Assembly (NCBI GenBank): GCA_902552015.1
Contig: CACDFH010000001.1
Coordinates: forward strand, 32,065 to 96,064
DNA length: 64,000 nt
Source: an uncultured marine group I thaumarchaeote
GTDB taxonomy: Archaea > Thermoproteota > Nitrososphaeria > Nitrososphaerales > Nitrosopumilaceae
Direction of reading: 5' to 3'
The translations under genes were made by a program, and so were the position numbers. Each line of letters starts with the position of its first letter. Within the stretch, counting starts at the first letter, position 1. A model generated the notes under the pieces. The model did not search any database and had not been told where the DNA came from. It was given only the letters and a program-made list of their open reading frames with translations. Below are positions 1-64,000 of the stretch, one piece after another.

Positions 1-585
1 TCCTACCATTAGCCACCAATTATCATATTCTAATTTCTCTGTCTTTACCTCAAACTCTGCTCCTGCACCAAACTTTTTCCATTGATTGACATATCCCAAT
101 CCTTTGGCAATGACTGAAACAAAACCACTTGCATCTATTACCACTTTGGAATTAAACTGAATCTGTTTTCCTTCTGATTTTGCAACAACTCCTACACACT
201 TGCCTGTAGCGTCTTTCAAAACATCTGTGACATTTGTAGCTGTAAATAACTCACTTCCTGATGTTTTTGCTCTATTTGCTAGAAATCTGTATGTTTTTCT
301 TACATCTAATACTGCAGCCTTTGCAATTTCATCTGAAATTTTAACAGAATTTTTTGGCGAACAAAACGAAAATTTCCTTATTGGATTATAGCATTCTTCA
401 GGTATTCCAAATTTTTTTATGTCTGAAATCCATGTTACGCCGCTGGTCCTGACAGTTTCTGCAATCTCTTTTTCTTTTTCAATTAATGCAACTGTACATC
501 CATTTTTTGCAGCCATATGTGCTGCAGATGAACCTGCAGGACCTCCTCCAACTACTATTACGTCAAAATTTAATTCTTCCAACAA
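1..585 (-). CDS. FAD-dependent oxidoreductase, geranylgeranyl reductase family (truncated by window edge)
   Basis: Minus-strand translation starts TTG-TTG LLEELNFDVIVVGGGPAGSSAAHMAAKNGCTVALIEKE; Rossmann GGGPAGS motif; open to window edge. Confidence 0.75.
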   Translation of the reverse strand, partial: MLEELNFDVIVVGGGPAGSSAAHMAAKNGCTVALIEKEKEIAETVRTSGVTWISDIKKFGIPEECYNPIRKFSFCSPKNSVKISDEIAKAAVLDVRKTYRFLANRAKTSGSELFTATNVTDVLKDATGKCVGVVAKSEGKQIQFNSKVVIDASGFVSVIAKGLGYVNQWKKFGAGAEFEVKTEKLEYDNWWLMVG

Positions 586-669
586 AATTTATTACATTTC
601 TGAATATTATAATCTACACAATCAATTGTTTTCTTAACATGTTTATCTTGGTGCAAATTAAGACTAATT

Positions 670-801
670 ATGGCTGATACCGAAGTTATTCCTTTTGTTT
701 TATGGTCTGGGCTTACTGCTGCACTGATGGTGATAACCGGATTAGTTTACAAGGCATATCAAAAACGAAAGCCAAGATTGACATCGTCAAATACTGATTG
801 A
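670..801 (+). CDS. Small single-TM membrane protein (43 aa)
   Basis: ATG ORF MADTEVIPFVLWSGLTAALMVITGLVYKAYQKRKPRLTSSNTD; hydrophobic segment followed by basic tail; below ORF-track cutoff. Confidence 0.5.
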   Translation: MADTEVIPFVLWSGLTAALMVITGLVYKAYQKRKPRLTSSNTD

Positions 802-814
802 AATTTTTAATAAA

Positions 815-1645
815 CTATTCAAATAGGATTTTCTTTTCTTTGTAAAGATTTTTTGGGTCTGGTTCTGATACTGCGGCAATTAGTGCTTTTGTGTATGAAT
901 TTTCTGGGCTTGACAGTACTTTTTCAATTGTTCCAACCTCCATCACCTTCCCGGAATTTAAAATTAAGATATTATCTGCAAAATGTTTTGCCGTAGCTAG
1001 ATCATGTGTAATGTATATCATGGAAATGTTATTCTCTTTTTGAATCTCTTTCATCAATTCTAAAATTTCTGCACGAATTGAAACATCTAACATGGAAACA
1101 GGTTCATCGGCAATGATAATTTCTGGCTCAACTACTATTGCTCTTGCAATTACTACTCTTTGTCTCTGACCTCCTGACAACATATGTGGATGTTTTTTTG
1201 CAATTTCTTCTGCGGGTTCCAGCTTTACTCTTCGTAATGTTTCAATTACTCTTTGCCTGCGTTCATCTTTCGTACCTAGATTGTGAATCTCTAATGGCTC
1301 GCTAACTATATCTGAAATTGTCATTCTTGGATTTATCGAATCATACGGATCTTGGTAAATCATCTGACATTTCATTCTAAATTTTTTTAATTCATCTGAA
1401 TTATCTTTAATCTCTTTTTCATTATGAAAAATTTTTCCCGAGTCTGGTTCTATGGCTCTTAAAATTAATTTTGCAATAGTTGATTTTCCAGAGCCTGACT
1501 GTCCAGCAATAGCTAAAATTTCTCCATTCTTTAGAGAGAAATTCACTGCATCTGCTGCAACGACTTCTTTTGAATCTGATGAAAAAAAGTTCTTCTTCTG
1601 AAATTTTTTGGTTAGATTTTCAACTTTGAGTATTTCATTCATCAT
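815..1645 (-). CDS. ABC transporter ATP-binding protein, oligopeptide/dipeptide type
   Basis: Walker A GQSGSGKST, signature LSGGQRQRV, Walker B IIIADEP; start taken at MMNEILKVENLTKKF rather than the longer track ORF. Confidence 0.85.
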   Translation of the reverse strand: MMNEILKVENLTKKFQKKNFFSSDSKEVVAADAVNFSLKNGEILAIAGQSGSGKSTIAKLILRAIEPDSGKIFHNEKEIKDNSDELKKFRMKCQMIYQDPYDSINPRMTISDIVSEPLEIHNLGTKDERRQRVIETLRRVKLEPAEEIAKKHPHMLSGGQRQRVVIARAIVVEPEIIIADEPVSMLDVSIRAEILELMKEIQKENNISMIYITHDLATAKHFADNILILNSGKVMEVGTIEKVLSSPENSYTKALIAAVSEPDPKNLYKEKKILFE

Positions 1646-1676
1646 TGGTATTATATTCAACTGGGATAAGAAATTT

Positions 1677-2726
1677 ATGCAAAACAAAAATCGGCAAAAT
1701 ATGACGAATAAATCAAAGCAGGAATTACTAGGATATCAATCTCATTTAATTCAGGACAACTTGACGTATTTCAAACCAACCAGGACCAGTACTACTGTAA
1801 CTTTTGCCGAAGAAATTCGCAATACACTTCAAGAACCAAATAAATCAATCAGTCCAAAATTTTTCTACGATGAAAACGGTTCAAAAATATTCGATGAAAT
1901 ATGTTCTCTTCCAGAATACTATCCATACAATTCTGAAACTGAAATTTTGCAAACCATTGAGGAAAAATTACTGCCATACCTTTCAAATGAATATCATTTG
2001 GTAGAGCTAGGAAGCGGTTCCTCTGTGAAGACTCGACTATTAATTGATGTTTTATTCAAATCACAAAAACATCTCCAATACTTCCCAATAGATATTTCAG
2101 AAATTTTAGATCAAAGTGCAAAAAACCTCTGCATGGATTACGAGAATCTCACAGTAACTGGAGTTGTTGATACTTATGAAAAAGGTCTTGATTTCATTGA
2201 GCATTATGATGACAAACCTAATTTGATTACATTTCTTGGTTCAAGTTTTGGTAATCTTGATTATGTTGAAGGCATAAAATTTCTTCAAAAGATAAACACA
2301 CTGATGAAGTCTGACGATTTGTTTTTGATTGGATTGGATCTAAAAAAGGATCACGAAATACTACACAATGCATATAATGATTCTCAAAATACAACTGCAA
2401 AATTCAATCTGAATGTTTTAAAAAGAATTAACAAAGAACTTGGTGCAGATTTTGATTTGGAAAACTTTGAGCACCATGCCGTTTATGACGAGCAAAAGGG
2501 TAGAATCGAAATGTATCTTCGTTCCCTATCAGAACAATCCGTCACAATACCAAAATCTGACTTATCCATCACTTTTTCAAAAGATGAGCTAATTCATACT
2601 GAAAATTCACACAAATTCTCTACTCTGGAGATAGAATCACTCCTAAAGGAATCTAATTTTGAAAAATTAGAAATGTGGTTTGATTCACGAAAATACTTTG
2701 CTCTTGTTTTGGCAAAAAAAATCTAG
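1677..2726 (+). CDS. egtD: L-histidine N-alpha-methyltransferase (EgtD-like)
   Basis: SPKFFYDENGSKIFDEICSLPEYYPYNSETEIL, VELGSGSSVKTRLLID and FLGSSFGNL are typical of the EgtD/DUF2260 family; start may be 1701. Confidence 0.88.
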   Translation: MQNKNRQNMTNKSKQELLGYQSHLIQDNLTYFKPTRTSTTVTFAEEIRNTLQEPNKSISPKFFYDENGSKIFDEICSLPEYYPYNSETEILQTIEEKLLPYLSNEYHLVELGSGSSVKTRLLIDVLFKSQKHLQYFPIDISEILDQSAKNLCMDYENLTVTGVVDTYEKGLDFIEHYDDKPNLITFLGSSFGNLDYVEGIKFLQKINTLMKSDDLFLIGLDLKKDHEILHNAYNDSQNTTAKFNLNVLKRINKELGADFDLENFEHHAVYDEQKGRIEMYLRSLSEQSVTIPKSDLSITFSKDELIHTENSHKFSTLEIESLLKESNFEKLEMWFDSRKYFALVLAKKI

Positions 2727-4024
2727 ATGTTCTCAACACATCTGAATCCTGAAATTAACCATCTCTCATCTAATCTGAAAAAATTTCTATAAGATCCTCT
2801 GATTGATTTTGATGGTGTTCCAAATGATCCTCCGCGTAGCACTTTCTGATTTGTAAACCACTTGTCATTGTATTCGTCAAATCCACTTTTGAAACCTGGA
2901 TATCCCATAAACTCTGAGGATGTCCATTCCCAAACATCTCCTATCATTTGATAACATCCGTAACTACTTTTTCCATCTTCGTATGCTCCCACATTACTGC
3001 AATTCCAAATATTTGACTCTAACAGATTTGCATGTGACTCTGTTGGTTTTTCATTTCCCCATGGAAAAATTGTTTTAATCTCTTTTTCATCATTCCAAAG
3101 CGCAGCTTTTTCCCATTCTGCCTCTGTTGGCAATCTTTTGTTTGCCCATTTACAGTATGCTGCTGCTTCATAGTAGCTAACATGGCAAACAGGCTCGTCG
3201 GGATTGATTTTCCTCTTTCCTGCAAAGTCTCTTGTAATCCATTCGTCTGCTTCTTTTTCCCAATACATTGGGGCATTCCATTCGTTTTTCTTGACTGCAT
3301 CCCAGCCATCTGAAAGCCAAAATGAATAATCGTCATATCCGCCGTCTTGCATGAATTCTAAATATTCGCCGTTACTTGTCAAAACGTTATCAATTTGAAA
3401 ATCGTTTAGGTATGTTTTGTGTTCTGGAAGTTCTATATCATAACAGTAGTCCTTTCCGGAATATCCTAGATTGTATAATCCTCCGTTTATCTTGATGCTT
3501 TTCTTTTCTTTGTGTGATGAAACTGGTGATTGATTAATTTTTGTTGGTCTGTATTGATCTCCTAACAAATGTTGTAAATCATAAACTAAAAGTTCCTGAT
3601 GCTGACATTCGTGATGTATTGCCATTGTGAAAAGATATGCAGTTTCTTTTTCTAGCGGTCTGCTAATCACTTCTCTTACTCTGTTAGTTATGACATCAAA
3701 ATATTGTAAAATTTCATCTACTGTTGGTCTTGACATTACTCCGCGTTTTGATTTATCGTGTGGCTTTCCAAACTGATTGTAGTATGAATTCAGATATTCA
3801 GAAAGCTCATCTGAATAAAACTGATAATTCTTTTGTGTTTTACTTAGAACTATTTCATTTAGCCAACTTACATGTCCTATGTGCCATTTAGGCGGACTCA
3901 TAAAAACTGCAGTTTGTACTCCAAAATCGTCTCTTTCTAAATTTTTTACTAACTGTAATGTGGTATTTCTTGTCTCATTAAATGAGTCCAAAAGAAGATT
4001 TGGAGATGGCTCTTCAAGCGTCAT
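2723..4024 (-). CDS. egtB: Ergothioneine biosynthesis sulfoxide synthase (EgtB-like; DinB plus FGE-sulfatase domains)
   Basis: WHIGHVSWLNE and HHECQHQELL metal-ligand motifs; C-terminal FGE fold GDVWEWTSSEF...RVLRGGSFGTP...RGSYRNFFRLDERW..GFRC. Confidence 0.87.
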   Translation of the reverse strand: MTLEEPSPNLLLDSFNETRNTTLQLVKNLERDDFGVQTAVFMSPPKWHIGHVSWLNEIVLSKTQKNYQFYSDELSEYLNSYYNQFGKPHDKSKRGVMSRPTVDEILQYFDVITNRVREVISRPLEKETAYLFTMAIHHECQHQELLVYDLQHLLGDQYRPTKINQSPVSSHKEKKSIKINGGLYNLGYSGKDYCYDIELPEHKTYLNDFQIDNVLTSNGEYLEFMQDGGYDDYSFWLSDGWDAVKKNEWNAPMYWEKEADEWITRDFAGKRKINPDEPVCHVSYYEAAAYCKWANKRLPTEAEWEKAALWNDEKEIKTIFPWGNEKPTESHANLLESNIWNCSNVGAYEDGKSSYGCYQMIGDVWEWTSSEFMGYPGFKSGFDEYNDKWFTNQKVLRGGSFGTPSKSIRGSYRNFFRLDERWLISGFRCVENI

Positions 4025-4063
4025 GTAATTGTTAAAATTTTTTGAATATATTTGGTTTTATGA

Positions 4064-4552
4064 TTATTCTTTCATTACGCAACACGAAGCTTTGTTGATG
4101 TTACGCATTGCCCACCAAATTGAAAATGTCAACGCTCCTATTGATATGAATTTTAATTCCAATCCTTGCAATGGAAATATTGCTAATCCTCCAACTATTC
4201 CTAGTACTGCAGTTAGTGATGTTGTACAAGCAGGGCATCCTGGTGTAAATGCTGTTAGTGCTCCGCCAAATATTGCACCTGCGCCACTCTTTACGTTTTT
4301 GTCTCTTTGTGTTTTGATGTTGTACGCTACTAATGCAATGTTAATTCCTGCTAGAATTGCAACAACTGCTGTTAATGTGATGGATGCTGCCATGTACATA
4401 GGCAATAATTCAATTTCTGTTGCCATGTGTTCTAATCCCATTTCTAATGTTAAGAAATAATATAATGTTCCAAGACTTATTCCTGAAATAACGCCAATCA
4501 TGCCAAACTTTCTTTGTCTCAAAATATCCTTGATTGTTAATTTTAGCATCAT
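4064..4552 (-). CDS. Multi-TM membrane protein with CPACTTS motif
   Basis: Hydrophobic segments; GCPACTTSLTAVLGIVGG motif; opposite-strand ORF 4029-4460 is antisense noise. Confidence 0.65.
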   Translation of the reverse strand: MMLKLTIKDILRQRKFGMIGVISGISLGTLYYFLTLEMGLEHMATEIELLPMYMAASITLTAVVAILAGINIALVAYNIKTQRDKNVKSGAGAIFGGALTAFTPGCPACTTSLTAVLGIVGGLAIFPLQGLELKFISIGALTFSIWWAMRNINKASCCVMKE

Positions 4553-4560
4553 ATGTTATT

Positions 4561-4575
4561 GTCATAATTTATGAC
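4561..4575. promoter_or_regulatory. Perfect inverted repeat GTCATAA-T-TTATGAC
   Basis: 7-bp arms, 1-nt spacer, 8 nt upstream of the minus-strand start at 4552. Confidence 0.5.
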
Positions 4576-4671
4576 TAAATAATATTGATATTGTTTTCTT
4601 TCATAAAATTGAATTTTCAAAATAGTACAACGATAGATCCATTGTGATCATTATTATATTCAAAACTCAGA

Positions 4672-5700
4672 ATGAGAGTGAAACTTATGACTGTAGAATC
4701 ATCATATCACTCTGCAAATCCTGAAATTCAAACATTAACTGAACAATCAAAAACATACGCTAAACAAATAATGACAATTGTAGATGAAGTTCAGAAAGTT
4801 ATTGTCGGCCAAGAAGAAGTAATTAAAAAATTAGTAATTGCAATGATGGCAGACGGACACGTTCTCTTAGAAGGTGTTCCTGGCTTGGCTAAAACCAAAA
4901 TGGTTGATACATTATCAAAAACTCTTGGTGCAAACTTTTGTAGAATACAGTTTACTCCTGATTTACTTCCTGCCGATATTACCGGAACAAAAATTTATGA
5001 CAACAAAAATGAAAAATTTGTTACAGAAAAAGGACCTGTATTTAGTAATCTCATATTAGCTGATGAAATTAATCGTGCACCACCTAAAGTCCAATCTGCA
5101 TTACTTGAAGCAATGCAAGAAAGACAAGTAAGTATTCACGGCGATACATTTGAAATTGAAAAACCATTTCTAGTTCTTGCAACACAAAACCCAATTGAAA
5201 GTGAAGGTACCTATAGACTACCTGAAGCTCAAATTGATAGATTTGCATTAAAACTGATAATTAACTATCCATCAAAAGACCATGAAAAATTAATCATACA
5301 AAGAAATACTCAGGAAAACAAACCTACTGCTAAAAACATAGTATCAAAAGATGTAGTTCTCGAAATACAAAAATTTGTTCAAAAAATTTATGCTGATGAA
5401 AAAATTGAGGAATATGTTTCTGCAATAGTTGATGCAACTAGAAATCCAAAAAATTATGACCTTGAACTAGAAGATATGATAGAATTTGGCGCCTCACCTC
5501 GTGCATCTATCTGGTTAATTCTTGCAGCAAAAGCACATGCATTACTTGCAGGACGGGGTTTTGTTATTCCTGATGACATTAAATCTGTAGCACATGACGT
5601 TTTGCGACACAGAATAATACTTACATTTGAAGCAGAAGCCGAAGGCAACACCTCTGATGCTATAATTGATAAAATATTAGAAAAAGTTCGAGCGCCGTAG
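4672..5700 (+). CDS. MoxR family AAA+ ATPase
   Basis: HVLLEGVPGLAKTKMVDTL Walker A, LADEINRAPPKVQSALLEAMQERQV, LATQNPIE. Confidence 0.92.
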   Translation: MRVKLMTVESSYHSANPEIQTLTEQSKTYAKQIMTIVDEVQKVIVGQEEVIKKLVIAMMADGHVLLEGVPGLAKTKMVDTLSKTLGANFCRIQFTPDLLPADITGTKIYDNKNEKFVTEKGPVFSNLILADEINRAPPKVQSALLEAMQERQVSIHGDTFEIEKPFLVLATQNPIESEGTYRLPEAQIDRFALKLIINYPSKDHEKLIIQRNTQENKPTAKNIVSKDVVLEIQKFVQKIYADEKIEEYVSAIVDATRNPKNYDLELEDMIEFGASPRASIWLILAAKAHALLAGRGFVIPDDIKSVAHDVLRHRIILTFEAEAEGNTSDAIIDKILEKVRAP

Positions 5701-5707
5701 AAATCAA

Positions 5708-6580
5708 TTGTCTGAAATTAAAGATCTTCTAAAACGCATTCGGGAATTAGAAATCAAAACTAAGGGATTAGTGGATGGTATGATGGCAGGTAGCTACAAA
5801 TCAAAAATACGTGGACGAGGAATTGAATTTTCTGAGGTAAGAGAGTACGTTTTAGGAGATGATGTGCGCCATATTGACTGGAATGTTACTGCACGCACTA
5901 ACAAATTACACGTAAAAGAGTTCGTTGAAGAGCGTGACTTGCGTGTATACGTGATGTTTGATTATTCTGCAAGTAATGAATTTGGATTCATGAAAAGTAA
6001 AAAATCAATAGGTCATGAAGTTGCAGCATCAATTATTTTTTCAGCAATGAAAAATAATGATAATGTTGGACTAGGAATATTTACTGACAAACTTGAACAC
6101 TTTGTTCCCGCAAGAAAAGGAAGAAAACACAGCTTATCTTTACTTCGAACATTGTTAGCATACAAACCAAAAAGTGCAAAAACTGATATCGAATCTTCAC
6201 TTTTACAGTTACATCACATTTTAGGCCAACATAGTGTAGTGTTCATAATATCTGATTACATATCTCCAAACTTTTTACGTCCATTAAAATTTCTCAAAAA
6301 TCGTCATGATGTAATTCTGGTAAATCTTTCTGACATACGTGAATCTGAACTCCCTGATATTGGGTATACTATGTTAGAAGATATTGAATCTGGAGAACAA
6401 TTAATGGTTAACACTTCTGATGAGTCATTTAGAAATGCATTTACAAAAAACTCCCTTGAAAACCATGAAAAAATCAAAAATGACATTACAAAATTAAAAG
6501 TAGAGATGGTGAATGTTTCAGAACAAGTTCCTTTTGACACTGCACTAAGACAATTCTTCAACCAACGTACGAGGCGCTAA
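5708..6580 (+). CDS. DUF58 domain protein
   Basis: GRGIEFSEVREYVLGDDVRHIDWNVTARTNKLHVKEFVEERDLRVYVMFDYSAS is the DUF58 signature; TTG start. Confidence 0.9.
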   Translation: MSEIKDLLKRIRELEIKTKGLVDGMMAGSYKSKIRGRGIEFSEVREYVLGDDVRHIDWNVTARTNKLHVKEFVEERDLRVYVMFDYSASNEFGFMKSKKSIGHEVAASIIFSAMKNNDNVGLGIFTDKLEHFVPARKGRKHSLSLLRTLLAYKPKSAKTDIESSLLQLHHILGQHSVVFIISDYISPNFLRPLKFLKNRHDVILVNLSDIRESELPDIGYTMLEDIESGEQLMVNTSDESFRNAFTKNSLENHEKIKNDITKLKVEMVNVSEQVPFDTALRQFFNQRTRR

Positions 6581-6583
6581 ATC

Positions 6584-7534
6584 ATGGAATATGAATTTGG
6601 ATATTGGTATGTTTTACTTGCACTTTTTGTATTGCCTGGATTTTATTTCTTGTATAGATTTTATACCAAAACAAAAAAATCTAATTCATTAAAGTTCAGC
6701 AATCTAGAACTTGTAAAAAAATCCGCTTCATCACAATCTCAATTAAGAAAACATCTTCCATTCATTTTGATATTGGTAGCTGTAAGTTTGATAATTATTG
6801 GACTTGCAGACCCCAGAATTCCTCTTGAAAACATCAAAGAAGGCGTAAATGTGGTCCTAGTTCTTGATGGATCTGGAAGTATGGCTGCGACAGATTATCC
6901 GCCAACAAGACTGGAATCTGCAAAAGATGCTGCTGAAATATTGATAGAAAATCTTGAACCAAATGATCATACTGGCATTATTTTGTTTGAATCTGGCGCC
7001 ACAACCGTCTCATATCTTACTCCCTTCAAAGACAAAACAATTGATGATTTGAATGCAATAAAACAAAGAGATGGCGCAACCGCAATTGGAGACGGTCTTG
7101 TATTAGGCGTGGATATGGCAAATTCCATTCCTAACAAGAAAAAGGTTGTAATTTTGTTAAGTGATGGTGATCATAACGCAGGTGTTGTAACACCAAATGA
7201 GGCGGTTCAGTATGCAATTCAGAAAAAAATTCAAATTCATACAATTGGTATGGGCTCTGAAGAACCAGTACTTTTAGGAACTAACATTTATGGAAATCCC
7301 TTGTATGCAGAATTAAACGAAAAGGAATTAATCGCTATAGCAACTGCAGCAAATGGAAAATATTACAAATCAGTTGACAACAATAGTCTGAATGAAATTT
7401 TTGAACAAATAACTGACGATATTGACAGAGAACTTGAACAAGTAAGTATCAAAGATTGGTTCTTTATTGCAGCTGTAGTCGTATTAGCTGCCAATCTTTA
7501 CATTGTATACGGCAAATATAGAATAGTGATCTAA
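6584..7534 (+). CDS. VWA domain membrane protein (BatA-like)
   Basis: MIDAS VVLVLDGSGSMAATD; N- and C-terminal TM segments. Confidence 0.9.
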   Translation: MEYEFGYWYVLLALFVLPGFYFLYRFYTKTKKSNSLKFSNLELVKKSASSQSQLRKHLPFILILVAVSLIIIGLADPRIPLENIKEGVNVVLVLDGSGSMAATDYPPTRLESAKDAAEILIENLEPNDHTGIILFESGATTVSYLTPFKDKTIDDLNAIKQRDGATAIGDGLVLGVDMANSIPNKKKVVILLSDGDHNAGVVTPNEAVQYAIQKKIQIHTIGMGSEEPVLLGTNIYGNPLYAELNEKELIAIATAANGKYYKSVDNNSLNEIFEQITDDIDRELEQVSIKDWFFIAAVVVLAANLYIVYGKYRIVI

Positions 7535-9049
7535 CTGAAAACGATTTTCTTTATTTTCTTATTCCTAGGGGTAATTCCATTATTTGGAATATCTGCATTT
7601 GGAGGTGGAGGGTTTGGGGCTCCTCAACCCTCGCAGATACTATCCATCAATTCAGGTTTTATCATTCAAGAGATGGATGAAAATGGAAATACAGTTTTCA
7701 TGCAACATATCCTGGCAAATGATTATGGAATTCCTATGGATATCACAGTATCCAGTTACCAAAGTGCAGATTTTCAAAAAATTGATCAAGTATGTGAGCC
7801 ACAAAAATTATTCACAAATCATATTCTTGTCATTCCATACCAACCTGTTCCACTTTCAGAATTAGGAAGATATGTAATGCTTCCTGCATTGGCAGAGTTT
7901 CAACACCCTGATACTTCTGAAGAATTAGAAATCTATCTGAAAAAGTATAATCTCTTACTTGATGATGGAGTAAATGCTGGTTTTACACAATCAGTTGATT
8001 TCTCATGTGATGATGTTTACGTTACAATGAATCCTAGATATGAACACGCATTTGATGATTCACTTGGAATGCAGAGTCAATCCGACTCATCTTCTCAACA
8101 ATCTGGTGGTCAACAAGGCGGACAACAAGGAGGCCAGCAAGGAGGACAACAAGGAACCCAGCAGGGAGCCCAACAGAATGGACAACAGGGAGGCCCGCAA
8201 TCAGGCACAAATTTGACTCCACAAGAGCAAGAACTTTTGCAACAAGCCGATGAATTACTTCGAGAATACCAAATGGCAGCTGAATTGCAAAACGCTCCTC
8301 TAAATCCCGCTGAGCGTCCTTATTTGGTAGAGCAAAATACTGAACAGTTTAGAGATGAAATTATAGAGCAAATGCAGCTTCAAGAACAATTAATGCAGCA
8401 ACTGCAACAAAATCCTGAATTTCAAAACTTTGATGAACAATTATCTAATGAAGGTTTGATACAACAACCATCTTCTCTTGATGTATCTGATGATGAAACA
8501 TCATTATCTGTTCCATATGAAAACGAAGAACTGTCTGCAACAATATCTGCTAACTTTCAAAATGGTCAAATAACAAACGTATCTCTTGAACGTCCATCTG
8601 GAGAAATGGAAACTACACTATTATGGATAATTCCTCTAGTTATCGGAATCATTGCAGCTGCAATACTGATATCTAAAAGATTTACAACAAAGGAAAGAAT
8701 TGTACAAACTCCAATTATAGTGAAAAATGATAGTTACACTATAAGCTATGTTGATTTGACACACGAAATGTTACGTGAAGCACAGCACTTGTATGATGAG
8801 GATCTTTTCAAAGATGCACACGAAAAACTATCGCAAGCAATAAGATTCTATTACTCAAATCGCTTTTCTACAGGAACAGAACTTACAAACATGGATGCAT
8901 TACAATTACTAAGAAAAGAAAACATTCCTGAATTTGATTCCATATTGGATTCTCTTGGAATGTGTGAAATGATTGAATTTGCAAAAAATCCTACAGAAAG
9001 GAAAAAATTCATTTCCGCAATAGAAAATTTTTCACAAATAATTAAATAA
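7535..9049 (+). CDS. Secreted/membrane protein with Gln-Gly-rich segment, last gene of MoxR-VWA operon
   Basis: Reading frame is open from CTG 7535, directly after the VWA stop; encodes a signal-like segment LKTIFFIFLFLGVIPLFGISAFG before the track start at ATG 7673; TM near residues 360-380. Confidence 0.7.
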   Translation: MKTIFFIFLFLGVIPLFGISAFGGGGFGAPQPSQILSINSGFIIQEMDENGNTVFMQHILANDYGIPMDITVSSYQSADFQKIDQVCEPQKLFTNHILVIPYQPVPLSELGRYVMLPALAEFQHPDTSEELEIYLKKYNLLLDDGVNAGFTQSVDFSCDDVYVTMNPRYEHAFDDSLGMQSQSDSSSQQSGGQQGGQQGGQQGGQQGTQQGAQQNGQQGGPQSGTNLTPQEQELLQQADELLREYQMAAELQNAPLNPAERPYLVEQNTEQFRDEIIEQMQLQEQLMQQLQQNPEFQNFDEQLSNEGLIQQPSSLDVSDDETSLSVPYENEELSATISANFQNGQITNVSLERPSGEMETTLLWIIPLVIGIIAAAILISKRFTTKERIVQTPIIVKNDSYTISYVDLTHEMLREAQHLYDEDLFKDAHEKLSQAIRFYYSNRFSTGTELTNMDALQLLRKENIPEFDSILDSLGMCEMIEFAKNPTERKKFISAIENFSQIIK

Positions 9050-9064
9050 TTTCAAAACCTGTGA

Positions 9065-9241
9065 TTAGATTTCTTTTATGAGCGTCTTGATGTTTGCCAC
9101 ATTTTCAGGTGTAAGTTCGATTTCTTTGTGTTCTGCTTTTACATGTTCTTCAATTTTCACCATCAATTCATCTTCTGTTGGTGCGTTAGCAGACCATCCG
9201 CAATCTTTTCCTGCATCATGACAGCTGATACTTTTTGCCAT
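9065..9241 (-). CDS. DUF1059-like small protein (58 aa)
   Basis: MAKSISCHDAGKDCGWSANAPTEDELMVKIEEHVKAEHKEIELTPENVANIKTLIKEI, resembling DUF1059. Confidence 0.7.
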   Translation of the reverse strand: MAKSISCHDAGKDCGWSANAPTEDELMVKIEEHVKAEHKEIELTPENVANIKTLIKEI

Positions 9242-9333
9242 GTTTGCTGATTCTTATTAAGAAACATAAAAATTTTAATCCAAAGTTATTAACTTTTTAC
9301 ACATTTATTAATAATATTCTATGATCATAGAAC

Positions 9334-9579
9334 ATGACGACAATGATTCAAGTAAATCTTGAAACTGAAAATGTTGACAACGTCGACGCATGGGTAAATG
9401 AAATTGCCAATGTCTATGCAGATATGGAAATATCTGACGTAAACATATCTGGAAATAAAATTTCATTTAAAGCTGGTCTTTCTGGAATGGATGATACCAC
9501 ATCTGATGATATCAAACTAAAGATTGACGAGTATGCTACCATGTCTGATACACAACTCAAAAACATTTCATTCGGATAA
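9334..9579 (+). CDS. Small conserved-looking protein (81 aa)
   Basis: ATG ORF with good codon usage, no overlap. Confidence 0.55.
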   Translation: MTTMIQVNLETENVDNVDAWVNEIANVYADMEISDVNISGNKISFKAGLSGMDDTTSDDIKLKIDEYATMSDTQLKNISFG

Positions 9580-9634
9580 CCCAAAATTTTCATTTTTTTT
9601 ATTTGATATAGTGAATTTGTATTTTTAATGAAAT

Positions 9635-11269
9635 CTAAAGAAACAGATTGAATAATTTATCTGAATGTGCAAGCAGTAACGTAAATGCAACAACTGCGAT
9701 GATCTGCTTTCCTACCATTTTAATTGCAAACATCCATGACATTTCACGAATAACTGTTAAGAATGTCACAATGCATGGAAGTAATGTTCCTGCTAGGTAA
9801 ACTCCTGTCAAAATTTGTATTGCTGAAAGAGAGCTTACTAAGTTAGGTTCAGCAAGAAGTAATAATCCATCTTTTCTAATAGATCCAAATATTATTGCAA
9901 GTGATGCATCCTCTGGGAGATTGAAAAATTTCATTAGGAAACCAATCTCGACTGCAAAATAATCAATAATGCCTGTCCAGCTTATAATGGATGCAACAAA
10001 TGTAATTCCCAAAAAGATTGGCAATGCCATCTTAAAGAACTGACTAATGTTTGACTTTGATTCTCTCCAAATTGCACTGGCTCTAGGTTTTTCGAAGAAT
10101 ACTTGTCCCTCGATTACTGGCATGTTTAACTTGATGCGATTTTTCTTTCTGCTAACTATTCTGGTGTAAAGAATAGTTGTTGCTGTCAAAAAAAGCAAAA
10201 ATGGAATTACCAGCCAAGGCATGCCAGATGCTGAAAAAACAGCAATTGATGCACTAAATTGGTATGAACATGCAGAACCAAAACTTATTGCAGAAACGGT
10301 TGTTCCTCTTGTGCAACTTGAACAGGATCTACTGCTAATTACCGCAGGAACGTTACATCCAAATCCCATTACTATTCGAGTTACATCTCTTCCACTTACT
10401 CCGATTTTCTTTACTAGTGGATGAATCGCTAATGATGTTCTATCCAATAATCCAGTTGATTTGTAAATGCCAAGTACTAATGCGTATATTACGACTACCG
10501 GAGTTGCCCAAACAAAAAGAAATGGACCCATGGATAAGAATCCATAATCTCCAACAACAATGTCCATTAATGGCGATGGTAACGTGCTAAGACTTTCTAT
10601 CGGTCCTTTCAAAAGTTCTGATATTATTGGATGAATTAACTCTCCAAAATAATTGGCTCCAATAACCGATAATATGGCCGGAGCAAGCAATAACACTAGC
10701 CCAATTAAGACTCCTGCGTGTTCTTTCTCAAGAATTGTTGATTTTGGCTTGATTGAGATTCCCGTATGAACTGTTTTGTTTGAGAATGCTCGTGGATTAT
10801 TCAATGTCTCAAAAATTCTACTTTTTTGAGACTCGGTAATTCTTCGTGCATCTACTGCTGTAATGGGAATCTTAAGATCCTGTTGTAATTTTTCAAGCAT
10901 GTCATCATTATTTGCATTAAATCTGTCCCAATTTGTTACTATTATCATTCCTTTCTTGTTTTTGATCAATGGGAGAAAATATTCAATATCGTCATCTATG
11001 TTTGCGGCACTAACAACAAGCAATATGGAATCGTTTCCATGTATAGATGAAATTGCAATCTTTGTTGTTTCACTGTCGGAATCAAAAACAATTCCAGGTG
11101 TATCAATAAAAGAAAATTTATCGTTGTTGTAAGATTCCTTTGAAACAGTTGAACCTTTAAAATTACTACTCTCTGCATACTTTCCAGTAAGTGATGAGAT
11201 TAATTGTGATTTCCCAACCCCTTCTTTACCGATTACAATAATTTTTGGAGTTGAAGAATTTTTTAGCAT
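9635..11269 (-). CDS. FeoB-like ferrous iron transporter (GTPase plus nucleoside-recognition/gate permease)
   Basis: G1 GKEGVGKS, DTPGIV, VMGFGCNVPAV and TFLTVIREMSW gate motifs; start at MLKNSSTPK. Confidence 0.85.
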   Translation of the reverse strand: MLKNSSTPKIIVIGKEGVGKSQLISSLTGKYAESSNFKGSTVSKESYNNDKFSFIDTPGIVFDSDSETTKIAISSIHGNDSILLVVSAANIDDDIEYFLPLIKNKKGMIIVTNWDRFNANNDDMLEKLQQDLKIPITAVDARRITESQKSRIFETLNNPRAFSNKTVHTGISIKPKSTILEKEHAGVLIGLVLLLAPAILSVIGANYFGELIHPIISELLKGPIESLSTLPSPLMDIVVGDYGFLSMGPFLFVWATPVVVIYALVLGIYKSTGLLDRTSLAIHPLVKKIGVSGRDVTRIVMGFGCNVPAVISSRSCSSCTRGTTVSAISFGSACSYQFSASIAVFSASGMPWLVIPFLLFLTATTILYTRIVSRKKNRIKLNMPVIEGQVFFEKPRASAIWRESKSNISQFFKMALPIFLGITFVASIISWTGIIDYFAVEIGFLMKFFNLPEDASLAIIFGSIRKDGLLLLAEPNLVSSLSAIQILTGVYLAGTLLPCIVTFLTVIREMSWMFAIKMVGKQIIAVVAFTLLLAHSDKLFNLFL

Positions 11270-12066
11270 GGTAAACCCTCCCATCCACACGATGGACAGA
11301 AACTTACTTCTTCTTTCCATGAATCTCCACATGCGCCACAAACTTTCTTTGTTCCTTGAGACTCTTGTGTAAGATTACTTTCTAATGGTTCTAATGCTCC
11401 TGCATTATAGTCTTGTTCTGGTGGTTCAAAAGTCTGTAAAATTTTTGGAAATTTTTGAGATATCTCAGACCATTTTTTATCTAAACGAATAGGAGATGGC
11501 AAATACTGACTCTTTAATGATTTATCACGGTATGCTTGTCCACATGTTTCTAAAACCCATCCTTCGTATCTTTCTAACCACTTCATAGATTTAAGAAGTA
11601 GTTTTAACATCAAACGTTTTTCATCATCTGTTTTTGGTATTGTACACTGTGGAATCTGATCAGGGTCCCATATCTGAGATGGAAGTGAATTAACATAAAG
11701 TAATTTTGGTATAAATTCATGACGCCACAAAAACACTGCATCATTTTTTGTAGCAAATAGCATTCCAAAACCCCAAAGAATTATTTTATCATCTTGTTCA
11801 GTTAGTGAGTATTGGCTAGTTCCTGGTGCGTTGTTTGGTGGTTTCTGTTTGGTAAAGCCATATTCTAGTAAAAGATTTCTCTCGTACAGTATGTCTTTGC
11901 CAAAGGCGTAGATTTGTTTTGTAAAAAATCTCTGCCAATCCTTTTGAATATATTTTGGAACATATTCTGAATAACTCTGGCTATTTTCTTCTTCTGCAGA
12001 ATCTTGTTTAGGTGCTTTTAGTTTTTCAACAAATTTGCCTGTTATGCTATAAGGTCGGGGTTTCAT
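11263..12066 (-). CDS. Uncharacterised protein with C-terminal zinc ribbon, coupled to FeoB-like gene
   Basis: VCGACGDSWKEEVSFCPSCGWEG; overlaps start of the FeoB-like gene by 7 nt. Confidence 0.65.
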   Translation of the reverse strand: MKPRPYSITGKFVEKLKAPKQDSAEEENSQSYSEYVPKYIQKDWQRFFTKQIYAFGKDILYERNLLLEYGFTKQKPPNNAPGTSQYSLTEQDDKIILWGFGMLFATKNDAVFLWRHEFIPKLLYVNSLPSQIWDPDQIPQCTIPKTDDEKRLMLKLLLKSMKWLERYEGWVLETCGQAYRDKSLKSQYLPSPIRLDKKWSEISQKFPKILQTFEPPEQDYNAGALEPLESNLTQESQGTKKVCGACGDSWKEEVSFCPSCGWEGLPC

Positions 12067-12171
12067 ATTTCGTAATCTATAGATCTTTTGAGGAATTTTT
12101 GTATATTAAGATTCTTACCCATTATTAATAATAATTAGCATAAAAATGTAAAAACTTTAATATTCTTAGGC

Positions 12172-13275
12172 GTGAAGTATGATGTGTTAGAAGCAGTTGT
12201 TGTAGGAGCAGGACCATCGGGAATTGGTGTATCCATTATACTCCAAAAGATGGGAGTCAAGTTTACAGTTTTAGACCGTAATAATGTAGGAAGTTCTTTT
12301 CTTAAATGGCCAAAGCAGATGAAATTGCTAACTCCTTCGTTTTTCAGCAACACATTCAAAATGATAGACCTTAATGCAATCACCTACGATACTTCTCCTG
12401 CATTGACATTGCAGACAGAACATCCAAGTGGACAAGAGTATGCTGCATATCTGAAAAAACTTGCAGATCATTTCAAACTGCCAATTCAGGGTAACACCAA
12501 TGTAGATTCAGTAACAAAAAATGGAGATGTATTTACCATAAAAACCAACAAAGGAGAAATAAAAACTAAATATGTAGTCTGGGCTGCAGGCGAATTTCAA
12601 TATCCAAAAATCCATTCATTTCCAGGTTCCAAACATTGTACACACAACAGTTTGATTTCTAATTGGGAAAATGTTGAAGGTGAGGAATTTTTCGTTGTTG
12701 GTGGTTATGAAAGCGGTATGGATACTGCAATTAATTTAGCAGCAAGAAAAAAACGTGTCCTAATAATTGACAAAGATAACTTGTTGGACAGTGAAGACAT
12801 AGATCCTAGTAGAACAATATCTCCATATACAAAAGATAGATTGAGAAAAGTCAACACTGACGACCTAATAGAGTTTCATACTGGAAAAGTGATTAGAGTA
12901 GAAAAAGAAAATGATGAATATGTAATTTTTACAGAAAAAAAGAAACTTCGTTCAAAAACAAAACCAATTCTTGCTACCGGTTTCAAAGGAAGTCTTTCAT
13001 TAATTAAAGGACTGTTTGACTGGGAGGATGGAAAAGCACAATTAAACTCCTATGATGAATCTACAAAAACACCTGGACTCTACGTAACAGGTCCAATGCT
13101 ACAATCTCATAATATGATTTTCTGTTTCATTTACAAATTCCAACAGAGATTTGCAGTTGTTGCAAATAATATCGGCATAAAATTAAGCAAAGATGTTACT
13201 GTGATTGAACAGTACAAAAAAGAAGGAATGTATCTTGACAATCTAGAAGATGCCAAAGACGAATGTGCATGCTAA
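12172..13275 (+). CDS. FAD/NAD(P)-dependent oxidoreductase (flavin monooxygenase/YpdA-like)
   Basis: VVVGAGPSGIGVS, FFVVGGYESGMDTAINLA; C-terminal DECAC. Confidence 0.8.
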   Translation: MKYDVLEAVVVGAGPSGIGVSIILQKMGVKFTVLDRNNVGSSFLKWPKQMKLLTPSFFSNTFKMIDLNAITYDTSPALTLQTEHPSGQEYAAYLKKLADHFKLPIQGNTNVDSVTKNGDVFTIKTNKGEIKTKYVVWAAGEFQYPKIHSFPGSKHCTHNSLISNWENVEGEEFFVVGGYESGMDTAINLAARKKRVLIIDKDNLLDSEDIDPSRTISPYTKDRLRKVNTDDLIEFHTGKVIRVEKENDEYVIFTEKKKLRSKTKPILATGFKGSLSLIKGLFDWEDGKAQLNSYDESTKTPGLYVTGPMLQSHNMIFCFIYKFQQRFAVVANNIGIKLSKDVTVIEQYKKEGMYLDNLEDAKDECAC

Positions 13276-13279
13276 AAAA

Positions 13280-13459
13280 ATGAAAAGTTTAGAAGAAAAT
13301 CTGCAAGAGTGTATAAACGAGGTTGTCTGGGCCGAAAACAAGGAAGATACTATCTATTGGTTAGGCAGAATACACGCATTCATGAAAATGGCCGATGAGC
13401 ACGATTATGAATTATCTCTTTCAGTAAAGCTTGAAAAATGTGCTATTGAAGAAAAGTAA
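13280..13459 (+). CDS. Small hypothetical protein
   Basis: MKSLEENLQECINEVVWAENKEDTIYWLGRIHAF; immediately follows the FAD gene. Confidence 0.5.
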   Translation: MKSLEENLQECINEVVWAENKEDTIYWLGRIHAFMKMADEHDYELSLSVKLEKCAIEEK

Positions 13460-13463
13460 TTTT

Positions 13464-14150
13464 TCAGGATTTTGCTTCTCTTTCTCTTTGAGCTTTGAAT
13501 TTTCCACGAAATGCAAATGCTGCAATTATAGTTCCTACAAATGGGGCTGTCCAATAAAGCCACAAATTTTCTACTACTCCTGATAATAATGCTGGGGCAA
13601 GTGCCCGGGCTGGATTCATTGATGCACCTGAAATAAATGCCAAAAACAAAATATCTAATCCTACAATTCCTCCAATGGCTACGCCGCTAAATCCTCTCAA
13701 GCCTTTTGTGTACACAACATAAAAGATGACTCCCATGAGCATTGCAGATGCCAAAACTTCTACTGGAAATATCAAAAGCATAGAAAAATCAAAGTTTGGT
13801 GCATTTGCACCCAAATCTGCCTTGTCTCCAATTATTGTTAAAACAAACAATGACCCTAGTATGGCGCCAATTATCTCTGCTGCAAAATAATACAAAATTT
13901 GAATTTTTGATATATGTCCTGTGATATAATACCCGATTGTAACTGCTGGATTGAAATGTGCAAGTGATACTTTTCCAAATGAATAAACTCCAATTAGTAG
14001 TGCTACAAATGGTGCCACCGCTGCAAATGGAATTCCCAGTTCTCCGTTAAACATCTCTGCATCTAAAACAATTGAACCTGTGGCAAAAATTACAAGAATG
14101 AATGTTCCAATTAATTCAACTGTAAAAATTTGTAAATTTGAATATGTCAT
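13464..14150 (-). CDS. MIP family channel (aquaporin/aquaglyceroporin)
   Basis: HFNPAVTIG and SMNPARALAPAL: both NPA boxes present. Confidence 0.93.
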   Translation of the reverse strand: MTYSNLQIFTVELIGTFILVIFATGSIVLDAEMFNGELGIPFAAVAPFVALLIGVYSFGKVSLAHFNPAVTIGYYITGHISKIQILYYFAAEIIGAILGSLFVLTIIGDKADLGANAPNFDFSMLLIFPVEVLASAMLMGVIFYVVYTKGLRGFSGVAIGGIVGLDILFLAFISGASMNPARALAPALLSGVVENLWLYWTAPFVGTIIAAFAFRGKFKAQREREAKS

Positions 14151-14557
14151 TATTTTTCATCATCTATTGATTTGATCAAATTCAAAACTTCAGATTTAAT
14201 TTGATCGCGAATCTCTCTTACCTGTTCTATTGTTTTTTCTTTAGGATCTGGTATATTCCAGTCAATTACATCTTTTACAAAAAGTGCTGGACATGATTCT
14301 TTATCCATACATCCCATGTTAACGGTCTTAAAAGAATTAGAAATCATTGAATTAGATATTGTCTTTGGAGATTGCTTTGCCATATCAATTCCAATTTCTT
14401 TCATAACTTGTACCACAATTGGATTTAGATTTCCAGATGGAACAGTACCTGCACTATTTACATTGAACTTACCTTCTGTAAATTTTCTAAAAAATGCTTC
14501 AGCCATTTGGCTTCTACCGGCATTTTCTACGCACACAAATAGAATATCCCTAGTCAT
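14150..14557 (-). CDS. arsC: Low-MW phosphatase-fold arsenate reductase
   Basis: ILFVCVENAGRSQMAEAFFR P-loop (CX5R), WNIPDPKEKTIEQVREIRDQI. Confidence 0.87.
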   Translation of the reverse strand: MTRDILFVCVENAGRSQMAEAFFRKFTEGKFNVNSAGTVPSGNLNPIVVQVMKEIGIDMAKQSPKTISNSMISNSFKTVNMGCMDKESCPALFVKDVIDWNIPDPKEKTIEQVREIRDQIKSEVLNLIKSIDDEK

Positions 14558-14598
14558 AATTCTTATATAAATATGGGTTGATATAAACATTGATTGAT

Positions 14599-14898
14599 AT
14601 GAATGGTCCTGCACTTTTGAAGTGTATTTGTGATGAAACTAGATTTGAAATTTTAGAATTATTACAAAAAGACGATGAATTATGTGTCAATGATTTTGTT
14701 GAGGAATTAAAAAAAGATCAACCACTTGTTTCACATCATCTCAAGACTCTAAAACAATGTGGAATTGTAAAATCCCGAAATGAAGGAAAAAAGACAATGT
14801 ATTCGATTTCTAATCCTCAACTATCTACTTTGATATCAGCTGTAACTAAAACAAGTAATAAAATACCAACTCTATGTACTGATGAAAACTCTTCCTAG
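14599..14898 (+). CDS. ArsR family HTH regulator
   Basis: CDETRFEILELLQKDDELCVNDFVEELKKDQPLVSHHLKTLKQCGIVKSRNEGKKTMYSI winged helix. Confidence 0.9.
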   Translation: MNGPALLKCICDETRFEILELLQKDDELCVNDFVEELKKDQPLVSHHLKTLKQCGIVKSRNEGKKTMYSISNPQLSTLISAVTKTSNKIPTLCTDENSS

Positions 14899-15197
14899 AA
14901 TTTTTCTGTTCTAACTACGCCTACATCGCTGACATACAGAATTATGGCAAAATCTGGAAATAATGTTCTAGAGATATCTTCTACCACTCCTGATAATTTC
15001 TCTTCTCTCATAACTACCTCCACTTTGACGTTTTTTTCATTTTTGAACCCTTGACCACGCAAGCCTTTTGCACCATTTCCTTCAACCTCGTATGTAGTAT
15101 ATCCTGTAATGTCATGATTCTTCAAAATTTCAATGACATTTTTCTGGGCCAAAATTTCGCATGTGATTGTGAGTAATTTCACATCATAGAGTTTCAT
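14895..15197 (-). CDS. PII-like protein (SbtB-like candidate)
   Basis: KLLTITCEILAQKNVIEILKNHDITGYTTYEVEGNGAKGLRGQG; overlaps start of the SbtA-like gene. Confidence 0.75.
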   Translation of the reverse strand: MKLYDVKLLTITCEILAQKNVIEILKNHDITGYTTYEVEGNGAKGLRGQGFKNEKNVKVEVVMREEKLSGVVEDISRTLFPDFAIILYVSDVGVVRTEKF

Positions 15198-16270
15198 ATG
15201 AACACCTTTGCTACATAATTGAATAAGTCTATTGCTTCTTCACCATGAACCCATGTTGATATTGTAAACATGATTGGAAGTAATACAATAATGTTGTATG
15301 GGAATGTAATTCCTAATGCAGATGTAATGTACAAACTTGGGTTCGCTTGTGGAATGGCATGACGTAGTACTGCAGGTGCTGCGATAAATGATGCACTAGC
15401 TAAAAGCAATCCAAACATGACTGCTCCACCTAAACTTAATCCTAGTGCTGTTGAAACTAGCACTCCAATTATTCCATTTATGGTTGGTATTATTATAGAA
15501 AATGATGTCAGGAAGATTCCTACCTTTTTGATATCTTCCAATCTTTGTCCTGCAATTATTCCCATTTCAATCATGAAAATTACAATTGCACCTGTGAATA
15601 GTTCATCAAAGACTATGCTAATTGGCTCAAAGCCTTCTTTTCCTATGATGTATCCAATTACAATACTTCCTAGCAGAATAACTATTGCCTTTCCTGTAAT
15701 TGATTCTTTTAACACCTGAGAAAGTTTTGTTTTTGTCTGCTTCATTCCAATATCTAATTCCTCATCATCTGAAATGGACTGTTTTTTTGTACGAATTTGT
15801 TTTGAGACTGCCATGTTTGTAAGAAATATTGCCAAGATGAATGCAACCGGCTCTAAAACTGCAAGAATTGCAGCAAGATATCCTTCTGAAGTGACCCCTT
15901 GATTTTTGAGAAATGATAATCCTACCGAGAATGTTACAGCTCCTACTGCGCCATAAGTTGATGCTAATGCATATGAATCAAAGATGTTGAATTTTCCTAG
16001 TCTTCTTAGAATCTGATAATGATTTAATGTAAATAACAATGAAAGACCTATTGCAACTAGCATTGGGACTAACATTTCTTCAAAGCCCGTCTTTCTCATC
16101 TCTATTCCGCCATGAAGTCCAATAGCGGCTAGAAGATATATCGGCAAAAACTCTGAAATTGCCTCTGGCATCTTCAAGTCAGATTTTATTCGTGCTGCAA
16201 TAATTCCAAACAGGAAGAAAAGGACTATTGGAGTTAACAGATTCGATTGGATTAGTTGTAAAATATCCAT
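15194..16270 (-). CDS. Sodium-dependent bicarbonate transport family permease (SbtA/DUF897-like)
   Basis: MPEAISEFLPIYLLAAIGLHGGIEMRKTGFEEMLVP, ASTYGAVGAVTFSVGLSFL; topology and motifs resemble cyanobacterial SbtA. Confidence 0.82.
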   Translation of the reverse strand: MDILQLIQSNLLTPIVLFFLFGIIAARIKSDLKMPEAISEFLPIYLLAAIGLHGGIEMRKTGFEEMLVPMLVAIGLSLLFTLNHYQILRRLGKFNIFDSYALASTYGAVGAVTFSVGLSFLKNQGVTSEGYLAAILAVLEPVAFILAIFLTNMAVSKQIRTKKQSISDDEELDIGMKQTKTKLSQVLKESITGKAIVILLGSIVIGYIIGKEGFEPISIVFDELFTGAIVIFMIEMGIIAGQRLEDIKKVGIFLTSFSIIIPTINGIIGVLVSTALGLSLGGAVMFGLLLASASFIAAPAVLRHAIPQANPSLYITSALGITFPYNIIVLLPIMFTISTWVHGEEAIDLFNYVAKVFI

Positions 16271-16307
16271 TACTTATGTTTGAAAAAATTTTCAGCTGAA
16301 ATAAAAA

Positions 16308-16943
16308 TCAACCACTAGGTTCTATCTTATGTTTTCCTGTGACAATATAGTTTACTGCATCGCTCATGAAAACAGCGTGGTCTGCAATTCTTTCCAAATA
16401 TCTCAAAATCAATGTCTCCATTAATGCACATTTTGTGTTATCTGAGTTAACTAATTGAGGAATTCTTTCACGATAAATTTTATCAACTTTTTCCTCTCTT
16501 GTTTCAATCTCGATTGCTTTTCTAATATCTAGTTCCTTAAACGAAACTACTGCATCACGAATCATCTTTTTTACTCTAGTTGATGTTTCGGTTAATCCTT
16601 CATTGACACATTCTGTTACTCCACCATAGGTTTCTCTAACAAGTGACATATCGTATGCATACCTTCCAAATCTTGAATATGCGTAAGCAATTTCTGTTGA
16701 TGATCTAATAAATCGAAAGTCTTCTGCAATTGGTTGATATTTTAACATGATATCAAAAATCTGGTCTTCTACACTGTAGTAATTTTTTCGAATTTTTTCT
16801 GATAAATCATGAACTTGTGGCGCTGTTTGTCTATCTTCTAGGTATGAATCTACGGCTAAGGAAAAACATGTAATTGCATCTTGACCCATCTCATAAATAG
16901 TATTAGACAATTTTTCAATTGCAGGATCAATAAGTCGTGCCAA
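16308..16943 (-). CDS. phoU: Phosphate uptake regulator PhoU
   Basis: EKLSNTIYEMGQDAITCFSLAVDSYL; ILRYLERIADHAVFMSDAVNYI. Confidence 0.88.
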   Translation of the reverse strand: MARLIDPAIEKLSNTIYEMGQDAITCFSLAVDSYLEDRQTAPQVHDLSEKIRKNYYSVEDQIFDIMLKYQPIAEDFRFIRSSTEIAYAYSRFGRYAYDMSLVRETYGGVTECVNEGLTETSTRVKKMIRDAVVSFKELDIRKAIEIETREEKVDKIYRERIPQLVNSDNTKCALMETLILRYLERIADHAVFMSDAVNYIVTGKHKIEPSG

Positions 16944-17810
16944 CTATCCAAATCTCCCTTGTACGTAATTTGCAGTCAGTTCCTTTTCTGGATTCTTGAA
17001 AATCTTTTCAGTTTTGTCATATTCGACCAAATCTCCCAAATACATGAAGCCTGTTCTATCTGAAACCCTAAGTGCTTGTTGCATGTTATGTGTTACAATA
17101 ATTATTGTATAATGTTTCTTTAATTCGATAATTGTTTGTTCAATTTTCTGTGTAGCAATTGGGTCTAGTGCAGATGCTGGCTCATCCATAAGTAATACCT
17201 CTGGTTGTATAGCAAGCGCTCTTGCAATACACAGTCTTTGCTGTTGTCCTCCTGATAATGCAACTGCAGGTTTTTTCAATTCATCTTTCACCTCGTCCCA
17301 TAGATATGCCATCTTTAATGAATCTTCTATAATCTCGTTTAGGATGCTCTTGTCTTTTACACCGTTGAGCTTCAATCCTGCTGCAACATTGTCCCAAATT
17401 GACATTGTTGGAAATGGATTTGGTTTCTGGAACACCATTCCAATTTTTCTTCTTTGTAAAATTGGATTGATGTAGGAATCGTACACATTTTCTCCATCAA
17501 TGATGATTTTGCCTGTAACTTCTGCACCTTTTGTTAAATCATGCATTCTGTTAATGGTTCGTAGAAGTGTGGTCTTTCCACATCCTGATGGGCCGATTAA
17601 TGCAGTAACTGCCTTGTCTGGAATTTTCATGTTAATGTCTTTGATTGCTGTTTTTCCACTGTATGATACAGCCAAATTTTCAATCAAAACTTTGTATTCC
17701 TTGTTACTTGCTATGTCATTTGTCATCTTTTTTCCTGGTTCGTTTCTTTTTGTTGGTGGCTGTTCGTCTTTTTTCATTGCGTTTAAGACATCCAAGGCAT
17801 TAATTTCCAT
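16944..17810 (-). CDS. pstB: Phosphate ABC transporter ATPase
   Basis: [47 protein letters not shown]. Confidence 0.96.
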
Positions 17811-18736
17811 TATTTTTTACCTCCTGTTATGCGCATAAACATTCCAAGCGATCCTGAACCACCTTTTCTGTGAAGAACAATGTATCTGACACCCATATTC
17901 AATACAAGAAGTATTGTTATTAGTACTAATGCAGCTCCCCATCCAAACATCACTGCATCATCGTATGGTAAAAGTGACAATCTCCAAATTGTTAATGGAA
18001 GTGCATCCATTGCAGTTTCTGTACCTCTAAACCATCCCTTACTTCCTAAAATTGTCATGATTAGTGGTGCAGTTTCTCCAGCAATTCTTGCAACTGACAG
18101 CATAACTCCTGTAACTATCCCACCTTTTGCTGCTGTAAGTAAAATTTTTACAGTGACAACTGCTTTTGGAATTCCTAACGCATGTCCTGCTTCTCTGTAT
18201 GTATCTGGAATTAATTTTAATGCCTCTTCTGTAGTTCTTGCAATTATTGGGAACATAATTAGTGAAAGTGCAACTGCTCCTGCCCATAAATTGAATTTTC
18301 CTAAGACTAGGACAATAAACAAGAATGCAAAAATTCCAAAGACGATTGATGGGAACTGCATCATGACATCATTGAAAAATCTAATCATTTTTCCAACTCT
18401 TGAATTTGCATATTCTGCAACATAAATTCCAGATAATACTCCAATTGGAATTCCTATAGTAGATGTCATTCCAATCATTATGAAAGTACCTTGAATTGAG
18501 TTTGCAATACCTCCTTCGCCAGAACCTGCAGCACCTGGCAATGCCGTAAGAAACTCAAATGAAATTATCTCTACTCCCATTCTTACAACATCCGCTAAGA
18601 TGCTTCCAAGTGGAATAATTGCAATTGCAACACATGCTATGACAATTATCTTGATAACCTTGTCTGTAACCATTCTTTTTCCTAGATTATCTTGGAAATA
18701 ATTTCTAAATTCTAATCTGCGTTCTGAACTACTCAA
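17810..18736 (-). CDS. pstA: Phosphate ABC transporter permease PstA
   Basis: [25 protein letters not shown] loop; order pstC-pstA-pstB-phoU. Confidence 0.94.
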
Positions 18737-19707
18737 AATCCTTTGATACCTCCTTCGTGTGCATTTGTTACTCTACGAATAATCAGATGCGCGCATACAT
18801 TGATTCCTAGTGATACAAACAAGAGAATTAATCCTAATCCAATGAGTGCAGGAAAGTACAATGAAACTGGTGATGCTTCATTGAATTCGTTTGCAATAAT
18901 ACTTGCAAGTGAATTTCCCTGTTGGAAAAATCCAAACGGAAATGCCTTTGGTCCAACTGCATTTCCAATTAACATTGTAACAGCCATAGTTTCTCCAACT
19001 GCTCTACCTAATCCTAGAATTGATGCGCCAATCAAACCTGATTTTGCATATGGCAATACTGACATTCTAAATACTTCCCATTTTGTGGCACCTAGCATGT
19101 ATGCTGCTTCTCTTTGAATTGCAGGAACTGCCAGTAAAATTTCACGTGATACTGCAGAAATTGTAGGAATAATCATTATTGCTAAAACAACACTTGCAGT
19201 TAGAATGTCCAGTCCAAATGGTGCATCTCTGAACAAAAAGATATGTTCACCTAGCGCTTCATGTGTGGGACTTTCAAACCAATCCTTGAAAACTATTCTG
19301 AATGTAAACAAACCCCATAATCCATAGATGATACTTGGAACTGCGGCTAACAATTCTACTACAAAAGAAATTGGCTCTCGAATTCTTGTAGGTGCAATTT
19401 CTGAAAGAAACATTGCAATTCCAATACTGAGAGGCACTGCAATGCATAATGCAATTAATGATGTCACTAACGTTCCTGCTATGTATGGTAATGCGCCAAA
19501 GGATTCACGGCCTTCTACAGGATTCCATCTATCTCCTGTTACAAATGCCAATCCTTCTTTTTCCCAGATTAACCAAGAATCTGATAACAATTGACCAAAA
19601 ATTAATACAATGATTAGTAAAACAAACGCACCTGCACAAGTAGCTGCAATTTTGAAGATGCTATCCCAATGAAAATTTCTTTTCTTTGCTAATAGATCTC
19701 TTGACAA
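18733..19707 (-). CDS. pstC: Phosphate ABC transporter permease PstC
   Basis: PSIIYGLWGLF, AVPAIQREAAYMLGATKWEV, GRAVGETMAVTMLIGN. Confidence 0.94.
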   Translation of the reverse strand: MSRDLLAKKRNFHWDSIFKIAATCAGAFVLLIIVLIFGQLLSDSWLIWEKEGLAFVTGDRWNPVEGRESFGALPYIAGTLVTSLIALCIAVPLSIGIAMFLSEIAPTRIREPISFVVELLAAVPSIIYGLWGLFTFRIVFKDWFESPTHEALGEHIFLFRDAPFGLDILTASVVLAIMIIPTISAVSREILLAVPAIQREAAYMLGATKWEVFRMSVLPYAKSGLIGASILGLGRAVGETMAVTMLIGNAVGPKAFPFGFFQQGNSLASIIANEFNEASPVSLYFPALIGLGLILLFVSLGINVCAHLIIRRVTNAHEGGIKGF

Positions 19708-19777
19708 TGCTTACACATTTTTTTCATTTCTGAAGTTATTACCTTGGATCTACGTTGTCTATATAGTACCATATACC

Positions 19778-19800
19778 ATCTATTGATCATCAGTATATGC
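19778..19800 (+). promoter_or_regulatory. pstS promoter element ATCTATTGATCAT-N2-GTATAT
   Basis: Same element at 21324-21346 before the double pstS; GTATAT sits about 25 nt before the start codon. Confidence 0.6.
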
Positions 19801-19820
19801 AAAATTTATTACAATAAGTT

Positions 19821-21206
19821 ATGACTAAGCGGATCGTGGCAATCACTACGTCTTTACTAATGACGATTCTCTTGATACCCGCATCTGCATTTGCATCATC
19901 ACCTGTTGAGCCAGATCCAGGTGTAGATGTGCAAATTGATGCAGCCGGTGCATCTTTTCCATTTCCATTAATTGATCTATGGAGAGTTGAATATGGAAAA
20001 TTATATCCAAATGTTCAACTGAATTATCAATCAATAGGTAGTGGTGGCGGTGTCAAAAATCACATATCTGAAACTATAGTATTTGCTGCATCTGACGCTC
20101 CACTAAAACCAACAGAGAGTGAAGCTGCACCAAACACACTACACATACCTGAAGCAATCGGTGCAGTAACTATTGCATATAATTTGCCTGGCATGTCCGA
20201 ATCAGGACTAAAACTTACCGGCGAGGTTATTGCAGATATCTTCTTAGGAAAAATTACAAAATTCAATGATCCTGCAATTCAGAATTTGAATCCAGAAGTT
20301 TCATTACCTGATGAGGATATTGTAGTTGCACATCGTTCTGATGGTGCTGGCACAACCTTCGTCTTTGTCTCATACTTGGCAAAAGTTAGTCAGGAATGGG
20401 ATGAAAAAGTGGGTGTAGGGAAAAGTGTAGAATGGCCAGCAGGTATTGGTGGAAAAGGCAACGAAGGCGTTGCAAATGTTGTAAAGACTACGCCATATTC
20501 AATTGGATATATTGAACTTGCATATGCATTCCAAAATAATATTCCTTATGCTGCAGTAGAAAATGCTGATGGAACCAACTTTGTTCTACCATCAATGCAA
20601 AGCATTGCTGCTGCTTCAGCAGGCGCTGCACCAGCTCTTCCACAGGCACATGAAAGTTGGTATGGAATAAGCATAATCAATGCACCTGGAGATGACTCGT
20701 ATCCTATATCGACATTTACTTACTTGCTAGTATATGAGAATCTGAATAATGTAACAAATGATCCTGATACTGCACAAGCCCTCGTGCACATGATTTACTG
20801 GATGATAACTGATGGTCAAAAATTCAATGAAAGTTTACACTATGTTCCAATTGCACCTGAAGTACAAAAAATAGGAATTGATGGTCTAAAAAGAGTTCAA
20901 TTCAATGGAGAATCTGCATGGATTGAATCTGATATTCCTACAGCTGTTACTGAACAAGCAAGTACTCCATCATACGCACAACCAACTGCTACTCCACAAC
21001 CAACTGCTACTCCACAACCAACTGCTACTCCACAACCAACTGCTACTCCACAACCAACTCAATCCATTAGTTCAGAAATGGAATTGTTATCTTTCTACAT
21101 AACTGCATTAATTGCTTTGATAGCTATCGCAGTAATTCTAGTTATAATTCTGATAATAGTTAACATGTCATTAGTTGCATCAATCAAGAAACAAATCAAA
21201 AATTAA
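19821..21206 (+). CDS. pstS: Phosphate-binding protein PstS, C-terminal TM-anchored
   Basis: GAGASFPFPLIDLWRVEYGKLYPNVQLNYQSIGSGGGVK; PTATPQ repeat linker followed by TM helix. Confidence 0.93.
   Translation: MTKRIVAITTSLLMTILLIPASAFASSPVEPDPGVDVQIDAAGASFPFPLIDLWRVEYGKLYPNVQLNYQSIGSGGGVKNHISETIVFAASDAPLKPTESEAAPNTLHIPEAIGAVTIAYNLPGMSESGLKLTGEVIADIFLGKITKFNDPAIQNLNPEVSLPDEDIVVAHRSDGAGTTFVFVSYLAKVSQEWDEKVGVGKSVEWPAGIGGKGNEGVANVVKTTPYSIGYIELAYAFQNNIPYAAVENADGTNFVLPSMQSIAAASAGAAPALPQAHESWYGISIINAPGDDSYPISTFTYLLVYENLNNVTNDPDTAQALVHMIYWMITDGQKFNESLHYVPIAPEVQKIGIDGLKRVQFNGESAWIESDIPTAVTEQASTPSYAQPTATPQPTATPQPTATPQPTATPQPTQSISSEMELLSFYITALIALIAIAVILVIILIIVNMSLVASIKKQIKN
20979..21060 (+). repeat. In-frame 18-bp tandem repeat CAACCAACTGCTACTCCA (about 4.5 copies) encoding QPTATP linker
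   Basis: Four exact copies read directly, plus a partial copy. Confidence 0.97.
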
Positions 21207-21366
21207 TTTTAATTCTAAACTACACAAATCTTGAAAAATGTAATGTATCATTTAATTTTGAAGTGTAATAAAATAATTATAAAAAATATATGTTCTAAAT
21301 TGACTATATATTTACAATATATTATCTATTGATCATTGGTATATCTAAATACACTTACGTAAAGTA

Positions 21367-24060
21367 ATGACGAAACGAACGACTTCAATTATAACACTTC
21401 TAACAATGGCGCTTCTATTAGTTCCTGGCGCAGCACTGCTACCACAAGCTGATGCTATGGGTCATGAAAACACATGTCCTGCAGTTCCAAATCCTAATGC
21501 TGATCTTCAGCTAGATGGTGCAGGTGCATCGTTCTCTTTCCCACTAATTGATTTGTGGAGAGTTGAATATGGAAAAGAATTTCCAAATGTTCAGCTAAAC
21601 TATCAATCAATAGGTAGTGGCGGTGGTGTAAAGAATCATATCGCAAAGACAATTGTCTTTGCAGGTTCTGATGCACCTCTAAAACCAGCAGAACGTGAAG
21701 CTGCACCAAACACACTACACATTCCTGAAGCAATCGGTGGTGTAACCGTAGCATACAATATTCCAGAAGTTCCTGAATCAGGACTAAAACTAACTGGTAC
21801 TGTTATTGCTGATATCTTCTTAGGGAAAATCACAAAATTCAATGATCCTGCTATTCAGGATTTGAATCCAGAGATTTCATTACCTGATAAAGATATTGTA
21901 GTTGCACACCGCTCTGATGGATCTGGCACCACATTCGTGTTCACATCTTACTTAAACCAAGTAAGTGCAGAATGGGATGAAAAAGTTGGTGCAGGTAAAA
22001 GTGTAGAATGGCCAGCAGGTATTGGTGGAAAAGGTAACGAAGGTGTTGCTAATGTTGTAAAGACTACTCCATATTCAATTGGTTATATCGAGCTAGCATA
22101 TGCATTCCAAAATAATATCAAATATGCATATGTTGAAAATGCTGATGGAACCGCTTTTGTTGAGCCATCTATGTCAAGCTTCTCTGATGCTTCTGCAGGT
22201 GCAGCTCCAATTTTACCAAAGGCAGATGAAAGTTGGTATGGTGTGAGCTTACTAAATGCACCCGGTGATAATTCCTATCCAATTGCAACCTTTACGTACA
22301 TACTTGTTTATGATGAATTAAACCAAGTAACAAACGATAAAGATACTGCACAAGCAATTGTTCATGCGATATGCTGGATGGTAACCGATGGTCAACAATA
22401 CAACAAAGAATTGTTGTATGTGCCAATATCTCCGGAGGTTGTTGATCTTGCTATGACTGGATTAAAGAAAATCACATTCAATGGTGAAAATGTATTCAAT
22501 ATGGGTCAAAATACTGCTCCAGAATTTGAAGTAGTAATACCTGACATGGGCGCATCTCCAGCTGGACCAAAATCTGGAGTTGAACTTCAGATTGACGGTG
22601 CAGGTGCATCATTTCCATTTCCCCTAATTGATTTGTGGAGAGTTGAATATGGCAAAGAATATCCAAATGTTCAGCTAAACTATCAATCAATAGGTAGTGG
22701 CGGTGGTGTAAAGAATCATATCGCAAAGACAATTGTCTTTGGCGCATCTGATGCACCTCTAAAACCAGCAGAACGTGATGCCGCACCAAACACACTACAC
22801 ATTCCTGAAGCAATCGGAGCAGTAACTATCGCATTTAATATTCCAGAATTTGTTGATGATGAGGGACGTCCAGTCTCTACATTACAATTGTCTGGCGATA
22901 CTATTGCTGATATCTTCTTGGGCAAGATTACACAATGGGACGATCAAGCAATAATTGACGATAACCCAACACTGTACAAAAAATTACCAAAATTATCCCA
23001 AAAAGATATTATAGTTGCACACCGCTCTGATGGATCTGGCACCACATTCGTGTTCACATCTTACTTAAACCAAGTAAGTGCAGAATGGGATGAAAAAGTT
23101 GGTGCAGGTAAAAGTGTAGAATGGCCAGCAGGTATTGGTGGAAAAGGTAACGAAGGTGTTGCTAATGTTGTAAAGACTACTCCATATTCAATTGGATATA
23201 TTGAACTTGCATATGCATTCCAAAATAATATTCCTTATGCACATGTAATGAATGCAGATGGTACCAGCTATGTTAAACCATCAATGAAGACAATTGCAGC
23301 CGCATCAGCCGGTGCAGCTCCAACTCTTCCAGCAGCTCATGAAAGTTGGTATGGTGTAAGCTTACTAAATGCACCAGGTTATGACTCGTATCCAATTGCA
23401 ACATTCACATACTTGTTGCTTTATGAAAATTTGAACGAAGTAACTGATGATCCTGCAACTGCACAAGCTTTGATGCATATGATTCACTGGATCATTACAA
23501 AAGGTCAAAACTACAATGATGACCTACTATACGTTCCAATTGCTCCTGAAGTAATGAAGATAGGAATAGACGGACTAAAGAGAGTTCAATTTGACGGTGA
23601 ACCAGCATGGACTGCTTCTGGAATTGGAAGTGGACCTGCTCCGGCAGCAGCTGCACAAACAGCATCATCAGAATCATCTGAGGGTGGTGGTTGTCTAATT
23701 GCAACTGCAGCATTTGGTTCTGAAATGGCTCCACAGGTTCAGTTCTTGAGAGAGATTCGAGATGGTAAGGTCATGGCAACACAATCCGGCACTGCCTTTA
23801 TGACAGGATTCAACCAATTCTATTACTCCTTCTCACCAGCAGTAGCTGATTATGAAAGAGAGAATCCAGTCTTCAAAGAGACAGTAAAGGTCGCATTGAC
23901 TCCTATGCTATCATCATTGGCATTGCTAAACTTTGTTAATGTTGACACCGAAGAACAAATGTTAGGATGGGGCATCTCGTTGATACTACTCAACATCGGA
24001 ATGTACTTTGTTGCACCAGCTGTTATAATTGCAAAAATCAAAAAACGATTGAGGAAATAA
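21367..24060 (+). CDS. Tandem double-domain PstS with C-terminal CFI-box-like domain and TM
   Basis: Two PstS modules (DGAGASFSFPLIDLWRVEYG and DGAGASFPFPLIDLWRVEYG); C-terminus EGGGCLIATAAFGSEMAPQVQFLREIRDG. Confidence 0.93.
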   Translation: MTKRTTSIITLLTMALLLVPGAALLPQADAMGHENTCPAVPNPNADLQLDGAGASFSFPLIDLWRVEYGKEFPNVQLNYQSIGSGGGVKNHIAKTIVFAGSDAPLKPAEREAAPNTLHIPEAIGGVTVAYNIPEVPESGLKLTGTVIADIFLGKITKFNDPAIQDLNPEISLPDKDIVVAHRSDGSGTTFVFTSYLNQVSAEWDEKVGAGKSVEWPAGIGGKGNEGVANVVKTTPYSIGYIELAYAFQNNIKYAYVENADGTAFVEPSMSSFSDASAGAAPILPKADESWYGVSLLNAPGDNSYPIATFTYILVYDELNQVTNDKDTAQAIVHAICWMVTDGQQYNKELLYVPISPEVVDLAMTGLKKITFNGENVFNMGQNTAPEFEVVIPDMGASPAGPKSGVELQIDGAGASFPFPLIDLWRVEYGKEYPNVQLNYQSIGSGGGVKNHIAKTIVFGASDAPLKPAERDAAPNTLHIPEAIGAVTIAFNIPEFVDDEGRPVSTLQLSGDTIADIFLGKITQWDDQAIIDDNPTLYKKLPKLSQKDIIVAHRSDGSGTTFVFTSYLNQVSAEWDEKVGAGKSVEWPAGIGGKGNEGVANVVKTTPYSIGYIELAYAFQNNIPYAHVMNADGTSYVKPSMKTIAAASAGAAPTLPAAHESWYGVSLLNAPGYDSYPIATFTYLLLYENLNEVTDDPATAQALMHMIHWIITKGQNYNDDLLYVPIAPEVMKIGIDGLKRVQFDGEPAWTASGIGSGPAPAAAAQTASSESSEGGGCLIATAAFGSEMAPQVQFLREIRDGKVMATQSGTAFMTGFNQFYYSFSPAVADYERENPVFKETVKVALTPMLSSLALLNFVNVDTEEQMLGWGISLILLNIGMYFVAPAVIIAKIKKRLRK

Positions 24061-24110
24061 CCTCATGACTCCCTTTCTTTCTTATTTTCAATTTTCAAAA
24101 AATGTTTTTA

Positions 24111-24127
24111 CAAATGATTATCATTTG
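24111..24127. promoter_or_regulatory. Perfect inverted repeat CAAATGAT-T-ATCATTTG upstream of AbrB-PhoU regulator
   Basis: 8-bp arms, 1-nt spacer, intergenic. Confidence 0.6.
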
Positions 24128-24225
24128 CTAAGCAACATAACACTATGTAGCATATTCTATAACTCTGTTATCGTAACATGGAACTATGTTGCCCCCTTAT
24201 ATCCTCTGTATTTCGGAGAAAAGTT

Positions 24226-25287
24226 ATGATGTCTACAAAGACTAAAAACATTGAACGTAGAAATATTCAGATTAGCGGAGGCTCTACCTATGTAATTTCA
24301 CTTCCAAAAAAATGGATTGAAAAACTAAATCTAAAAAACGGAGATTCCATGCAAATTGTAAACAACGCAAACAATTCTATCACACTTTCTGCTGATTCTA
24401 TTCAAGAAGAATCAACAACCTATCCTGAAATTAAAATTAAAAAAACAGACTCTGTAGAGTCAATAAAGCGAAAAATCATCTCATTATACATTTCTGGGCA
24501 CAGTTTCATGGTGTTAAACTCCCCAAGAGCAAAAATTGAAACTGATGTACGCTCTATGGTTATGAAATTAATCCGAACTAAATTTGTAGGAACGGAAATC
24601 ATAGAATCTGATTCAGAATCAATAACAATCAAGGTGCTTTCTACAATACCTGAGATGAAACTAGAGTTGGCATTCAACAGAATGTTCAAATCAACATCCA
24701 ACATGTTCTCTGAGACAATACATGCAATTGAAAAAGGTGATTCTGAGTATGCCCAAGAAATAGTTCACATGGACGATGAGATTAACCGCTTTTCGTATTA
24801 TCTTACCAGAAATCTGGTTATGGCCTTAGATGATGCCAACATCTTATCTGCATTAGGATTAGAAAAAACATCTCAAGCAATTGGTTACAAACGAATTATC
24901 ACATGCGTTGAAAGAATTGCAGACCACATTTCTACAATTGCAAAAGTAGTTGTTGACATGAATAAAAACATCTCAAAAACCCCAAAAGACATCATCAATA
25001 CATATCAAAAAACAATCGAACTTTTCGATAAAACTATGGCTCTCATTTCTGAGAGAAACTACTCACAGGCAGAAAAACATGCTGAAGAAATAGAGGCACT
25101 CATTGATGAAACAAACGCCTTGGTCAAATCAACTAAAACCAACTCTGAAGCATCTATTGTATATCAAAATTTGATATATCAAAATAGAAGAATTTTAGAT
25201 TACATTCTAGACATATCTGAAGTTGTCATGAATGATACAGTAGATTCTATTGTTTCTATGAAAACAATTGAAAATACTGAGGCTTAA
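24226..25287 (+). CDS. AbrB/SpoVT-domain plus PhoU-domain phosphate regulator
   Basis: NIQISGGSTYVISLPKKWIEKLNLKNGDSMQI (AbrB-like); ERIADHISTIAKVVVD PhoU motif. Confidence 0.87.
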   Translation: MMSTKTKNIERRNIQISGGSTYVISLPKKWIEKLNLKNGDSMQIVNNANNSITLSADSIQEESTTYPEIKIKKTDSVESIKRKIISLYISGHSFMVLNSPRAKIETDVRSMVMKLIRTKFVGTEIIESDSESITIKVLSTIPEMKLELAFNRMFKSTSNMFSETIHAIEKGDSEYAQEIVHMDDEINRFSYYLTRNLVMALDDANILSALGLEKTSQAIGYKRIITCVERIADHISTIAKVVVDMNKNISKTPKDIINTYQKTIELFDKTMALISERNYSQAEKHAEEIEALIDETNALVKSTKTNSEASIVYQNLIYQNRRILDYILDISEVVMNDTVDSIVSMKTIENTEA

Positions 25288-25477
25288 GATCCTATATTCT
25301 ATAGAAATCTCTTAGACTAGCAATAACTATCACTTTGCCCATCATAATTTATGGAAACAAAATTCCTTCCTCAAATAAGATTCCCAAAGGATAGAGTTTT
25401 GGAATTGGCTCGTTTAAACAAAATGAGCTTTAATTCTGAACTTGGAAAACTCGAATCCTAAGAATATTTTTTTTATT

Positions 25478-25993
25478 CTATAGTGAAGACATGATGTCTG
25501 CAAGGTTGTCTGATGCAGTTTCCACAACGTCTGGGTGATATTCGGTAATTAGATTTGCAATTCTTTGTTTTTCTACTACAAAGTATCTCTTTTTCAAGTT
25601 AGATTTCTTGAAATCAACAATTCCATCGTTTACTAATTTTGATAAATAAAATGATACTGTGGCGCTTGCCTTTCCAACACTTGATACAATTTCTTGAAAC
25701 TCCATCTTGTCATTTTCTAATAATGATACGAGAATTGCTTTTGGTGTTGTTTGTCTTAGACGTGATGCTACTTTGGATTCTTCTTCTGTCATGTCATTAA
25801 TGAAAAATCTTGAAACTCGTGTTGTTCTTTGAGTTTTGATTACTCCATTATTTTCTAATTTTCTGACATAGTAACTTAAAACGCCATTTGAGAGGTTTAT
25901 TTTTTCCATGACTTCTCTAAATCTGATTCCAGGATTTCTTTTGATCTCTGAAACGATTAATTCCTCTCTAGATTCCATGTTTGCCAATTTCAA
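25478..25993 (-). CDS. Winged-HTH transcriptional regulator with two HTH modules
   Basis: GIRFREVMEKINLSNGVLSYYVRKLENNGVI and EFQEIVSSVGKASATVSFYLSKLVNDGIV. Confidence 0.83.
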   Translation of the reverse strand: MKLANMESREELIVSEIKRNPGIRFREVMEKINLSNGVLSYYVRKLENNGVIKTQRTTRVSRFFINDMTEEESKVASRLRQTTPKAILVSLLENDKMEFQEIVSSVGKASATVSFYLSKLVNDGIVDFKKSNLKKRYFVVEKQRIANLITEYHPDVVETASDNLADIMSSL

Positions 25994-26379
25994 TCCCTCC
26001 TAAATATAGCTAATGCTAGTAATCCAATCATTGCAAGCATCATTAGATGTGCTATTTCTGATGGTGATTCTAAAATATTGTAAACATGAGTTTTAGTTGC
26101 GTCTAAAAGTTGAACAATCTCTGCTGCTGTAAACACCATAAATGCGATTGTAGTTATGATCATCTTTTTTGTTCTCATCTTATAGTATGCATTTACACTG
26201 AGTATTGCAAGAAATACCGACAAAATAATTCCAGATGTGTGCAAAAGCAGATGCCAAATGTGTGCGCCATGGTAAATGTGAGGCATCAATACAGGAACTG
26301 ATAATGCTCCGACAGTTGTCAAAATGACTGCGATGAGTAATTTTGGTTTGCTTTCAGCAAATTTCTGGTAACTGAACAT
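25990..26379 (-). CDS. Four-TM membrane protein coupled to HTH regulator
   Basis: Hydrophobic segments; overlaps regulator start by 4 nt. Confidence 0.65.
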   Translation of the reverse strand: MFSYQKFAESKPKLLIAVILTTVGALSVPVLMPHIYHGAHIWHLLLHTSGIILSVFLAILSVNAYYKMRTKKMIITTIAFMVFTAAEIVQLLDATKTHVYNILESPSEIAHLMMLAMIGLLALAIFRRD

Positions 26380-26448
26380 ATTTTCCAGTTATGCCATTTC
26401 TAATTTAAAACGATATAGTACAACTATCGAAAATTTATGAATAGAAAA

Positions 26449-26910
26449 TCATCTGATGTTGATGACACCCTCCATCCAGGGATGAAGCGTGCAATGGTAT
26501 TGATATTCTCCCATCTCATAAAATTTGTAAACAAAGTATTCATTTTGTCTTATGACATCTGTTGGAAAATGCAGATAGTCTGAATCACCTCTAAGTCTAA
26601 CGTTGTGTTCAAACTCGTCTTCATTTACAAACAATACAGTTTCTCCTGCATTGATTGTCTTTTCGTATGGCAAAAAGCACAAATCATCTACTTCACATCC
26701 TGGTTTCCATGAATCTTTTGCTATTATGATCAAATGTTGTGCCTTTTCATCTGTATTTCCGCTGTATGGTGCCTCTGAAAAAATTTCTGTCTCAGAATAA
26801 ATTGAATTTAGTCGTTCAGCATCTGTTTCAAAATTTGTTACATCTGATATGACAATGTATGCTGTAAGAACTAACAAACCTGTGATTAACCCTATTGTGA
26901 TTATTTTCAT
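26449..26910 (-). CDS. Cupredoxin (plastocyanin-like), membrane-anchored
   Basis: FEHNVRLRGDS..GEYQYHCTLHPWMEGVI type-1 copper ligands; N-terminal TM. Confidence 0.85.
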   Translation of the reverse strand: MKIITIGLITGLLVLTAYIVISDVTNFETDAERLNSIYSETEIFSEAPYSGNTDEKAQHLIIIAKDSWKPGCEVDDLCFLPYEKTINAGETVLFVNEDEFEHNVRLRGDSDYLHFPTDVIRQNEYFVYKFYEMGEYQYHCTLHPWMEGVINIR

Positions 26911-27972
26911 TTACTTTATTTGCACAATATCTGTTCTAAGCTGACCGCATGCGGCAGATATTTCAGTTCCTTTCTCAATGCGAATTGTACAATTCACGCC
27001 TGCTTCATTTAAAATTCGTTTAAACTCAAACACTCTGCTTTTTGATGGGCGTTTAAAGTCGCCTGCAGTTGGATTTATTGGAATTAAATTCACATGTGAT
27101 CCGTTTCCTCGTAATAGTTCTGCTAGTTCTTGTGCAGTATCTCGTGAATCATTTACCCCTTCCATTAACGCATACTCAAATGTCACTCTTCTGCCTGTTT
27201 TTTTGAAATAATAATGCCCTGCATCAATTATCTCTTTAACTGAATCCCTTGTAGCGGTAGGAACTAATTTTTTTCGTAATTCATTATTTGGTGCATGTAG
27301 AGATATTGCAAGACCAATCTGCAAATCCTCATCAGCTAATTTTTCAATTCCTTCTTTGATTCCTATTGTTGAAATTGTAATATGTCGTTGTCCCAAGCCA
27401 AAACCTCTTGGGTCTGTTAAAATTTTCACAGCCCTGATCATTTCATCATAGTTTGCCATCGGTTCACCCATTCCCATAAAAACTAAATTTGTAATGTGCT
27501 CCTTTCTTTGCTCAATCATCTCTTCAAAATGAACTACCTGTGCTACAATGTGTTCAGCCTTTAGATTTGTCTCAAAGCCCATCTGCCCTGTTGCACAAAA
27601 TGTGCATCCCATTGCACATCCAATCTGAGTAGAAACACATACTGTTGATCTTGGAAGTCCGTTTTCTTTTTCAGACTCGTACTGCATGAGAACCGTTTCA
27701 ACTGATTTGTCATTTGTAAGGTTAAGCAATAATTTTGTAGTATCTCCATCTTCGCTTGTAACTCTGTGAATCTCTTTTGCAGAACCAATCGTATATCCTG
27801 CCTCGACCAACTCTGCAATCATTTTTTTTGGTAGCTGTTTGATATCTGCGATACTTTTGGGAAATTTGAAATAAAGTGGCATTAGGATTTGATCTGCTCT
27901 ATACCTTTGATATCCCATGTCAATTACCAGCTTTTCCATTTCTTCTGGAAGTAGCCTATACAGGTCAGTCAT
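26911..27972 (-). CDS. rlmN: RlmN-like radical SAM 23S rRNA methyltransferase
   Basis: CAMGCTFCATGQMGF (CX3CX2C) and C-terminal SAACGQLRTDI. Confidence 0.9.
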   Translation of the reverse strand: MTDLYRLLPEEMEKLVIDMGYQRYRADQILMPLYFKFPKSIADIKQLPKKMIAELVEAGYTIGSAKEIHRVTSEDGDTTKLLLNLTNDKSVETVLMQYESEKENGLPRSTVCVSTQIGCAMGCTFCATGQMGFETNLKAEHIVAQVVHFEEMIEQRKEHITNLVFMGMGEPMANYDEMIRAVKILTDPRGFGLGQRHITISTIGIKEGIEKLADEDLQIGLAISLHAPNNELRKKLVPTATRDSVKEIIDAGHYYFKKTGRRVTFEYALMEGVNDSRDTAQELAELLRGNGSHVNLIPINPTAGDFKRPSKSRVFEFKRILNEAGVNCTIRIEKGTEISAACGQLRTDIVQIK

Positions 27973-28069
27973 ATCACATCTTTACCCTTGAATTGATATT
28001 ATAATCTAACTTCTAATGTTCTAAAATAATTGTGAAATTTTTTATAATCACCTAATCAGAATTTCATAT

Positions 28070-28441
28070 ATGATAACAGTTGACTGTCATGAAGTTGAAT
28101 CAATTCAAAATGAATTGCTAATTTATGTCGCAGATAATGTTGCAGCGATTCCTAACATAAAATATCACGAGTTTGTATTATCTCCTATAGAAGAAGAAGG
28201 TATTATTGATACAAATGAAGTTGTTGCATCAATCAAGGAATTCTTAGAATCAATTGGAGAACAACGTAACTTTGCTGTAATTTCCAGAGGTGAAATAATT
28301 TCAATAGAATCTATTGCTGGTAAAACAATCGAACGTGATTCAAAACAATCTGCAGAAGGATTATTTTCTTGTCCTCATTGTGGTCATATTACGCCATATG
28401 AGACGGTACATCAAACACATATGAAAATTCATTATTTTTAA
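28070..28441 (+). CDS. Hypothetical protein with C-terminal C2H2 finger
   Basis: LFSCPHCGHITPYETVHQTHMKIHYF. Confidence 0.65.
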   Translation: MITVDCHEVESIQNELLIYVADNVAAIPNIKYHEFVLSPIEEEGIIDTNEVVASIKEFLESIGEQRNFAVISRGEIISIESIAGKTIERDSKQSAEGLFSCPHCGHITPYETVHQTHMKIHYF

Positions 28442-28448
28442 AGTAAAA

Positions 28449-28523
28449 AGCCAATAGAGAGATTTGAACTCTCGACCTATTGATTACAAATCAATTGCTC
28501 TAACCAGGCTGAGCTACATTGGC
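28449..28523 (-). tRNA. tRNA-Thr (anticodon TGT)
   Basis: Minus strand GCCAATGTAGCTCAGCCTGGTTAGAGCAATTGATTTGTAATCAATAGGTCGAGAGTTCAAATCTCTCTATTGGCT; cloverleaf with acceptor GCCAATG/TATTGGC and anticodon loop TTTGTAA; no encoded CCA. Confidence 0.93.
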
Positions 28524-28570
28524 ACTGTATTTTTTATGAAATTGCTGTTTTAAAATGTTAAGATATCAAA

Positions 28571-28654
28571 TTATGATGATTTTGGTGGATCATGGTTTCC
28601 ACATGGATGGATGTTGTTTCCTTCATCTTCACATGTTTCAATATGACATTTCAT
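28571..28654 (-). CDS. Cys/His-rich microprotein (27 aa)
   Basis: MKCHIETCEDEGNNIHPCGNHDPPKSS; below ORF-track cutoff. Confidence 0.4.
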   Translation of the reverse strand: MKCHIETCEDEGNNIHPCGNHDPPKSS

Positions 28655-28732
28655 AATTCTGATCTTTTGAACTAATTAAAAAACAATTTCCTCTGATGAT
28701 AAAATTTTAACTAATGATTAATCTATCAAAAA

Positions 28733-29110
28733 TTGATGTTAAAGGAGATTCTTGCTGATATTATCAAAGTTGATGATGTACTAATGGTAGTCAAAAGTAA
28801 TGGTGCCACAATAGAAATGAGAAGTAATTCGCTTTCCATAAGACAAAAGGAAAAATGGATAACTATTGGAGAAAATGATGGCCCTTGTCATATGCATGTC
28901 AATGATGAAATGATAAAAAATGCGGAATTTGTTATAGAACAAAAACCTGAAAGAACTAGTTTCAGTGTTAGATTTTTTGATGAAAAAAATGAGCGTGTTC
29001 TTGGATGTTTTTTTACAAAAATGTACGATGAAAACAAAATGATAAAGTCAGAACGAAAAAAACTCTACGATGATCTACATGCAAAATATGGGCAGAAAAT
29101 CAAGTTCTAA
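28733..29110 (+). CDS. Hypothetical protein
   Basis: 125-aa ORF with archaeal-type codon usage. Confidence 0.6.
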   Translation: MMLKEILADIIKVDDVLMVVKSNGATIEMRSNSLSIRQKEKWITIGENDGPCHMHVNDEMIKNAEFVIEQKPERTSFSVRFFDEKNERVLGCFFTKMYDENKMIKSERKKLYDDLHAKYGQKIKF

Positions 29111-29201
29111 CCATATTCTCTCAGTTAATTATATGGAATCATTTGAGCCTTTAACAAAAATATACTCATAATTTAATAACTTCTAACCTCTGGTTTGTTT
29201 A

Positions 29202-29450
29202 TTGAAACTCAAATATGTCCAACCAAAGAAGCTCAAAGTTCTCATAGCTGTATTTACTGTGGTTGGTGTTTGGGGCATTGGATTTGGTTTGTGGAGAGGT
29301 AGCCTTGATCCAGGTTCAATGAATAATTTCATGATTGTAGTCTTAGGTGTAGTTAATCTATTCTTAGGTGCCTTCATGGCCTACTTGTATCTAACACAGG
29401 TAAGGAACATTGATCCAAGAAAAGACTCAAAGTACAAACGAAAGAAATAA
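29202..29450 (+). CDS. Small two-TM membrane protein
   Basis: LKLKYVQPKKLKVLIAVFTVVGVWGIGFGLW...IVVLGVVNLFLGAFMAYLYLTQV. Confidence 0.6.
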   Translation: MKLKYVQPKKLKVLIAVFTVVGVWGIGFGLWRGSLDPGSMNNFMIVVLGVVNLFLGAFMAYLYLTQVRNIDPRKDSKYKRKK

Positions 29451-29993
29451 CATTCCTACAACCAGAATATTTGTTGCAAAATGCATTGCATACGAATGCT
29501 TTATTCCTTTTTTGTCATAAATATACTTGAATACAAAACCAATTGGTATCAAGACTAGTGCCATGTGTATCTTTATTCCCATACCAATATGGATTAGCGC
29601 CCATACCAAAACCATCTTTTTTGACTTTCTAAAATAAAATTCTTCAAAATAGTTGATATGTAAAAACATGTAAAGTAACAATGGCACAAATGGAATGATT
29701 CCAAGCATTCCTTGCTCTGCAAATGGTCCAAATGCAATGTTGTAGCCAAGCCAACTCCAGTTTAGTATGGGTATCTGATCAACATACTCAAACACAAACA
29801 AAACGTATACTGCTAAAATACCAAAAGCTATTGGCGCATACTTGATAGAACCTATTCCTGCTTTCAGATCTAAAACGCGTTTTTTTGTATCCTTGATTAA
29901 AAGAAGACTTGCTCCTACTGTCAGTACATAGTATCCGATAAGAAATGCATCTGAATCAAAAAATGAAATGTCCACTTTACACAAAGTGCACAC
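29427..29993 (-). CDS. Membrane protein, possible CAAX-protease/abortive-infection-like fold
   Basis: FEEFYFRKSKKMVLVWALIHIGMGI; multiple TM segments. Confidence 0.55.
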   Translation of the reverse strand: MCTLCKVDISFFDSDAFLIGYYVLTVGASLLLIKDTKKRVLDLKAGIGSIKYAPIAFGILAVYVLFVFEYVDQIPILNWSWLGYNIAFGPFAEQGMLGIIPFVPLLLYMFLHINYFEEFYFRKSKKMVLVWALIHIGMGIKIHMALVLIPIGFVFKYIYDKKGIKHSYAMHFATNILVVGMLFLSFVL

Positions 29994-30022
29994 TTCATAA
30001 ATAACCTATTCTAATACTATTC

Positions 30023-30490
30023 ATGACTCTTCAACAAGGAGATACAGCAGAAGATTTTGAATTACTGGCACACGATGGAACGCCTATCAAACTAAGTTCG
30101 TACAAAAACTCAAAAAATGTGGTATTGTGTTTTTATCCAAAAAATCATCTCTTTGCATGTCCTTCAAAAAAAGTCTTTGAGATGGCAAAAAGTGTAATTT
30201 CAGTTTACCCTGAAATTACTGCAACTGACACTGTAGTTTTTGCCATATCTGTAGATTCTGTTGATTCTCAAGCTGATTTTGTCAAGGAATATGAAATTCC
30301 ATATGTGCATCTTAGTGATAAAAAGAAAACTGCTTGTAAGAAATATGCTGGAACAAACATTGCTGGTCTTGCAAAACGGAGTACATTTGTAATTGATAAA
30401 AACGGCATGATTCAAGATGTCATGAGAGATATCAATGTAGCATCTCATGGACAAGAAATTCTTGATTCGTTAAAGAGAATCAAAGTATAA
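30023..30490 (+). CDS. Peroxiredoxin (AhpC/TSA, PrxQ/Bcp-like) with altered active-site motif
   Basis: GDTAEDFELLAHDGTPIKLSSYKNSKNVVLCFYPKNHLFACPSKKVF thioredoxin-fold peroxiredoxin. Confidence 0.83.
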   Translation: MTLQQGDTAEDFELLAHDGTPIKLSSYKNSKNVVLCFYPKNHLFACPSKKVFEMAKSVISVYPEITATDTVVFAISVDSVDSQADFVKEYEIPYVHLSDKKKTACKKYAGTNIAGLAKRSTFVIDKNGMIQDVMRDINVASHGQEILDSLKRIKV

Positions 30491-30515
30491 ATCACACAAT
30501 AAAATTATTCGAAGA

Positions 30516-31067
30516 ATGCTTGATCTAGTAGCCAAGGAATTATTTCTCACTAGAGGAATTGGCGTTCATGAAGACAAACTTACAAGTTTTGAATATGCCC
30601 TTCGAGATGCAGGCATTGCTGGAACAAACATTGTCTTAATCTCTAGCATATTTCCGCCAAAAGCCAAGTTAATTCCTAAAAAGGAAGGTTTGAAAAAAAT
30701 CAAACCTGGACAAATTCTATTTACAATTTATTCCAGAAATCAGACAAACGAGCCTCACAGAATGATTTCTGCATCTGTTGGTCTGGCGTTACCAAAGGAT
30801 CGCACTAGATATGGATACTTGTCTGAATATGATGCATTTGGACAAAATGAGAAACAAGCAGGCGATTATGCTGAAGATATTGCAGCACAAATGCTTGCAT
30901 CATCTCTTGGTATACCTTTTGATATTGACAAGAGCTGGGATGAAAAAAGACAACAGTGGTCAATTTCTGGAAAAATATACAAATCTCAAAACATTACAAT
31001 GACTGCTAAAGGTGACAAGTCTGGTAAATGGACTACAGTTTTTTCTGCAGCGTGCTTAATTCTCTAG
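30516..31067 (+). CDS. Pyruvoyl-dependent arginine decarboxylase
   Basis: TNIVLISSIFPPKAKLIPKKEGLKKIKPGQILFTIYSRNQTNEPHRMISASVGLALP. Confidence 0.88.
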   Translation: MLDLVAKELFLTRGIGVHEDKLTSFEYALRDAGIAGTNIVLISSIFPPKAKLIPKKEGLKKIKPGQILFTIYSRNQTNEPHRMISASVGLALPKDRTRYGYLSEYDAFGQNEKQAGDYAEDIAAQMLASSLGIPFDIDKSWDEKRQQWSISGKIYKSQNITMTAKGDKSGKWTTVFSAACLIL

Positions 31068-32290
31068 CGTTTAGGTTTGTATCCTTTTAGATAAAATATT
31101 GCAGCACCTATGCCTATTACAATTATGATTGCAAGTACTGCATATTGAGATTGGTCTTCGCTAGAATCTTCCTTTCCAAAATCTTCTATTGATTCGTACT
31201 CTTTCTCATCTTGTGGAATATCTTCTACTGAGTAAAATGACAATTCGGATTTTCCATCCCATGGTCCAATTTCAACTCTTAATTCATCTTGGGGAATGAC
31301 TTTGCTTTGACCAAATAGGAATTTGGCATCAATTGAGTTTCCTGCAGGTGAGCTAAAGAACCATCCTCTTTTTGAAATGTTCTCTAATGTGGTTAAATCA
31401 GTTATTGCATGTGTTGCTATTGTATCTATTTTTGCCGGTTCATTTGGAATGACCACCAATTGAATAACTGAATTTAACGGAACATTTCTTCCATCAAACA
31501 CATCTGAGCGTGAAATCTCATTTACTCCAAAGTTTTCTAGTACGTTGATTCTTGAAATTTCATCAGCGACATCTTTTATCTCATTTGTCACTTTAAACAT
31601 GAATAGATTTTCATCTCCTGTCTTGATAATGCTGACAGAAATTATTGCACCATCATTTTTTGATAATTTCTTTGAAATGTCGTAGAAACCTTGTCCTTCT
31701 CTAATCTCTTTAGCAATCAAAGTTCCTCCTAAATCTGTAAACAAGAAATCAGTTGACTGTTTTGGCATCGTAAATGTCGCTGAAACTGCACCTCTGCCCG
31801 AAATTACACCTGATGTTTCAAGTAATAGATTTGCATCATCTACTGTGTGTATGAATGTCGAATGAAATTCCCCTTCTACTCCTAATTCTTCATTTAATTG
31901 ATCAATTATCTCATTTCCCATTTCTCTTGCAGAATCTTGAACCATTCTAATTCCGCCATCTCCTTTCAATTGTTGGTAATCAAAATTAATCATAATGCAT
32001 TGTTCTTCGCTTGTAACTCCTATGACGCATTCACCTGCATTTGTAAACACTATCGCCCTGATCTTTTCATTATCATTAATTTTTTTGATTAGCTCATCTG
32101 TAAATTTAATTTCTTGATTACTGATGGTTTCTAATCCTATTGAGGTTACCACTGAATTTGAATACTGTTGATCATAAATCACAAGTGCACTTTCTTGAAA
32201 TGTGGCCTTTTCAAACAACTGTCCGCTTGCAAATGGCATAACAAGCATTATTCCAAAAACGATGCCAAGTGACAGTAATTTCTTTCTCAT
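31064..32290 (-). CDS. Exported, C-terminally TM-anchored hypothetical protein
   Basis: Signal peptide MRKKLLSLGIVFGIMLVMPFASG; C-terminal TM plus basic tail. Confidence 0.65.
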   Translation of the reverse strand: MRKKLLSLGIVFGIMLVMPFASGQLFEKATFQESALVIYDQQYSNSVVTSIGLETISNQEIKFTDELIKKINDNEKIRAIVFTNAGECVIGVTSEEQCIMINFDYQQLKGDGGIRMVQDSAREMGNEIIDQLNEELGVEGEFHSTFIHTVDDANLLLETSGVISGRGAVSATFTMPKQSTDFLFTDLGGTLIAKEIREGQGFYDISKKLSKNDGAIISVSIIKTGDENLFMFKVTNEIKDVADEISRINVLENFGVNEISRSDVFDGRNVPLNSVIQLVVIPNEPAKIDTIATHAITDLTTLENISKRGWFFSSPAGNSIDAKFLFGQSKVIPQDELRVEIGPWDGKSELSFYSVEDIPQDEKEYESIEDFGKEDSSEDQSQYAVLAIIIVIGIGAAIFYLKGYKPKR

Positions 32291-32401
32291 GCACCATGAA
32301 TCCTGTATTATTTTATTTAGTTTACGGCTTTATGCTATAACGTTTAAATCACTAATCTAATTTTGCATAATTGACATCGAATTCAAACCGTTGGGGAACA
32401 C

Positions 32402-32431
32402 GCTGGCAGTCCGATGGCTCGGGCTGCCAGC
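32402..32431. other. GC-rich 13-bp perfect-stem hairpin (one T-G wobble read as + strand RNA), possible terminator or structured RNA
   Basis: GCTGGCAGTCCGA-TGGC-TCGGGCTGCCAGC in an AT-rich intergenic region between two minus-strand genes. Confidence 0.85.
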
Positions 32432-32447
32432 CCCACATTTTAATTAA

Positions 32448-34217
32448 TTATAATTTGGCTAGCTCGTCTACTTGTTTTTTGATATAATCAAATCCGCTCT
32501 GCCAGAACTTTGATTTGGAAATATCCAATCCATGTTCTTTTAGTAATTTTTCTGGTTTTTGTGAACCGCCTGCAGATAAAATGTCTGTATAAGTAGAAAC
32601 AAAGTCATCGCCTTCGTTTTTGTATATTTGGAATAATGACACTGCAAGCAAATTTCCAAAGGAGTATGAATAGCAGTAAAATGGTGAATGATAAAAATGT
32701 GGAATACAGCTCCATTCAATTCCAAAGTCTTCTGAAATGTTAATGGAATTTCCAAACTGCTCTTTCAAATTTTTTCTATAGATGTCAGATATGTCATCAA
32801 CTGTGATGGAATTTGCAATTTGATTATGAGCTTCTATTTCAAACAATGTGAAAAATGATTGTCTTCCAATTGTTGCATAAAAGTCATCAATCTTATCTGA
32901 AAGCATAGTTGCTTTTTCTCCGTCTGAAATTTGACTTGAAATGTTATCATACAGCAATAATTCTGAATATGTAGATGCAGTTTCTGCAAGAGGTAGTGGT
33001 GCATCAGAAACTAAAATTGATTTCTCTGATGCTGCAACACTGTGTACGGCATGTCCAATTTCATGTGCTAGTGTAAAGACATCTCTTGATTTTCCAGTAT
33101 AATTAATCAAAACAAATGGTGTAATGTATGGAAGTGGAGTACTACAAAAGGCTCCGTCTCTTTTTCCATGTCTTAATGAATAGTCTATGTGGTTTTCATT
33201 AAAAACACGTGATGCATATTCTGCAATCTTTGGACTAAATCGATTAAGAGAATCAAGAACTAATTTTGTTCCCTGATCAAACGTATAGTTTCTTTCTGCA
33301 GCGCTTTTCTTTGATGGTGCATACAAATCATATCTTCTTAGTTTCTTTACTCCTACACGTTTTGCTTTTTGCTGGAAATATTTCTGAAATACTGGTGCAT
33401 TTTTCTTGCACACATCTAACATCACATCTATTGTTTTATCATCTACATCGTTTGAAATGTTCTGAATTGAGATTGGATTCTTAAACCCTCTCATATCAAT
33501 TCCTTCGTTTTTCCAGTTTAGTACAATGTTTTGATAAATCTGACCAATTACTCCCTTGTTATCCTGATATTTTGTTAATAGTGATTTGTATGCTGCTTCT
33601 CTAATTTTTGGATTTTTATTTCTTACAAGTGTTGTAAGTTGTTCTCGTCCCATTGTTTTTTTCTTGCCGTTAACATTTACTGTGTATGTGAATGCATTTG
33701 TTATCTTATCATAAATTTTTACAAGTGCCGAAATTCCTGTAACATCTAATGTGTTAATGATTTTTTCTTCAGGTTCAGTTAGCGCATATTTTGCAACTAA
33801 TCTCTTGTATCGTAGATAATCTGATAACTCTCCTGCGTCTTTGATCAATCTCTTTGCATTTTTTTCGTCTACCTGCTTTTTCCACCATAAATCAAAAAAT
33901 AGCATTTTATTTTGTATGGTTGAACCAAACTGAGAAATTCTATTTAGTAATGCAGTAGCCTCATCTGACTGTGTGTCTTCAGAAAATTTTAGTCCTGCAT
34001 ATCCGCCAATCTTACTTGATTTTTCTGTAATATCTTCAATTTCATGTAGTAATTGTAAAAATTTCTTAGAGGACATATTTGGTTTTAATTGAGATTTATT
34101 TTTTGCAAATTTATCAGACTGTTTTTGTATCTCTTTGATTTTTTTATCAAATGTTTGTCTAGTTGGATTTTTAACTAAATCATCAAGATTCCATATGCCG
34201 TTTTTGTATTTCTGCAC
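32448..34217 (-). CDS. pepF: M3 family oligoendopeptidase F
   Basis: FTLAHEIGHAVHS zinc-binding HExxH. Confidence 0.93.
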   Translation of the reverse strand: MQKYKNGIWNLDDLVKNPTRQTFDKKIKEIQKQSDKFAKNKSQLKPNMSSKKFLQLLHEIEDITEKSSKIGGYAGLKFSEDTQSDEATALLNRISQFGSTIQNKMLFFDLWWKKQVDEKNAKRLIKDAGELSDYLRYKRLVAKYALTEPEEKIINTLDVTGISALVKIYDKITNAFTYTVNVNGKKKTMGREQLTTLVRNKNPKIREAAYKSLLTKYQDNKGVIGQIYQNIVLNWKNEGIDMRGFKNPISIQNISNDVDDKTIDVMLDVCKKNAPVFQKYFQQKAKRVGVKKLRRYDLYAPSKKSAAERNYTFDQGTKLVLDSLNRFSPKIAEYASRVFNENHIDYSLRHGKRDGAFCSTPLPYITPFVLINYTGKSRDVFTLAHEIGHAVHSVAASEKSILVSDAPLPLAETASTYSELLLYDNISSQISDGEKATMLSDKIDDFYATIGRQSFFTLFEIEAHNQIANSITVDDISDIYRKNLKEQFGNSINISEDFGIEWSCIPHFYHSPFYCYSYSFGNLLAVSLFQIYKNEGDDFVSTYTDILSAGGSQKPEKLLKEHGLDISKSKFWQSGFDYIKKQVDELAKL

Positions 34218-34297
34218 AATTTCTTTCAGTTTGAACTGTTTCTATATCTTTTGAAATTCATTTAACGTCTAAATAATACACGATCAAAAACAATCTT

Positions 34298-34372
34298 GGA
34301 TCCGTCGTCTAGCCTGGTTTGGATGCTGCACTCACACTGCAGAGGTCGCGAGTTCAAGTCTCGCCGGATCCA
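34298..34372 (+). tRNA. tRNA-Val (anticodon CAC)
   Basis: GGATCCGTCGTCTAGCCTGGTTTGGATGCTGCACTCACACTGCAGAGGTCGCGAGTTCAAGTCTCGCCGGATCCA; anticodon loop CTCACAC. Confidence 0.94.
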
Positions 34373-34407
34373 CTTATGTTATATTTGGAAAAACCCTTCA
34401 AAAATTT

Positions 34408-35127
34408 ATGAAAACAGGTTTGTTCATAATCATCGTTTTGGTTTCAGGATGTTTTGCAGGTTTAATCCATGGCGGAATTAATCTTGCCATAGTCGAACCA
34501 TATCTTGATCAAGCAATTGGAATTGAAAATCAAACTCTTTTTGCAACCGGTGAAGAAGAAGATACTCCTGAATTTTGGGTAGAATACAACTCATATCGTG
34601 TATGGCAAAAAGGTGGTCAGGTGTTAGCTGGTGCAATTCTTGGAACATCTATTGCAGCGCTGGTTGGAATTGTATTTCTATTTGCAAGAAAAGTACTCCC
34701 TGAAGGAAACAATGTCAAAAAAACACTTGTTTTATCTGGATTGATGTGGTTTACAATATTTGTAATTCCTTTCTTAAAGTATCCTGCAAACCCTCCTACT
34801 GTAGGAGAAACTGAAACTGTTGTATTGCGTTCCATTCTTTTCCTATCATTCATAGCAATCTCTGGATTGGGGGCTGTTGGATTTTATCAAGTTTACAAAA
34901 GATTACAAAATAAGAAAATTCTTGCATTTGCAGGATATGCTGTATTCATCAGTGCTATATTTTTCATAATGCCTGAAAATCCTGATGAGATAACTGCCCC
35001 TATGGAACTAGTTGATGGATTTAGAGGTGCATCATTTGTGGCAGTAACTGTTTACTGGTTGACGTTGGGTCTAATTCTTGGTGGATTCATTGAAAAACTT
35101 CAAGAACGACTTAAGCTAAAGAGTTAG
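34408..35127 (+). CDS. CbtA-like cobalt transporter subunit
   Basis: SGCFAGLIHGGINLAIVEPYLDQAIGIE; five-TM CbtA-like architecture. Confidence 0.75.
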   Translation: MKTGLFIIIVLVSGCFAGLIHGGINLAIVEPYLDQAIGIENQTLFATGEEEDTPEFWVEYNSYRVWQKGGQVLAGAILGTSIAALVGIVFLFARKVLPEGNNVKKTLVLSGLMWFTIFVIPFLKYPANPPTVGETETVVLRSILFLSFIAISGLGAVGFYQVYKRLQNKKILAFAGYAVFISAIFFIMPENPDEITAPMELVDGFRGASFVAVTVYWLTLGLILGGFIEKLQERLKLKS

Positions 35128-35128
35128 T

Positions 35129-35326
35129 ATGGTCAAAATCGAAACATTTGACGCAAATACTTTTTGGAACAAATCTTATGCACATCAACGTGGGAAATTA
35201 CTAAAACGTGTCCAAGTTCCTGATGATCAAATTAAGATTCTGGTAAACAAACAGTATCTTGAGCTTCCATCTCCACTTCGTTATGAAATTGAAACAAGTG
35301 GAATAAAAAAATCAGAACTTGGCTAA
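35129..35326 (+). CDS. Small hypothetical protein
   Basis: 65-aa ORF adjacent to the CbtA-like gene. Confidence 0.55.
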   Translation: MVKIETFDANTFWNKSYAHQRGKLLKRVQVPDDQIKILVNKQYLELPSPLRYEIETSGIKKSELG

Positions 35327-36321
35327 TCTTTCTTTACTTTTTGTCTTGTAGTAACGTTATACGTTTCATCATTTTTTACTACCTTGTTAAATTTAGGATT
35401 TGAAAATGATGCAATTTTTGCATCTTTGAGTTTTTTACAGAGGTTTCGTATTGTTACGCTACTGATGTTTGCAGCCTTTGATACTTGAGTTTGTGAAACT
35501 TTTTCGTTATTTGTAATTGCAGCAAGATATACCACTGTAGCTGCCATTGCAACCGGATTCTTACCACTTGTTATCATTAATTCCTCTGCTTTAATCAAGA
35601 ATTTTATGGCATCTCGTTTGGTTTTTTCTGATGCTCCAACCTCAGTTGTAATTCTTGTGATAAAACTAACTGGATTGTATGTCTCAAGTGTTAAATCAAG
35701 ATCTTTTACCAACATTCTGTAAATTCTATGTATGCTTGTTCTTCGAAGATTTGTTGCATCTGCAATATCTTGAATTGTTCTTGGTGTGTTTGTGAATCGA
35801 CATGATGCGTATACACATGCGCTTAAAATGACAGGGATACTTCTGCCTCTCCCAATCTTCTTTGCTAATGTTTTTCTGTAAATGTATGCTGCCTGTTCAA
35901 CTGCTGCATCTGAGAGTGATAATTTTGCCTTTAGTCCTTCCAAAAGTGTAAATGCTTTTTGCATGTTTCTGTGACCTGGAAGTGCTTTGCTGTTCTTATC
36001 CCACATTCGTAGACGATAAAAAGTTCTTTTCATCTCTCCACTCAGATTCTTACCTGTTGCATCCTTGTCTGATTGTTGAATTACTGTTGACAATCCCATG
36101 TCATTGAATGCAAGTGTTGATTTTCTACCTGTTCTGGATTTTGACATGTAGTCTTCACCTGTTTGTACTGATTCTGGTCCCAGTTCTGCCAAGTTTTCTG
36201 ATACAACTTCTCCACATGCTGAACACATGACTTCTCCTGTAGTGCTATCAGAAACAAGTAGGACATCTTTCCCGTTATTGTTTTTGCAAACGTGATCACT
36301 AGATTCAGAATCTTTATTCAC
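35323..36321 (-). CDS. tfb: Transcription initiation factor IIB
   Basis: Two cyclin repeats; VMCSACGEVV zinc ribbon. Confidence 0.94.
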   Translation of the reverse strand: MNKDSESSDHVCKNNNGKDVLLVSDSTTGEVMCSACGEVVSENLAELGPESVQTGEDYMSKSRTGRKSTLAFNDMGLSTVIQQSDKDATGKNLSGEMKRTFYRLRMWDKNSKALPGHRNMQKAFTLLEGLKAKLSLSDAAVEQAAYIYRKTLAKKIGRGRSIPVILSACVYASCRFTNTPRTIQDIADATNLRRTSIHRIYRMLVKDLDLTLETYNPVSFITRITTEVGASEKTKRDAIKFLIKAEELMITSGKNPVAMAATVVYLAAITNNEKVSQTQVSKAANISSVTIRNLCKKLKDAKIASFSNPKFNKVVKNDETYNVTTRQKVKKD

Positions 36322-36389
36322 TATTCTAGTATGTCACTTTGAATTAATTAGTAATGTCTTCTAGTGTTAATTTTTTTAATTTAGCACTA

Positions 36390-36593
36390 TCATTCTTCAG
36401 AATTATTCTGATGGTGTAAATTTACCATGATAAATGACATTTCTTTTAGAAATTCATATTCTCCGTTTGACCAAGAATACTTGTTTGCATTATCCCAAAA
36501 ATCTTGTCTTGGACTGGATTCTGAATCTTCAGATTGCATATCAAATATTAGATTTTGATCTATAATACGCAAATTGCCTCTTCTGATTGACAA
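36390..36593 (-). CDS. Small hypothetical protein
   Basis: 67-aa ORF in intergenic space. Confidence 0.4.
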   Translation of the reverse strand: MSIRRGNLRIIDQNLIFDMQSEDSESSPRQDFWDNANKYSWSNGEYEFLKEMSFIMVNLHHQNNSEE

Positions 36594-36704
36594 AAATGCT
36601 CAAAAAAATTGATCCATTGTTAACTCTGAATTGATTTTATGCTGAGTTTAGGTCAAACTTATCGACACAGAATCACATTTACACATACGGCCATACTAAT
36701 ACAC

Positions 36705-36836
36705 ATGAAAGCAAGATTTAACGGAAAGTGCCAAAGTTGTGGCGGAGATATCCAGAAAGGAAAGGAAATTGCCCGAAATTCAGATGATGTCTGGGTTCAC
36801 AAACACTGCGTTGAAGAATTAGTGGATTTGCCTTAA
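36705..36836 (+). CDS. Small zinc-finger protein
   Basis: MKARFNGKCQSCGGDIQKGKEIARNSDDVWVHKHCVEELVDLP. Confidence 0.6.
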   Translation: MKARFNGKCQSCGGDIQKGKEIARNSDDVWVHKHCVEELVDLP

Positions 36837-36867
36837 ATCATATATCCGCGGTTTTTTTATTTTTAGC

Positions 36868-37713
36868 ATGCTGATTAATCCTGTAGATCTCCTACTGTGG
36901 ACATTTCGAAGGAATGAAAATGACGTTGTAAAACTGTATGATGCATTGTCTCCGATTATGGAATTATCGACCGGGGGTGATATGCTAAATTTTGGATTTT
37001 GGGATGAATCAACACCTCACCCAATAGATGCTCAAAAACGGCTATGCACCATGATGGGCGATATGGCTCAAATCTCTTCAGCAGAAATGATAGCTGATGT
37101 TGGAAGTGGAATTTTAGGTCCTGCAAAAATATGGATTTCCCAATATCCTTCATTACACATATCGTCTGTAAATGTCAATTTCTCACAATTGGCCTCTGTT
37201 GAACCTGACAATATTTCAAAACTTAATTCCACTGCACGAATGCTTCCTTTTTCAAACTCTTCTTTAGATCGTGTAATTGCATTAGAATCTGCACAACACT
37301 TCAAACCTGTCGGTGACTTCTTCTCTGAATCATATCGTGTCTTGAAAGATGATGGAATTCTTGCTCTTGCAATTCCTACTGCTACCGATGATTCTAGTTT
37401 GAGTAATCTTGGAATTTTAAAATTTACCTGGTCATCAGAACATTATTCACAAAAAAATATTCTAGATGAAATTTCCAAAAATGGATTTGAAGTTATAGAA
37501 TCAAGTGATATTGGAAAAAATGTTTACCCACCTCTTGCTCAATATTATATCAACAATCGTGAAGAGCTACGGAAAAAAATTCTCTCTCGTTATTCTAAAT
37601 ATGTAGAAAAAATACTTTTTGAATCTATGAAAAAAATGCAATCTGCGTCTGAAAATGGATTGATCGGCTATTCAATGCTAAAATGTAAAAAATTAGCACT
37701 AGACTCACGCTAG
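36868..37713 (+). CDS. SAM-dependent class I methyltransferase
   Basis: MIADVGSGILGPAKIW; SLDRVIALESAQHFKPVGDFFSESYRVLKDDGILAL. Confidence 0.83.
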   Translation: MLINPVDLLLWTFRRNENDVVKLYDALSPIMELSTGGDMLNFGFWDESTPHPIDAQKRLCTMMGDMAQISSAEMIADVGSGILGPAKIWISQYPSLHISSVNVNFSQLASVEPDNISKLNSTARMLPFSNSSLDRVIALESAQHFKPVGDFFSESYRVLKDDGILALAIPTATDDSSLSNLGILKFTWSSEHYSQKNILDEISKNGFEVIESSDIGKNVYPPLAQYYINNREELRKKILSRYSKYVEKILFESMKKMQSASENGLIGYSMLKCKKLALDSR

Positions 37714-37746
37714 TGCATAACTATTAAATATCAGAATTGGCTAATT

Positions 37747-37971
37747 TTGTTCATGGGCGCATCATGTAAAGGAATATGCACACAGCACAAAGTAATGAAA
37801 GTTCCAAACTCATTAAAATATCAATTTGGACTAAAACGTTGCAGTTGGTGTGAAGTATGGCTTGATACCGAAGAAATTCGTTGCCCTTGTTGCAAAATGA
37901 TTTTGAGAACTAAATCCCGAAACAAGAAAAGAGCCATAACTGTCGAAACACCTCCAACAGCTGCTGCTTAA
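37747..37971 (+). CDS. Small zinc-ribbon protein
   Basis: RCSWCEVWLDTEEIRCPCCKMILRTKSRNKKR. Confidence 0.65.
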   Translation: MFMGASCKGICTQHKVMKVPNSLKYQFGLKRCSWCEVWLDTEEIRCPCCKMILRTKSRNKKRAITVETPPTAAA

Positions 37972-37972
37972 A

Positions 37973-39349
37973 ATGAATTCCAATAATCAAACTAAAGAGA
38001 TTTCAAAAAAATCGCCGACAAAACCGGTCGTCATAATTGGCGCCGGCGTCGGTGGTTTATCCATTGCAACACTCTTGGCCAATGACGGACACTCTGTTTC
38101 TGTCTATGAGAAATCTGATAGAGTTGGGGGAAGAACCGCCTCCATGGAATTCAAAAACCATATTTTAGATAACGGGTTTCATATTATGCCGTTTTACAAA
38201 AAATCTGCAATTTATGAAATTCTAAAAGACGTCAAGATAGAATCCAGACTGAAACTTGCAATTGTTGATAAAATTGCATTTTATGATGATGGATTCCACA
38301 CATATCCAAAAGGTATTGGAGATATTCTCAAAATGTCTTTGATACCCTTCAAAAGTAGAATATCATTATTGAAAATTCTACTACCTATGGCTTTCACCAG
38401 TATGGAAAAAGCCGAACAGCTTGATTCTGTACCGTTGACAAAAGTCACATCCAAGCTTGATTTCCATTCTAAGCAATTTTTTGATGCTGTGTGTATGCTT
38501 GCATTTGCAGATACTCCTGATCATATCTCTCTTGGTGAATTTGCAAGAACCATAATTCGCGCAAATCCATTCAAAGGAGGAACAAGTGAATTTGCATATC
38601 CTGACATGGGCGGATATGACCGAATTAGTGAGGTAATGGCAAATTATGTCAAGGAGAAAAACTCTCAAGTAAATCTTGGTCATACCATCAAAAAGGTACT
38701 TGTTAAGGACAGAAAGGTGACTGGAGTTGAACTATCTACTGGTGAAATAGTTCAAAGTGACTGTGTAATTATCTCATATCCTGCATATCATGCAATAAAT
38801 CAATTATTTGATAATGGAATATTTGATGATGATTTTATCACGAAGACAAATCGTTTGAATAAAACTACCTCTGTTGTAGAGGTCCATTTTGCATTATCAA
38901 AGAAATTGGATGAACGTCAGGTTGTTTTCCCTGTAGGTGAGCATTATGTTTCAAAAGGAATATTTTTCATCTCAAACATTACTCCTTCAGTTTCTCCAAA
39001 AGGAGAACATCTCATAATTGTTGGCACTCCTGTAAAACCTGAAGAAACCGAAAATCCTACACGGATTAAAGAAATTGTCTCTAAGATGAAACAAGAATTA
39101 TCTGATATTTATTCTGATTTTGATGATTCATTACTCTGGGATAGACCTATGGCCTGGAAATTGGTAGAGGCTGTAGTTAAAGAACCAGGCTTGGTGTGGA
39201 AAAATAAAATGCCACATTCTGTTTCACATGTTGATGGGCTATTTTTTGTAGGTGATTCTACTGTAAGTTATGGAATAGGAACTGACTCTGCAGCACATAG
39301 TGCGGTTCTGGCACATCCATTAATACAAAAACATCTTTCGTCACTGTGA
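37973..39349 (+). CDS. FAD-dependent amine oxidase/phytoene-desaturase-like oxidoreductase
   Basis: VIIGAGVGGLSIATLLANDGHSVSVYEKSDRVGGRTAS; C-terminal GLFFVGDSTVSYGIGTDSAAHSA. Confidence 0.85.
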   Translation: MNSNNQTKEISKKSPTKPVVIIGAGVGGLSIATLLANDGHSVSVYEKSDRVGGRTASMEFKNHILDNGFHIMPFYKKSAIYEILKDVKIESRLKLAIVDKIAFYDDGFHTYPKGIGDILKMSLIPFKSRISLLKILLPMAFTSMEKAEQLDSVPLTKVTSKLDFHSKQFFDAVCMLAFADTPDHISLGEFARTIIRANPFKGGTSEFAYPDMGGYDRISEVMANYVKEKNSQVNLGHTIKKVLVKDRKVTGVELSTGEIVQSDCVIISYPAYHAINQLFDNGIFDDDFITKTNRLNKTTSVVEVHFALSKKLDERQVVFPVGEHYVSKGIFFISNITPSVSPKGEHLIIVGTPVKPEETENPTRIKEIVSKMKQELSDIYSDFDDSLLWDRPMAWKLVEAVVKEPGLVWKNKMPHSVSHVDGLFFVGDSTVSYGIGTDSAAHSAVLAHPLIQKHLSSL

Positions 39350-39778
39350 GTGTTTTTTTGCATAATTTGCAAATTCGTCCAAAACCATTTTCATACTACT
39401 TTCGATTTTACTTTTAGCAAATATTCCTAAAATTTTCAGTCCTCCTGATAACACAAAATCCACTTCGATCGTAACTTTTGTTTTTTCTCCTACTTTTTCA
39501 TATCTCTCATCAAATGTGGTACCTTTAGCCTGTCCATCTAACATCTTGACAATATGCCTATCTGGTTTTTCAATTATATGTTCTGTAGTAACATTCACGG
39601 TTTTACCAAGAAAACGGAGTGTCTCAAAAATTTTTGTTCTATTTCCATCACTCTCTACAATTTTTAATTCTAGAAAATATTCTGGTAGTATCTCTGTAAA
39701 TTTTTCATAATCTGTACTAATTGCAAAAAATTTGTCTCTATCAATATCTACTAATTTTGTAAAAGAAAATTTTGGCAT
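39341..39778 (-). CDS. SRPBCC (START-like) family protein
   Basis: Coenzyme Q-binding/polyketide cyclase-like ADKFFAIxxDYEKFTEILPEY pattern. Confidence 0.7.
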   Translation of the reverse strand: MPKFSFTKLVDIDRDKFFAISTDYEKFTEILPEYFLELKIVESDGNRTKIFETLRFLGKTVNVTTEHIIEKPDRHIVKMLDGQAKGTTFDERYEKVGEKTKVTIEVDFVLSGGLKILGIFAKSKIESSMKMVLDEFANYAKKHSQ

Positions 39779-39880
39779 ACATTTTTTGATAATTTATTGA
39801 ATTAAAGTTTAGAGATACCTCGTTAGGCACTAGTCATTGAATTAGCACTTGCTTATATATTGTAAATGCGACGATTGTTT

Positions 39881-40850
39881 AATGAAAGCACTACTCGCGG
39901 GAGTTGCAAGCGTCTTACTATTGACCTCAATGGTCGCTAGTGTAGAGGCAAACAATGTCCCTGACTGGGTAAAAAATAACGCAGGATGGTGGGCTGCAGG
40001 TCAAATTGATGATACTGCATTTGTCTCTGGTGTTCAATATATGATTGAAAATGGAATAATTAATGTTCCATCAACTACCAGAAGTTCAGGTACCTCTGAT
40101 ACTATTCCAAGTTGGGTAAAAAATAACGCAGGATGGTGGGCTGACGGTACATTAACTGAAAATGAATTTGTAAATGCACTTCAATATTTGATTAAAATGG
40201 GAATCATGAAAGTTAGCGCAAGCGCTGTAAGTGATGACGGTGCATCAAAATCTCAGTATCAAGAAGCTCCTAAAGAAACCACAAAACCACAATCATCTGG
40301 TAACGCAGATCTTGATGAAATGTTAGTACAATGTCAAGGTGGAGAGAACAAAAGAGAAATTCGTGAATGTGAAAAAACAATCAAAGAAGAATACAAACTA
40401 AAAACATACATGAATGATGGTGAAAAATACCAACTTGGTAATGTAGCAATCTATTATGTTGCAGACTGGAAAGAGGAAACTCGCAAAGGTGTAAAAGAAT
40501 ACAATAACATTGCATACACTGCAACTGGCCAAGCTCTCTTGAACTTGCAAATACTAGTTCAAAACACTGGTACTGCAAATGAAACTCTAATGTGTACAAG
40601 TCCTTCCATATGTAATTATACTGTATGGGATGGAGGCAAAAAATGGGTCAACTCTGGCTCTGATTTCACATCTGGTAACATTGTTCTAAAACCGGGTCAA
40701 GCCAAATTTGCAAATATCTTATGGGGTCCTGCAATAGGTTATGGAAGTTATGAAAACTTTGAGTATGATTCAGGTAAAGATTACTACTTGAGAATAGCTG
40801 AACCATTTGGAAAACTAGATCTTCCTTTGAATCTTGTAGTTGTTCCATAA
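39881..40850 (+). CDS. Secreted protein with two DWVKNNAGWWA-type repeats
   Basis: Signal peptide MKALLAGVASVLLLTSMVASVEA; repeats VPDWVKNNAGWWAAGQIDDTAFVSGVQYMI and IPSWVKNNAGWWADGTLTENEFVNALQYLI. Confidence 0.78.
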
Positions 40851-40878
40851 CATCTCTTTCTTTTTATTATGATCAAAA

Positions 40879-41166
40879 ATGTCTGACATAATCTGGGGAA
40901 CTGTAACAAAAATAATATCGACGAATTCATTTGAGATGAATGTATCGCATCAAAAAGATACTAATCAAGATAGTTATCAAGATGTTGAAGAAATTAATTT
41001 TACAGAAATTGATATTCCAAGTATTCCTGCTGATGAAAACTCTAGAAATGTCTCACAAATTGAAGAAAATTTGAAGGATAAATTTGTAAAATGTGAAATT
41101 TCAGGCAGGAATTCTGAAAATAGACTTGTCTGTGCAGTCTCTCATTCTGGCGCTGGCGGATACTGA
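40879..41166 (+). CDS. Hypothetical protein (95 aa)
   Basis: 1-nt overlap with the following gene suggests an operon. Confidence 0.55.
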   Translation: MSDIIWGTVTKIISTNSFEMNVSHQKDTNQDSYQDVEEINFTEIDIPSIPADENSRNVSQIEENLKDKFVKCEISGRNSENRLVCAVSHSGAGGY

Positions 41167-41912
41167 TGTGGTCTCCTCAAACTCTACTTGAAACATCTTC
41201 ATATAATGAACTGATTTCTGGAAAAATTCCTGCCTTGATAATTCCTGGAATTTTATCAAAAACTGAATGTGCATCACTATCCTCTAAAATCTCAAACATT
41301 CAAACAACAAACAAAAAGCCTAAAAAATTTGGTACCTCTCTTAGCTCTCATATTTATGAAAAATCACAATATTTCTCAAACGCAAAAACATCTAATGACT
41401 TTTTGAAAAAATTATTTGCAGAAAACATATCTCCTATAATTTCTATGCGTGAAACTATCTCGAAAGTATTTCAAAAACGACTTACAACTGCAACCGAAAA
41501 TGGTATGTCATACTCGGATGCTGTAATACGAATTCATGGCAATAATGACTCTGTACATCTACACCGTGATAATTCTCATTTTGAGATGAGCCACTATAAT
41601 GTAAGTTGTCTTAAAAATCAATTATCTGCAATTCTTTATCTTCAATCTCCAGAAGAAGGTGGCGAATTAACAATTTTTCATAAAATGTGGAATAGAAATG
41701 ATGAATGTATGCGTGAACCTGATTTTGGATATTCCTCTGAACTGATTAAAGATGTTAAACAGACACAGATTTCACCTGTTGATGGAAATATGGTTATACT
41801 AAATCCAAAATTTTATCATCAAATTGAGCATGTAACTGGATTAAGAAATAGAATATCGATAGGATTTTTCTTTGGAGAACTATCTAAGAATTATCTATGT
41901 TCGTGGTCTTAA
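41166..41912 (+). CDS. 2-oxoglutarate/Fe(II) dioxygenase-like (prolyl 4-hydroxylase-like)
   Basis: HLHRDNSHFE (HxD) ... FYHQIEHVTGLRNRISIGFFF (distal H and R). Confidence 0.7.
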   Translation: MWSPQTLLETSSYNELISGKIPALIIPGILSKTECASLSSKISNIQTTNKKPKKFGTSLSSHIYEKSQYFSNAKTSNDFLKKLFAENISPIISMRETISKVFQKRLTTATENGMSYSDAVIRIHGNNDSVHLHRDNSHFEMSHYNVSCLKNQLSAILYLQSPEEGGELTIFHKMWNRNDECMREPDFGYSSELIKDVKQTQISPVDGNMVILNPKFYHQIEHVTGLRNRISIGFFFGELSKNYLCSWS

Positions 41913-42245
41913 TTATTTTACAAATATTTCCATCGTATCAAACTTGTTTTGATTGTTTTCAATTTCTGAAAATATTGTATCAGAATCTATCTCTATCCAT
42001 TTTGATTCTCCTTTGAACTTTACATGATCTTGCACGTAAACTCCTGATGGTCCTGAAACTCTAACTAATATCTCATCGTCAGTCACTCCCATTACTGGAA
42101 AAGGAACTTTGATTGTCTTTTCATTAGTATGTGCATGAATGTTGATTGAGTACTCTTTTTCATGAAATACAGCTTTGCCTTCAAATCCTCCCTCATTTGC
42201 ATTGAGATACTTTACTTTCAACTTGAATGGCAGTTTTAGTTCCAT
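41913..42245 (-). CDS. Hypothetical protein
   Basis: 110-aa ORF with typical codon usage. Confidence 0.55.
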   Translation of the reverse strand: MELKLPFKLKVKYLNANEGGFEGKAVFHEKEYSINIHAHTNEKTIKVPFPVMGVTDDEILVRVSGPSGVYVQDHVKFKGESKWIEIDSDTIFSEIENNQNKFDTMEIFVK

Positions 42246-42378
42246 GAAATTTATGCTTAAAATTGCCTATTTAACAAACGCAAAAAAATTCGGTGTTAGC
42301 ACTAGTTTTCACGCCTAGAACGAGGCACTATGAAAATGGGAATCTATGTGTTAAATCCTCAAATATTCATAGATAATT

Positions 42379-43089
42379 ATGCAAAAAATTGTATTCATTG
42401 GATTATTTTGTTTATTGATGCTTCCAGCATCTGCATTTGGACACAAGCTAATTCCCACCGATGGAAGCAATATTGATTATGAATCCGCATTGATTATTCC
42501 TGATCCTGTAATTTCTTGGGCAATGTATGAAGAGTTGGAAGGCAACGCATTGTTTTACAAGTTTGAAGCAGAAAAAGATGATAGGCTTTACAGTAGTATT
42601 GTAATTCCAAAATTAGATGATTTGGAAAATTTCACTCCCTCACTTGTACTGATAGGACCTTCAACGTTTCTTGATCTAGTAGATGAACTCAAAGTAATTG
42701 ACGTTGACAAAAATTTTGATTATCCTATTCCTGACGGTTATGATGCTTACGTCTTTGATTTCAATGGGCCAATACCTTCAAAAGAATTCTATGAACCCTT
42801 TGGCCAAATCACATATTGGGAACGTCAAGAAATTGATCTAGAGTTGGAAGCACCTGGAACTTACTACATGGCAGTTTTTGACAAAAATGGGTCTTCTGGA
42901 AAATTGGCTCTTGCTATTGGATATATAGAAGATTTCTCTGGAAATGATTTTGTCACTGTGTTGCCAAATGCATGGCTTGAATCACGATATTTCTCTGAAG
43001 ATTTTTCTCCTCTTGTAATATTGGTTGGAATTGTATCGGGAATTTCTGCTTTAATTGGTTTTGGAATATACAGGAAGATTAAACAATAA
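42379..43089 (+). CDS. Exported membrane-anchored hypothetical protein
   Basis: Signal MQKIVFIGLFCLLMLPASAFG; C-terminal TM. Confidence 0.68.
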   Translation: MQKIVFIGLFCLLMLPASAFGHKLIPTDGSNIDYESALIIPDPVISWAMYEELEGNALFYKFEAEKDDRLYSSIVIPKLDDLENFTPSLVLIGPSTFLDLVDELKVIDVDKNFDYPIPDGYDAYVFDFNGPIPSKEFYEPFGQITYWERQEIDLELEAPGTYYMAVFDKNGSSGKLALAIGYIEDFSGNDFVTVLPNAWLESRYFSEDFSPLVILVGIVSGISALIGFGIYRKIKQ

Positions 43090-43120
43090 TAATATTATCT
43101 AGGAAATATTCTTCTAACTA

Positions 43121-43606
43121 GTGGAAAACAAATTCCAAAAAATGTTGGAACAAGCATCTGATCTTGCTGAAGATCAAGAATATGAAGAAGCCATACTTGT
43201 ATATGAAAAAATTCTGGATTCTGATCCAAAACACATTCCTGCATTGTTAGATAAAGCTGCTACATTACAACGAATGGGAAAAAACTCTCAATCATTTCAA
43301 ACTTACAATTCTGTTCTAAAAGAAGATTCAAAAAATTTAGATGCACTAGTTGGAAAAGGAACTTTACTACATGCAAAGTCAAAATTTTCCGAAGCTATCG
43401 AATGTTATGATTCTGCTCTAAAAATTAAGCCTCGATTTGCAATGGCCCTTGCTTGTAAGGGAATGTCTTTAGGGGAATTAGGAAAACTTGATTCAGCCTT
43501 GTCATGCTTCAAAAAAGCACTTGTGATAGACAAGGATTATGATTTGGCAAATATGGGTAAACAAAAGGCTCTGGAACTACTAAAATCTCAAAAATCTAAA
43601 AAATAG
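43121..43606 (+). CDS. TPR repeat protein
   Basis: Multiple 34-aa TPR units; GTG start. Confidence 0.85.
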   Translation: MENKFQKMLEQASDLAEDQEYEEAILVYEKILDSDPKHIPALLDKAATLQRMGKNSQSFQTYNSVLKEDSKNLDALVGKGTLLHAKSKFSEAIECYDSALKIKPRFAMALACKGMSLGELGKLDSALSCFKKALVIDKDYDLANMGKQKALELLKSQKSKK

Positions 43607-43763
43607 ATACATCGCCAGGCGCTGGACCTCTCTTTTTCTCATGATATTCGAAAAAGTCTTTGTGCACTGTATCTTGATGTTTTCGCAGAGTCTCGTAGTC
43701 ATCAAATGTATCATGACACAAAAAACACTTTGGTTTATCTTCATCAACTAAAGGCAGTACCAT
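43596..43763 (-). CDS. C2H2 zinc-finger microprotein (55 aa)
   Basis: MVLPLVDEDKPKCFLCHDTFDDYETLRKHQDTVHKDFFEYHEKKRGPAPGDVSIF; not in ORF track; convergent 11-nt overlap with TPR gene. Confidence 0.62.
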   Translation of the reverse strand: MVLPLVDEDKPKCFLCHDTFDDYETLRKHQDTVHKDFFEYHEKKRGPAPGDVSIF

Positions 43764-43814
43764 GCTAAAACTTGGCTTGCATTGTTTTATATTTTCACTG
43801 TTACTAAGTTAATC

Positions 43815-44915
43815 ATGTTAGAAGAGCTTGTAGGAAGTTCAACTGCAATTGAACGTGCAATAAATGGCGAAGAACTGACATTTGACGATGGAATGGAGTT
43901 ACTTAATGATGATAATCTCCATGTGGTTGGCGCAGCAGCTGATATTGTAAGAAAAAAACTAGTTGGGGATACTGTATCCTTTGCAGCCTCTTATTACATG
44001 AATTATACAAATTTGTGTGCTGCAAGCTGCCAGATGTGTGCATTTTATCGTAAAGGTGGAGAAGATGATGCTTACACACTTACCCCTGATCAAATAGAAA
44101 AAAGAGTCGCAGCTGCAAAAGATTTGGGTGCAACTGAAGTTCACATCGTAGGGGGTTTTCATCCTGATTTACAACTGGATTACTATGAGCAAATGATGTC
44201 TGCAATTAAACAAAAACATCCTGACATGACTATCAAGGCATTCACTGCTGCCGAAATTTTCTTTCTATCAAAGTTAACAAAAAACTCTATAACTGAAATT
44301 CTATCTCGACTAAAAGCTGCCGGTCTTGATTCGATGCCTGGTGGAGGAGCTGAACTATTCCACCCTGATGTCAGGTCAAAAATTATTCGAGGAAAATGTA
44401 CTGGACAACAATGGCTTGACACAATTGAAATTGCACATAATCTTGGAATCAAAAGTAATGTCACAATGTTGTATGGTCATATAGAAAAACCAGAACATAT
44501 TGTTGATCATCTTATTAAGATTAGAGAGTTACAAAAAAAGACTAACGGATTCATTACTCTAATTCCGTTAAAGTTTAGTCTGGATAACACTGAGTTAGAA
44601 AAAGAACACAAAGTTACGCACGAGTCTTCATCAATTTATGATCTGAAAATTATTGCCTTATCCCGTTTAATGCTTGCACAAACACTCAAGAATATTTCTG
44701 TATACTGGGTCGCCTATGGAACAAAGCTTGCACAAGTAGCATTGTCCCATGGAGGAAATGATTTGGTCGGAACCGCATTTTCTGAGGAAATTTATCGTGC
44801 AGCAGGCAAGCCTACTAATTCATCTTTGCTCGAATTGGCAACTTTGGCAAAAGAGATTGGACGAAAACCTATTCAACGAAATACATTCTTTAAAACACTT
44901 CAGACCTTCACTTAG
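43815..44915 (+). CDS. Radical SAM protein of MqnE/CofH family (menaquinone futalosine pathway candidate)
   Basis: YTNLCAASCQMCAFYRKGGEDDAYTLTPDQI (CX3CX2C); HIVGGFHPDLQLDYYEQM. Confidence 0.83.
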   Translation: MLEELVGSSTAIERAINGEELTFDDGMELLNDDNLHVVGAAADIVRKKLVGDTVSFAASYYMNYTNLCAASCQMCAFYRKGGEDDAYTLTPDQIEKRVAAAKDLGATEVHIVGGFHPDLQLDYYEQMMSAIKQKHPDMTIKAFTAAEIFFLSKLTKNSITEILSRLKAAGLDSMPGGGAELFHPDVRSKIIRGKCTGQQWLDTIEIAHNLGIKSNVTMLYGHIEKPEHIVDHLIKIRELQKKTNGFITLIPLKFSLDNTELEKEHKVTHESSSIYDLKIIALSRLMLAQTLKNISVYWVAYGTKLAQVALSHGGNDLVGTAFSEEIYRAAGKPTNSSLLELATLAKEIGRKPIQRNTFFKTLQTFT

Positions 44916-45189
44916 TTGCAGGTTTCTTTTCTGTTTTCTTTGCGCCGCCTTTTCTTTTTCTACGTGCTCCAAAACTAATCAAAATTAGTAAAAATCCAAT
45001 TCCCACCAAAATTCCTGCAAGTGTTTTAAAATCTTCATTTTCTCTTTCATTGACCATAAATTCATACTTCTCTTCTTCAGTCATTCCTTCTCGGCCAACT
45101 GGAGTCATATCTGATAGAACTCCTGAAAGTATCATTCCGACAACAATCATTGATATTCCGCCTGCTAAAATTTTCTTATCCACTAACAT
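44908..45189 (-). CDS. Two-TM small membrane protein
   Basis: TM segments plus basic tail. Confidence 0.6.
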   Translation of the reverse strand: MLVDKKILAGGISMIVVGMILSGVLSDMTPVGREGMTEEEKYEFMVNERENEDFKTLAGILVGIGFLLILISFGARRKRKGGAKKTEKKPATK

Positions 45190-45240
45190 TACATAATTTA
45201 GGAAATCTAGATTTAATTAACAATTCGCCAGATTTCTCAT

Positions 45241-46206
45241 ATGGCCCAACTCCCAAATTTCACAAGCAAGGTTTTCTTGGCTCCTATGGCTGGAGTTAGT
45301 GATCCCGCTTTACGTATAATGTGTAAGGAAATGGGTGCTGGTCTTGTTGTTACTGAACTTACTAGCGTTAATGCTATTGTTGCAAAACACGAGCAGCTAG
45401 AATCTCAATCAAAAAACATAACTGAATTTATTGAATTTTCCGAAAAAGAACGTCCATTATCTGTTCAATTATTTGGATCTGACATTGTGGCATTAGAAAA
45501 GGCAGCAAAAATTGTAGAGCCTCATTTTGATATGATTGATTATAACATGGGTTGTCCTGCGCCACACATTACAAAACAAATGGCAGGTGGTGCATTATTA
45601 CAAAATGCAGATCTAACACGTCAAATATTCCGCACTTTAGTTAATACTGTAAAAAAACCAGTTTCATTAAAAATGAGAATAGGTGTGACTGAGGAAAACA
45701 ACTCTCTCTTTTTAGACATTGCAAAAATTGCAGAACAAGAAGGCATTGAAATGATGACATTACATCCACGAACTGTTTCTCAGGGATATTCTGGTCATGC
45801 TAATTGGGAAATGATTAAAAAATTAAAACAAAATGTTTCTGTACCTGTGGTTGGAAATGGTGACATCACTTCTCCTGAAATTGCAAAGAAAGTTCTAGAT
45901 TACACTGGATGTGATTATCTAATGGTTGGTAGGGGTGCGATGGGCAATCCATTTATTTTTGAACAGATTAATGATTATCTTGAAAATGGTGTATACAAAA
46001 AATACACCCTTACAGACAGGCTAGAAGCATTTGTTAAGTATCTCGAACTTACTGAAAAATACAATATTAGATTTGCAAATATCAAACAACAGGCAATTCG
46101 ATTTACAAAAGGAACTGTCGGTGGCGCACAGCTTCGCAATAGACTTAGTACAGCAACAAATACTGATGATCTAAAAGGATTGCTCTTACAAAAAGTGACT
46201 GTTTAA
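45241..46206 (+). CDS. dus: tRNA-dihydrouridine synthase
   Basis: LAPMAGVSDPALRIMCKEMGAGLVVTELTS; NMGCPAPHITKQMAGGALL. Confidence 0.93.
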   Translation: MAQLPNFTSKVFLAPMAGVSDPALRIMCKEMGAGLVVTELTSVNAIVAKHEQLESQSKNITEFIEFSEKERPLSVQLFGSDIVALEKAAKIVEPHFDMIDYNMGCPAPHITKQMAGGALLQNADLTRQIFRTLVNTVKKPVSLKMRIGVTEENNSLFLDIAKIAEQEGIEMMTLHPRTVSQGYSGHANWEMIKKLKQNVSVPVVGNGDITSPEIAKKVLDYTGCDYLMVGRGAMGNPFIFEQINDYLENGVYKKYTLTDRLEAFVKYLELTEKYNIRFANIKQQAIRFTKGTVGGAQLRNRLSTATNTDDLKGLLLQKVTV

Positions 46207-46425
46207 TCACTTGTATAGGTCAAACTCTGGACTTCTTTTTTGGTTTTTTACCTCTGACATCACTGCCTTTACAACCTCTGTGTGATTGTATGTCAAATGT
46301 CTGAGGAACTTTGCTGATATGTCTGCTCTTGTTTCGTCATCTGCAAAAAGCATCTCTTCAGATGCCAACTCGTTCATCATTTCTTTACATTCTGGACAAG
46401 GATCAAAATCCAAGAAAAGCTTCAT
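46207..46425 (-). CDS. Small hypothetical protein
   Basis: 72-aa ORF MKLFLDFDPCPECKEMMNELASEEM. Confidence 0.55.
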   Translation of the reverse strand: MKLFLDFDPCPECKEMMNELASEEMLFADDETRADISAKFLRHLTYNHTEVVKAVMSEVKNQKRSPEFDLYK

Positions 46426-46625
46426 GAATAATTTTCTTCTCTGGATAATATTAACTAGATCCTGAATTGATAGTCTCAGAACTAGAATTCTTCGTCATCA
46501 ATGAAAAGTCCAGAGTAATCATATGTTGAATCATTATTTTGGTTTGTTTTCATGTATAGAGTAAGTGAATTTTGAATATAAGCAGTATGAACAATTTATC
46601 TTTGATTCATTTTTTGGAAAAATGA

Positions 46626-46880
46626 TTGCTAAACATACAAAACCCTACCTGGTTTTTCATTGGAATAATTCTATTAATTTTAGGTTCGTTTGTAACGATT
46701 TTTGATTATCCTCAGATTCAATATTTTGAAAATATGGATTCAGAGATGTACGCCACCTTGGAATCTGAGCAAAAAGAAATTCACAATCGATTAATTATTG
46801 AATTTTCAGTTGGACTTGTTATTCTCCTAGGAGGTGGAGCATCATTTGTTATGTCCTTTTTTAGAAATTCTAAGAAATGA
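46626..46880 (+). CDS. Two-TM small membrane protein
   Basis: TM segments. Confidence 0.55.
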   Translation: MLNIQNPTWFFIGIILLILGSFVTIFDYPQIQYFENMDSEMYATLESEQKEIHNRLIIEFSVGLVILLGGGASFVMSFFRNSKK

Positions 46881-47711
46881 TTAAAGCGGTTTTGAAATTT
46901 TCAATTCAAAGTCAGGAACCAGACCTTTTTCTTTTGCCATCTCAAACATCAATCTTACTGCCTTTTCTCCTGCCTCGCCCATGTCTACAGTAACTTCATT
47001 GACATACATTAGGACAAATTTTTCAATCAACTCTCGTGATTTGCCTCTACTATACTTCATCGCATAATCAAGTGCGTCTGGTATGTTATCTCTTGCAAAT
47101 TTGATGGATTCTTGCAAGTATTTGTCAAATTTGTAAATTAATTCTTCACCTAGCTTTTCACTCATTACATTAACTCCTAGCGGAACTGGCAATCCCCCTG
47201 ATTTTTCATGCCACCATTCACCTACATCAAGAATTTTCTGTATTCCTTCTTCGCCAAATGATAATTGGGTTTCATGAATCACCAAACCAACATCCACTTT
47301 GCCGCTTCTCACCGCTTCCGGAATGTCACTAAAATTCATTTCAACATAATCAAATTTTCCAATCATTAATTGTAGCAGTAAGTATGCTGATGTCATTTCT
47401 CCTGGAATTGCAATTTTTGATTTTTTTATTTCTTCTATGGTCATTGGTTTTGTAGCTGTAACTATTGGACCGTAATTAATTCCAAAACTTCCTCCACTTC
47501 GTAACATTACATAATTTGGAATGTAAGCACAAGCATGTACTGAAACTGCAGTGACATCAAGTTCTGGATTTTTTGCTTTTTTATTCAAATTTTCAATATC
47601 TTCTATGACATGTGTGACAGAAAAATCGTCAGATTTTACCTTCTCAGTAAACATTGCATAAAACATGAATGCATCATCAGAATCTGGTGTATGTCCTACA
47701 GAAATATCCAC
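46881..47711 (-). CDS. mqnD: MqnA/MqnD family, 1,4-dihydroxy-6-naphthoate synthase-like
   Basis: ISVGHTPDSDDAFMFYA; YGPIVTAT; HETQLSF. Confidence 0.85.
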   Translation of the reverse strand: MDISVGHTPDSDDAFMFYAMFTEKVKSDDFSVTHVIEDIENLNKKAKNPELDVTAVSVHACAYIPNYVMLRSGGSFGINYGPIVTATKPMTIEEIKKSKIAIPGEMTSAYLLLQLMIGKFDYVEMNFSDIPEAVRSGKVDVGLVIHETQLSFGEEGIQKILDVGEWWHEKSGGLPVPLGVNVMSEKLGEELIYKFDKYLQESIKFARDNIPDALDYAMKYSRGKSRELIEKFVLMYVNEVTVDMGEAGEKAVRLMFEMAKEKGLVPDFELKISKPL

Positions 47712-47791
47712 GATCTTAAAGCATATTTCTCGTAATAATAACCAAAGTTTTTGAGATATATAATAAATAAGATGGCTTTGTATACTCAGTG

Positions 47792-47911
47792 ATGATCTGT
47801 GCTAGCTGTGAAAACCACAAACACTTTGAATGCATTGATTGCCAAAATAATCATACCACTGAATTATGTAGTTGTGATTGTCATCTGTCAGAACACGAAC
47901 ACGACGATTAA
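47792..47911 (+). CDS. Cys/His-rich microprotein (39 aa)
   Basis: MICASCENHKHFECIDCQNNHTTELCSCDCHLSEHEHDD; missed by track. Confidence 0.6.
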   Translation: MICASCENHKHFECIDCQNNHTTELCSCDCHLSEHEHDD

Positions 47912-47940
47912 CATATTAGTTCTAAACACAATTTTTCATT

Positions 47941-48351
47941 ATGGATGATGATCCTCACTCTGATGAAGAAATTTTAGAAATTTTGAAAATGAAAAAAGTT
48001 GCAGTTGTAGGAATGTCTAAGAATCCTGATAAAGCTGCACACTATGTACCAAAATATCTGCATGATAATGGATATGAGATAACTCCTGTTAATCCAAATG
48101 CAGATGTTATACTGAAAAAACAATGTTATGACGAAATTACTGATGTTCCAACTGATGTTGACATTGTAGATGTATTCAGACCATCAGATCAGGTCATGCC
48201 AATCATAAAAGAAGCAATAAAGAAAAAACCCAAAGTAATCTGGCTTCAAGAAGGAATACACAATGAAGAGGCAGAAAAACTTGCCCGAGATGCAGGAATT
48301 GATGTTGTATACAATAGATGCATGTTGGCCGAACACAGAAGGTTGGCATAA
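47941..48351 (+). CDS. CoA-binding domain protein (YccU-like)
   Basis: KKVAVVGMSKNPDKAAHYVPKYLHDNGYEITPVNPN. Confidence 0.87.
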   Translation: MDDDPHSDEEILEILKMKKVAVVGMSKNPDKAAHYVPKYLHDNGYEITPVNPNADVILKKQCYDEITDVPTDVDIVDVFRPSDQVMPIIKEAIKKKPKVIWLQEGIHNEEAEKLARDAGIDVVYNRCMLAEHRRLA

Positions 48352-48716
48352 TGTCTGATACTTCATTTCAAGCATTTTATGAAGAACTCAAATTGTTGGT
48401 CGAAAAATTCGAAAAAAAGCAAATGCAGATTAAAGTTGAATCTGACCTTGATTATGATTCTGTAAAAATTTTTGGGGAAAAAATGGATTCTGTAACTCGT
48501 GCAAAATTAGGAATCGAAGATGCTGCAGAATTAGCATACACCACTGCAGAACATCATCCGTATTGGGCAGTATTGTACAATTCTGCAGAAATTACAAAAA
48601 CAATCCTTGAGAAATGGAAGGGTGAATTAACCACTGAACAATTAGAAGAAATGAAATGGAACCTAAAAGAGATTCAAAATACTATCTCAAACATAGAAAA
48701 TAAACTCAAAAAATAA
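48351..48716 (+). CDS. Hypothetical protein
   Basis: MSDTSFQAFYEELKLLVEKFEKKQMQ; start adjacent to preceding stop. Confidence 0.6.
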   Translation: MSDTSFQAFYEELKLLVEKFEKKQMQIKVESDLDYDSVKIFGEKMDSVTRAKLGIEDAAELAYTTAEHHPYWAVLYNSAEITKTILEKWKGELTTEQLEEMKWNLKEIQNTISNIENKLKK

Positions 48717-48749
48717 TCAGATAAATACAATCAATAACAAAAACCATTC

Positions 48750-49970
48750 ATGGTAATCCGAATTGGAATTATAGGTAAAACAAATACTGGAAAAACCACA
48801 TTTTTTAATTCTGCCACTTTAGCTTCTACAGAAATTTCTACATATCCGTTTACAACAAAAAAACCACAAAATGGAACTGCACAAGCAATCACGTTATGTG
48901 TACATATGGAGTTCAATGTTCAATGTGAACCAAATCATTCCAAATGTGTTGATGGATGGCGTTACATTCCAATCGAACTAATTGATTTACCTGGATTAAT
49001 CAAAGATGCATGGAAAGGAAAAGGATTAGGAAATCAATTCCTTTCAATTGCTGCACAATCTGATGCTTTACTACATGTTGTTGATTGTTCTGGAAGTATT
49101 GATGCAACAGGAAAAATTTCAGAACCTGGTTCGGGTGATCCTGTATCTGACTTTGCTGATATTGAAGAAGAGTTGGTAATGTGGTATCAAAAAATCCTTG
49201 AAGGTAATCGTGACAAACTATCTAAAAACATACGTGATGGTGTAGAACAAGTAGATGCTTTAACTGAATTATACCAAGGAATTGGAGTTAAGAAATCTCA
49301 TGTTATTCAAGCCCTCAAAACAACTGGACTTGAAGAAACTGCATTTGATGACTTTGAAATGGGACAGACTAAAGAATTTGCAAAAATCTTGCGTAAAATA
49401 TCAAAACCTACTTTGATAGTTGCAAACAAGATTGATGTTCCAGGTGCTGATGAAAACTTTAATCGTCTTCGTGAACGATATAATGAAGTCATTACCGTTC
49501 CTGCAAGTGCAGACAGTGAATTAACCTTGAGACGTGCTGAACAACAAAATTTGATTAAATATTCTCCTGGCTCTGAACAGTTTGATGTTGTAAAACCTGA
49601 AGATCTAAATGAAAAACAGTCAAACGCACTAAACTTCATCAAGCAAGATATCATGGGAGAATACATGCGTACAGGTGTTCAATTTGCAATCAATGTCACT
49701 GTTTTCAAGCTGCTAAAAATGAATGCTATTTTCCCTGTTGCAGATGAAACAAATCTATCTGACAAGAAAGGACGTGTACTTCCTGATTTATTCTTACTAA
49801 AAGATGGTGCTACTGTAAAGAATCTGGCAAATGAAATTCATACTGATTTATCAAAAGGATTGTTACATGCTAAAGATTTGAGATATAATCTTCGTTTACC
49901 AACACACTATCAATTACGAGATAGAGATGTTATTTCTCTTGTAAGCGCAACAAAGAAATCAACTGGATGA
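48750..49970 (+). CDS. YchF/OBG-family GTPase with TGS domain
   Basis: GIIGKTNTGKTTFFN, DLPGLIKDAWKGKGLGNQFL, VANKIDVPG; C-terminal TGS LRLPTHYQLRDRDVISL. Confidence 0.88.
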   Translation: MVIRIGIIGKTNTGKTTFFNSATLASTEISTYPFTTKKPQNGTAQAITLCVHMEFNVQCEPNHSKCVDGWRYIPIELIDLPGLIKDAWKGKGLGNQFLSIAAQSDALLHVVDCSGSIDATGKISEPGSGDPVSDFADIEEELVMWYQKILEGNRDKLSKNIRDGVEQVDALTELYQGIGVKKSHVIQALKTTGLEETAFDDFEMGQTKEFAKILRKISKPTLIVANKIDVPGADENFNRLRERYNEVITVPASADSELTLRRAEQQNLIKYSPGSEQFDVVKPEDLNEKQSNALNFIKQDIMGEYMRTGVQFAINVTVFKLLKMNAIFPVADETNLSDKKGRVLPDLFLLKDGATVKNLANEIHTDLSKGLLHAKDLRYNLRLPTHYQLRDRDVISLVSATKKSTG

Positions 49971-49979
49971 AATTAGTGA

Positions 49980-50903
49980 ATGTCTATGGAATCTGTAAAT
50001 TTTGTTATTTTGGGTGATCAAGAAATTGCAACTGATTTTGGAAAAAAAGGTACTTCTACTGATTTAACATTATTTGATAGAAAAGAATCTGAAAAAATTT
50101 ACACTTTTGTTACTCCAAACGGTTTTCCTGAAAAAATACAGCCATTATTCCAGGCAATTGCATTGGCCGAATATGTAATATTTCACGTAAATGCACTTGA
50201 CAAATTCACTGGTGAACAAATTATTGCATTAGATGCATTAGGGAAAAAAGATGGAATTCTTTCTCATTCATATGATGTTGATGAAGCAAGATTGGATTTG
50301 ATGATTAAGGGAACTGTACTTGAAGGATACAAAAAAGTTGAACAAGATAAAATTAAAGAAGAGTTGGTAAATTTTCCAACTGCAAAAAAAGATGGCGACA
50401 CAAGTATTGTAATTGATCATACATTTGATGTAAAAGGTGTAGGAACTGTAGCATTAGGAAAGGTTCTATCAGGAAAGATCACTCAGTATGACAAAATTCA
50501 GCATTATCCTTCTGAAATTGAAGCAATGGTAAAATCAATTCAGATGCACGATGACGATGTCAAAGAATCTATATCCCCTGCTCGTGTTGGTTTATCTCTC
50601 AAAAATATCAAACATGATGAGATTACACGTGGTGATGTACTATCTAATGATACATCAATCAAAACTGTAACTGAAATTACTATTGACTTTAAACAAAATC
50701 AATTTTTCAAGGCTACCTTGGCAGAAAATCAAATGTGTCTTGTAAGTGTAGGTCTTCAGATAAAGGCTGCAAAATTTGCATCCATTTCTCCAATGAAATT
50801 AACGTTTGAAAAACCAGTCATCGTAATGCCTGGAGATGTTTGTGTTTTACTAAAACCTGAATCTAACACTGTTCGTATAATTGGTAGCGGTGCTCCACAA
50901 TGA
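49980..50903 (+). CDS. EF-Tu/SelB-family paralog with degenerate G domain
   Basis: Domain II IDHTFDVKGVGTVALGKVLSGKITQYDKIQHYPSEIEAMVKSIQMHDDDVKESISPARVGLSLKNI; no canonical P-loop, DxxG or NKxD. Confidence 0.75.
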   Translation: MSMESVNFVILGDQEIATDFGKKGTSTDLTLFDRKESEKIYTFVTPNGFPEKIQPLFQAIALAEYVIFHVNALDKFTGEQIIALDALGKKDGILSHSYDVDEARLDLMIKGTVLEGYKKVEQDKIKEELVNFPTAKKDGDTSIVIDHTFDVKGVGTVALGKVLSGKITQYDKIQHYPSEIEAMVKSIQMHDDDVKESISPARVGLSLKNIKHDEITRGDVLSNDTSIKTVTEITIDFKQNQFFKATLAENQMCLVSVGLQIKAAKFASISPMKLTFEKPVIVMPGDVCVLLKPESNTVRIIGSGAPQ

Positions 50904-51019
50904 ATCCTGCCAGAGCATGTCCCATATGTCCTGATTGTGGTTCTAAAAAATTTGAAAGACTAGAAGGCGATGGCGTAAAGGTCCGATGTGCAAATTGTAA
51001 AAAAATCATCACTATCTAG
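50900..51019 (+). CDS. Zinc-ribbon microprotein (39 aa)
   Basis: MNPARACPICPDCGSKKFERLEGDGVKVRCANCKKIITI; ATGA overlap with previous gene. Confidence 0.65.
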   Translation: MNPARACPICPDCGSKKFERLEGDGVKVRCANCKKIITI

Positions 51020-51251
51020 ACAAACATTCTGATAAATCTTCATGAAATTTACTTGCTTGAAAATCATTTAGATTATCATCTCTATTTTCTAGTGCAAATT
51101 TCTCCATTTCATCACATGTCCATCCTTCCCAGATTCTAGGATTTGTAACATTTTTTTCAAACATGTTAATCCCTACAATACTCACAGGAACTACAATTGC
51201 AAAAATTACAATTATTAACATTTTTACAAACTTTGGATTATCTGTAATCAT
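51012..51251 (-). CDS. Small TM protein
   Basis: MITDNPKFVKMLIIVIFAIVVPVSIVGINMFEKN; chosen start avoids overlap with KARI promoter. Confidence 0.55.
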   Translation of the reverse strand: MITDNPKFVKMLIIVIFAIVVPVSIVGINMFEKNVTNPRIWEGWTCDEMEKFALENRDDNLNDFQASKFHEDLSECLSR

Positions 51252-51299
51252 GAATTTGATTATTGCATAGATTATATAGAATTGACTTTGAGTTTGAAT

Positions 51300-52298
51300 A
51301 TGGCAAAGACATGGAAAGATGAAGACATTAGTCTTGACCCTATCAAAGACCAAACTATTGCAGTAATTGGATATGGTATCCAAGGAGATGCACAGGCAAA
51401 CAATATGAAAGATTCAGGCCTGAAAGTTATTGTCGGTCTAAGAGAAGGTAGTCCAACTTGGAATAAAGCAAAAGAAGATGGTCATCAGGTTATGTCAGTT
51501 GCCGATGCCACAAAACAGGCAGACATTGTTCACATTTTACTTCCAGATATGGTTCAGGCCAAAGTGTACAAAGAAGAAATTGGTCCAAACCTTTCAGAAG
51601 GAAATGCATTATCATTTTCACATGCGGCAGCAATTTACTGGAAATGGATTGACGCACCAGAAAATGTTGATCTAATTATGGTTGCACCAAAAGGTCCTGG
51701 CTCTAAAGTAAGAGAGACGTACCTACAAAACTTTGGAACTCCATCAATTGTTGCAGTAGAGCAAGACAAGACAGGTAAAGCATGGGATAGAACATTAGGA
51801 ATTGCAAAAGCAATTGGTAGTGCACGTGCTGGACTAATTCAAACAACATTCAAAGAAGAAGTTGAAACTGACTGGTTTGGAGAACAAGCAGATTTGTGTG
51901 GTGGTTCTGCATCAATGGTAGTTAACGCATTTGAAACATTAGTAGAAGCAGGTTATCAGCCAGAAATTGCATACTTTGAGGTATTACACGAATTAAAATT
52001 AATTGTAGATATGATTCAAAGATACGGTATTAACGGAATGTGGAGACGTGTCTCTGAAACTGCAAGATATGGAGGACTCACAAGAGGTCCAATGGTTATG
52101 ACATCAGATACAAAAGAAAACATGAAAAAAGTTCTAACAATGATTCAAGACGGAACATTCAACAAAGAATGGATTGATAATTATCAAAATGAAGGTAAGG
52201 CTGCATTTGATAAATACATGAAAGATTTGGATGGTCATCAAATCGAAACTGTAGGAAAACAGATGAGAAAAATGATGTGGCCTGACTCTACTGAATAA
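51300..52298 (+). CDS. ilvC: Ketol-acid reductoisomerase
   Basis: IAVIGYGIQGDAQANNMKDSGLKVIVGLREGS; FGEQADLCGG. Confidence 0.95.
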   Translation: MAKTWKDEDISLDPIKDQTIAVIGYGIQGDAQANNMKDSGLKVIVGLREGSPTWNKAKEDGHQVMSVADATKQADIVHILLPDMVQAKVYKEEIGPNLSEGNALSFSHAAAIYWKWIDAPENVDLIMVAPKGPGSKVRETYLQNFGTPSIVAVEQDKTGKAWDRTLGIAKAIGSARAGLIQTTFKEEVETDWFGEQADLCGGSASMVVNAFETLVEAGYQPEIAYFEVLHELKLIVDMIQRYGINGMWRRVSETARYGGLTRGPMVMTSDTKENMKKVLTMIQDGTFNKEWIDNYQNEGKAAFDKYMKDLDGHQIETVGKQMRKMMWPDSTE

Positions 52299-52301
52299 AA
52301 A

Positions 52302-52724
52302 TTATAATTTTCTTAGTTTTGAAACGCCTTTTGTTATGTGGTCTATGATTATATCTAATGATGTTCCTGGACCAAAGTTTCCTGAAACTCCTGCTTTTTC
52401 TAATGCCTTTTTGTCCTCTTCAGGAATTACTCCTCCGCCTACAACTAGCACGTCTTTGATCTTTTTCTTTTTCAGTTCTTTTACAACTCTTGGAAACAAT
52501 GTTCCGTGAGCTCCATTTAACAAACTTAGGGCAACGGCATCTGCATCTTCGTCTTCGACAATTTGTGCAATTCTATCTGGTGTGGCAAATAATCCTGAAT
52601 AGATTACCTCCATTCCTGCATCTCTAAATGCTCTACATAGAACTAATGCGCCTCTATCATGACCATCTAAGCCTAATTTTGCAACTAGAATCTTGACGCG
52701 TCGTGACTGTGCCTTTTGCTTCAT
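52302..52724 (-). CDS. Methylmalonyl-CoA mutase B12-binding (small/C-terminal) subunit
   Basis: KILVAKLGLDGHDRGALVLCRAFRDAGMEVIYSGLFATPDRI (DxHxxG). Confidence 0.94.
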   Translation of the reverse strand: MKQKAQSRRVKILVAKLGLDGHDRGALVLCRAFRDAGMEVIYSGLFATPDRIAQIVEDEDADAVALSLLNGAHGTLFPRVVKELKKKKIKDVLVVGGGVIPEEDKKALEKAGVSGNFGPGTSLDIIIDHITKGVSKLRKL

Positions 52725-52800
52725 GATTTAATTCTTAAAATTTGGCTTTAAAATCTTTCTTTAATCTAAGATTTTTAATCAAGGACTGAGACCGTTGTGT

Positions 52801-53718
52801 ATGGCGTTACTTCCAGATTTAAAAAAGGCAAAGAGAGGGGCAATTGCAAAAGCCATCTCAATAATGGAAAATGACCCCGAAGAGGCACGTAAGTTAATAA
52901 AAAAAATCTACAAAGTTTCTGGTAAATCAATTGTAATAGGCATAACAGGTCCTGCAGGTGCAGGAAAATCATCTTTGATAAACAGACTGTCCATGGAATT
53001 GAAAAAATTAAAACTAAAGCCTGCTGTTTTGGCTGTAGATCCTACCAGTCATGTCACAGGCGGTGCAATTTTAGGAGACCGTGTTAGAATGACTGAGTCA
53101 ACTGATACTGGTACATACATTCGAAGTATCGCATCTCGTGGGGCAACAGGTGCCATTGCACATTCTGTGAGAAACAGTTTACGAGTACTAGAATATGCAG
53201 GATTTAATCCAATCATAATTGAAAGTGTTGGTGCAGGACAAACTGAAGTTGATATTTCAAAAATTGCAGATATTACCGTTGTTACATTCAATCCCCATAC
53301 TGGAGATAGTATCCAAACAATCAAAGCAGGAATTACCGAAATTGGTGACATCTATTTGGTAAACAAAAGTGATTTAGACGGAGCAACGCAATTGTTTCAG
53401 GCATTGCAAGATTTCATTGGAACTGCTGAAGAAGAGGCTGTAATCCTAAAAACATCTGCAAAGAAAAACAAGGGAATCAAAGAATTAGCATCAAAACTTA
53501 AAGAATTAATGAAGCAAAAAACCAAGGATAAAAAAGATTCAGAAAAATATCGTCTAGAATCTGAGTTGGAAGATATTATTTTAAATAACGTTAGACAGGA
53601 AATTTCAACAATGATTGGCAAAAGTAAGTCCTTTTCATCTTATCTCAAAAAAGTTCAAGACAAAAAAATAGATCCGTTTGAGGCAGCAGACAAGCTGACA
53701 AAAAATTTCATAAAGTGA
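52801..53718 (+). CDS. meaB: MeaB/ArgK-type GTPase chaperone of methylmalonyl-CoA mutase
   Basis: GITGPAGAGKSSLINRL; AVDPTSHVTGGAILGDRVRM; ESVGAGQTEVDI. Confidence 0.94.
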   Translation: MALLPDLKKAKRGAIAKAISIMENDPEEARKLIKKIYKVSGKSIVIGITGPAGAGKSSLINRLSMELKKLKLKPAVLAVDPTSHVTGGAILGDRVRMTESTDTGTYIRSIASRGATGAIAHSVRNSLRVLEYAGFNPIIIESVGAGQTEVDISKIADITVVTFNPHTGDSIQTIKAGITEIGDIYLVNKSDLDGATQLFQALQDFIGTAEEEAVILKTSAKKNKGIKELASKLKELMKQKTKDKKDSEKYRLESELEDIILNNVRQEISTMIGKSKSFSSYLKKVQDKKIDPFEAADKLTKNFIK

Positions 53719-53724
53719 TAAAAT

Positions 53725-55323
53725 ATGGCAACAAAAAAGAAAACAAAACCTGCACCAAAAGAGTACGTAACTGACTCTAGTATTCCGATTAAACCATTTT
53801 ACCAAAAATCTACAAAAAAGCGACCTAAAGAAGAACCAGGAAAATTCCCATTTACACGAGGAATTCATCAAGGAATGTATCGTGATAGATTTTGGACGAT
53901 GCGTCAGTATGCTGGCTTTGGTGACGCTGCTCAAAGTAACAAACGATACAAGTTCATGTTGGAAAAAGGACAAACCGGAATTTCTATGGCATTTGATTTA
54001 CCAACTCAAATTGGTCATGATCCTGATGCTCCACAAGCAGAAGGTGAAGTAGGAAAAGTTGGTGTATCTATTTCATCACTCAAAGACATGCAAACTGTAT
54101 TCAACGGAATTGAATTAGGAAAAGTTTCTACATCTATGACAATTAACGCAACGGCCTCCACATTACTTGCATACTACATTGCAGTAGGACAATCCCAAGG
54201 ATTTTCAAGTAAACAACTACGTGGAACAACACAAAATGATATACTAAAAGAATACATTGCAAGAAACACCTACATCTATCCTCCAGAACCTTCCATGAGA
54301 ATAATTGGTGATATGATTGGATATTGTGCCACTGAAGTTCCACAATGGTATCCTGTTTCAATTTCTGGCTATCATATTAGAGAAGCTGGTTCAAATGCAG
54401 TACAAGAAATTGCATTCACCATTGCAAATGCTATACAATACATAGAAACCTGTCTTGCCCAAGGACTAAAAATTGATGAATTTGCTCCAAGATTATCATT
54501 TTTCTTCTGTTGCACCATTGAATTCTTTGAAGAGATTGCAAAATTCAGAGTTGCAAGAAAGGTTTATGCAAAAATCCTAAAAGAAAGATTCCACGCAAAG
54601 AATGAAAAATCATTACAGTTAAAATTCCATACTCAAACAAGTGGTGAATCATTAACTGCACAACAACCTGACAACAATATTGTTCGTGTTGCAATGCAAA
54701 CAATGGCTGCCGTTTTAGGAGGAACACAATCACTCCATACAAATTCCCGAGATGAGGCATTAGCACTTCCAACCGAAGAATCTGCAAAAATTGCATTAAG
54801 AACTCAACAGATTGTTGCATCTGAATCTGGTATTACAAAAACAGTAGACCCAATGGCAGGCTCACATTATTTGGAAGAACTATGCGATGAGATTGAAGAA
54901 CAAACTTGGGCATATCTTAAAAAAATTGATAAAATGGGCGGTTCACTCAAAGCAATTGAAAAAGGATTCTTCCAAGCTGAGATAAGACAAAATGCATATC
55001 GTATCAAAAAAGAAGTAGATGATTCCTCACGAGTTTTAGTCGGCGTCAACAAATTTGTTGATGAGGTTGAGGCAAAACAAAAACTACTCAGAATTGACGA
55101 TTCTCTAGGAAGAAAGCAGGAAAAAGCTATCAAAGCATTAAGAAAATCACGTGATAATAAAAAAACAAACAATGCCTTATCAAAATTACAGGCTGCAGCA
55201 GATACAGACCAAAATTTGATGCCATTCATTGTAGATTCAGTCAAGACGTATGCTACAACTGGAGAAATTAGTAATACATTACGAGAAGTATTTGGCGAGT
55301 ATAGGCCAAAAGAGGTATTCTAA
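53725..55323 (+). CDS. Methylmalonyl-CoA mutase large subunit
   Basis: MRQYAGFGDAAQSNKRYKFMLEKGQTGISMAFDLPTQIGHDPD; GGTQSLHTNSRDEALALPTEESAKIALRTQQI. Confidence 0.95.
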   Translation: MATKKKTKPAPKEYVTDSSIPIKPFYQKSTKKRPKEEPGKFPFTRGIHQGMYRDRFWTMRQYAGFGDAAQSNKRYKFMLEKGQTGISMAFDLPTQIGHDPDAPQAEGEVGKVGVSISSLKDMQTVFNGIELGKVSTSMTINATASTLLAYYIAVGQSQGFSSKQLRGTTQNDILKEYIARNTYIYPPEPSMRIIGDMIGYCATEVPQWYPVSISGYHIREAGSNAVQEIAFTIANAIQYIETCLAQGLKIDEFAPRLSFFFCCTIEFFEEIAKFRVARKVYAKILKERFHAKNEKSLQLKFHTQTSGESLTAQQPDNNIVRVAMQTMAAVLGGTQSLHTNSRDEALALPTEESAKIALRTQQIVASESGITKTVDPMAGSHYLEELCDEIEEQTWAYLKKIDKMGGSLKAIEKGFFQAEIRQNAYRIKKEVDDSSRVLVGVNKFVDEVEAKQKLLRIDDSLGRKQEKAIKALRKSRDNKKTNNALSKLQAAADTDQNLMPFIVDSVKTYATTGEISNTLREVFGEYRPKEVF

Positions 55324-55719
55324 ATGAAAATTGATCATATCGCAATTGCTGTAAATGATGTTGAAGCATCTGCCAAAGTGTACCAAAAAGCACTAGGAAT
55401 TGATGAAATTGAATTTGAAACTGTAGAAACTGAAGGAGTTAAGGTTGCCATTATTCCTATGGAAAATGGACGAATTGAATTAATGCAACCAACCAAAGAT
55501 GATAGTCCAATCAAAAAATTTCTTGATAAAAAAGGTCCAGGCTTACACCACATGGCTTTGGAAACTGATAACATTGATGGTGAAGTTGAACGTATGGAAG
55601 GCTGTGGAGTTCAATTCTTAGGTAAGGTTCGTCCAGGTTCTGCCGGAACAAAAGTTACATTCATTCATCCAAAATCTTTGGAAGGTGTTTTGGCTGAATT
55701 ATGTTCACATCCAAAATAA
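55324..55719 (+). CDS. mce: Methylmalonyl-CoA epimerase
   Basis: MKIDHIAIAVNDVEASAKVYQKALGI; GPGLHHMALETDNI. Confidence 0.93.
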   Translation: MKIDHIAIAVNDVEASAKVYQKALGIDEIEFETVETEGVKVAIIPMENGRIELMQPTKDDSPIKKFLDKKGPGLHHMALETDNIDGEVERMEGCGVQFLGKVRPGSAGTKVTFIHPKSLEGVLAELCSHPK

Positions 55720-55734
55720 AAGAGGAAATAGAAA

Positions 55735-56340
55735 ATGGACACTTTTGATGCAATTAAAACAAGACGTGCAATAAAAAAATTTGACAACACCTACAAAATG
55801 AGTGATGAGCAAGTACAATCTTTGATGAAACTTACTTTGCTTTCTCCTACTAGCTATAATCAGCAAAACTGGAGATTTGTCACTGTAACTGATCAAAAAG
55901 TAAAAGAACAAATCCATGTTGCTGCTCGTAATCAGGCCCAGCCATTAGACGGTTCTTTAGTAATCCTACTCTGTGGAAACATGAATGCTTGGAAAGACGA
56001 TCCTATGAGATATTGGAAAAACCATCCTCTTGAAAAACAAGAGCATGTACGAGATGCAATGCACAAAAAATATTCGGACAGTCCTCAAAATAGAAGAGAT
56101 GAGGCAATGCGTTCATGTGGATTTGCTGCACAAACCATCATGCTTGCTGCAAAACAAATGGGTCTTGACTCTTGCCCTATGGTTGGTTTTGAATATGATG
56201 AGATGGCAAAGATCATCAATCTTCCATCAGACCATATCATCGTAATGATGATTGTCGTTGGAAAGGCAGCTTCTCCTGCAGCAGAACGTGGTGGACAATT
56301 ATCATTAGATGAAGTAGTTTTTGAAAACAAATTCAATTAA
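55735..56340 (+). CDS. Nitroreductase family protein
   Basis: DAIKTRRAIKKFDNTYKMSDEQVQSLMKLTLLSPTSYNQQNWRFV. Confidence 0.9.
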   Translation: MDTFDAIKTRRAIKKFDNTYKMSDEQVQSLMKLTLLSPTSYNQQNWRFVTVTDQKVKEQIHVAARNQAQPLDGSLVILLCGNMNAWKDDPMRYWKNHPLEKQEHVRDAMHKKYSDSPQNRRDEAMRSCGFAAQTIMLAAKQMGLDSCPMVGFEYDEMAKIINLPSDHIIVMMIVVGKAASPAAERGGQLSLDEVVFENKFN

Positions 56341-56397
56341 TCCTTCAAAACATCTACCATGAATTTTTAAATTGAACATTTTCTCAATTCTTGTATG

Positions 56398-56481
56398 AAT
56401 GACAAACAGGTAATGGGGGTCGTAGTTGTATTAATCAGCATAATTGGTCTCTTTCTAGGCGTAACCAACTTTTTTGGCTAG
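56398..56481 (+). CDS. Single-TM microprotein (27 aa)
   Basis: MNDKQVMGVVVVLISIIGLFLGVTNFFG. Confidence 0.4.
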   Translation, partial: NDKQVMGVVVVLISIIGLFLGVTNFFG

Positions 56482-56522
56482 TTCAAAAATTGTTAAATCT
56501 ATCAAACTGCCAAAAATAGTAC

Positions 56523-56777
56523 TTGAATCTGTATTTTATTGCACTATTTGTATTGGTAATTGCTATTGCGCCAGGTACTGTATTTGCAGAAACCGTAATG
56601 GATAAGGATGTATTTGCTCCTGGGGCTCAATTTGATTCTAAACCTCTAGATGAGGCTCAGCAAGAAGAAGAGGATTTGACTCAAATTTGGACATATGCAG
56701 TAATCGCTGTAATAGGCATGATTATTGCAAGAATTGCATTTCAGGTTGTTAAGAAAAGAATGTCTAGGTCTACCTAG
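56523..56777 (+). CDS. Small exported/TM protein
   Basis: Signal peptide and C-terminal TM. Confidence 0.6.
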   Translation: MNLYFIALFVLVIAIAPGTVFAETVMDKDVFAPGAQFDSKPLDEAQQEEEDLTQIWTYAVIAVIGMIIARIAFQVVKKRMSRST

Positions 56778-57336
56778 TCAGTTTGTTAAAACAATCTGCA
56801 CATAAATCGTCTCTAGTAGTCATTCCACGTGGTAATTTGAAATTAAATTTTCTTACATCTGAAACTGAAAATTTTTGCATGAATCTTTTTAGCTCTTTTT
56901 TACATTTGTAGCATAGGTGTTTTCCTTCTAAAAGGAATCTCAAATTTAATCTGCTAAGAGTTGGTAAATCTGTCACTCCAAAAAACACCATCATGTTTAC
57001 CATGTATGGGTTTTCTGTGATAATTTGATCAAGTTGTGCTCTTTCCCCAGCTATCGCTAAATCAATCATTTCTCTCCATTTATCTCGAAGAATTTCTAGA
57101 TATTCTTCTATCTTTTCGTCCCCTTTTCCTGTTAATTCTATGATTAATTTTTTTTGTCCAAACAGACCTGTGCTGGAACTTGATCTTATCAATTCACTGT
57201 TGTCTAAAATATCTAAAATTTTCACTAGCTCATCTTTTTTTAAATTAACTCCATTTTTTATTCCGCCAAACGTTGTGATGCCTTTTTTTACAGCACCCAT
57301 TACCTTGAGGTCATTGGTATCTAATTCCACAAACAA
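56770..57336 (-). CDS. Hypothetical protein with C-terminal Cys pairs
   Basis: LCYKCKKEL and DLCADCFNKL pairs; N-terminal HTH-like region. Confidence 0.65.
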   Translation of the reverse strand: MFVELDTNDLKVMGAVKKGITTFGGIKNGVNLKKDELVKILDILDNSELIRSSSSTGLFGQKKLIIELTGKGDEKIEEYLEILRDKWREMIDLAIAGERAQLDQIITENPYMVNMMVFFGVTDLPTLSRLNLRFLLEGKHLCYKCKKELKRFMQKFSVSDVRKFNFKLPRGMTTRDDLCADCFNKLTR

Positions 57337-57347
57337 ATAGAATACTA

Positions 57348-57488
57348 CTATCTTAAAACTTCAGCGGCAAATTCGGTTGCAGCCACGGCTTTTCCTATCA
57401 AGGAGCCAACTAAAATTGTTAAACCTATTGACATCCATAATGTTGGTTGAATGTCGTATGGTCTTGCTGCTTTCTCAAATCTTGACAT
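57348..57488 (-). CDS. Small TM protein (46 aa)
   Basis: MSRFEKAARPYDIQPTLWMSIGLTILVGSLIGKAVAATEFAAEVLR. Confidence 0.55.
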   Translation of the reverse strand: MSRFEKAARPYDIQPTLWMSIGLTILVGSLIGKAVAATEFAAEVLR

Positions 57489-57607
57489 ATGTCTGAAATT
57501 ATTTATATACAAAATTTAACCGACACGCACTTTGATGACTAGTTCTAATTTTTTTATTCTAAAATTTGAAACAACAAGCCTAAGTAGTTGTAGTTAGCAC
57601 TATTCCC

Positions 57608-58468
57608 ATGGAAAATTTTGATTCTAGTATAATTGAGCCAATTGAAATGAGAATGGTAAAACCATCTCCATTTGAAGTTCGTCATAAAATTGATAAAAAA
57701 TCTTCAGAATTTCGTTCTCTTGTAAAAAGCATCTCTGAACATGGACTTTTACAGCCAATTTTAGTCAGACCTGTATCTCATGGATTTGAAATTGTTGCAG
57801 GATATCGTAGATTTGAAGCGTGCCGTTCTCTACGATGGAGACATATTCAATCAAAAATTCGAGAATTAAGTGACAAACAAACCTATGAAATTCAACTGAC
57901 TGAGAATATCCAAAGACAATCTTTTACTCCTCTTGAAGAGGCAGAAGCCTTCAAAAAATACGTTGATGATTTTGGCTGGGGAGGTGTTTCAGAATTGGCC
58001 AGTAAAATTGAAAAAAGTGAGGAATATGTATCTCATAGAATTCAGCTATTGAAACTCCCATCTAATGCAAAAAAGCAACTTATGCAAAATATGATTTCTG
58101 TTAGCCAAAGTTTAGAACTTTTGGGTGTGCCTTCAGATGAGCAGGCTGAAATGACTAGACGAATATATGATGAAAAACTTACAGTAAAACAGATTCGTTC
58201 TATCAAAAAAGCAAAAGCATCTAAGAAGGATGTATTGGAAACAAAAAAAGAGCAATCTCATAAAATCACCAAAAAAACAAAACTTGGTCTGAAGATGGCA
58301 TTAACTAGAATTGATTCTGTTGCCAATGAGGCTCATACCATTTCTGATCCTAAGATACGTAGTGAAGTTGTCACATACATGATGGACTTGAGATACAAAT
58401 TACATGAATTATTGGACGAAACTATCCATTTTGAAAGAGTAACTCTAAAGAAAAATCTTAAAATTTAA
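57608..58468 (+). CDS. ParB/Spo0J-like protein
   Basis: VKSISEHGLLQPILVRPVSHGFEIVAGYRRFEACRSL and LTENIQRQSFTPLEEAEAF; central HTH. Confidence 0.87.
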   Translation: MENFDSSIIEPIEMRMVKPSPFEVRHKIDKKSSEFRSLVKSISEHGLLQPILVRPVSHGFEIVAGYRRFEACRSLRWRHIQSKIRELSDKQTYEIQLTENIQRQSFTPLEEAEAFKKYVDDFGWGGVSELASKIEKSEEYVSHRIQLLKLPSNAKKQLMQNMISVSQSLELLGVPSDEQAEMTRRIYDEKLTVKQIRSIKKAKASKKDVLETKKEQSHKITKKTKLGLKMALTRIDSVANEAHTISDPKIRSEVVTYMMDLRYKLHELLDETIHFERVTLKKNLKI

Positions 58469-58998
58469 AGAAATGGCGGCATCCATTCTTTGAGAAATTC
58501 TTTGTGTTCTTTTTCGGTATATGAAAGGGCGTGTAATGAGACCTCTTTTGTTGGGGCGAAATCATACACTTGATATGTCTGAATAATATCTCCAAATAGA
58601 TTTCTGAAAATATCTGTCTCCTCGTCTGCTATTTCGACAGATGGAAATGCTCTGATTGTAATCCAATCTAATCCTCCTTTGGTACTTCCAGAAAATACAA
58701 CAAATGGTGCATCTGTTAGATATTTCTTCAAACTTTCAGTTCTCTTTTTTAGAGATTGAGATACCTTGAATGTAATTAGTGTAGTTCTAATAATTCTCTG
58801 TGGTAATTTTGTTGGGTTTATTGTAATTGAATATCCTGTTATAATTCCCTCTTCAGTTAATTTTGAAATTCTTGATTCAATTTCCTCTTGAGTAATACTA
58901 TGTCCAAATCCTTTCAGAAAATCCCATATTTCTGCTGAATCTTGTCTTGAATCCTTTGACAATGTTGAGATAATTAATTCGTCAATTTCGTCTGTCAT
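58465..58998 (-). CDS. Lrp/AsnC family transcriptional regulator
   Basis: DELIISTLSKDSRQDSAEIWDFLKGFGHSITQEEIESRISKLTEEGIITGYSITINPTKL. Confidence 0.82.
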   Translation of the reverse strand: MTDEIDELIISTLSKDSRQDSAEIWDFLKGFGHSITQEEIESRISKLTEEGIITGYSITINPTKLPQRIIRTTLITFKVSQSLKKRTESLKKYLTDAPFVVFSGSTKGGLDWITIRAFPSVEIADEETDIFRNLFGDIIQTYQVYDFAPTKEVSLHALSYTEKEHKEFLKEWMPPFL

Positions 58999-59095
58999 GA
59001 TGCTGATTTAGCGTTTCAGAATATGTAAGGGTTTCAGTTAGTTCATGCCTAATTAGCACTATGAGTTTAAATAATAATCGTGTCATGTTTAGTGA

Positions 59096-61399
59096 TTGTC
59101 GTACATACTTGATGAAAGTGTAGGTTATCTTGTTTTGATTGGAGTGGGAATGCTAATGGCATCTGTTGTATTAATTTTGGTAAAAGCTGAAACAAAATGG
59201 CTTGGAACAAAAAAAACATTTGAGTGGTTTTCTACTGCTGGCCGAACTGTAAAAACTGGTTTGATAGTTACATCTGTAGTATCTGCGTGGACGTGGGCTG
59301 CCACATTACTACAATCATCTACTGTAGCATATCAGTATGGAGTCAGTGGTCCATTTTGGTATGCTGCAGGTGCATCAATTCAAGTTGTACTTTTTGCAAT
59401 ACTGGCAATTGAACTGAAACGAAAATCTCCAATGTCTCACACATTTCCTGAAATGATTAATGCCCGTTTTGGTAAATCATCTCACAAAGTCTTTCTAAGT
59501 TTTGCATTTCTTACAAACATCATAGTCACTGCAATGCTTGTTTTGGGTGGTGCAGCAGTTGTAAACGCTCTCACCGGAATAGATGTCTATATCGCAGCAT
59601 TTTTGATTCCTGTAGGTGTAATTGCATACACGTTATTTGGAGGACTGAAAGCCACATTCCTTGCTGAATATTTCAACACCGCATTCATCTTTGTGGTCGT
59701 TTTGATCTTTGTCTCTGCCATCTATTTCACAAATGAAGATATTGGTGGTATTTCTGGAATGTTTGAAAAACTATCTGAGGCTGCTGTCATGTCTCCTGTT
59801 GATGGAAACGCTGCAGGTTCATTTCTTACTTTGGCATCCGTTGGTGCATTAATCTTTGGTATTATCAACATCGTGGGAAATTTTGGAACTGTGTTTGTAG
59901 ACCAATCCTATTGGCAACGGGCAATTGCATCTAGACCTCGTTCTGTCGTTCCTGGATTTTTGGTAGGAGGTCTTGCATGGTTTGCAATTCCATTTGCTTT
60001 GGCAACAACATTAGGTCTTGCAGCAGTTGCGGTAAATCTGCAACTTACTCCTTTAGAGATTAGCTCTGGATTGGTGGCACCTCTTGCGGCTGCTCACATT
60101 TTAGGCGACGTCGGCGCAATACTCATGCTTACTGTTCTATTTACCGCAGTTACAGCTGCAGGTTCTGCACAACTAATTTCGGTATCTTCTCTTATCACCT
60201 ATGATGTATTTAGAACATACATCAAACCGTCTTCCACTGGACGTCAGTTGATGAGAATCTCCAGATATTCTATTCTTGGTTTTGGTCTTGGAATGGGTGC
60301 ACTAGCATCAATACTATTCATGTCTGGCATTAGTTTACAGTATGTTTATCTGGCAATGGGTGTGCTGATTGGTTCTGCTGTAGCTCCAATATCGCTTGCT
60401 ATATTGTGGAAAAACACCAATCGATATGTCGCAACATCTGCTGCAATAATTGGATTGGGTTGTGGTGTAACTGTTTGGTTAGGATATGCATTTTCTACCT
60501 CTGGTGAAATATCTCTTGCATCTACCTCTGACATGTTTGCACTCTTGGCAGGAAATCTTGCATCCATCTTAACCAGCCTAGCAATTACTGTAATTGGAAG
60601 TCTATTCAGACCTGAAAATTTCAACTTTTCCAAACTCAAACATGAAATATTTGTCGTTGATGAGACAATTCGGAAAAGGCTTGAAAAAGAGACAAATGAG
60701 GAATCTCTCCAAAAAGCATCTGGATTTAGTAAACGATATGGTTTGTCATTAACTCTAATTTTGGTAGTAGCTTGGCCAATTCCATTATTCTTCTCAAATT
60801 ATGTATTCACTTCGACTGTCTATCATGTATGGATATGGGTTGCAATATTATGGGCTGTAGCTGCCGCATCTATGATCTGGATTCTTCCAATTATTCAATC
60901 TAGGGATGGTATCTCACACGTTTTGAAAAATATTGTAAAATCATCGAAACCTCGTAAAACTGACAAGTATGGGCATGATTTGAGTGATAATGAAATTGCA
61001 CAAAAAATTCTTGTTGCAGTTGACGGCTCTGTCTCGTCGATGCGCGCTTTGAATTATGTCAATTATGTAATGAAAGAATCATCAAACATCAAGGTATATC
61101 TCACACATATCATCGAGTGGTCTGATGACGATGAATCAATGGATGAGGAAATGACTGTCAAAATGGAACAAGATGGAAGAAAAATGCTTTTAGGAATTTC
61201 TCTGCCAAGCAAGCTAAAAAATTATGAAAGAATTGTAAAGCTTGGAGATCCTGCAAAAAAAATATCTGAACTTGCATCTTCATTTAATGTTGATACTATT
61301 GTAATGGGTCGTAGAGGTCTAAGTGATACTGATTCTGATTTAGGACATGTAACATCGAAGGTACTTTCTCTTTCATCCAAACCAATCGTATTGGTTTAG
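59096..61399 (+). CDS. DUR3-like sodium/solute (urea) symporter fused to C-terminal universal stress protein domain
   Basis: SAWTWAATLLQSSTVAYQYGVSGPFWYAAG; C-terminus KILVAVDGSVSSMRALNYVNYV...VDTIVMGRRGLSDTDSDLGHVTSKVLSLSSKPIVLV; TTG start. Confidence 0.9.
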   Translation: MSYILDESVGYLVLIGVGMLMASVVLILVKAETKWLGTKKTFEWFSTAGRTVKTGLIVTSVVSAWTWAATLLQSSTVAYQYGVSGPFWYAAGASIQVVLFAILAIELKRKSPMSHTFPEMINARFGKSSHKVFLSFAFLTNIIVTAMLVLGGAAVVNALTGIDVYIAAFLIPVGVIAYTLFGGLKATFLAEYFNTAFIFVVVLIFVSAIYFTNEDIGGISGMFEKLSEAAVMSPVDGNAAGSFLTLASVGALIFGIINIVGNFGTVFVDQSYWQRAIASRPRSVVPGFLVGGLAWFAIPFALATTLGLAAVAVNLQLTPLEISSGLVAPLAAAHILGDVGAILMLTVLFTAVTAAGSAQLISVSSLITYDVFRTYIKPSSTGRQLMRISRYSILGFGLGMGALASILFMSGISLQYVYLAMGVLIGSAVAPISLAILWKNTNRYVATSAAIIGLGCGVTVWLGYAFSTSGEISLASTSDMFALLAGNLASILTSLAITVIGSLFRPENFNFSKLKHEIFVVDETIRKRLEKETNEESLQKASGFSKRYGLSLTLILVVAWPIPLFFSNYVFTSTVYHVWIWVAILWAVAAASMIWILPIIQSRDGISHVLKNIVKSSKPRKTDKYGHDLSDNEIAQKILVAVDGSVSSMRALNYVNYVMKESSNIKVYLTHIIEWSDDDESMDEEMTVKMEQDGRKMLLGISLPSKLKNYERIVKLGDPAKKISELASSFNVDTIVMGRRGLSDTDSDLGHVTSKVLSLSSKPIVLV

Positions 61400-61451
61400 T
61401 GTTCTTGATATAACAAAAATAAAATTACTTTTTCTTAAATAAAAAAATCCA

Positions 61452-61465
61452 AGTCGACGTCGACT
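61452..61465. promoter_or_regulatory. 14-bp perfect palindrome AGTCGACGTCGACT upstream of second symporter
   Basis: Exact self-complementarity, CpG-rich in an AT-rich intergenic region. Confidence 0.6.
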
Positions 61466-61555
61466 ATTGCATATGTCATTATGAATTTTGGAAATTAATA
61501 CATTCAATTCTCAATTCTTGGAATTGATATATAACAAAAAGTTCTGAGTACATCG

Positions 61556-63568
61556 ATGAAAATTAGTTCTGTTGTAGTATTGTCGATGTTTCTTGTATCG
61601 ATTGCATCGATGGGACTAATTCAAAATGCGGATGCAGCTGGCGCAATTGAAGGTGAGTTTAAACTTGGAGAAGTGTTAGACGAATCCGTCGGTTGGTTTA
61701 TTGTTGTTGGTCTTGGAATGGTCTTTGCCGGAATCATATCTGCCGAGATTAAGATTGAAGAAAAATACCTTGGTAACATCCAAAGTTCTGAAGGATTCAA
61801 CACTGCTGGAAGAATCATTAAAACTGGTTTAACTGCAGCAGCAATCGTGTCAGCATGGACTTGGGCTGCCACGCTACTTCAATCTTCTACTGTCGCGTAT
61901 CTTTACGGTGTAAGTGGTCCGTTCTGGTACGCTGCAGGTGCAACAATCCAGGTACTTTTGTTCGGAATTTTAGCCATAGAATTGAAACGAAAGGCTCCAA
62001 ACGCACACACATTTTTGGAAATCATTAGAGCACGATTCGGTGCTGGTACTCACAAAATTTTCTTAGGTTTTGCATTAACATGTAACATGATTGTAACTGG
62101 CATGCTCCTACTTGGAGGTGCAGCCGTAGTAAACGGACTTACCGGAATGGACATTTCTCTAGCAGCATTCTTAATCCCAGTCGGAGTCATGATTTACACT
62201 CTGGTAGGCGGACTTAAGGCTACATTTGTGGCGGATTACATGCACACGGTCATAATCTTCATAGTGATTCTAACATTTGTTGCAATGGTCTTCTTCATCA
62301 GCCCAATTACTGGTGGTATAGAGGGCATGTATAACAAACTGGTGGAGGCGGCTGCGCTTAACCCTGTACTAGAGCCAACCTTTGTTGAAGGTGAGCCTGG
62401 TAATGCAATGGGTGCTTACTTGACAATGGCCTCGGCAGGAGGGTTAATCTTTGGAGTTATCAATATTGTAGGAAACTTTGGAACTGTCTTTGTTGACCAG
62501 GCTTACTGGCAACGTGCAATTGCTGCACAACCAAGTTCCACTGTAAAGGGATTCTTACTTGGTGGAATGTGCTGGTTCGCAATTCCATTTACACTAGCAA
62601 CTACTATGGGACTTACTGCGGTGGCGCTTGATGTGGAGCTAACTCCAGAGCAGGTGCAGCTCGGACTTACAGTTCCAGCAGCAGCATCCGTACTAATGGG
62701 TGAGATAGGTGCCATCATGGTACTAGTAATGCTGTTCATGGCTGTGACTTCGGCAGGATCTGCAGAATTAATTGCGGTGTCATCGTTGCTTACTTACGAT
62801 ATTTACCGAACGTACAAGAATCCGAATGCTACAGGCAAGCAGCTACTCAAAGTCAGTCGTGCGGTTATAGTTGCGTTTGGACTTGGAATGGGTGCGCTTG
62901 CGGTCGTTCTGTTAGGAATGGGATTAAGCTTAGGATTTGTATACTTGGCCATGGGCATATTGATTGGCTCGGCGGTTATACCTATCGCGTTAACGATTAT
63001 TTGGAATAAAACCACCCGTGCGGGTGCTGTTGCAGGAGCTTTGATTGGTGTAGTCCTCTCATTGACAACCTGGACAAGCGTTGCAGCATCAGAAGCTGAC
63101 GGAGTTATAGATATCGCCTCACTAGGTGGTGCATTCCCAATGCTTTACGGAAATGTAGTTGCAATATTATCATCTGGATTAATCTGTGTAGTAGTTAGTC
63201 TTGCTCAGCGTAAGACATTCGACTGGAAAGACTTGGACAAACATATGTCACTTGTCACTGACGACATGGAACAACACGAAATCACTGCAACAGAAGCAGC
63301 AAAGCGTGAACAAGACGAAGAACAACTAAAGAAAGCCTTCAAGTTCAGTGTTAGAGGTGGAGGCTTACTCACTTTGATATGTGTAGTCTTCTGGCCAATG
63401 CCATTATACTTCTCAGGATATGTATTCGACTTTGGATTCTACGGACTATGGGTAGGAATCGCAATTGCCTGGGTCAGCTGTGCAGCAGCAATCATCATCT
63501 TCATGCCGATTGTAGAAGCAAGAAAAGGCATTGCGCAAGTTGCAAGCGGCAAGAAGGCAACGGGCTAA
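61556..63568 (+). CDS. DUR3-like sodium/solute (urea) symporter
   Basis: SAWTWAATLLQSSTVAYLYGVSGPFWYAAG; paralogous to upstream gene without USP domain; N-terminal signal-like extension. Confidence 0.9.
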   Translation: MKISSVVVLSMFLVSIASMGLIQNADAAGAIEGEFKLGEVLDESVGWFIVVGLGMVFAGIISAEIKIEEKYLGNIQSSEGFNTAGRIIKTGLTAAAIVSAWTWAATLLQSSTVAYLYGVSGPFWYAAGATIQVLLFGILAIELKRKAPNAHTFLEIIRARFGAGTHKIFLGFALTCNMIVTGMLLLGGAAVVNGLTGMDISLAAFLIPVGVMIYTLVGGLKATFVADYMHTVIIFIVILTFVAMVFFISPITGGIEGMYNKLVEAAALNPVLEPTFVEGEPGNAMGAYLTMASAGGLIFGVINIVGNFGTVFVDQAYWQRAIAAQPSSTVKGFLLGGMCWFAIPFTLATTMGLTAVALDVELTPEQVQLGLTVPAAASVLMGEIGAIMVLVMLFMAVTSAGSAELIAVSSLLTYDIYRTYKNPNATGKQLLKVSRAVIVAFGLGMGALAVVLLGMGLSLGFVYLAMGILIGSAVIPIALTIIWNKTTRAGAVAGALIGVVLSLTTWTSVAASEADGVIDIASLGGAFPMLYGNVVAILSSGLICVVVSLAQRKTFDWKDLDKHMSLVTDDMEQHEITATEAAKREQDEEQLKKAFKFSVRGGGLLTLICVVFWPMPLYFSGYVFDFGFYGLWVGIAIAWVSCAAAIIIFMPIVEARKGIAQVASGKKATG

Positions 63569-63662
63569 TCCCCCATTTTTCTCATTTTAGTTATGTATTT
63601 ACCAAAAATTCCCTTGAATTTTCCCCAAAAATTCTTTTTAATGTTGGAGGATATGCTTTAAC

Positions 63663-64000
63663 ATGACGTCATGTAGCGGTTGTGGCCTCGTGCTTGGCAT
63701 GAAGAAATACAAATTCAATAAATTTTGGAGAATTCCAGGAAGTTTTTGTAAACCTTGCATGTTAAAAATTGGTCAAGATTGGGAAAAAAATGGCAAAGTA
63801 ACATTACCACAAAAACCATGTGATTTGTGTCAGACTGAATTTTTCTTCCTAAACACTGCATGGCAAGGAAAGAAGCAAAAGCACTTTTGTAATATTTGTC
63901 ATAAGGTAGCTGCAAGCGGCGTACTTCCAGACAAGAGCCGTGGTGATATGAAACAGAAGCTACCTATTCCAATGCTCATTATTGGTGCACTTGGAGGTTT
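63663..64000 (+). CDS. Multi-zinc-ribbon membrane protein (truncated by window end)
   Basis: MTSCSGCGLVLGMKKYKFNKFWRIPGSFCKPCMLKIG...PCDLCQTEF...FCNICHKVA; ends in hydrophobic PMLIIGALGG. Confidence 0.7.
   Translation, partial: MTSCSGCGLVLGMKKYKFNKFWRIPGSFCKPCMLKIGQDWEKNGKVTLPQKPCDLCQTEFFFLNTAWQGKKQKHFCNICHKVAASGVLPDKSRGDMKQKLPIPMLIIGALGG

Follow-up and report, generated by a model that had tools for sequence, protein, structure and literature searches.

In the 64,000-nucleotide stretch of marine thaumarchaeal DNA analysed here (the window), an open reading frame at positions 59096–61399 of the forward strand (767 aa, TTG start, no internal stop) encodes a DUR3-type urea transporter that continues, past its transporter body, into a universal stress protein (USP) domain. 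Beside it in tandem lies a second DUR3 gene whose product ends without such a domain. The reading we favor, to which we assign a probability of roughly 0.55, is that the USP tail is a cytoplasmic dimerizing domain that regulates urea uptake by sensing a ligand inside the cell, for which an adenine nucleotide is the likeliest candidate, and that the bare copy operates without this control.

The DUR3-USP gene and its distribution

The initial annotation described the protein as a DUR3-like symporter, an assignment that database searches support. A phmmer search of the PDB matched residues 4–629 of the fusion to three plant DUR3 chains with E-values of 1e-171 to about 1e-178, and these chains outscored any other SSS member by far; the protein also carries the Pfam SSF family at residues 46–453 (3.2e-25, above cut-off) and scores above the family cut-off for NCBIfam TIGR00813. 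The transporter body, as supported by the PDB DUR3 match, the AF2 model and hydropathy, spans residues 1–612 (59096–60931, plus strand). A rough method combining hydropathy with a count of positive-inside charges predicts 15 transmembrane segments, with the N-terminus outside and the C-terminus inside; because the Lys/Arg-rich loops fall on the side of the C-terminus, this end of the fusion, and with it the USP domain, is predicted to lie in the cytoplasm. The AF2 monomer of the whole fusion is of moderate quality (pLDDT 66) and superimposes on plant DUR3 9j7d with a TM(target) of up to 0.81, and in the structural alignment the fusion is 45% identical to the urea-bound plant DUR3. The full-length model also aligns, weakly, with KimA-c-di-AMP and with NKCC1/NCC (~760 columns, TM about 0.3, high rmsd); the KimA tail is described as PPAT-like and not as a USP (PMC10284832). 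Transporter and USP domain are joined by a variable linker, residues 613–632 (60932–60991, plus strand), with a mean identity of 9% among fusions.

The window belongs to Candidatus Nitrosopelagicus, a marine ammonia oxidizer, as a public record (L076) carries the fusion at 99% identity. At 0.84 Mb the host genome is 59% complete, and its contig stops where the window does. An assembly error can be dismissed as the source of the fusion in view of its full-length homologs, which occur at 91–99% identity in other Nitrosopelagicus records and at 55–66% identity in over 20 genomes belonging to other genera and families. A phyletic survey shows the fusion to be conserved across ammonia-oxidizing archaea (AOA), with full-length copies in 21 of the 201 genomes surveyed in the order and, when pieces cut by contig ends are counted, copies in 38 of 250 genomes of the family; the carriers comprise Nitrosopelagicus, Nitrosopumilus, Cenarchaeum and Nitrososphaera-type genomes. 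Outside the order, no fusion turned up when 300 genomes from across the phylum were sampled, and matches in Bacillales genome contigs span the transporter only, the five Bacillales DUR3 proteins that were measured being 516–559 aa long and devoid of a USP domain. Two side observations concern further copies. Several DUR3 or DUR3-USP genes of family f8 are broken or carry internal stops (L064 in G179, L065 in G128, L066 in G149, L067 in G131 and L068 in G195), which may reflect decay or assembly errors. The host genome may also encode a second transporter-USP fusion, for a frame of 799 aa that lies just beyond the window (L004; G000:C1:29671–29961, minus strand) matches Usp weakly.

Urea as the probable substrate

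The initial annotation proposed urea or another solute as the substrate, and three lines of evidence point to urea: urea-site residues, urease adjacency and co-occurrence with ureC. In Aspergillus UreA, the residues that make up or line the path of urea include W82, W84, Y106, A110, N275, N279, T282, D286, Y289 and Y437 (PMC9783183). All of them have equivalents, mapped by motif spacing, in both the window fusion and the bare paralog. In the fusion, W65-T66-W67 (59288–59296, plus strand) aligns with the urea-site tryptophans W82 and W84, and the segment N258–Y272 (NIVGNFGTVFVDQSY; 59867–59911, plus strand) with N275, N279, T282, D286 and Y289. The equivalent of Y437 is the least certain; near this position the fusion reads Tyr-Val-Tyr and the paralog Phe-Val-Tyr. 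Fusions of family f8 (L057–L063, L075) have WIW in place of WTW and Phe at the Y289 equivalent, and one has Gly at the D286 equivalent, changes that might correspond to a shift in substrate or affinity.

In Nitrosopelagicus (L076–L101, L156), the genes are arranged in the order ParB-like, divergent Lrp-like, DUR3-USP, DUR3, a 164-aa cysteine-rich protein and, on the opposite strand, urease. The window holds the start of the cysteine-rich protein gene, which sits between the bare DUR3 and urease, at 63663–63998 (plus strand), cut by the contig end. As an aside, urease beta and alpha are joined in Nitrosopelagicus in one open reading frame of about 700–720 aa (L156:2480–4579, L076–L101), and most relatives of this genus have separate ureB and ureC genes. 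Across the family survey, ureC is present in 35 of 38 fusion carriers versus 62 of 212 other genomes (p = 1.4e-13), and in the order survey in all 21 carriers (p = 6e-12), p-values that overstate the evidence since related genomes are counted as independent. The three carriers without ureC (G257, G262 and G288) are genomes of 57–85% completeness. The urease neighbourhood is a stronger argument than the co-occurrence statistics.

We consider it very probable, and well supported by inference, that urea is the substrate of the fusion transporter. The opposing view, that the protein carries some other small amide or a polyamine, draws on the transport of polyamines by some DUR3 relatives and on the altered D286 or Y289 equivalents of some f8 fusions. 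We hold it to be highly improbable, as the window fusion retains the urea-site residues, is 45% identical to a urea-bound plant DUR3, and belongs to a group of genes that adjoin urease and co-occur with it.

The USP domain and its putative ligand

The USP domain that had been read behind the transporter body (residues 633–767; 60992–61396, plus strand) is confirmed by profile, fold and phylogeny. Pfam Usp matches residues 636–767 of the fusion with an E-value of 1.1e-16 (62.1 bits against a cut-off of 24), and the domain modelled alone with AF2 from 48 archaeal sequences reaches a pLDDT of 90.7. Foldseek searches with this model return ATP-bound MJ0577 as the nearest structure (1mjh, TM 0.82) and TeaD as the third, and by model and search alike the tail has the five-stranded alpha/beta fold of the USP type. 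In phylogenetic reconstructions, the fused USPs form one clade with support of 100/100, separate from the USPs that these archaea encode as free proteins; L124, at first sight a free gene within this clade, is a fragment at a contig end. Between Nitrosopelagicus species, dN/dS amounts to 0.043 for the USP domain, 0.05 for the transporter core and 0.14 for the linker, with values of 0.04–0.08 on both sides of the linker. The equality of the USP and transporter core values establishes that the domain is maintained by selection.

A more specific proposal of the initial annotation, that the protein ends in a probable ATP-binding tail, stands in part. The quoted segment, GRRGLSDTDSDLGHVTSKVLSLSSKPIVLV, corresponds to residues 738–767 and is the final part of a USP domain that starts near residue 636. 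The USP fold, the adenine-side Asp and the resemblance to MJ0577 and TeaD all favor the proposal: the motif ILVAVDGS (61007–61030, plus strand) forms beta-1 and supplies the adenine-side Asp (D643), its DGS is invariant in 21 fusions, and the adenine-side Asp and Ser are invariant in the alignment of 48 USPs. What counts against it is the glycine loop, GRRGLSDTDSDLGHV (residues 738–752; 61307–61351, plus strand), which in the window fusion reads G-RR-G-LSDTDSDL-G-H-V. Compared with the canonical G-2x-G-9x-G-(S/T), this G-2x-G-8x-G-H loop is one residue short and has a His in place of the phosphate-binding Ser/Thr. The departure is general among fused domains, with a spacing of 7 or 8 in 26 of 26 (the loop of L042, without the first Gly, was read by eye) and His in 19, Ser in 4, Asn in 2 and Arg in 1 at the last loop position, so that Ser/Thr is absent from 22 of the 26. 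The free USPs of the same archaea, by comparison, show a spacing of 9 in 19 of 21 and Ser in all 21. The loop of the fused USPs speaks against a textbook ATP site and weakens the case for ATP binding in particular.

Altered loops do not necessarily preclude ligand binding, as degenerate USPs sometimes still bind nucleotides: AMP is bound by NE1028, whose loop spacing is 8, and ATP by both TeaD and KPN01444, whose loops are partly degenerate (PMC3673472). By analogy with these three proteins, it is plausible that the fused USP binds some adenine nucleotide. The same observations bear on a different reading of the domain, as a dimerization or stability module that has lost ligand reading and whose loop has degenerated for this reason. 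This reading accommodates the shortened loops of all 26 fused domains (by 1–2 residues), the missing Ser/Thr in 22 of them and the canonical loops of free AOA USPs, and it agrees with the absence of ligands from the PDB structures of completely degenerate USPs (PMC3673472). We nevertheless judge it rather unlikely. Some 25 divergent fusions show hardly any variation in their glycines, DGS start or GDP segment, the USP domain is under purifying selection no weaker than that acting on the transporter, and nucleotides are bound by NE1028 with its 8x loop and by TeaD and KPN01444 with their partly degenerate motifs. Another ligand, c-di-AMP, was suggested by KimA and KdpD. Diadenylate cyclase (DAC) domains were absent from 21 genomes of the order, in a search for which 11 of 14 controls were positive, and c-di-AMP is therefore unlikely to be an endogenous messenger.

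The bare paralog and relatives with kinase tails

As initially annotated, the adjacent paralog, a 670-aa protein encoded at 61556–63568 (plus strand), is without a USP domain and carries only SSF in Pfam. In a tree of AOA DUR3 proteins, a bare clade (92/71) is separated from a clade comprising all fusions (99/99), and the two sort cleanly, with no tail-less member in the tree's fusion clade and no tailed member in its bare clade. Branches inside the fusion clade are weak, and that of G009 is long. Four tree members of the fusion clade carry a histidine kinase instead of the USP; a fifth DUR3-kinase protein, L144, lies outside the tree. These proteins come from three genomes of family f2 (L050:7211–9967, L051, L052) and two of family f1 (L045:7352–10093, L144:3874–6540). 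Their tails consist of HisKA and HATPase_c domains with intact H and G boxes, and the two kinase types are only about 26–28% identical to each other. In f2 the genes run urease, UT urea transporter, DUR3-kinase, response regulator and ParB-like, and this family is probably Nitrosocaldus, an inference from a urease locus with UT and SSS genes as described (PMC5797428). Pfam scans of L050, L045 and L144 detected neither STAC nor PAS families; without a STAC domain, the DUR3-kinase proteins are not CbrA-type members.

The presence of histidine kinases in the same transporter clade indicates that the C-terminus of this clade is used for signalling. It is enticing to speculate, if only tentatively, that this C-terminus is an interchangeable signalling socket, occupied mostly by a USP and elsewhere by divergent kinases, nearly always in urease-bearing genomes. 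The clade might then represent an allosterically gated urea importer or a urea transceptor that couples uptake to the energy or nitrogen state inside the cell, with the Lrp-like gene as a transcriptional partner in its USP form and a response regulator partner in its kinase form.

Co-inherited neighbours and a possible sensory role

Upstream of the fusion, a divergently oriented gene at 58465–58998 (minus strand) encodes a 177-aa protein, a putative and divergent Lrp/AsnC-like regulator. In a profile search its residues 1–93 match LrpA 1i1g (7.6e-8) and it hits NCBIfam LrpA at 6.6e-9, a match under the NCBIfam cut-off, with the Pfam cut-off likewise not reached. An ortholog of this gene (E below 1e-60) is present in 36 of 38 fusion carriers and 0 of 212 other genomes (p = 2e-41); in both carriers that lack it (G288 and G395) the fusion lies near a contig end. 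Next to it, at 57608–58468 (plus strand), is a gene for a 286-aa ParB/Noc-like protein (Pfam ParB_N 3.9e-19, HTH_ParB 1.6e-16), which holds the same position in relatives. Seven Nitrosopelagicus genomes (G245, G246, G249, G250, G251, G256 and G258; L145–L151) jointly lack the ParB-like, Lrp-like and DUR3-USP genes, the missing block's site falling between the homolog of the gene at 56770–57336 and the bare DUR3. This joint absence identifies the three genes as a co-inherited unit, and since the seven genomes retain urease and the bare DUR3 alone, the fusion is dispensable for urease-bearing cells.

These associations raise the question of whether the fusion is mainly a urea sensor, whose USP domain relays the occupied or empty state of the transporter to an Lrp-like or ParB-like partner while the bare copy conducts bulk transport. 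CbrA and other SSS-kinase fusions act as sensors (PMC7918813, PMC7096432), the fusion clade itself includes kinases with intact motifs and, in one family, an adjoining response regulator, and both its distribution and the joint absence of the three-gene block link the Lrp-like gene to the fusion. Yet in many genomes of family f8 the fusion is the only DUR3 detected and must be capable of transport there, unless another channel does the work; moreover, USP domains are not known to signal in this manner, and the adjoining Lrp-like gene may be no more than a transcriptional regulator of the fusion gene. On balance, a predominantly sensory role appears improbable.

Proposed mechanism and comparison with known systems

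The suggestion of the initial annotation, nucleotide-dependent regulation of one of two tandem transporters, is a sound working hypothesis. Under the favored reading of the tail as a ligand-responsive regulator of uptake, USP domains would pair as a homodimer, like free USPs, beneath a transporter that would itself be dimeric, like plant DUR3. The paired tail would change how fast urea is transported, depending on a signal inside the cell that is most probably an adenine nucleotide (ATP/AMP) reporting energy state, and the bare tandem DUR3 would serve as a urea importer free of such control. This proposal of allosteric control rests on the alignment with LeuT-fold transporters bearing regulatory tails and on the ATP/ADP site in the KCC1 tail; the control envisaged would resemble that of TeaD on TeaABC and of the ATP/ADP-binding USP-like tail of cation-chloride cotransporters. 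The recurrence of the fusion beside the urease genes of many urea-using relatives suggests that a signal within the cell may switch urea uptake. One of the two urea importers carries a conserved, putatively regulatory domain and is accompanied by a co-inherited regulator gene, a combination that is a concrete candidate for such control, and environmental surveys that count dur3 as one gene combine two differently built transporters.

The transporters themselves are familiar. Residues 4–629 of the fusion share sequence, fold and urea-site residues with DUR3/UreA (Arabidopsis DUR3 9j7c/9j7d/9x5u; Aspergillus UreA), although the plant DUR3 match stops before the USP domain. An SSS urea transporter has been reported AOA-wide (PMC10432482, PMC7554672), as has the occurrence of two dur3 copies in marine AOA, with different phylogenetic positions and in proximity to urease (PMC10753782). 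The published dur3 copy 1 and copy 2 (PMC10753782, PMC5797428, PMC7554672) are the same genes as those described here, and the text searched in the three papers mentions neither a USP nor a histidine-kinase tail. A search of the openly available literature found no mention of a DUR3 with a USP or kinase tail.

Several known systems are built on related principles. TeaD (PDB 3HGM), an ATP-binding USP that regulates the ectoine TRAP transporter TeaABC, is likewise devoted to one uptake system and ranks behind only MJ0577 as a fold match; it differs in being a separate, ATP-bound subunit acting on another transporter class, whereas the window USP is covalently fused and has an altered loop. In the cation-chloride cotransporters KCC1 and NKCC1, too, a USP-like domain on the cytoplasmic side follows a transporter of the LeuT fold, and in the KCC1 tail the USP-like site holds ATP/ADP and resembles TeaD (PMC8280820); these cotransporters, however, have no detected sequence relationship to the fusion and are controlled by phosphorylation as well. 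The SLC5/STAC kinases (CbrA, CrbS, RpuS) combine an SSS transporter with a signalling C-terminus, as do the DUR3-kinase relatives, but they are not DUR3 proteins, no STAC or PAS domain was detected in the archaeal kinase fusions, and the window protein carries a USP rather than a kinase. Finally, some amino acid permeases and Na+/H+ exchangers of haloarchaea carry a fused USP (PMC12159084), and these proteins embody the same principle within the Archaea in other transporter families, SSS not being named in the text consulted.
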